DNA from: a virus | Reading direction: 5' to 3' (one strand) | DNA: 28,411 nucleotides | Virus record (IMG/VR): IMGVR_UViG_3300018041_000046 | Span: 1 to 28,411 of that record | Part shown: piece by piece, positions 1 to 28,411 of the stretch | Layout: every line of letters begins with the position of its first letter | Position numbering within the stretch: position 1 is the stretch's first letter | Program-made: the position numbers and the translations under genes | The notes under the pieces: generated by a model | Seen by the model: the letters and a program-made list of their open reading frames with translations, nothing else | Database searches by the model: none | What the model was told of the DNA's origin: nothing

Positions 1-2690
1 GCAAGTGATTCATTTGTTAAAACTCCTGGTAGTTTGCCAGGTAATTCTGGTGGCGGAAGTTGAGCTTGAACTGCTCTTGCCATTCTAGCATCTTCCATCG
101 CTGCAATTGCATCAAATCTTTTTGCTTTTCCAATTGTTCTTGCTGTTACATTATTTTTTTCAGCAAGTTGTGCTGGTGTTCCTTCTTGTTTTGGTGCTTC
201 TTTTCTTGCTTTTTCAATAGCCGCTCTTTTTGCATCTTTTGCCATTTCAGAATCAAAATCAAAATAATCTAAAGCAGAAGGATCTTTTTCTGCCGTTTTT
301 AAAACCCCACGCATATCCAAACGTTCAAAAGGACTTTTTTCTCTTAATCCATATTTAGAAAGTGATTCTGCATCTAAACCGCCTGGTTCATTTACACCTT
401 CAAAATCCGGTCTTACCGGTGGTAATGGCATACCACCAGTTCTTCCACCTGATCTGCCTCTTTTTGTTGATACTCTTTTAGCAGCTTCTCTTTGCGGAGT
501 TCGATCTCCACCTTTAGCTTGCCATTGTTTCATAAGAGCATCAGCTCTAATCATATCTGCTGGATTTCCAGATTCATTATATTTTTCCCATGATGCTGTG
601 ACATCAGCTTTAGTTATTCCACTGCCACCTGCTCCAACACTACCAGTAGTTCCACGCCCAACACCTGAAGCACCACCAGGAGACATGCCAGTCGCGCGAA
701 GAATATTTTGTAATGCGCCGGGAAGTGTTCCACCACCAGTTTCAGTAGAGCCTCTTGCCGGCATATTTGCTGATCCAGCACCAGCGCCAGTGCCAGTTCC
801 AGCAGTTCTAGCATCAGCAGTATTACCAATATTTGTTTGACCTTTACGTCCAGCAGCCCATGCTTCTCTAATCCATTGTGAACCACCCCAAACAGCAGCT
901 TTACCAAATCCAACATGAATTCTAGATGGACCCATATAACCGTTTCCATGGCCAACGCCAGTAGCACCTAATGAAACAGCAGTAGCTACGAATTTTGCCA
1001 TAATAGCACGATCTTGTGGATTGTTTGCTGAAAGTCTTCTTCCACCAACAAAAAGATCTAAATCAGCAGCATTTCCTTGATCATGTCTATGAGAACCAAC
1101 AGCACCTGGTGCACCTGGCATTCTTTGTCCACCAGAATAAACTTTTACTGTTACACCTGCTGCATTAGCTGCTTGTTGTAGGATACTAACAAGTCTTTGA
1201 CTTAAAGTGCCTCTTCTTGTTCCAGCAGCTTTTCCTTGCAATTGCATAACACTTCCAGAATCAGTACCCGTTGCAGTTCCAACGCCTGCTCCACCACCTG
1301 GTGCTGACTGCGTATTTGTGTATGACATTGTGCCGCCACCCATTATTCCAGATGGAGTACTTGCAATTGATGGTGTTGACATATTGCTCATATTAATGCC
1401 AGCAGCACCAAGTATTCCGCTTAAAGCTGCTTGTGGTGTAGTTACTGAACCACCAGCAGATGAAGTTGACGCTGGAGCAGCATTTGAAATAAATGTTGGA
1501 GCAACTCCAGCATTTGCTGTAGCGCCACCCATAAATCTTTGGTATGTGCCTGATTTATAAACAGACCATGCATTAAATCCTTGCTGCCTATAAACTCTAT
1601 AAGCAGCTTTGGCATTTACTCTTGGATCAAATAATTGTTCATTGGCATTTATACCAAATTCTCTTCTACGAGCCGGACCTAAACGCCCAATCATATTGAT
1701 TTGCCATAATCCATATGAATTATCACCAGTTGATGCATTTGGATTATGAGCGTCAGATCTTCCACTAGATTCAGCCATAGCAATTGCTGCCATAGTAACT
1801 GATTCTTGTTGATTAAATCCCGCACCTTTTGCTAAAGAAACAAGTTCAGCAAAACCTAATTTTCTTGAAGTTATGGCTGGAGCTCTAGCTCTTTGTGAAG
1901 ATGAAGAAGTAGTAGTCGGAGCTCCTATACCTAAAGAATCTGCTACAGGATCAATGTTTCTAACCAATGATCTAGCAGGATCATTAGATATTCTTGAACC
2001 TATATCAATTTTTTCACCAGTTTTTTTAACTGTTATAATTCTTTTTAACTTATCATATGTAACATCTCTAGAACTTAAATTTCTTTTTTTCATTTCTTCT
2101 TGAATAAGCTTCATAGCTTCATTTCTAGAAGTATCACCAGCTCTTCTAATATTAGAAGCAGCCGAATCTCTCATTGCTTTTTTAGTTTCAGTTTGTTCTT
2201 CTTTTGAACGAGGCCCTTGTCTAAATGCTTCAAATGCAGCAATTGCTAGTCCTAAAGGGCCTGCTAATCTACCTACCAATTTAAGTGCTGGAAGTAATGA
2301 AGCAATACCTGCGGCAAGACCAGCAGTTTCTGCTATTCCAGATCCTCCTCCACCTTTTCCTAAATTATCAGCAATGCCTAATAATATTTTATTAGTATTG
2401 CTTTGATGTTTTACCTGTGTTGCTAATAAATCATTAGAAATAGCAACTGCTGAAGCAACTTGTCCTAGTAACTGGTTTGATCTTTCAATTCCTTTGGCCA
2501 ATCCTGATATAGTAGGTTCTACAGACATTGTGCCACCAGATGATCTTGTAGCTTTTTTAGCATCTGCTGGAGAATCATCTAATGAACCAAGTCTACTTCT
2601 AAAAGCTGACATTAATCCACCAGCAACAGCGGCAGCACCTACTCCTGCCGCTGTAGCTCCAGTCCCGCCAACTTTTGGTACTTTAACCAT
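1..2690 (-). CDS. Tape-measure-like tail protein with lytic transglycosylase and M15-type peptidase domains (3' end beyond window)
   Basis: The frame is open from the ATG at 2690 to the window edge (896 codons, no stop), so the C-terminus is missing. The start overlaps the preceding stop as TAATG. Residues 10-30 and 118-156 are Ala/Gly/Leu-rich and hydrophobic, as in tape-measure proteins. Residues about 279-385 look like an SLT-type lytic transglycosylase: AMAESSG with E307 as the likely catalytic Glu, then SYGLWQIN. Residues about 494-600 look like a zinc M15 D,D-peptidase: GSHRHDQGNAADLD (residues 532-545) and IHVGFG with H592. The rest is Gly/Thr/Ala-rich, then charged. It probably cuts peptidoglycan during tail penetration. 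Its position directly after the gp26/gp51 chaperone locus matches that of a tape measure in many tailed phages. A tail lysozyme annotated as gp5-like is the alternative, but the gp5 OB-fold is encoded elsewhere in the window. The domain calls are stronger than the tape-measure call. Confidence 0.75.
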   Translation of the reverse strand, partial: MVKVPKVGGTGATAAGVGAAAVAGGLMSAFRSRLGSLDDSPADAKKATRSSGGTMSVEPTISGLAKGIERSNQLLGQVASAVAISNDLLATQVKHQSNTNKILLGIADNLGKGGGGSGIAETAGLAAGIASLLPALKLVGRLAGPLGLAIAAFEAFRQGPRSKEEQTETKKAMRDSAASNIRRAGDTSRNEAMKLIQEEMKKRNLSSRDVTYDKLKRIITVKKTGEKIDIGSRISNDPARSLVRNIDPVADSLGIGAPTTTSSSSQRARAPAITSRKLGFAELVSLAKGAGFNQQESVTMAAIAMAESSGRSDAHNPNASTGDNSYGLWQINMIGRLGPARRREFGINANEQLFDPRVNAKAAYRVYRQQGFNAWSVYKSGTYQRFMGGATANAGVAPTFISNAAPASTSSAGGSVTTPQAALSGILGAAGINMSNMSTPSIASTPSGIMGGGTMSYTNTQSAPGGGAGVGTATGTDSGSVMQLQGKAAGTRRGTLSQRLVSILQQAANAAGVTVKVYSGGQRMPGAPGAVGSHRHDQGNAADLDLFVGGRRLSANNPQDRAIMAKFVATAVSLGATGVGHGNGYMGPSRIHVGFGKAAVWGGSQWIREAWAAGRKGQTNIGNTADARTAGTGTGAGAGSANMPARGSTETGGGTLPGALQNILRATGMSPGGASGVGRGTTGSVGAGGSGITKADVTASWEKYNESGNPADMIRADALMKQWQAKGGDRTPQREAAKRVSTKRGRSGGRTGGMPLPPVRPDFEGVNEPGGLDAESLSKYGLREKSPFERLDMRGVLKTAEKDPSALDYFDFDSEMAKDAKRAAIEKARKEAPKQEGTPAQLAEKNNVTARTIGKAKRFDAIAAMEDARMARAVQAQLPPPELPGKLPGVLTNESL

Positions 2691-2833
2691 TATTGATTAT
2701 TCCTTGTTGCTTCTTCTTGTTCTGTCATATGTTTATTAAGCAAATCAATATATAAATCTCTTTCAAATGGTATAAGGTTTTCAATTTCACTAATAGAATA
2801 TTTATGGTGCTGAGCCAGTATGAATATACTCAT
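2690..2833 (-). CDS. Small gp51-like reading frame (47 codons if started independently)
   Basis: After the gp26 stop, a 47-codon frame starts with ATG at 2833 and ends with TAA at 2690, sharing one base with the next start (TAATG). The peptide has a hydrophobic start (MSIFILAQHH), a helical core around IENLIPFERDLYIDLL, and a polar tail. In T4, gene 51 (baseplate hub assembly) lies next to gene 26, so position suggests a gp51 counterpart, though it is far shorter than T4 gp51. No good Shine-Dalgarno precedes the ATG, and the ATG lies in the loop of a predicted hairpin. The frame also continues upstream with plausible protein sequence. Expression as a frameshifted extension of gp26 therefore looks likelier than free initiation. 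Confidence 0.55.
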   Translation of the reverse strand: MSIFILAQHHKYSISEIENLIPFERDLYIDLLNKHMTEQEEATRNNQ

Positions 2834-3576
2834 ATAGTATGATTCAAGATTGTTGTGGCTCAGCGCAACATAAAAAAATCATTTAAAGTTCTCAAATAAA
2901 TTTTTCTTTCACTTCCTAATGAATTTTTATATTCAATAGCATGTTCCATATGTGGAATATTTCCTAAAAAATCTCCAAGTTTATCAAGAATTTTAATACC
3001 TAGACTATTCAAAAATTCATCTAATTCTTTATTATCAAAATCTTTTGTTGTATAATTTTTTTCTTTATCATAAATTCTATCAACGCACTTTGCAATGAGT
3101 GGAATAAATGAATCTTCAACTTTTGATTTATTTAAAAATTCTTTATCTGATAAGATTGAAACTGTAGGATATTTTAATATAATTCCCATATCATCATTAA
3201 TCTTAATATTCATTTCTTCTTTTTCAGGATATTTTAATTTTACATTTTTAAGTTCAATTTTAAAATCATATTCTTTTTCATCTTCATTATCAATATATTT
3301 TAATTCAATTACATCTTGAATAGAATTTGCTCTAATCATAAGAAAGAAATATTCCATATCAAAAATTGGAATTGATTCCACATCAAATCCATCTTCCAAA
3401 CAACAATTTTGAACAATTTGTTTTACTGATAACATAATATCAGCATCATCTTCAGAAGCTTTACCCATAAGAAGAATCTTTTCTTCTTTAACAAGCATAG
3501 GTCTAAATTTTAATAATTTTTTATTTGAAGGCGCTTCAATTGTAAAAATAGGATAATCAATTTTAGGTAATGGCAT
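2690..3576 (-). CDS. Predicted gp26-gp51-like fusion made by -1 ribosomal frameshift
   Basis: This is the predicted 295-residue product if ribosomes slip back one base on the T-run at 2878-2872. The first 235 residues are gp26. Then the -1 frame reads TAT GTT GCG CTG AGC and stays open for 60 codons to the TAA at 2692-2690. The extension contains the segment SISEIENLIPFERDLYIDLL, which looks like a small helical chaperone domain. The -1 frame has a TGA just upstream of the T-run (2881-2879), so entry from gp26 has to occur at the slip site itself. The arrangement copies lambda gpG/gpGT and sits just before the tape-measure-like gene, as in lambda. Slip site, spacer, stem and open frame are all visible. 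That frameshifting occurs, and at what rate, is inference. Confidence 0.6.
2809..2878 (-). promoter_or_regulatory. Predicted programmed -1 frameshift signal (slippery T7, spacer, two-tier stem)
   Basis: On the minus strand, T(2878) TTT(2877-2875) TTT(2874-2872) is a canonical X XXY YYZ heptamer in phase with gp26. Seven bases follow (2871-2865). Then GCTGAGCCA (2864-2856) pairs perfectly with TGGCTCAGC (2817-2809), nine base pairs. Inside the loop, GAAT-C-ATACT (2845-2836) pairs with AGTAT-ATTC (2830-2822), with one bulged C. The gp26 stop TGA (2862-2860) lies in the 5' arm. All elements are directly readable; the function is inferred. Confidence 0.65.
2860..3576 (-). CDS. 26: Baseplate hub assembly protein gp26 (T4_baseplate family)
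   Basis: This 238-residue protein resembles the T4 gp26 family: a beta-rich N-terminus with FRPMLVKEEKILLMGKA, acidic central strands, and a C-terminal helical region. T4 gp26 has 208 residues and acts in assembly of the central hub. The ATG at 3576 is chosen because GGAG lies eight bases upstream; a GTG nine bases further up overlaps that ribosome site and is less likely. It follows the gp54-like gene by 15 bases. The 3' end carries the frameshift signal described separately, so the same start probably yields both a 238- and a 295-residue protein. The family call is by remembered similarity and gene position. Confidence 0.8.
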   Translation of the reverse strand: MPLPKIDYPIFTIEAPSNKKLLKFRPMLVKEEKILLMGKASEDDADIMLSVKQIVQNCCLEDGFDVESIPIFDMEYFFLMIRANSIQDVIELKYIDNEDEKEYDFKIELKNVKLKYPEKEEMNIKINDDMGIILKYPTVSILSDKEFLNKSKVEDSFIPLIAKCVDRIYDKEKNYTTKDFDNKELDEFLNSLGIKILDKLGDFLGNIPHMEHAIEYKNSLGSERKIYLRTLNDFFMLR

Positions 3577-3591
3577 AGATTTCACTCCATT

Positions 3592-4380
3592 TTAAAATGC
3601 TGTTGAGCCAGCTCCATATGTATTTGCTGGTGTTGGTATATTAGCTTGACTTGTGGTAGGTTTAATGGTATTTGTTAAAGATTGAAGAACACCATTAGAA
3701 GAAATTGTGTTTTGTGGAACATTAACATTAGCCATAGCATTAACATTTACATTATCAAGTTTCCATTCTTTATACGTAAAGTTAACATTTAATCTCATTA
3801 AAGAACTTCTATTTGACCATGATAAATCAATTTCTGATAATGAAATAGGAAAAGCTTTTAATAGTCTAAATATTTGAACGGGATTTTCTCCAGAATCATC
3901 ATAGATAATTATCTCAATATCAGAAGCATAATAATTTTTATATGTTAATTCATATGATGCTAAACCGGAATTTTGAGTATTTTTATTTGGTGCATTATTA
4001 TTTGATCCAGGAGAAAAATTAAAAATATAATTCATCCATGAATAAAAGAAAGAATAAAGATCACCATTTTTATCTGCAATAAATGAAATTCCTATATCAG
4101 AAAAAGTAGCATTAAATGGTTTCTTTTCAGAAGGCCCAATTCCATATCTAAAAATATTAGCTGATGCAAATGCAATACCAGGAGTACGAATTCTATCTCC
4201 TCTAAATGTAATTAGATCAGAAAGTTGCCTTCCAAAATTTTGTACAGTTGCTCCATTATTATCAACATTACCGCCAAGTAATCCAGGAGGAGTTACTATA
4301 TTAACTAGATACTTGGAACTATTTAAAGTTCCAGTAGCATTAATATGTGATTTGAAGTTATTAATATTAAATCCTGGCAT
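3592..4380 (-). CDS. 54: Tail tube initiator, gp54-like
   Basis: A 262-residue protein whose layout follows T4 gp54: an N-terminal strand region, RIRTPGIAFASANIFRYGIG where the family has its 'MPENRLSYE' region, a FIADKNGDLYSFFYSWMNYIF segment (split over residues about 110-130), then SDIEIIIYDDSGENPVQIFR and FPISLSEIDLSWSNRSSLMR before VNFTYKEW. This tube-like fold caps the baseplate and starts polymerisation of the tail tube. The C-terminus (Asn/Pro/Thr-rich, about 45 residues) looks disordered. Its start overlaps the stop of the preceding gene by one base (TAATG), with GGAAAG as ribosome site. gp19 (tube protein) shares the fold and is the main alternative, but tube proteins are shorter. 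Confidence 0.7.
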   Translation of the reverse strand: MPGFNINNFKSHINATGTLNSSKYLVNIVTPPGLLGGNVDNNGATVQNFGRQLSDLITFRGDRIRTPGIAFASANIFRYGIGPSEKKPFNATFSDIGISFIADKNGDLYSFFYSWMNYIFNFSPGSNNNAPNKNTQNSGLASYELTYKNYYASDIEIIIYDDSGENPVQIFRLLKAFPISLSEIDLSWSNRSSLMRLNVNFTYKEWKLDNVNVNAMANVNVPQNTISSNGVLQSLTNTIKPTTSQANIPTPANTYGAGSTAF

Positions 4381-4949
4381 TATACTTTCCTAATAGAATC
4401 TGCATAAACTTTAGATTCATTGGTTTTTTGAAAACTTTGTGTTGGTAATAATATAGCTTTAGTCCAATCATTGGGTTCAATTTCTTTAAAACCAGAACGA
4501 ATATGAGAAAATAAATATCTTTTTACACATGGCTGAAAATATCTAAATTTTGTTGCTCCTTTTAGAACATCATATGATATTTTTAACTTTGTTGTTTCAT
4601 CGAAATTCTTATTATTTATTGTATCATAAAGAGCATCTAATAATCTTGCTCTTAGTATTGGTGGAAGATAATGAAAATTAATTCCAAGAAAACCATCACC
4701 ATATGATTCAATTGGAAATACTAATGGAAATTTATCATAATATGGAAGTTTATCTTTTGTTTTTGGATCATAAGAAAAAAGATACATTCTTCCAATTTCA
4801 ATTCTATTTCTAGAACCAACTATTCTTTTTATTTCTTTTAAAAATGTCATGGATGTATCACGAAACCATTGATTGGCATCGCTAATATTGGTTTTTATGT
4901 TTGATCTTGTCAAACCAAATTTTATTAAATCTGAAAATAAAGTTGCCAT
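4380..4949 (-). CDS. Conserved T4-like phage protein of unknown function
   Basis: A 189-residue basic protein starting two bases after the gp4-like stop and ending in a TAATG overlap with the gp54-like gene. Residues about 50-105 hold a distinctive stretch: GRMYLFSYDPKTKDKLPYYD, then FPLVFPIE, then GFLGINFHYLPPILRARLLD. I recall similar proteins in marine T4-like phages near tail genes but cannot assign a T4 gene number. The aromatic, proline-containing strands suggest a small beta-barrel followed by helices. There is no signal peptide, membrane segment or catalytic motif. Its place between a head-completion gene and hub genes points to a role in virion assembly or neck/tail joining. The T4 gp53 role is taken by another gene here, and no T4 gp2 features are seen. 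Confidence 0.5.
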   Translation of the reverse strand: MATLFSDLIKFGLTRSNIKTNISDANQWFRDTSMTFLKEIKRIVGSRNRIEIGRMYLFSYDPKTKDKLPYYDKFPLVFPIESYGDGFLGINFHYLPPILRARLLDALYDTINNKNFDETTKLKISYDVLKGATKFRYFQPCVKRYLFSHIRSGFKEIEPNDWTKAILLPTQSFQKTNESKVYADSIRKV

Positions 4950-4951
4950 GT

Positions 4952-5389
4952 TTAAAACTTTATGTTAAGTTCTTTTTCTGTCATTATCTTAAATTTCCAT
5001 CCTCGATCTTTACAGAATTCTTGGGCTCTTTCCCACTTAGAACTATTTATTCCCCAAGTCATAACCTCTTGAATATATCTTTTAGATTTCTTATTTTGAT
5101 CAGGCGGTTGTGTTTGCTTAAAAGGTTTAACCTCAATAATTAGTACTTCAATTTTACCGGTTTTATCTTTTCTTTTTACATAAAAATCTGGAAAATATCG
5201 ATGGATTTTATTATCAATCGGAGATCGATATGGTATAAAGAATTCTTCACTTGACCATTCAATAACATCCGGATGCGCATCAAGATATGTCATGAGTTTA
5301 AGTTCCCATCTTGATCTATAAATAATATTTGATGGGTCGCCTTTGTATTTCTTATAGTTTTTAGGTTTAAAAAATCCCTTATATGCCAT
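4952..5389 (-). CDS. 4: Head completion protein, gp4-like (TnsA/PD-(D/E)xK-type nuclease fold)
   Basis: The 145-residue protein matches the T4 gp4 layout: MAYKGFFKPKN start, GDPSNIIYRSRWELKLM, then FPDFYVKR and EVLIIEVKPFK, ending with WERAQEFCKDRGWKFKIMTEKEL. Residues E29, D68, E86 and K88 form a PD-(D/E)xK-type active site, as in TnsA-like endonucleases. In T4, the head completion proteins gp4 (50/65) and gp2 finish the filled head before tail joining. The ATG at 5389 is preferred over a TTG four codons upstream because the family begins at MAY and a GAAAGA ribosome site precedes it. It is the first gene of the leftward operon, behind the TATAAATA box at 5433-5426. Confidence 0.8.
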   Translation of the reverse strand: MAYKGFFKPKNYKKYKGDPSNIIYRSRWELKLMTYLDAHPDVIEWSSEEFFIPYRSPIDNKIHRYFPDFYVKRKDKTGKIEVLIIEVKPFKQTQPPDQNKKSKRYIQEVMTWGINSSKWERAQEFCKDRGWKFKIMTEKELNIKF

Positions 5390-5409
5390 ATTTTCTTTCA
5401 AATTAATGT

Positions 5410-5417
5410 AATAAATA
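5410..5417 (+). promoter_or_regulatory. Probable late promoter box, rightward operon
   Basis: The plus strand reads AATAAATA, one base from T4 TATAAATA and fitting the relaxed NATAAATA form known for marine T4-like phages. It is 27 bases before the ATG of the gp48-like gene, with AAAGG (5433-5437) as ribosome site. In such AT-rich DNA this box is less certain than the one on the other strand, but a rightward promoter is needed here. Confidence 0.5.
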
Positions 5418-5425
5418 ATAAAAAA

Positions 5426-5433
5426 TATTTATA
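5426..5433 (-). promoter_or_regulatory. T4-type late promoter box, leftward operon
   Basis: The minus strand reads TATAAATA, an exact match to the T4 late promoter consensus recognised by the phage sigma factor gp55. It sits 36 bases before the ATG of the gp4-like gene, leaving room for a transcription start about ten bases downstream and a short leader containing the ribosome site. Confidence 0.6.
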
Positions 5434-5444
5434 AAGGTTTTTAA

Positions 5445-6353
5445 ATGGCTGGATTAGGAAAAATAGCAACTTGGTTTGGATTGGGAGCTGCGGGTGGAGC
5501 AGTTGCTGGTGCTGCAGGAACTGCTGCTGGTATTGCAGCGGTAACCGCAATAAACAAACTTGCTGGTGCTAGTTCTTTTAATCTTTCTGGTGATTCACAT
5601 TTTCCTCAAGATTTAGAAAATTATAAACATTATATATCTTTTCAATTTTCAGAATATAAAAGACGATCTATATTTGATAGAGCATTTTATAACGGAATTG
5701 GCTCAATTAGACTTCCAATGCCTGCAAATCTTGTAGATCAACAAAAAGTTGATTACGAAACACAAGGCAATTTATTAGTTGGGGCAGGTGTTGAATATGG
5801 TTTAAAACAAGGAAGCCAAGCAACAGCCGCAACGGGCGCCTTAAGTGGACAAATTGCTGGCGCTGTTCCACTTGTAGGCAGTGCGCAATCTCTTCTTAGT
5901 AGTTCTGGAGGTGCACAGGCTTTACAAGTATATGGACTAGCAGTAAATCCATTTTTAACTGTTTTATTTAAATCTCCTACTTTTAAAAGACATTCTTTTG
6001 CATGGAGATTATCTCCAAATGATCCTAAAGAATCTACTTTAATAAACAATATATTAACAAAATTTAGATATCATATGCTTCCAGCAAAAGCCGATTCAGT
6101 AGTAGGAGCTATTTTAAAATATCCAGATATATGTAATGTAAAATTACACCCAGATGATAATTGGCTTTATAAATTTAAACCCTGTGTTGTAGAAAGCATA
6201 TCAATTAATTTTTCACCAAATGGTAATCCAGCTTTTTATTCTCAAACAAATGCTCCTTCAGATGTTCAATTTACTATAAATCTTTTAGAAATTGAATACT
6301 GGTTAAAAGAAGATTTTGCCGGTGGTCCACTTGGGTTTGGAGTAGGATTCTAA
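5445..6353 (+). CDS. 48: Baseplate tail tube cap, gp48-like
   Basis: 302 residues, first gene of the rightward operon. The N-terminus (residues 10-40) is an Ala/Gly-rich hydrophobic helix. A tube-like domain follows: HYISFQFSEYKRRSIFDRAF and GSIRLPMPANLVDQQKVDYE. A second Ala/Gly-rich segment spans about residues 105-160. The C-terminal part has VNPFLTVLFKSPTFKRHSFAW with LSPNDPKEST, then KPCVVESISINFSPNGNPAF and QFTINLLEIEYW. These line up with T4 gp48 (WDLTPRSTED; GPCQIQSIRFDKTPNGN; FTLEITMREI). In T4, gp48 sits on the hub and with gp54 forms the platform for the tube. The ribosome site AAAGG is seven bases before the ATG. The stop overlaps the gp53 start (TAATG). Confidence 0.8.
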   Translation: MAGLGKIATWFGLGAAGGAVAGAAGTAAGIAAVTAINKLAGASSFNLSGDSHFPQDLENYKHYISFQFSEYKRRSIFDRAFYNGIGSIRLPMPANLVDQQKVDYETQGNLLVGAGVEYGLKQGSQATAATGALSGQIAGAVPLVGSAQSLLSSSGGAQALQVYGLAVNPFLTVLFKSPTFKRHSFAWRLSPNDPKESTLINNILTKFRYHMLPAKADSVVGAILKYPDICNVKLHPDDNWLYKFKPCVVESISINFSPNGNPAFYSQTNAPSDVQFTINLLEIEYWLKEDFAGGPLGFGVGF

Positions 6354-7225
6354 TGGCTTATAATTCTTATTTTACCAAATTTCCACTTATATCCTATAAT
6401 GATAAAGCGGCAATAGATATAACAAGAAAAGTAAAATTTGTTCAGTCAGTTAGACAGAATCCATATATTTTCTTTCCATATACAATTCATAATAGTGAAA
6501 GATCTGATCAAATTGCTGATAGATTATATGAGGATCCTTATTATGATTGGATGGTTTATCTCTCTAATGAAATAACAGATCCTTACTTTGAATATTATTT
6601 GACTGAAGAACAATTTAAATTATTTTTACTTAAAAAGTATGGATCAATTGAAAATTCTCAAGAAAAAGTTATTTCATGGAGAAATAATTGGGAAATTTCT
6701 GATGATATTACTATATCAGCATATAATGCATTAGTTCCAGAAAGAAAAAAGTATTGGGTTCCTTTATATAGAGAAGATAATAAAGGTGTTATATTAGCAT
6801 ATACTAGAAAAAGAAATGATTGGTCACATAGAACTAATCGTCTTGTAAAATATGTTATATCTGGATCTCATACATTCAAAGAAGATGAAATGGTAACTAT
6901 TAAAAATGGAAGTACAATTGTTGGACAAGGTGAAATTGAATATGCTAATGGAACAAATATTATATTAAAAAATGTTCAAAATGATTATAACTTCATTGGA
7001 ACAATGACAAGCAGAACAACAAATAATTCAGTTACTATTGTTTCTTCAGTAGACATATCTGGTTGTGGAATTAATACATTAGAATTATCATATTATTCTC
7101 CTTTTAGCGCTTATGATTATGAGCAAGAGAAAAATGAATATAATAAAACATTAATTCTTTTACGTCAAGACCATGTTTATGATGTTAATGAAGAAATAAC
7201 TAATTTGTTAGAAGTTAATCAATAA
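6353..7225 (+). CDS. 53: Baseplate wedge protein gp53
   Basis: The N-terminal 125 residues match gp53: SERSDQIADRLYEDPYYDWM, then VYLSNEITDPYFEYYLTEEQF and KKYGSIENSQEKVISW, paralleling T4 'ANAIYGNPQLYWVLLMCNDNYDPYYGW'. In T4, gp53 (196 residues) lies in the inner baseplate and connects wedge to hub. This protein has 290 residues. The additional part, about residues 160-245, is beta-rich and may be an inserted SH3-like or LysM-like domain; T4 gp53 itself has been compared with LysM domains. The gene overlaps both neighbours by one base through TAATG junctions, which suggests translational coupling with gp48 and gp27. Confidence 0.8.
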   Translation: MAYNSYFTKFPLISYNDKAAIDITRKVKFVQSVRQNPYIFFPYTIHNSERSDQIADRLYEDPYYDWMVYLSNEITDPYFEYYLTEEQFKLFLLKKYGSIENSQEKVISWRNNWEISDDITISAYNALVPERKKYWVPLYREDNKGVILAYTRKRNDWSHRTNRLVKYVISGSHTFKEDEMVTIKNGSTIVGQGEIEYANGTNIILKNVQNDYNFIGTMTSRTTNNSVTIVSSVDISGCGINTLELSYYSPFSAYDYEQEKNEYNKTLILLRQDHVYDVNEEITNLLEVNQ

Positions 7226-8454
7226 TGGCAACAAGTCAAAGACCAGGCGACGTATTAATACCAAAAGTAGAATTGCAGGGAGAAGGTGGAAACATTAGAT
7301 TTCCTGCAGAATCTATTTTGTGTGCAAATATTTATGAAAACATGATGAGCCTTGGAACCTTTGTAAAATTTTCAATTACAGATACAAACGATTCTCTTGG
7401 TAATTTGAATTTAAGAAAAGGAGCATGGAAAGGCAAATTTCATTTTAATGCTCCTGGATCTACAATAAAAAAGCTAGATGATCTTAGATTAGAATCTATT
7501 AAAAAGGTTCAAGATATGGGATCTAATGGAGCAAAAGCATATGAGTTGACTTTATATTCTGCTCCACTATTAACAAACCTTTCCAAACTTATTCAGAAAA
7601 AATACAATAAAACTATAGGAAATATAGTTAAAGACGTTGGTAAAGAAATTGGAATAACTAAATGGGAAGAATTTGAAGATACCAAAGGTGTTCAAGAATA
7701 CTGGGCTTCAAATTTTAATGGTGATTATATTTTACACCAATTAAATAGAAGAGCAGTTTCAAATAACTCTAAGAGTTCTCTTTATTTTACTTTTGCTAAT
7801 TATAAAGATGGAAAAGAAGTTTATAACTTTGTTACTATTGAAAAATTATTCAAACAAGAATCATTTAGAAAAATGATTCATGAAAATGCTGGTGGTTCAA
7901 ATTTAAGATATGAAGAAGAGAATGATGGCAGAATAATAAACTATGTTTATCCAAAAGTAAATTCATTATCACAATTAATTATGGGTAACAGAAAACAGGA
8001 AACAAGAGAATCTGGACCTGGTAATCATCGTAATGAAAAGAAAGATTATACAAAAAAAGATACTGATTATACTTCAGGTGGAAATAAAACCAAACTTGGA
8101 AACATGAATGAGTATACTAAAAATATAGGTACAGCACATACAATTCCATCTGATAAATCATATTTACCTGATGATTATCTAACAAAAGCATTTCCTGATA
8201 AACAATCTTATCTTTCATTTATTACTGATAATTGCTTAAATATTCAGGTGTATGGCGATTCTCAATATACAGCTGGAAAAATATTAGATATTAAAATTAA
8301 TAGAAATGAAGGAACCACTGGACCACAAGAACCAGATCCACAACTTAATGGTAAAATGGTTATTGTTGGTGTGAATCATGAGATAAGAGGAAATAGAACT
8401 TCTCCTAGGTATATATGTCACATGGATTGTTTAAAAGGCAGCCATCAAAAGTAG
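7225..8454 (+). CDS. 27: Baseplate hub protein, gp27-like
   Basis: A 409-residue protein, close in length to T4 gp27 (391). The N-terminus (RPGDVLIPKVELQGEGGN) is followed by beta-rich segments: SLGTFVKFSITDTNDSLGNL and a KAYELTLYSAPLLTNL region. The middle has IGNIVKDVGKEIGITKWEEF and WASNFNGDYILHQLNRRAVS, typical of gp27/gpD hub proteins. The C-terminus (AGKILDIKINRNEG, then NGKMVIVGVNHEIRG and PRYICHMDCLKG) parallels the end of the gp27 tube-like domain. Residues about 255-300 form a polar Lys/Gly/Asn loop. In T4 a gp27 trimer forms the cylinder around the gp5 spike; the adjacent gp5-like and spike genes fit this. The start overlaps the gp53 stop (TAATG). Confidence 0.75.
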   Translation: MATSQRPGDVLIPKVELQGEGGNIRFPAESILCANIYENMMSLGTFVKFSITDTNDSLGNLNLRKGAWKGKFHFNAPGSTIKKLDDLRLESIKKVQDMGSNGAKAYELTLYSAPLLTNLSKLIQKKYNKTIGNIVKDVGKEIGITKWEEFEDTKGVQEYWASNFNGDYILHQLNRRAVSNNSKSSLYFTFANYKDGKEVYNFVTIEKLFKQESFRKMIHENAGGSNLRYEEENDGRIINYVYPKVNSLSQLIMGNRKQETRESGPGNHRNEKKDYTKKDTDYTSGGNKTKLGNMNEYTKNIGTAHTIPSDKSYLPDDYLTKAFPDKQSYLSFITDNCLNIQVYGDSQYTAGKILDIKINRNEGTTGPQEPDPQLNGKMVIVGVNHEIRGNRTSPRYICHMDCLKGSHQK

Positions 8455-8462
8455 GATTATAA

Positions 8463-9848
8463 ATGGCGAGAATAGGCGAAAAATGGGTATGGTTTGATGC
8501 AAAAGTTATAAACGTCAAGGATCCACATAAATCCGGGCGGGTGCAGATTCGTGTCAAAGGTTATCATGATGATGAAACTAAGATTCCTGATAAGGATCTT
8601 CCATGGGCCCAAGTATTAATGCCTGTTACTTCAGCATCAATAAATAAGGTTGGTGGTTCTCCAACGGGGCTTTTACCCAATTCTAGAGTAATTGGTTTTT
8701 GGTATGATGCTAATGATATGAGAATTCCATTTGTTATGGGATCTTATGTAAGTGCTGGTGAATTAGATAATAATGGAAAAACACAAGGTGGAAAAACGCC
8801 TCCTAAAGAAAAAACTAATTCTGGAAATCCTTTAAATCGACCAAAAGGAAAAGATGATGCTGGCGGCGATAGAAATCCAAAACCTTTACCAAATGCAATA
8901 GAAAAAAATAATGATCGTAAAGATGATACTTCTCTTGAAAAGAAAAGTATAACTAAAGTTGCTGCTGAAGGATTAAAAGCTCTAGATCTTAAAACAATTG
9001 GATCATTGGCTGGTGGTTTAAAAAAAGATGTACTTAATACAATTTCCAGTATTGATCCTTCAAATATAAGTGGGTCAATACCCAAAGCATTAACATCATT
9101 ATTAAAAATTGATGCTTTATCTTCTCTTGGAAATGCGGCCGGTATATTTAATATGGCATCAACCGCTTTACAGGGGTTAATGTCTCAAGCAATTAATGAT
9201 AAAGGTGGAACACAAAATGCCATAAATAATGTACTTAAAACTTTATTAACATTTATTGAATCAGAAGAATTTGAAAAATTAACTGAAGAAAATAAATTAA
9301 TTGCATTAAAAGCAATAGAACAATTAACAAATAATCCAACAACATCACCTATTGATTCTACAATAAATTCAACACAGATTTTAAGTTCTCTTACTAATGG
9401 AATTTCTAGTTCTAGTAATCCAAGTCAAGTAATTGATGCAGTTATAGAGCAAGGAATGAATCAAATATCATCAAGTTTTTTAAATATTCTTAATGGTAGA
9501 AATTTAACTGGTAATGTAATGAATACTTTGATTGGTAATCTTAATTCTATGTTATCATCTACTGGGCTTCAAGCAATGCTTGGTTCCGGTTTAAATGTTA
9601 ATAATATACTTTCAGAAGCAACTAAGTTACTTGGTTCTACTGGAAGTAATATGATAAAAATAGTAACATCAAATTTACCATCAACGGTTTTAGATGAAAA
9701 TAAAATTAAAAAACCAATAGAAGATGCATTAAAAAATTTTGCAAGAGTAAAAAAGAAACAAGAACAAAACCCAATGGCTACTAGTTTAAGTGAAAACATA
9801 CAAAATGCTATAACAGCAATTACTGATTCATTTGCACAATTAGATTAG
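8463..9848 (+). CDS. 5: gp5-like hub protein with OB-fold but no lysozyme domain
   Basis: Residues 8-95 are the gp5 N-terminal OB-fold: WFDAKVINVKDPHKSGRVQI, the strand WAQVLMPVTSASINKVGG, LLPNSRVIGFWYDANDMRIP and FVMGSYV. The OB domain binds the gp27 ring and links it to the spike. Residues 100-165 are a Pro/Lys/Asn/Asp-rich linker. The remaining 300 residues are Ser/Asn/Leu-rich, probably helical and repetitive, without recognisable lysozyme motifs, whereas T4 gp5 carries a T4-lysozyme-like domain directly after the OB-fold. The beta-helical part of gp5 is not in this protein; it lies in the next gene, eight bases downstream. AGGA precedes the ATG. The OB assignment is firm; the role of the C-terminal half is unknown. 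Confidence 0.75.
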   Translation: MARIGEKWVWFDAKVINVKDPHKSGRVQIRVKGYHDDETKIPDKDLPWAQVLMPVTSASINKVGGSPTGLLPNSRVIGFWYDANDMRIPFVMGSYVSAGELDNNGKTQGGKTPPKEKTNSGNPLNRPKGKDDAGGDRNPKPLPNAIEKNNDRKDDTSLEKKSITKVAAEGLKALDLKTIGSLAGGLKKDVLNTISSIDPSNISGSIPKALTSLLKIDALSSLGNAAGIFNMASTALQGLMSQAINDKGGTQNAINNVLKTLLTFIESEEFEKLTEENKLIALKAIEQLTNNPTTSPIDSTINSTQILSSLTNGISSSSNPSQVIDAVIEQGMNQISSSFLNILNGRNLTGNVMNTLIGNLNSMLSSTGLQAMLGSGLNVNNILSEATKLLGSTGSNMIKIVTSNLPSTVLDENKIKKPIEDALKNFARVKKKQEQNPMATSLSENIQNAITAITDSFAQLD

Positions 9849-9856
9849 GATTTATA

Positions 9857-10669
9857 ATGACTACAAAAGAAGATGATCCTAGAAAACCAGAAACCACGTT
9901 TGATGGGGAATATCCACATATTCAATCTTTTCAAACATGGGGTGGACATACTTTAATATTTGATAACACACCCGGAAAAGAAACTATTCGCTTATCACAC
10001 GGTGGAAACACCAACCCAGGTTCATATATAGAGTGGTCTGTTAATGGCAAAAAAGTAGAAGTTGTTAGAGATAATTCTTTTAATTATACAAAAGGTGGTC
10101 AAACAACTTCTATTGATGGCGCAACTGATACTAAAGTAGCAAGCCATAGTAGAACAAGTGTAAGTGGCGGATCTCATAAAGAAGTAGCTGGAAAAGAGTC
10201 AAAAGCTGTTAAAGAAGGATCTACAGTACTAGCGGGTGGAACACAATCAACTGGGACTTTATCAGCATCGCCTGGTGGTGAGCATGATGATTTTACTTCA
10301 GGCAATAAAACTTCTGTTCATTCTGGTAATATGAATACCATGATTGAAGGTGATAATGTTTTAGTAGTTAATGGCAATCAAGTCTTTCAAAATAAAGGTG
10401 AAAGACTTGATACAATTCAAGATGGTAATTATTCAATATCAGTTGATGATGGAAACTTTAAAATAAAGTGTAAGAAATTTATTATTGAAGCTGAAGAAAT
10501 TGTTTTTGGTGCAACACAAAAGAATATAACATTAGACAGTCAAAAAGCTCAGGTTATAATAAAATCTAAAAAAGGTATTATTACTAAGAGCGATATATTT
10601 GGAACATCCCTTGAAAAGAATCCTCCAGTTTTACCTGGTGGAAAAGACGGCAACGAGCCATTAAAATAA
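9857..10669 (+). CDS. Baseplate central spike (gp5 C-terminal/VgrG-like beta-helix)
   Basis: 270 residues. The N-terminus has HIQSFQTWGGHTLIFDNTPG then KETIRLSHGG and SYIEWSVNGKKVEVV, the characteristic entry to gp5/VgrG needles. It continues with short repeated strands (GGQTTSIDGATDTKVAS, SGGSHKEVAGKESKAVKEG, NTMIEGDNVLVVNGNQVF), as expected of an intertwined trimeric beta-helix. The C-terminus IKCKKFIIEAEEIVFGAT then KNITLDSQKAQVIIKSKKG fits the needle end. It should form the membrane-piercing tip under the hub. No PAAR-type tip protein (gp5.4) is recognised nearby, and no HxH metal-tip motif is obvious. The gene follows the OB protein closely and shares its AGGA-type ribosome site, so the two probably act as a split gp5. 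Confidence 0.75.
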   Translation: MTTKEDDPRKPETTFDGEYPHIQSFQTWGGHTLIFDNTPGKETIRLSHGGNTNPGSYIEWSVNGKKVEVVRDNSFNYTKGGQTTSIDGATDTKVASHSRTSVSGGSHKEVAGKESKAVKEGSTVLAGGTQSTGTLSASPGGEHDDFTSGNKTSVHSGNMNTMIEGDNVLVVNGNQVFQNKGERLDTIQDGNYSISVDDGNFKIKCKKFIIEAEEIVFGATQKNITLDSQKAQVIIKSKKGIITKSDIFGTSLEKNPPVLPGGKDGNEPLK

Positions 10670-10681
10670 TAGGAGAGTAAT

Positions 10682-11113
10682 ATGGCTAGTAGAGCCGATT
10701 TTTTAACAGAAATTATAAAAAAGAAAGAAATATATTCTGATCTTCCTACCAATTTTGATCCAGATCCAAGAACACAATCTCTTTCTAAAGTTACTAATGA
10801 AGATGCAGTTAAAAGATCATTAAAAAATCTTATTCTAACTCAGTTTGGCGAAAGATTTTTTCAACCAGAAATAGGTTCTAGAGTTCGTGAATTATTATTC
10901 GAAAATGCAACAAACACTGGAAATTTTTTATTAGAAAAACTTGATTCTGAAATAAGAAGAACAATAGAACAAAAAGAACCAAGAGTTCAATTAATAGATG
11001 TGCAAGTAAAATCATATCCTGATGATTATGGTTTGATAGTAAACATCATTTTTTCACTAATAAATAGTACGGAACCAATTAATTTAGATGTAATTCTTAG
11101 AAGAGTAAGATAA
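10682..11113 (+). CDS. 25: Baseplate wedge protein gp25
   Basis: A 143-residue gp25-family protein (T4 gp25 has 132). Visible family features are AVKRSLKNLILTQFGERFFQ with PEIGSRVRELLFENAT (compare T4 RSIKNSLLGIITTRKGSRPFDPEFGCDLSDQLFENMT), then EIRRTIEQKEPRVQLIDVQV and a final YGLIVNIIFSLINSTEPI strand pair. In T4, gp25 joins the gp6 dimer to the hub in the inner wedge and helps nucleate sheath contraction. The strongest ribosome site in the window, AGGAGAG at 10671-10677, precedes the ATG. The stop overlaps the gp6 start by one base (TAATG). Confidence 0.9.
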   Translation: MASRADFLTEIIKKKEIYSDLPTNFDPDPRTQSLSKVTNEDAVKRSLKNLILTQFGERFFQPEIGSRVRELLFENATNTGNFLLEKLDSEIRRTIEQKEPRVQLIDVQVKSYPDDYGLIVNIIFSLINSTEPINLDVILRRVR

Positions 11114-12933
11114 TGGCCAACACTACTCTAGGTCTAACAACTTTAGACTTTAATACATTAAAAGATAGTTTTAAAACTTACTTGAGGTCTCAAGAGAAGT
11201 ATAAGGATTATGACTTTGAGTCATCAAACTTTAATGTTCTTTTGGATGTTCTTTCATACAATACATATATGAATTCATTTTATCTTAATATGGTAAATTC
11301 TGAAATGTTTCTTGATTCAGCGCAATTAAGAAATTCCATTATATCACATGCAAAAGAATTAAATTATCTTCCAAGATCAAAAAGAAGTGCCAAGGCAACT
11401 CTAGATTTAGAGATTCCAACCGTTGGTATTGATACATTTACCATTCCAAAAGGCACAAGATTTAATGCTTCTTCTGGTTATGATAATTATGTTTTTACTA
11501 CTGAAGAAGCTATAACATATCGTTCTTCAAATAATTATTTTGTTATTAGCAATCTTGATGTTTATGAAGGAAATTATGTAGATCCAGCTGATACCTTTGT
11601 TATGGATTATAGAAAAGAAAATCCAATATTTACATTATCAAATGTTGGTGTTGATACTGAAAGTGTTAATGTTCTTGTATCAGAAGATAATGGTGTTACA
11701 TATACAGAATATACATATGCTGAAACTCTGTTTAATTTAACGGATCAATCAAAAGTTTTCTTTATTCAAGGAGCTGATGATAATAAGTATTCAATATTCT
11801 TTGGTGATAATGTAATGTCATATAAACCAGCAGATGGTTCTATTGTGGTAGTTACATATAGAGTATCAAGTGGATTGATTCCAACTGGAACTTACAATTT
11901 TAATCTTGATGATGATCTAGCATCATTTAATGAAGGAAATTATGGAGAAGGTGGTATCACTATTACAGTAGTTGATCAACCAACTGGTGGTAGCGACGAA
12001 GAATCAAATGAATCAATTAGATTTAATGCACCAAGACATTTTCAAACTCAAGAACGCGCAATTACAAATGATGATTATAGAATATTGGTTTTAAATAATT
12101 TTCCTGAAGTAAAAGCCGTTAATGTTTATGGTGGTGAATCAGTTACGGACACAGTTCAATTTGGTAAGGTATTTATTATTCCTTCTACTTTTTCAGGAAC
12201 TACTCTTACTGATTCGAAGAAAGCTGATATTGTTGAATTTTTAACAAATAGATCTTCTCTTAGTATTGAACCTGTTATAATTAATCCGGATTATCTGTAT
12301 GTAACACTTAATACTAAAGTGTATGTAGATTTTTCAAGCACTGTATATTCCGGTGTACAAATAGAAAATCTAGTAAGAAGTGCTATTATAACATATAATG
12401 ATGATTATCTTGAAGATTTTAATGTTGCTTTTAGATATTCAAGATTAACAGAATCAATATTAGATTCAACTGATGGTATTATTAGTACTGAATCTGTTTT
12501 TCTAATGAAAAAAATAACAACACCTGTTCTTAATCAATCATTTGTTACTTCATTTTCCTTTAATAATCAGGTTGATTCTGATGAACCAGTTCAATCTTCA
12601 AGATTTTCTTCTGCTGGAAAAACATATTATATCACCAATCAAGTAATAGATCCAACAACAAATAATATTTTGGATTTAAATCCAAATACTTTATATAAAG
12701 TTGAAGTGACTGCTTCCGGTGTATTGGTTTATGAAACAGCTGGAACTATTAATTATATTACCGGCGATGTATCACTCAATTCAATGATAATTAATTCATA
12801 TCAAAATAATCCTGGATTGGTATTTACAGCTAAATCAATATCAGAAGATATCTATTCTAGAAAGAATGATATTATTCTAATAAATACTTCAACAGATCTT
12901 AATGTAGAAATTACAGATTATAATAATCAATGA
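11113..12933 (+). CDS. 6: Baseplate wedge protein gp6 (gpJ-like)
   Basis: 606 residues against 660 in T4 gp6. The N-terminus LDFNTLKDSFKTYLRSQEKY, SNFNVLLDVLSYNTYMNSFY, LNMVNSEMFLDSAQLRNSII, HAKELNYLPRSKRSAKA is the gp6/gpJ signature. Then come beta domains with DNKYSIFFGDNVMSYKPADG, and the J-like core NESIRFNAPRHFQTQERAIT, NDDYRILVLNNFPEVKAVNV. Two gp6 copies per wedge form the iris-like ring that opens at contraction. The C-terminal 100 residues are beta-rich. The stop overlaps the next start in ATGA, suggesting coupled translation with the gp7-like gene. Confidence 0.9.
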   Translation: MANTTLGLTTLDFNTLKDSFKTYLRSQEKYKDYDFESSNFNVLLDVLSYNTYMNSFYLNMVNSEMFLDSAQLRNSIISHAKELNYLPRSKRSAKATLDLEIPTVGIDTFTIPKGTRFNASSGYDNYVFTTEEAITYRSSNNYFVISNLDVYEGNYVDPADTFVMDYRKENPIFTLSNVGVDTESVNVLVSEDNGVTYTEYTYAETLFNLTDQSKVFFIQGADDNKYSIFFGDNVMSYKPADGSIVVVTYRVSSGLIPTGTYNFNLDDDLASFNEGNYGEGGITITVVDQPTGGSDEESNESIRFNAPRHFQTQERAITNDDYRILVLNNFPEVKAVNVYGGESVTDTVQFGKVFIIPSTFSGTTLTDSKKADIVEFLTNRSSLSIEPVIINPDYLYVTLNTKVYVDFSSTVYSGVQIENLVRSAIITYNDDYLEDFNVAFRYSRLTESILDSTDGIISTESVFLMKKITTPVLNQSFVTSFSFNNQVDSDEPVQSSRFSSAGKTYYITNQVIDPTTNNILDLNPNTLYKVEVTASGVLVYETAGTINYITGDVSLNSMIINSYQNNPGLVFTAKSISEDIYSRKNDIILINTSTDLNVEITDYNNQ

Positions 12934-15900
12934 CCATTCAAAAAAATATATCACAATTCATAGAATCACAATTTCCAGCCTTTTATCAAGAAGAAGGGCC
13001 AGAATTTATTGCTTTTGTTAAGGCTTATTATGAATGGCTAGAAGGACAACAGAGATATAGATTAAATTTTGCTCCAAATTCTCATACATTAAAGCTTGAG
13101 AAAAAAGTAATAAAATTAACTGATCCAACATATAATCCATATATTGTTGAAACAAATAAAGTATATGTTGATGTATTTGGTGAAATGAATTTTGAAGCTG
13201 AAGATACGCTATATCAAATTGATATCGAAACAGAATTTGATACTACAGTATCTATAACATCATCAAGTAAGAATGTTGTTGGAGGTGCTGGAACTAAATT
13301 TCTATCTGATTTTACAACAAATGACTATATTAAAATTGGAAATACTGTAAAGCGGATAGATAGAATTATAACAAATCAGCTTTTAGTTGTCAATAGCAAC
13401 TGGGATGAAAATTTAACAAATGTTGAATATATTAAGTATAAATTATCAAACTCATTTGTAGTAAAAAGAGTTATTAACAATCCCAATCCTATTGGAAAAT
13501 CCAGAAATCTTTTAGAGTATAGAGACGTTGACAATACTTTAGAATTTTTTATAATGGATTTTAAGAAAAAATACTTACATAGCATTCCTAATGATATTCT
13601 TGTTGATAAAAGATTTTTAACAAAACATATACTGGATCTTTATAGAACTAAAGGTACCAAAAGAGCATATGAACTTCTTTTTAAAATATTATTTGATGAG
13701 GATATAGAACTTTATATTCCAGGTAATAATCTTTTTAAACCATCAGAAGCATCTTGGTTTGTTCCAAAATATATTGAGGTAAATGATAATCCATTTATAT
13801 CTCAATTAGTTGGCAAGGAAATATATGGTACAACTTCAAATGCACGAGCTGTTGTAGAATCTGTATTTAGAAAGATTGTTAATCGCTCGGTTTATAATAT
13901 TATAAATTTAAGCAATTTAAGAGGAAATTTTGTTTATGGTGAAATAGTTATTTCTCCAGAAATTTCTGGAATGAATGCAGCAAACTCACCAAGAATTATT
14001 GGATCTTTATCTTCAGTATCAATTACCAGCGGCGGCGCTAATTACGAAATTGGTGATCTATTAAATATTGAAGGATCTGGAACTGGCGGTATTGCAAGAG
14101 TTGCAGGAACTAAAGATGAAAATGGTAAAGTTACATTTACATTAATTAATGGTGGATCTGGTTTTTCAGTAAATGCTAATGTTATTGTTGAAGGCGGTGG
14201 TGGAGCAGATGCAACTTTTCAAATTGGTGGTTTGGTAGATAAAGAAATTATTTCTATTTCTTTGGATGGTATTAATGATTATGCTGAAGCCGATCTTGAA
14301 GAAATGTCTTCCGGAGTTGATCTTGCTGTAACTGATGCAAATGAATTAGCAAATGCCGATTATGTATATGCTTCAGTTAATGTATATACAATTGATGTTG
14401 ATCCAGTTCAAACATTAACTATTGGTGAAAAAGTTAATATAACAGGAAATACAGCAAATGCAATTGTTAACGAGTCATTTGGTAGTTATTTAACTTTAAC
14501 TGATGTTCAAGGTACAATTTCATTAGGTGATACATTAACAGGAAATATTTCCGGTAATTATGTTGTTGTTAAAGCAAACTATGGAGAAAGTACCATTGAA
14601 GCAAACGGTACTATGGAATCAGCAAACACATCAAATAATGTAGTAAGATCTAATACCATTTACAGTTTTACAACAACTAATATTATTGATGCTATAACAG
14701 TGTCAGATGGTGGTACTGGTTATATTAATTCTGAATCAGTAACATTTACAGGTGGCGGTGGATCTGGTGGTTTAGGTTATCTAACAACTGATTCTAATGG
14801 CACAATTATTGCTGTTGATTTAACTGAAGTTGGTTCTGGATATACTTCAGCACCAAGTGTTGATTTATCAAATACTTCTGGATCTTCAGCAACGCTATTA
14901 GTTACAGTTATTAGAGAAGCAGGAAGATTTTTACCAAATACAACTGTGTATGGGTTATACGCAAATGGAGATGCTACCGGTGGATCTACAACTATTGAAT
15001 CTATTCAAAGATTAACAGATTGGGAATTTGACGCATTAAATATTCCAGATGATGAAAATCTAGATACTACGCTTGAAAATACTTTAAGATATAGAACACT
15101 TGAAATTGGAACTATTTCATATCTTAAAAATATTAATCCAGGTGAAGGATATTCTTCAGACCCAACAGTTACTATAATTGAACCTGATGTATATGATTTC
15201 AGAATTGATGATAATTTTGGCAATTCACCAGTAACATATAAAGGTTACAATGCAACTGTTACTGCTGATGCAGGAACTGCTAATGGTATAGTAACATCTA
15301 TAGCTATTGTTGACTCTGGTGTTGGATATCAAAGACTTGAAGAAGTTTATCTATCTTCACCAAATAATCAAATATCAGTTTATGGTAGAAGCATTATTGA
15401 TAAGAATGGTGTTGGATCTGGTTATTGGAAAAATACAAAAAGCTTTACTTCGCATGACCAATATTTACAAGATTCAGATTATTATCAAGAATATTCATAT
15501 GATATTATATCATCAAAAGCTAAAGCAACTTATGAAAAACTTGTAAAATCATTAATACATCCATCTGGTGTAAAACTATTTGGTAGATTTAGAAACTCAA
15601 AATATATTGATACTGATGCATCAATCATATCAAATACGCATTATCAAAATGAAATAATTGAATTTAATGCTAACACTGATGTCGATAGTACTAATAATTT
15701 TATAACAATATCATCAAACCCATTTGTTAATAATGATTTAGTTTTATATACTTCAAGAGAATTAGATTATACAAATACATCTCATTATGAAGTAACATTT
15801 AATGCTAACTCAGCTATTGATAATGCAAATGATTTTATAACTATATCCTCTAATCAATTGGTAAATAATAATATAGTGTTTTATTCTACAAAATTAGATG

Positions 15901-16205
15901 GAACTGTGATATCTGGATTATCAAATGCTAATTATTATTATATTGTTTCGGCTAATTCTACAGGAATAAAACTATCTTCTACATATAATGGAAGTGTTAT
16001 TAATATAACAAAAGGATTAACCGAAGAGCATATTATTATACAAAAACATCCTAGTGCAATAGATAGTTTAACTGATGGCGATGAATATTATGTTGTTTCG
16101 GCTAATTCTACAGGAATAAAACTATCTGAAACAAGCAATGGTGATGTAATAGATATAACATCAGGGTTTAACGAGATTCACACTCTTTCAAAGATAACGG
16201 TGTAA
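12930..16205 (+). CDS. 7: Baseplate wedge protein, gp7-like, with large beta-repeat insertion
   Basis: 1091 residues. Three segments match the C-terminal third of T4 gp7: PEFIAFVKAYYEWLEG (residues 24-39), LTKHILDLYRTKGTKRAYEL then LFKILFDEDIELYIPG (about 228-265) and QLVGKEIYGTTSNARAVVES (about 290-310), and finally KATYEKLVKSLIHPSGVKLF (about 865-885). The first two are gpI-like. The long N-terminal half of T4 gp7 has no counterpart. Instead, residues about 360-800 are Gly-rich repeats of the type SGGANYEIGDLLNIEGSGTG. The last 190 residues form repeated modules of the 'YYVVSANSTGIKLSETSNGD' kind. gp7 in T4 links gp6, gp8 and gp10. Starts inside the gp6 stop. Confidence 0.7.
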   Translation: MTIQKNISQFIESQFPAFYQEEGPEFIAFVKAYYEWLEGQQRYRLNFAPNSHTLKLEKKVIKLTDPTYNPYIVETNKVYVDVFGEMNFEAEDTLYQIDIETEFDTTVSITSSSKNVVGGAGTKFLSDFTTNDYIKIGNTVKRIDRIITNQLLVVNSNWDENLTNVEYIKYKLSNSFVVKRVINNPNPIGKSRNLLEYRDVDNTLEFFIMDFKKKYLHSIPNDILVDKRFLTKHILDLYRTKGTKRAYELLFKILFDEDIELYIPGNNLFKPSEASWFVPKYIEVNDNPFISQLVGKEIYGTTSNARAVVESVFRKIVNRSVYNIINLSNLRGNFVYGEIVISPEISGMNAANSPRIIGSLSSVSITSGGANYEIGDLLNIEGSGTGGIARVAGTKDENGKVTFTLINGGSGFSVNANVIVEGGGGADATFQIGGLVDKEIISISLDGINDYAEADLEEMSSGVDLAVTDANELANADYVYASVNVYTIDVDPVQTLTIGEKVNITGNTANAIVNESFGSYLTLTDVQGTISLGDTLTGNISGNYVVVKANYGESTIEANGTMESANTSNNVVRSNTIYSFTTTNIIDAITVSDGGTGYINSESVTFTGGGGSGGLGYLTTDSNGTIIAVDLTEVGSGYTSAPSVDLSNTSGSSATLLVTVIREAGRFLPNTTVYGLYANGDATGGSTTIESIQRLTDWEFDALNIPDDENLDTTLENTLRYRTLEIGTISYLKNINPGEGYSSDPTVTIIEPDVYDFRIDDNFGNSPVTYKGYNATVTADAGTANGIVTSIAIVDSGVGYQRLEEVYLSSPNNQISVYGRSIIDKNGVGSGYWKNTKSFTSHDQYLQDSDYYQEYSYDIISSKAKATYEKLVKSLIHPSGVKLFGRFRNSKYIDTDASIISNTHYQNEIIEFNANTDVDSTNNFITISSNPFVNNDLVLYTSRELDYTNTSHYEVTFNANSAIDNANDFITISSNQLVNNNIVFYSTKLDGTVISGLSNANYYYIVSANSTGIKLSSTYNGSVINITKGLTEEHIIIQKHPSAIDSLTDGDEYYVVSANSTGIKLSETSNGDVIDITSGFNEIHTLSKITV
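15663..16150 (+). repeat. Tandem modules at the 3' end of the gp7-like gene, with an exact 35-bp direct repeat
   Basis: The sequence TTGTTTCGGCTAATTCTACA plus fifteen more bases is identical at 15943-15977 and 16093-16127, a spacing of 150 bases. Upstream, a related pair starts TTTAATGCTAAC at 15663 and 15798. In protein terms they encode FNAN..D...NFITISSN..VNN..V and YYVVSANSTGIKLS..NG..I.IT, a repeat type known from large bacterial and phage surface proteins. The exact nucleotide match suggests a recent duplication or gene conversion. Confidence 0.75.
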
Positions 16206-16208
16206 TAA

Positions 16209-19200
16209 ATGGCAGTCTTAACTATAAAACATGGTGTAAATCAAGCACAAGATTTTATTGATCATGTGTCAGCGCCAAATAATGCTCTTTATGTTTTTGT
16301 TGGCAAACCAACAGAATGGTCAAATGAACCAACACCTGATGTTGCAAATAATGATGTAAATCAGTTTGAACAAAAAATTTATCATGATATTGTTTTTGGA
16401 AAGAGAATAGAATCTACTGATGCAAAATCAATGATTAGAAGAATTAACTGGACTTCTAATACTGTTTATGATGAATATAATCATTTGGATGGCGATTTAT
16501 ATACTAAAAACTTTTTTGTCATAACAAATGAAAATCTTGTTTTTAAATGCATTCATAATAATGAAGATGCTAAATCAACTATAAAACCAAATCTAACAAC
16601 AACATCAGGAACCTTTAAAACTACTGATGGTTATATTTGGAAATATATGTTTACCATTGATAGCGATTCCATGAATAGATTTGCAACAAAGGATTATATT
16701 CCTGTTATTGCAAATACAATAGTAGAAGATAATGCAACTCCTGGATCAATTGATCATATTAATATAGTTAATGGTGGCACTAATTATCAAATATATGAAG
16801 TAGGCCAGGTTCAGAGATTAGCAAATAGTCAGGCCATAGTAATTTCTTCTGATGCTTCTGAAAATGATAACATTTATAATCTATCTTCAATTTACTTGAG
16901 TTCCGGTCTTGGTGGTAATCAAATTAGAAAAATTAAATCATATGATGGTTTGAATAAAATTATTATTCCATATGAAAAATTTGATACCTTTGTTAATATT
17001 AAGTTATCTAATATTTCTGATACATCAGAATTTTTGGTTGGTGAAAATATTTCTCAAGATATAACAAAGCTTAATTATGTTTATTATACTGGGTATTTTA
17101 CCGAAGGTGATGAAATTAAGCAAACTGATACTGATGCTCTTGGTTCTTTAATTATAGCAAACTCAAGCGTGTTTCAACTTTTTAGAAGCGGTGATACAGA
17201 ATTTAATGCAACAGGTGATTATCCAGTATTTAATACGGCTACATCTGGACTTGAAACATCCAAAACTGGTACGGCCAGTATAACTGCTGCTTGCACGGTT
17301 ATAACAGGCGTTGGCACATCTTTTGATACCGAATATGCAAATGACGAATTTATTAGAGTTGGGCATGCAAACACAAATGCAAATATTAGAAGAATTAATG
17401 AAGTAACAAATTCAACACAAATTATAGTAAGTTTTGCTTTTGCTAATACACTATCTGCAAATGCACATTATAAATTAGCTGATGCTTTTAGCATTGAAAG
17501 CAAATCAATTTTAAGTTCAAATGGTGAAATTGTTTATCGCAATCTTGATGGTGTCAGATTAACATATAATAATTCTATTACTTCATCTTCTGATTTTGTA
17601 TTAGGTGAAACTATTGATATGGTTGATTCATCTAATAATAATCAATATGCAAATGGTATTATTTCATCAATTGATGCAAATACAATTATTGTTTCTGATG
17701 TTAGTGGTGTATTTCAAGCATCAAATAATACAGTAGATTTATATGTAAAAGGAAAGACATCATTATCTAGAGCTCAAATTGATGATGTTGAAGATTATAA
17801 AAATATTACAATTATAGCAGATGATAGAAGTCTTGTTAATGGACAGAAAATTTTCTCTGATGGCGGCGCAAATGCTGTAGTAGAATCTACATTTTTTATT
17901 CCCAATGAGCAAACACAATATATAATCTCACCAACTGTTGCTATTACTGGTGATGGTTCAAATGCTCTTGCATATTCAGTTGTTAATACTGGAGCAACAT
18001 CAACAAATTCTGTTTACCAAATTGTTATGATAGATCCGGGATCTGGATATACTAACGCCACTATTACAATAACAAGTAATAGTGAATTTGGAAATGGAGC
18101 ATCCGCTGAAGCATTTATTAGCCCAATACTTGGCCATGGCGCAAATGCACAAATTGAACTAGGTGCTGATAGAGTTGGAATTAGTACTAAGATAGGAACA
18201 TTTTCTGAAGAACAATATAAAATATTACCCTATGGTGATTATAGAAAAATTGGTATAATTAGAAATCCATTATATTCAACAACAAGTAATCCTACTCTTT
18301 GGCTACATTTAACTGATCTTGATAGAGTTAAATTGTCTATTGAAAATAGAAGTGATATTTTTACAACTGGTGAAACAGTTTTACAGACATCATCAAATGC
18401 TACAGGAACTATTGTTTATAGTAATTCAACATATATGGAACTTAAAAACATAGTTGGCTCATTTGATGCTAATACTGCTAATGATGATATAACTGGATTA
18501 GCATCCGGTGAAACCGCAAATGTTATTGCTGCTAATTCTTCATTGTTTACTGCTTCAGCTAATTCTATTTTTTATCAGCAAGTAGTTGATAATAATGGAC
18601 TCGGTGTCTATGGCGCTAATGGAATAATTACTCAAGTAGTTTCAAATACTTTAATTCGTGTATCAGATGTTGCTGGTAGATTGCAAAGTTCTCAACAAAT
18701 AATTGAACCTTCAACTAATGCATATGCTACAGTTGAATATATCTATACTGCAAATAATTCACAAGATATAACCAATAACTATGGCAAGTGGTTTAATCAA
18801 ACTTCAAGAATTGGCATAAATAGTCAAACAGGTAATTATATTCTTTTTGAAAAGGTAATTCAAGAAACATCAAATGCTTCTGGTATTATTATAAATTTGA
18901 CTAATGAGCTTGATTTTACTCTTTCTTCAAACACTGGTGCTTTTATTGTAGGAGAAAGAATTGATAATACTACTACAAGTGGAAATGCTGTGATTTTATT
19001 TGCCAATTCAACATATATAAAATTATCAGATGTTCAAGGAACATTTGAAGCCGGCGATGGATTTGATGGTCAAAGTTCTGGTGAGTCTGGTGTTGTGGAT
19101 GAAGCATTTCCGGTTATTGTTGTTAATGATATTGAAAATAGATTCCAGAATGGTGATAACTTAATTATTGGTCAAACATCAAATACACAAGGAACTAGTG

Positions 19201-19331
19201 CATTAGCAAATACCATTACATATCCAGATCTAGTTAGAGAAAGTGGTGATGTTATCTATATTGAAAACATAGAACCATTTGAAAAGACAATAAATAGTAG
19301 AGAAGACATTCGTCTAATTGTAAAATTTTAA
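16209..19331 (+). CDS. 8: Baseplate wedge protein, gp8-like, enlarged by inserted beta modules
   Basis: The 1040-residue protein has the two ends of T4 gp8 (334 residues). At the N-terminus: NALYVFVGKPTEWSNEPTP (about 26-43; T4 ITFGRSEPWSSN), MIRRINWTSNTVYDEYNHLD, VFKCIHNN and TTDGYIWKYMFTIDSD (about 138-153; T4 GDGYVWEYLFEIPPD). YRKIGIIRNPLYSTTSNPTL near residue 680 parallels T4 ISIITNPLEAKAHPND. The last 35 residues, DLVRESGDVIYIENIEPFEK to IRLIVKF, parallel T4 DLMRHSGEMIYMENRPPI to INILFTF. Between these lie about 480 and 310 residues of repeated beta modules with the theme GE-V-Q...A-G-I...S-T-I-L-V-G-F. In T4 gp8 forms dimers at the wedge periphery, binding gp7 and gp10. The homologous ends make the family call good; the role of the insertions is unknown. 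Confidence 0.75.
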   Translation: MAVLTIKHGVNQAQDFIDHVSAPNNALYVFVGKPTEWSNEPTPDVANNDVNQFEQKIYHDIVFGKRIESTDAKSMIRRINWTSNTVYDEYNHLDGDLYTKNFFVITNENLVFKCIHNNEDAKSTIKPNLTTTSGTFKTTDGYIWKYMFTIDSDSMNRFATKDYIPVIANTIVEDNATPGSIDHINIVNGGTNYQIYEVGQVQRLANSQAIVISSDASENDNIYNLSSIYLSSGLGGNQIRKIKSYDGLNKIIIPYEKFDTFVNIKLSNISDTSEFLVGENISQDITKLNYVYYTGYFTEGDEIKQTDTDALGSLIIANSSVFQLFRSGDTEFNATGDYPVFNTATSGLETSKTGTASITAACTVITGVGTSFDTEYANDEFIRVGHANTNANIRRINEVTNSTQIIVSFAFANTLSANAHYKLADAFSIESKSILSSNGEIVYRNLDGVRLTYNNSITSSSDFVLGETIDMVDSSNNNQYANGIISSIDANTIIVSDVSGVFQASNNTVDLYVKGKTSLSRAQIDDVEDYKNITIIADDRSLVNGQKIFSDGGANAVVESTFFIPNEQTQYIISPTVAITGDGSNALAYSVVNTGATSTNSVYQIVMIDPGSGYTNATITITSNSEFGNGASAEAFISPILGHGANAQIELGADRVGISTKIGTFSEEQYKILPYGDYRKIGIIRNPLYSTTSNPTLWLHLTDLDRVKLSIENRSDIFTTGETVLQTSSNATGTIVYSNSTYMELKNIVGSFDANTANDDITGLASGETANVIAANSSLFTASANSIFYQQVVDNNGLGVYGANGIITQVVSNTLIRVSDVAGRLQSSQQIIEPSTNAYATVEYIYTANNSQDITNNYGKWFNQTSRIGINSQTGNYILFEKVIQETSNASGIIINLTNELDFTLSSNTGAFIVGERIDNTTTSGNAVILFANSTYIKLSDVQGTFEAGDGFDGQSSGESGVVDEAFPVIVVNDIENRFQNGDNLIIGQTSNTQGTSALANTITYPDLVRESGDVIYIENIEPFEKTINSREDIRLIVKF

Positions 19332-19340
19332 GAGGAAAAG

Positions 19341-22300
19341 ATGGCGATCACAACAGATCTTTCACGTAGACCATATTTTGACGAGTTTGATGCTAATGAT
19401 AACTTTCATAGAGTTTTATTTAGACCATCAACAGCAGTTCAAACACGTGAACTTAATGAAATGCAATCTATATTGCAGGATCAGGTAGATAAATTTGGTC
19501 GTCATATTTTTAAAAATGGGTCTGTTGTTGAAGGGTGCTCATTTACATTTGATAGAAAATATAACTTTGTAAAAATCAATGATACATACACAAATAACTT
19601 TGCTATCTCAACAACTTCAGACTTTGTTGGAAACTATATTGAAAATGAAAATGGATTGCAGGCTTTAATTATTAATTCAGCGGATGGTCTAGAATCAGCA
19701 GCTCCAGATTTTAATACTTTATATGTTTCTTATTTAAATTCTGCTGCATATGCAAATGGTGATCCACAAAAAAGTTTTGATAAAGGTGATGCATTAACAT
19801 TATATACAACGGCAAATGTTCAAATTGGTAATTCAACTATTGAAGTTGCAACTCCTGCAAATACTTCAGAAGCTTCTGTTGGTTTTGGTTATGCTTTTAC
19901 TACAACCGAAGGCGTAATTTTTAAAGATGGATATTTTGTAAGAGTTCCAACACAAACTATACTTGTCAGTAAGTATGATAATACTCCTAATAATGTTTCT
20001 ATTGGATTTAAACTTGATGAATCAATCATAACACCAGAAGCAGATACCACGCTACTTGATAATGCGGCTGGTTCTCCAAACTTTTCAGCACCTGGCGCGC
20101 ATAGACTTAAATTAGTACCAACATTAGAAAAAAGAACTACATCAAATATTGATACTAATATATTCTTTTCATTATGTGATTTTAAAAATGGTTATCCAGT
20201 CACTATTAAGAATGATGCTCAGTACGCTGCTCTTGGAGCAGAACAAGCAAGAAGAACATATGAAACAAATGGCGACTTTGTTGTAAAACCATTTCTATTA
20301 AATACTGAAACACATGCTTCAAATGCTGAGCTTTTAAATCTTGTTGTTTCACAAGGTCTTGGATATGCCAAAGGATATAGAGTTGAATATCTTAATAATA
20401 ATATTTTAGATTTGCGTAAAGGAACAGATTATGCTAATTCTGAAGTAACAATTACTTCAAATTATGAAAATTATTTTATTGTTGATGATTATGTTGGCGA
20501 ATTTGATACAGATCAATTAATTGAAGTTGAATTACATAATGCATTCAAAAATGCATTAACAGATCGTGGTTTTCTAGGAACTGCAGCTGGATCAACACAA
20601 ATTGGTACAGCTAAAATTAGAAGTGTACTTCATGAATCCGGAACACCTGGTACTTCTGATGCGCAATATAAATTATACATATTTGATATTGTAATGAATG
20701 CTGGCTATTCAACATCTGATGTTAAATCTGTAATGTATACTTCAGGTGGTTCAACTGTTGCATGCGCTGATATTGTTCAAATTTATAATGCTTCTCTTGG
20801 CGCTAATACAACAAGACTTGAAGGAGATTCTCAAAGAACATTATTATTTAGACTTGGTCCAAAGGCATTAACAACAAATGGATTTGGATCTTCAGCTTCA
20901 TTTTCATATAGAAATAAAGAGTCCGGCACTATTCTAGCAAATGGTCAAATAACCATTACTCTTTCTTCTGATACGTTTCCTTATTCTGGAACACTATCAA
21001 CTTCGCAAAAACAAGAATTTATTCTTATTCCAACAGCCAATCAGGTTTCTACTAAAACAGGAACCGTAAACACTTATTCAAATTCAACAGTTACGGGTGT
21101 TGGAACCAGCTTTACTTCAGAATATAGTGCTGGTGATTATGTAACTATTGATGGTTATACTAGAAGAATTACACAAGTATCAAATAATACACATATGAAA
21201 ATAGATGCAAATGCATCTTATAGCAATACTGGAGCAACACATAAAAAGATTTTTATCAATGGTGTACCAATTCCATTAGATAGATCTGCAAGAAGTGTTA
21301 TTGTTAATTCAACTACTGAAACAGAAATTAATCTTAATGAAACTTTTGATTCTTCTGGTACTCTTGCTGCTGTTGTGTATCATAAAGCAAAAAGATCTTC
21401 TGCACAACCAATTCAAAAAGACATTAAGAAAGCTCGTTATGTTAAGATAGATTGTTCAAATTCTTCTTATGGAACTTCTGGACCATGGCCTTTTGGTTTC
21501 TCTGATGTTCATAAAATTAATGCTGTTTATATTGGCACTGGTGGTGTATATTCCAACACTGGAACTGATTATAAAAATTATTTTACTCTTGATAATGGTC
21601 AGAAAGATTCATATTATGCAATATCTACTTTAAAAACTAAAACAAATTCTTTATTAAGTAATACTTCAACTATTCTTGTTGAATTTGATTATTTTGATCA
21701 CGATGAATCAGCCGGTAAAGGTTTCTTTACTGCTGCTTCTTATCCTGTTTATGCCAATGATTATATAGATTCAACACATATCTCCATTAAAGATATTCCA
21801 CTATATACTTCTTCAAAAGGCCAGGTATATGATTTACGTGATCATGTAGATTTTAGACCATATGCTGCAAATACAGCAGTTGATACAGGAACAGTTGCAA
21901 GCGCAACAGTTAATCCTATAGCAACTATATCATGGGATTTACCAGTTGAAGGTTCTTATATCCCTGTTCCCGATTCAGAATTTACAACTGATCTGGCATA
22001 TTATCTACCACGTGTTGATAGAGTTATGATGACTACTGGGGGACAGATAAGAATTATTGAAGGTGAATCATCATTAACACCCGTGCCTCCTCTTGCTAAA
22101 GAAGATATGATGAATCTTGGAACTGTTAGAGTTACACAATATCCAACTTTAACACCATATGAAGCAAAATTAGCCAATCGTTATGATTATTCAGTTACTG
22201 TTGATATTAAACAAAACAAAAGATATACAATGAGAGATATTGCCGGTATTGAGTCAAGAATTAATGTTCTTGAATATTATACTGCTTTAAACCTTCTTGA

Positions 22301-23540
22301 AAAAAATGCTAATGATTTATTAGTAAGAAGTGATTCAACAGGTCTTAATAGATTTAAAAATGGATTTATGGTTGATAACTTTGATACATTTGCAGTTACC
22401 AATACTTTACATCCAAAGTTTAATATTTCTCTTGATAAAAAGAAATCAGAATTAAGACCAAAATTTAAAGTTAGAAGATTTACTTTGGATTTTGATTCTT
22501 CTAAGAGTTCAAATGTTGTTAAAAAAGGTAAATCAATATTATTAACTCATACTTCTTCACTTTTAACAAGACAAAATTTTGCTACAAAATATAGAAATTG
22601 TATTGAAGGCAATATATATAATCATATTGGAAGAATAGAAATTCCGTTAGAAGGATCAATTGAACCATGTTATGATACTTTACCGGATGTTGTATCAAAC
22701 CTTGATTTATCACAGAACTGGATAACTTTAGCAAATGCATGGGAAACTGAATGGGGTACATGGGAAACACAAAGCACTAGACAAACTGGCACTTCGAGTT
22801 CAAGTACATCATCTACATCATCTGCATGGGATTATTATGGTGGTGAAACTGTTACTACTACTACTTATACAACTACAGTTGATACGTTTGCCGAACAACA
22901 AAAAAGAATTGGTCAAGATTTAGTTACAACAAATAATAATACTTCTATAAATTTAGGTCAATATATACAAAGCATTAATATATTACCATATATTAATGCT
23001 CAAACTGTACAATTTTATGCTTATGATTTAAAACCTAATACTAGAGTATATCTTTATTTTAATGATATTCTTTTAAGTTATAGTACAAGATTGGATAATA
23101 ATAGTTATGTTAGAAGATTAGATACTTCAACTAATGCTTCAAATATATTTCAAAACTCTGATGAAATAACATATCAATTAAAAGAAGAACTTATTACTGA
23201 TTCTAAAGGACGTGTATTTGGCGTAATTAATATACCACCAAATACATTTAAACAAGAACAATCGTTAATTAAAATTTTAGATATAGATGATTTAACACAA
23301 GGTGAAGATGCTATAACTACTTCAGCTATTAAAGAATTTTATGCATCTAAATTACATGTTAACTATGCAAGTTCTATTTTAAATGTAAAATCGCCATTAT
23401 TAGAATGGAGTGAAGTAGATGCAAATAGAACTATAACATATACAGAAACAGGAACGAATGTTGTAAGAACATCAATATATATAGAGCCACCACCACCGCC
23501 AGAAGACGAGTATTACTTTGAATGTGCTTCTTGTCCATAA
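19341..23540 (+). CDS. Large DUF4815-type virion structural protein
   Basis: 1399 residues. The N-terminus, RRPYFDEFDANDNFHRVLFR, STAVQTRELNEMQSILQDQV and FGRHIFKNGSVVEGCSF, is that of the DUF4815 family found in marine T4-like phages next to baseplate wedge genes. Other visible parts are LKLVPTLEKRTTSNIDTNIF with an Ala/Arg helix, a GVGTSF module (about residues 571-624), DVHKINAVYIGTGGV, IYDLR-like VYDLRDHVDFRPYAA, and RDIAGIESRINVLEYYTALN, a probable coiled helix. The C-terminus has five consecutive prolines and ends YYFECASCP, with a CxxC. A good ribosome site (AGAGGAAA) precedes the ATG. Position after gp8 suggests the peripheral baseplate place held by gp9/gp10 in T4, but I see no clear similarity to either. 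Confidence 0.65.
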   Translation: MAITTDLSRRPYFDEFDANDNFHRVLFRPSTAVQTRELNEMQSILQDQVDKFGRHIFKNGSVVEGCSFTFDRKYNFVKINDTYTNNFAISTTSDFVGNYIENENGLQALIINSADGLESAAPDFNTLYVSYLNSAAYANGDPQKSFDKGDALTLYTTANVQIGNSTIEVATPANTSEASVGFGYAFTTTEGVIFKDGYFVRVPTQTILVSKYDNTPNNVSIGFKLDESIITPEADTTLLDNAAGSPNFSAPGAHRLKLVPTLEKRTTSNIDTNIFFSLCDFKNGYPVTIKNDAQYAALGAEQARRTYETNGDFVVKPFLLNTETHASNAELLNLVVSQGLGYAKGYRVEYLNNNILDLRKGTDYANSEVTITSNYENYFIVDDYVGEFDTDQLIEVELHNAFKNALTDRGFLGTAAGSTQIGTAKIRSVLHESGTPGTSDAQYKLYIFDIVMNAGYSTSDVKSVMYTSGGSTVACADIVQIYNASLGANTTRLEGDSQRTLLFRLGPKALTTNGFGSSASFSYRNKESGTILANGQITITLSSDTFPYSGTLSTSQKQEFILIPTANQVSTKTGTVNTYSNSTVTGVGTSFTSEYSAGDYVTIDGYTRRITQVSNNTHMKIDANASYSNTGATHKKIFINGVPIPLDRSARSVIVNSTTETEINLNETFDSSGTLAAVVYHKAKRSSAQPIQKDIKKARYVKIDCSNSSYGTSGPWPFGFSDVHKINAVYIGTGGVYSNTGTDYKNYFTLDNGQKDSYYAISTLKTKTNSLLSNTSTILVEFDYFDHDESAGKGFFTAASYPVYANDYIDSTHISIKDIPLYTSSKGQVYDLRDHVDFRPYAANTAVDTGTVASATVNPIATISWDLPVEGSYIPVPDSEFTTDLAYYLPRVDRVMMTTGGQIRIIEGESSLTPVPPLAKEDMMNLGTVRVTQYPTLTPYEAKLANRYDYSVTVDIKQNKRYTMRDIAGIESRINVLEYYTALNLLEKNANDLLVRSDSTGLNRFKNGFMVDNFDTFAVTNTLHPKFNISLDKKKSELRPKFKVRRFTLDFDSSKSSNVVKKGKSILLTHTSSLLTRQNFATKYRNCIEGNIYNHIGRIEIPLEGSIEPCYDTLPDVVSNLDLSQNWITLANAWETEWGTWETQSTRQTGTSSSSTSSTSSAWDYYGGETVTTTTYTTTVDTFAEQQKRIGQDLVTTNNNTSINLGQYIQSINILPYINAQTVQFYAYDLKPNTRVYLYFNDILLSYSTRLDNNSYVRRLDTSTNASNIFQNSDEITYQLKEELITDSKGRVFGVINIPPNTFKQEQSLIKILDIDDLTQGEDAITTSAIKEFYASKLHVNYASSILNVKSPLLEWSEVDANRTITYTETGTNVVRTSIYIEPPPPPEDEYYFECASCP

Positions 23541-23558
23541 AAATCAAGGAAATAATAA

Positions 23559-26075
23559 ATGAAACCAATTGGTCAAACGTTTTTTGTATCAAAACCGCAA
23601 AATGGAACGGCTGGTATTTATCTATATAAAATAGATGTATATTTTAAATCTATTGATCCTGATAAAGGTATAGTTTTACAATTAAGAGAAACTGATAATG
23701 GATACCCTACTTCTATAGTTATACCAAATAGTGAATGTTTCGCTTTTCCTGACGGTGATTATCAAGATGCTATAGCAAATCCAGATGATTATGGTGGGCT
23801 TTGGGATGATCAACCCACACATAATATTGCATATGCATCAGATGATGCTAGTGCTGCTACTAGTTTTACTTTTAAACAACCACCATATTTAGAAGCAAAT
23901 AAATCATATGCATTTGTTTTAATACCCGGAGGTGGAACCGATAAATATGAAGTTTGGACTTCAGAAATTGGACAAACTGATGTATTAACAAATAATTTAG
24001 TAAGTAAAAATAATGACACAGGAACTTTGTTTATATCATCAAACGATATTCAATGGACTCCTATACAAACTGAAGATATAAAATTTTCAATACATCAAGC
24101 TAGTTTTACTAACACTTCTGGTAGCGCAATATTAAATGTAGCAAATACAGATTCTTTTTATATAAAAGATACTGTTGGAACTTTTCGAAAAGGTGAAACT
24201 GCATATGTTAGTAATGCAGTGTTTGATATTTCAAGATTAGTTATTGCTTCCAATTCTGCTGCATTTACAACATCAGAAACAGTTTATCAGAGCAATGGAA
24301 CAGCAAATATTGCATTTGGTACTTTAACTTTTGCTAATACAACTAATCTTGTTGTTGCAAATACCAGAGGTGTATTTGATGCTTCATATGAAGTAAAAGG
24401 AATCACTTCAACAGCAAATGCTTCACTTTCTTCAGTTGTAGATGATACTACTTTCTCCAGTGGTTCAAATACTATAACAGTGCCATATTCAGGTGTTTTT
24501 TCTAATGGTGATTATATTTTTGTAGCTAAAAGTTCTTTAGCCAATGGGCTTTTTAGAAGAATTACTTCTATAAATTCAAATACGGAGATTCGAGTTAATA
24601 CTAATATGCCTTATACCGAATCAACTGGCGCATTTATAGCAAGATATGATAATATTGGAGGATTGATTAACACACAAGAAATTTATGATCAAAATAAACA
24701 ATCTATAGTATTAATTTTTCAAAAATCTTTTACTTCTTCAAGAAATCATTCTGGATCTAAAATATATAATGAATATGTGTTTGGACTTTCTTCTAAATCA
24801 GCAGCAAAAATAGATTCACAAAGTGAAATTCAATATAATTCAATAACTCCTTTAATTTTAGAATTTGAACCAAAAGATACGTCATTAACATATTCATTTA
24901 AAGGCTTAGATGATGATGGAAATTATACATCTGATGATTCTTCATATTTAAATTTAAAAAATAAAATTGCTGCCGAATTATATGATAAACAAAGAATTTT
25001 AGCTAATTATAGTAATGAATTGGAAAATAGATCAGGTTCTGCAAATACTTCTTTAAGAATTAAAGTAGATTTTGCAACTGGAAATAATGAAATTTCTCCT
25101 AATATTGATATGATGTCAAGATACATTACTTTAACAGAAAATATTCTTGTATCAGATGAAAATTTAACTGGTTATTATTTAACTCTTAATAAAACTCTTG
25201 ATAACCAATTGGATGTTCCAGCTGTAGGTTCAACTGTTACGCTTGGATCTAATACAGCAGAAGTAGCATATGCTAATACTACATTTGTTAGAGTAATTAA
25301 TAATTCAGGAAAATTTCCATCAAATCCGGGTAATATGACATTTGATACATTTACAGCAAATGTTTCAATTGCTGAATACTATTCAGAAAGTTTGGATAAT
25401 GGATTTGATGATGTGGCAAGATATATTTCTAAAAGCACATCACTCGCTCCAAATCAAGAAGCCGATGATGCAATAACATATTTAACTGCATATAGACCAG
25501 CAAACACCGGCATATATGTTTATATTAAGGCTCTTGGTGTAAATGATTCTAGTGATTTTGAAAATAGAGTTTGGTCACAAATGCCAGAAAAAAATTCTAT
25601 TGGATTATTAAGCAGTAAGGCTAATATTAATGACTATGTTGAATTAGAATATAATCTTCCAACAAGTAAAGGTCTTTTTGCTGATTCTGGAAGTTGTGGA
25701 TCTACCTCAGCAAATGTTGGAATGTTTAATACAGAAACTCTTTCTGTTGGTGATTTTATATATGTTAAGGATAATGCAAACTCAACATTCACTGTAAGAG
25801 AAGTTATATCCGTAACAAATTCAAGTTCAGTTGTTGTATCAAGTAATGTAGGTTTTACATCTTCAAATGCGGCAATTGGTGTTATACCAGACCTATCACA
25901 TGAAAATGGCGTATTTAAATATCATGATAATGAATATATTTCTAAATATGTAAATAGTTCTGGTGATGTCCATGATACAATCAAACAATTTGCTATTAAG
26001 ATAATACTAACCGGTGATAATCATTATATTATTCCACGTGTTGCTGATATGAGAACTCTAGCATTACAGAACTAA
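23559..26075 (+). CDS. Structural protein, probable detached C-terminal half of the DUF4815-type protein
   Basis: 838 residues starting MKPIGQTFFVSKPQNGTAGI, then LYKIDVYFKSIDPDKGIVLQ, LRETDNGYPTSIVIPNS and ANKSYAFVLIPGGGTDKYEV. This jelly-roll-like segment is, as I recall, usually in one chain with the DUF4815 N-terminus in related phages (as 'PLAQTFFV...GVFLT.VD.YF'). Here a stop and an 18-base gap with its own AAGGA ribosome site separate them. The middle repeats the GE-V-Q type modules and a GVFSNGDYIF module seen in the gp7, gp8 and DUF4815 proteins. The C-terminal 250 residues include DPSD-like SSDFENRVWSQM and YNLPTSKGLFADS. Likely a peripheral baseplate or fibre-attachment protein; no T4 equivalent named. 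Confidence 0.55.
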   Translation: MKPIGQTFFVSKPQNGTAGIYLYKIDVYFKSIDPDKGIVLQLRETDNGYPTSIVIPNSECFAFPDGDYQDAIANPDDYGGLWDDQPTHNIAYASDDASAATSFTFKQPPYLEANKSYAFVLIPGGGTDKYEVWTSEIGQTDVLTNNLVSKNNDTGTLFISSNDIQWTPIQTEDIKFSIHQASFTNTSGSAILNVANTDSFYIKDTVGTFRKGETAYVSNAVFDISRLVIASNSAAFTTSETVYQSNGTANIAFGTLTFANTTNLVVANTRGVFDASYEVKGITSTANASLSSVVDDTTFSSGSNTITVPYSGVFSNGDYIFVAKSSLANGLFRRITSINSNTEIRVNTNMPYTESTGAFIARYDNIGGLINTQEIYDQNKQSIVLIFQKSFTSSRNHSGSKIYNEYVFGLSSKSAAKIDSQSEIQYNSITPLILEFEPKDTSLTYSFKGLDDDGNYTSDDSSYLNLKNKIAAELYDKQRILANYSNELENRSGSANTSLRIKVDFATGNNEISPNIDMMSRYITLTENILVSDENLTGYYLTLNKTLDNQLDVPAVGSTVTLGSNTAEVAYANTTFVRVINNSGKFPSNPGNMTFDTFTANVSIAEYYSESLDNGFDDVARYISKSTSLAPNQEADDAITYLTAYRPANTGIYVYIKALGVNDSSDFENRVWSQMPEKNSIGLLSSKANINDYVELEYNLPTSKGLFADSGSCGSTSANVGMFNTETLSVGDFIYVKDNANSTFTVREVISVTNSSSVVVSSNVGFTSSNAAIGVIPDLSHENGVFKYHDNEYISKYVNSSGDVHDTIKQFAIKIILTGDNHYIIPRVADMRTLALQN

Positions 26076-26076
26076 G

Positions 26077-26301
26077 ATGGCAGAAAATTATTTAAAAGTA
26101 ATAGATAATAAAAATCTTCTTAGACATGCTAGTTCTCGTGGAATAGTAAACACAGATGATGATGGACTAAAAAAATATCGTGAAGAACGTGATCGAGCAA
26201 AGAAACTAAATAATATTGTAGAAGAACAGGATAAAATTAATCAAGAACTTAATGATATTAAGTCTTTGTTATCACAAATTTTAAATAAGATAGAGAAGTA
26301 A
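26077..26301 (+). CDS. Small coiled-coil protein of unknown function
   Basis: 74 residues, starting one base after the previous stop and ending directly against the next ATG. The first 25 residues are mixed (MAENYLKVIDNKNLLRHASS). Residues 30-74 are highly charged with Leu/Ile at heptad-like spacing (LNNIVEEQDKINQELNDIKS LLSQIL), which predicts a coiled coil. Such short proteins occur between structural genes in marine T4-like phages. A trimerising or scaffolding role with the neighbouring structural proteins is possible but unsupported. Confidence 0.55.
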   Translation: MAENYLKVIDNKNLLRHASSRGIVNTDDDGLKKYREERDRAKKLNNIVEEQDKINQELNDIKSLLSQILNKIEK

Positions 26302-27267
26302 ATGACAATATCAGTATCACCAGTTACTAATACTCAAACCTTTGGTGTTTGGTTATCAAGATCAAACCAGGTGTATAAAATCATAAGTAACAATGCAGTG
26401 ACATGTGATTTAACATCCGACGGTTCTTTAACTACAGGTAATGGTCATGTAAATGGTTATTTTTCAGCGGTAGTATTAGCAGCAAATTCTTATATTAGAG
26501 GTGGCGATGTTAATACTGTAAACACTTTATATGTTGCTTCAAATACAATATTTCAGCCAAATGGTTCTTCGCAACCAAACACTCTTTATATTACTGCTAA
26601 TTCTACTGTATCGCAGACACAAGTAACGTCTGTAGTAACCAATATTACTTCTACAAATACAGCCGTTTCTGGTTCTAGATTAGATGTTAGTTCAACATTA
26701 GCAAATGTTACTTCAACTAATTTTAATGTTACATCAATATCAACATTTAGTGGTAATACAACATTTAAGTATTCAACAACAGATCTTGTTAGTTTAACTG
26801 GAAATAGTACAGTTACAGCTCTTGTAGCAAATGTTGCAAATCTTCATGTTACAGGAACACAATCAAATCTAAATGCAACATATGTTGGAATTAATTCTCA
26901 AAGAACAGTAATAACTGGAAACACTGAAGTTTACGCTCTTAAAGTTGATACTATTTCTTATACAGATACAGCAACACATACAACTTCAAGCACAAGTGCA
27001 GAAACAGTTGACACATTTGCTTTAGCGACATTTAGATCTGCAGAATATACTGTTTCAATTACATCAGGAAGCGATTATCAATCTTCAAAATTATTAGTAC
27101 TTCATGATGGAACAACTGCTTCTGTTACAGAATTTGGAACTTTAAGAACAGGATCAAATCTTGTTACTTTTGAGGCTGATATTTCAGGATCCGATGTTAG
27201 ACTTAGAGGAACTTCTGCTTCTTCAGGTGCTGTTATAAATATTCATAGAGTAGCAATGTACGTCTGA
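26302..27267 (+). CDS. Fibre-like virion protein with N-x-T/S-rich beta repeats
   Basis: 321 residues. The start (VSPVTNTQTFGVWLSRSNQV) resembles N-terminal attachment regions of marine phage fibres. Residues about 45-220 are short strands rich in Asn, Thr, Ser and Val (NTLYVASNTIFQPNGSSQPN; NVTSTNFNVTSISTFSGNTT), suggesting a trimeric beta-helix or triple-beta shaft. The C-terminal 95 residues, from AETVDTFALATFRSAEYTVS through SSKLLVLHDGTTASVTEFGT to GAVINIHRVAMYV, form a compact domain that I recall in several marine phage structural proteins. It starts immediately after the coiled-coil gene. It may be a short tail fibre or a baseplate-tip protein; receptor binding is inference. Confidence 0.55.
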   Translation: MTISVSPVTNTQTFGVWLSRSNQVYKIISNNAVTCDLTSDGSLTTGNGHVNGYFSAVVLAANSYIRGGDVNTVNTLYVASNTIFQPNGSSQPNTLYITANSTVSQTQVTSVVTNITSTNTAVSGSRLDVSSTLANVTSTNFNVTSISTFSGNTTFKYSTTDLVSLTGNSTVTALVANVANLHVTGTQSNLNATYVGINSQRTVITGNTEVYALKVDTISYTDTATHTTSSTSAETVDTFALATFRSAEYTVSITSGSDYQSSKLLVLHDGTTASVTEFGTLRTGSNLVTFEADISGSDVRLRGTSASSGAVINIHRVAMYV

Positions 27268-27275
27268 GGATAAAA

Positions 27276-27599
27276 ATGGCATCAAAAGCAAATTTAATTA
27301 TAGATCAAGGCTCTACATTCTCAGCAACCATTAATCTAGATGATTCAAATGGTGATGATTTGGTTGTTACAGGTTACACATCAAGATCTCAGATGCGAAA
27401 GCATTATACATCCTCAAATTCAGTTACCATTACTACAGCTCTTGAAGACGGTCTTTTAACATTGTCATTAACCGATTCTCAAACTGCTAATATAGTAGCA
27501 GGAAGATATGTTTATGATGTAGAATTAATTGATTCTTCCAATAATGTTACTCGAATTATTGAAGGTATTATAACTGTTACACCAGAGGTAACAAGATAA
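27276..27599 (+). CDS. Small Ig-like/BppU-like structural protein
   Basis: 107 residues: a single beta-sandwich-like domain beginning ANLIIDQGSTFSATINLDDS, with YTSRSQMRKHYTSSN in the middle and AGRYVYDVELIDSSNNVTRI plus EGIITVTPEVTR at the end. This pattern is common in phage baseplate and fibre-adaptor proteins (BppU-N-like). GAGGA overlaps the preceding stop codon and serves as ribosome site. The stop overlaps the next start by one base (TAATG). It may connect fibres to the baseplate; the exact partner is unknown. Confidence 0.55.
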   Translation: MASKANLIIDQGSTFSATINLDDSNGDDLVVTGYTSRSQMRKHYTSSNSVTITTALEDGLLTLSLTDSQTANIVAGRYVYDVELIDSSNNVTRIIEGIITVTPEVTR

Positions 27600-27871
27600 T
27601 GGCTGTTGTAGCTACATTAACTAGAACAAGACCAACGGTATCTGTTAAAGTAAATCAAGAAGGTGTAATTCGTTCTAATGCACCAGTTACAATAAAATCA
27701 TCTATTGAAGCAAGAACTAATAGGCTTGATCTTCTTGAAGATGTAGTAGAACAAGTCGGTTCTATTTCTAATGGTCATACATTAGTTTATAATTCAGATA
27801 CAGATAAATATGTAGTAAAAGCTTTAAATCTAGGGGATGTATCAGGCACTCTTGACGGCGGTACTTTTTAA
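27599..27871 (+). CDS. Small virion-associated protein ending in a GGTF motif
   Basis: 90 residues. The first half is basic and beta-like (TRTRPTVSVKVNQEGVIRSN), the middle has a short charged helix (NRLDLLEDVVEQVGSISNG), and the end is HTLVYNSDTDKYVVKALNLG followed by DVSGTLDGGTF. The 'tLvYnsdtdkyvvk.l.l...dGG.F' ending recurs in fibre-associated proteins of marine T4-like phages. It is coupled to the upstream Ig-like gene by a TAATG overlap and lies just before a fibre gene, so a role in fibre attachment or assembly is likely. I cannot name a T4 homologue. Confidence 0.5.
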   Translation: MAVVATLTRTRPTVSVKVNQEGVIRSNAPVTIKSSIEARTNRLDLLEDVVEQVGSISNGHTLVYNSDTDKYVVKALNLGDVSGTLDGGTF

Positions 27872-27901
27872 TATGGCCTTAAATAAACAGGATAAAAATA
27901 A

Positions 27902-28411
27902 ATGGCCAATTTAATTCAAATTAAACGTTCAATAAATACAGCAACTCCAGGTTCATTGGCCAATGGTGAATTGGCATATACCGCTAATGGTGATGTTCTT
28001 TATATTGGTTCAGCTGGCACTGTAGAACCAATTTCTGGCAAACGATATCCTGGTACTCTTACAGCTAACCAGGCTCTAGTTGCTAACTCAACAAGTTATT
28101 TAGATGTAATTAAGACAGCAAATCTTTATATTGGTTCAGCATCTGTTAATCAGATTAATGCAACTGCAAATACAACACATCTTGGTGCAGCGGCTAATAA
28201 TGAACTTCCTACTACATTTGCTGTTAAGACATATGTAGATTCATCTATTGCATATACAGTAACAAATAATAGTTCAAATACTCAGGTTCTATTTAATGAT
28301 TCTGGTGTTGTTGCTGGTGATGCTGGAATGACATATAATGCAGCATCTGATACTTTAACTGTTACTAATTTTTCTGGTGATGGTGCTTTAGTTACTAGTG
28401 TTGATGCTGCA
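27902..28411 (+). CDS. Tail fibre protein, N-terminal part (3' end beyond window)
   Basis: An open frame of 170 codons reaches the right edge without a stop. The start MANLIQIKRSINTATPGSLA then NGELAYTANGDVLYIGSAGT is a common phage fibre N-terminus ('IKRS...TP.sL..GELAyn...d.LyiG'). It is followed by repetitive Asn/Thr/Ala-rich sequence (ANLYIGSASVNQINATANTT), PTTFAVKTYVDSSIAY, and NTQVLFNDSGVVAGDAGMTY NAASDTLTV, typical of fibre shafts. AGGA nine bases before the ATG is the ribosome site. The receptor-binding end and any chaperone domain lie outside the window. Confidence 0.7.
   Translation, partial: MANLIQIKRSINTATPGSLANGELAYTANGDVLYIGSAGTVEPISGKRYPGTLTANQALVANSTSYLDVIKTANLYIGSASVNQINATANTTHLGAAANNELPTTFAVKTYVDSSIAYTVTNNSSNTQVLFNDSGVVAGDAGMTYNAASDTLTVTNFSGDGALVTSVDAA

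Follow-up and report, generated by a model that had tools for sequence, protein, structure and literature searches.

The minus strand of a 28,411-nt viral sequence (IMG/VR record IMGVR_UViG_3300018041_000046, positions 1 to 28,411; this whole stretch is called the window below) contains a gp26-like gene with a run of T residues just before its stop codon, followed in the -1 frame by a gp51-like reading frame. The question raised by this locus is whether the second frame is a separate small gene or is reached by ribosomes that slip on the T-run. The gp26 gene and the 60-codon frame very probably form one tail-assembly chaperone gene, from which a programmed -1 frameshift would yield a short and a long form, and the comparative evidence favors the frameshift proposed in the original prediction. 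This assessment, drawn from sequence comparison and modeling, is made because the signal is conserved, the gp51 frame lacks an evident start of its own, the downstream stem shows paired changes, the gp26 model has a chaperone-like fold, and T4 also has two forms.

Organization of the locus and protein family

The features of the locus are listed in Table 1. At the end of gp26 the minus strand reads GA T TTT TTT ATG TTG CGC TGA, and the slippery heptamer is found, to the base, at the position and in the phase originally predicted. The frame-0 stop (TGA 2862-2860) lies inside the 5' arm of the stem. Another TGA (2881-2879) closes the -1 frame immediately 5' of the heptamer, and after the slip 60 codons are open as far as the TAA at 2692-2690, which overlaps the ATG (2690-2688) of the downstream gene in the sequence TAATG; the earlier description of this frame is likewise correct. 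The ATG at 3576 is the best start for gp26, which is a minor correction. In-phase T TTT TTN is present at five of the 8,977 codon positions in the 18 ORFs of the window, and the other four lie at least 112 nt before the end of their ORF.

Table 1. Features of the gp26/gp51 locus in the window.
Feature	Position	Strand	Remarks
gp26-like gene, putative short form TAC-N	2860..3576	-	238 codons + stop; PF12322, phrog_150
Slippery heptamer, T TTT TTT	2872..2878	-	in phase with gp26
Spacer from heptamer to stem, ATGTTGC, 7 nt	2865..2871	-	
5' arm of 9-bp stem, GCTGAGCCA	2856..2864	-	holds the frame-0 TGA
3' arm of 9-bp stem, TGGCTCAGC	2809..2817	-	
Nested hairpin within the 38-nt loop	2821..2846	-	one bulged base
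-1 frame, gp51-like extension, putative C-terminal part of TAC-NC	2690..2872	-	60 codons + stop; phrog_634
Large gene 3' of the -1 frame	1..2690	-	at least 896 codons, continues beyond the window; SLT domain
Tail-tube-like gene 5' of gp26 (context)	3592..4380	-	phrog_45 tail tube, E=1.2e-28

The window gp26 matches PF12322 (T4_baseplate, E=4.8e-48) and phrog_150 (3.6e-51), and the product of the -1 frame matches phrog_634 (E=3.7e-21) in addition to the end of phrog_150. In hhalign comparisons with T4-type gp51, the body gives 7.7e-12 and the extension 9.8e-7 (gp51 residues 207-246, family profile). As judged from these profile matches, which back the original assignment, the -1 frame is gp51.

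The AlphaFold model of the window gp26 has a pLDDT of 87.9 and suggests that the N-terminal part of the protein resembles tail-assembly chaperones. The VIA-align Z scores are 8.4 for 3fgx, 8.0 for 2ob9 (HK97 chaperone), 6.8 for 3klu (YqbN), 5.0 for 5ir0 and 2.9 for the fifth row, although models without clear relatives also reach Z values near 8. We take 3klu and 3fgx to be relatives of tail-assembly chaperones. The structure matches are confined to approximately 90 residues within residues 1-94, so that the likeness to HK97 2ob9, YqbN 3klu and RBSTP2171 3fgx is one of the N-terminal fold, at 7-12% identity, and a further stretch of about 145 residues of the window protein is barely covered by the comparison. 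A Foldseek search of the window gp26 against the PDB gave no significant match, and its top rows are unrelated. The 60-residue extension modeled alone forms three helices at low confidence (pLDDT 70, pTM 0.49), to which no weight is given.

The large downstream gene had been described as tape-measure-like, which holds for its position and not for its sequence: it is called a tape measure by position only because no tape-measure profile matched the window sequence in profile searches. A BLAST comparison with the tape-measure candidate of phiM12 also returned nothing. The gene encodes a lysozyme-like domain (SLT_3, E=8e-19, residues 285-376), and the genes at the equivalent position in Cr30, phiM12 and phi-ST2 show partial matches to tape-measure profiles.

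Conservation of the slip site and the downstream RNA structure

An in-phase T TTT TTN is present at the end of gp26 in all 73 scorable IMG/VR loci of a first sample, in all 79 of a second sample (one protein motif, best 80 of 591 relatives; six loci are common to both samples) and in 18 of 19 named phages, which were chosen from the match lists for diversity and not at random. Two loci (L050 and L132), whose contigs end before the stop, were dropped. Because the heptamer is near-universal at this place and, in the rest of gp26, occurs at 9 of 18,778 in-phase positions (86 loci, counting near-copies), the terminal slip site is not due to chance. Relatives lacking the slip site had been named as evidence against the original prediction; one named phage, Vibrio phage K364, has both frames without the heptamer, whereas the other 18 keep it.

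For the cluster-based counts (codon columns, start sites and stem), near-copies were merged at 85% identity. Across the 56 resulting clusters, T is invariant both at the base preceding the two Phe codons and at the wobble position of the first, whereas the share of T at other two-fold codon columns ranges from 0.42 to 0.96 (last 60 codons, at least 15 rows). The log10 P of the invariant T residues is -25.2 if the clusters are independent. The comparison of relatives that the original prediction had proposed, with codon constraint taken into account, therefore finds the slip site conserved with an invariant wobble T. Rows were picked by hand for A1 (38), A3 (25) and A4 (8 of 10 loci).

The 7-nt spacer and the perfect stem around the gp26 stop are as predicted, with nine of nine pairs formed and a 38-nt loop between the arms. 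The nested hairpin (2846-2836 with 2830-2821) is also present and contains the first ATG of the -1 frame (2833-2831) in its loop, but its pairing is imperfect. The RNA fold of 92 nt of the window has an energy of -24.5 kcal/mol (z = -4.3), and an alternative 85-nt cut from after the heptamer gives z = -2.9; in several relatives this folding excess is absent (z near 0 or positive), and the inner structures vary among single folds of relatives.

In alignment A2, 75.4% of the cells are paired at the 9-bp stem, as compared with at most 43% for slid versions. The covariation of the stem is 0.233 versus 0.137 ± 0.015 in shuffled alignments (none of 500 as high), and two of the five stem measures (pairs with two-sided change and further pair types) are no higher than in the shuffles. 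In the second IMG/VR sample, 7.11 of 9 pairs are formed versus 6.52 ± 0.09 (0 of 2000), with fewer than eight pairs in 27 of 54 clusters; 3 of 57 new clusters, which are too short downstream, are left out of this count, and L011, which is too short, is left out of a stem count by geometry. RNAalifold over all 42 rows found no common structure, and P-SSM2 and S-PM2 have other hairpins downstream. The conservation expected for the stem thus holds in part: on these alignments it shows paired changes in both samples but is not universal among the relatives. The downstream structure in the window and in part of the relatives is a putative stimulator of slippage.

Reading of the gp51 frame and alternative explanations

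If gp51 were a separate small protein, whether started on its own or made by ribosomes that re-initiate once they have stopped at the end of gp26 (translational coupling), this would agree with the annotation of 12 of the first 13 named regions, where it is its own gene (the exception is ACG-2014d), with the presence of an ATG at codon 14 or earlier of the -1 frame in 23 of the 56 clusters, and with K364, where ATG ATG follows right after the stop. A single cluster, L070, also has a TTG located upstream that matches a ribosome site. However, no gp51-frame ATG in any of the 56 clusters has a ribosome-site match, and in 33 of them the first 14 codons contain no ATG. For the gp26 start, a match is seen in 52 of the 56 clusters; this count takes the best of up to five nearby starts and so is less strict than the one for gp51. 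The claim that the -1 frame has no good ribosome site of its own is thus borne out for ATG starts, and an ATG with an independent site in relatives, which would have spoken against it, does not appear in these clusters. In the window the first ATG of the frame, in its hairpin loop as predicted, is 26 nt past the gp26 stop, and a start there would omit the partly conserved segment LSHNNLESYY. A separate protein would also leave the invariant wobble bases of the slip site unexplained, and in T4-type phages both parts are one fused protein. This explanation is regarded as very unlikely; the -1 frame is most likely read only after slippage.

The T-run itself permits two other explanations. RNA polymerase might slip on it and produce mRNAs with an altered number of U residues, for which seven T residues would presumably suffice. 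However, T TTT TTC is found in 12 of the 56 clusters and T TTT TTG in one; these are six-T runs, still in codon phase for a tandem slip, and the second sample is also varied (26 TTTTTTC and one TTTTTTA among 79). Additionally, a paired stem at a fixed distance is a better fit to ribosomal slippage, and slippage during transcription appears still less probable than a separate gp51. The length of the run might also be an assembly or sequencing error, to which homopolymers are generally prone, in which case the real gene would be a single uninterrupted frame, or the two frames would be unrelated. Against this, two further IMG/VR contigs (L001 and L002), which may or may not be independent samples, share 4,214 identical bases with the window, the T-run among them, diverged relatives and isolates keep the frame change at this place, and in the T TTT TTC variants the run is shorter with the frame relation unchanged. 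Since the run recurs in these contigs and in diverged relatives, it is not a one-off error; this concern, raised with the original prediction, has a negligible probability.

Under a programmed -1 frameshift, the majority of ribosomes would end at the gp26 TGA and produce the short form, TAC-N. At T TTT TTT, the Phe tRNAs in the P-site and A-site would re-pair one base back, possibly aided by the 9-bp stem beyond the 7-nt spacer, and the slipped ribosomes would add 60 codons to yield TAC-NC, the long form. If the two forms act like G and GT of lambda, the long minority form may tie the chaperone to the tape measure, and the short form may coat it and recruit tail-tube subunits. We infer the occurrence and rate of slippage as well as this division of labor between the forms.

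The window gp26 matches 559 phage records and the -1 product 556. In the annotated regions examined, gp51 is a separate gene, often named "baseplate hub assembly catalyst", or is absent, and no joined (frameshifted) gp26/gp51 feature was found in them. More likely, the annotated gp51 forms the C-terminal portion of a longer chaperone, which would bear on the annotation of a large phage group.

T4 gp26 and gp51 and other chaperone systems

In T4, the short gp26 and the long gp51 are products of separate, divergent paralogous genes, and gp51 is a gp26 domain with an extension like the -1 frame of the window in one fused protein. The profile alignment ends at position 235 of 282 for T4 gp26 and at 234 for the window gp26, and the slip heptamer was not found at the end of T4 gene 26. 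The two T4 genes therefore belong to the same family and provide short and long forms as in the window, but they are two genes without the heptamer, whereas the window has two overlapping frames with it. The proposed link of the T4 hub-assembly genes to tail-assembly chaperones is supported by the fold and by this comparison, which gives T4 gp51 a tail-assembly counterpart. According to the available text of a T4 review (PMC3004832), gp51 is essential and its function is unknown.

In a quick, unrooted tree, for which 18 of 43 IMG/VR clusters were chosen and whose 37 "shift" rows include K364 without the heptamer, the gp26 of Aeromonas 31 and that of RB43 have long branches; RB43 4737-5294 is taken as gp26 on a weak profile match (E 0.00027). 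The simplest reading of the tree is a single gene duplication in the T4 branch (T4, Aeromonas 31 and RB43). A broader reading, which we offer tentatively as somewhat short of probable, is that the phages outside the T4 branch have a composite recoding element with exchangeable 3' structures and that the T4 branch swapped it once for the duplication. The components of the element would be the near-invariant T TTT TTN, the covarying 9-bp stem with its 38-nt loop in the window lineage, and compact hairpins of the cyanophage type. If this is true, RNA sets the ratio of short to long form in one branch, whereas two genes set it in the T4 branch, which offers a natural contrast within one chaperone pair. 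The slip site is already in the literature; the RNA elements and their exchange may be undescribed.

In lambda G/GT, the -1 slip takes place close to where the short chaperone gene ends, ahead of the tape-measure gene, and yields short and long products; P2 and Mu have versions of this frameshift. The lambda slip sequence is G GGA AAG, unlike T TTT TTT in the window. The short form of the window, at 238 codons, is larger than that of lambda. The lambda system is cited in the available text of PRFect as a -1 frameshift chaperone (Xu, Hendrix and Duda 2004).

The view that such frameshifting is undescribed in T4-like phages has to be given up. Tail-assembly chaperones of T4-like phages are the subject of Vladimirov, Gautam and Davidson (Virology 2022, 566:9-15), by its title on the same genes in the same phage group, and the Adele paper (PMC12846349), in its available text, credits that study with -1 slip signals of the poly-T type in the TAC-N genes of these phages. 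The window locus very probably adds another case. The accessible text of PRFect states that some T4-like phages use a short gene and a long fusion gene with no frameshift; in the available portions of the literature on T4-like or cyanophage genomes, no description was found beyond PRFect and the Adele paper. A downstream structure is not mentioned for the site of the Vandenendeviridae and Andersonviridae in the available text of the latter. According to the same text, these families likewise shift to the -1 frame at a T-rich site close to the end of TAC-N. The second frame is in most cases recorded as a hypothetical gene of its own, and their motif is GTTTTT, as compared with T TTT TTN in the window group.

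Slip site and its conservation

The in-phase T-run, the spacer and the stem that the original prediction placed at the end of the gp26-like gene are all present in the window sequence, and so is the second reading frame, which is closed on its upstream side by a TGA at 2881-2879, remains open for 60 codons past the slip site and ends in TAATG, where the long downstream gene starts. The RNA fold of a 92-nt window segment is 4.3 standard deviations better than those of shuffles, and that of an 85-nt cut beginning past the heptamer is 2.9 standard deviations better. Most likely, normal termination at the gp26 stop yields a short form (TAC-N), and tandem slippage into the -1 frame at the heptamer, assisted by the stem, yields a minority long form (TAC-NC, gp26 with the gp51 extension). 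By analogy with lambda, the long form may bind the tape measure and the short form may coat it.

Features of the putative recoding site in the window
Feature	Position	Strand	Basis or detail
gp26-like gene	ATG 3576 to TGA 2860	minus	gene end ...GAT TTT TTT ATG TTG CGC TGA
Slip heptamer T TTT TTT, in phase with gp26	2878-2872	minus	sequence
7-nt spacer, between heptamer and stem		minus	sequence
9-bp stem, 38-nt loop	2864-2856 / 2817-2809	minus	sequence and fold

Relatives were gathered by protein alone. In the first sample (74 loci), all 73 loci that reach the gp26 stop carry an in-phase slip site, which is T TTT TTT in 69 and T TTT TTC in 4. The second sample, found with one profile motif and consisting of the best 80 of 591 loci, shows T TTT TTN in 79/79 loci reaching the stop (52 TTTTTTT, 26 TTTTTTC and 1 TTTTTTA), of which 6 repeat the first sample. 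Among named phages chosen for diversity, the site is present in 13/13 of a first set and 5/6 of a further, more distant set, and thus in 18/19; the carriers belong to the Kyanoviridae, Straboviridae (phi-ST2, AS-zj) and Pootjesviridae and include phages of Sinorhizobium, Caulobacter, Stenotrophomonas, Delftia, Desulfovibrio and Pseudomonas.

Elsewhere in gp26, the pattern is found in phase at 9 of 18,778 codon positions, counted over 86 loci (the 73 of the first sample and the 13 named phages of the first set, with near-copies kept). Merging these loci at 85% identity leaves 56 clusters. In 56/56 of them, T occupies both the wobble position just ahead of the two Phe codons and the wobble position of the first of these codons; at other two-fold codon columns, the T share is 42 to 96% (last 60 codons, columns with at least 15 rows). 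The second slip codon is TTT or TTC (T share 0.78 of 55), a variation that is tolerated by a slip site.

The sole named relative without the heptamer is Vibrio phage K364 (3560-3580 of its locus), in which both frames are present and the junction reads ACG CTT TTT GCG TAA, without a tandem-slip heptamer. Because an ATG ATG lies just past the gp26 stop, gp51 may arise by re-initiation in this phage; in that case, phages outside the T4 branch would have more than one solution, despite the high frequency of frameshifting in the samples.

Downstream RNA structure

With the stem geometry fixed from the window and applied to 42 IMG/VR clusters, standard pairs occupy 75.4% of the stem pair cells; sliding the geometry by one to three columns leaves at most 43% paired. 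Cells changed on both sides number 34 versus 16.8 in shuffles that leave relatedness in, and the covariation score is 0.233 versus 0.137 +/- 0.015 (reached by 0/500 shuffles), with relatedness not removed. In the same 42 clusters, neither stem pairs with two-sided change (4 versus 3.9 in shuffles) nor further pair types (14 versus 13.0) are in excess. Within fixed amino acids, in the 27 rows encoding both Leu and Gln, the first base of Leu and the third base of Gln are linked (13 C-G and 8 T-A versus 3 C-A and 3 T-G; Fisher p = 0.015). In the second sample (54 clusters), the window-derived geometry pairs 7.11 of 9 positions versus 6.52 +/- 0.09 with shuffled partners (0/2000), the other 45 offsets give 1.57-5.63 pairs, and at least 8 of 9 pairs are present in 27/54 clusters.

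Across the full set of 42 rows, RNAalifold detects no common structure. P-SSM2 and a further relative (L167) have a compact hairpin approximately 6 nt past the slip site instead of the window-type stem, S-PM2 has a 14-bp hairpin other than that of the window, and the folding excess is absent in single folds of some relatives, such as P-SSM4. Since the window stem occurs in part of the relatives and other hairpins or none in the rest, the structure is lineage-specific and the slip site general. The compact hairpin (approximately 9-10 bp, approximately 6 nt past the slip site) is seen in the T TTT TTC relatives L084, L157, L165-L167, L177 and L186, and differs from the long-loop stem of the window.

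Identity of the encoded proteins

The 60 residues of the -1 frame match the gp51 family (phrog_634, 3.7e-21) and also the final part of the profile for the gp26 family. Judged from the sequences, the frame is without a credible start, as originally proposed: an ATG with a ribosome-site match is found in 0/56 clusters, no ATG occurs up to codon 14 in 33/56, and in one cluster (L070) such a match accompanies an upstream TTG. For gp26, a test with looser rules finds a match in 52/56. The first ATG of the frame in the window lies 26 nt beyond the gp26 stop, inside a hairpin loop. The annotation of gp51 is uneven in the named phages (L076-L088, L092-L096), the chosen start differing between records; the ACG-2014d and AS-zj records list no gp51.

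The AlphaFold model of gp26 is confident (pLDDT 87.9). Its structural alignment is headed by RBSTP2171 (3fgx, Z 8.4), the HK97 tail-assembly chaperone (2ob9, Z 8.0), YqbN (3klu, Z 6.8) and ORF19 of a PICI-like element (5ir0, Z 5.0), all within gp26 residues 1-94, and the fifth row falls to Z 2.9; 3fgx and 3klu are presumably chaperone relatives. Because the alignment tool cautions that models lacking a clear match commonly reach a best Z of 7 to 8, and Foldseek alone gives no significant match for this model, the fold argument draws on the drop in Z after the fourth row and on the mutual agreement of the rows.

The downstream gene (1-2690, minus strand) had been called tape-measure-like; it is at the tape-measure position and is a putative tape measure by position and length, but no tape-measure profile match is found for it in the window. 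It has an SLT lysozyme-like domain at residues 285-376. A stretch resembling M15 peptidase is visible by eye, and the S-CREM1 gene at the same place is annotated as an M15 metallopeptidase.

Comparison with T4 and published systems

T4 carries genes 26 and 51 as two separate, divergently oriented genes; its gp51 consists of a PF12322 domain (residues 1-201, 3.9e-52) with the extension after it, and its gp26 of PF12322 alone. On the 282-long family profile, gp26 ends at position 235 in T4 and 234 in the window, and in a profile comparison with gp51, the gp26 end of the window family falls at residue 202 and the -1 frame at residues 207-246. Aeromonas phage 31 has the T4-like arrangement, whereas RB43 (4001-5294 of its locus) has the long gene (gp51) and then a shorter gene, probably gp26 from a weak profile match, in tandem on the same strand. 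In another IMG/VR relative (L105, 3001-3746), the frame of a T4-like gp51 is broken mid-gene, by sequencing error or in reality.

In a quick tree, a single branch (SH-aLRT 95) sets the frameshift-type genes (37 rows, including K364) apart, and the 8 long gp51 rows are likewise split off by one branch (SH-aLRT 98); the 8 short gp26 rows require two changes, since the RB43 sequence is placed away from the others on a long branch. The simplest reading of this tree is that duplication replaced frameshifting once, on the T4 side; the direction of this change we infer, as the tree is unrooted.

Among the matches listed in literature searches on T4-like phages and cyanophages, there was no account of frameshifting in these lineages, of the stem with its paired changes or of the compact hairpins. 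The original prediction knew of no frameshift described in T4-like phages; however, the Adele paper (PMC12846349) credits Vladimirov et al. (2022) with -1 slip sequences of the poly-T type in the TAC-N genes of T4-like phages, and the PRFect paper cites the same work for some T4-like phages in which a short gene accompanied by a long fusion gene takes the place of a frameshift. From these statements, the core of the present finding appears to be already in print.
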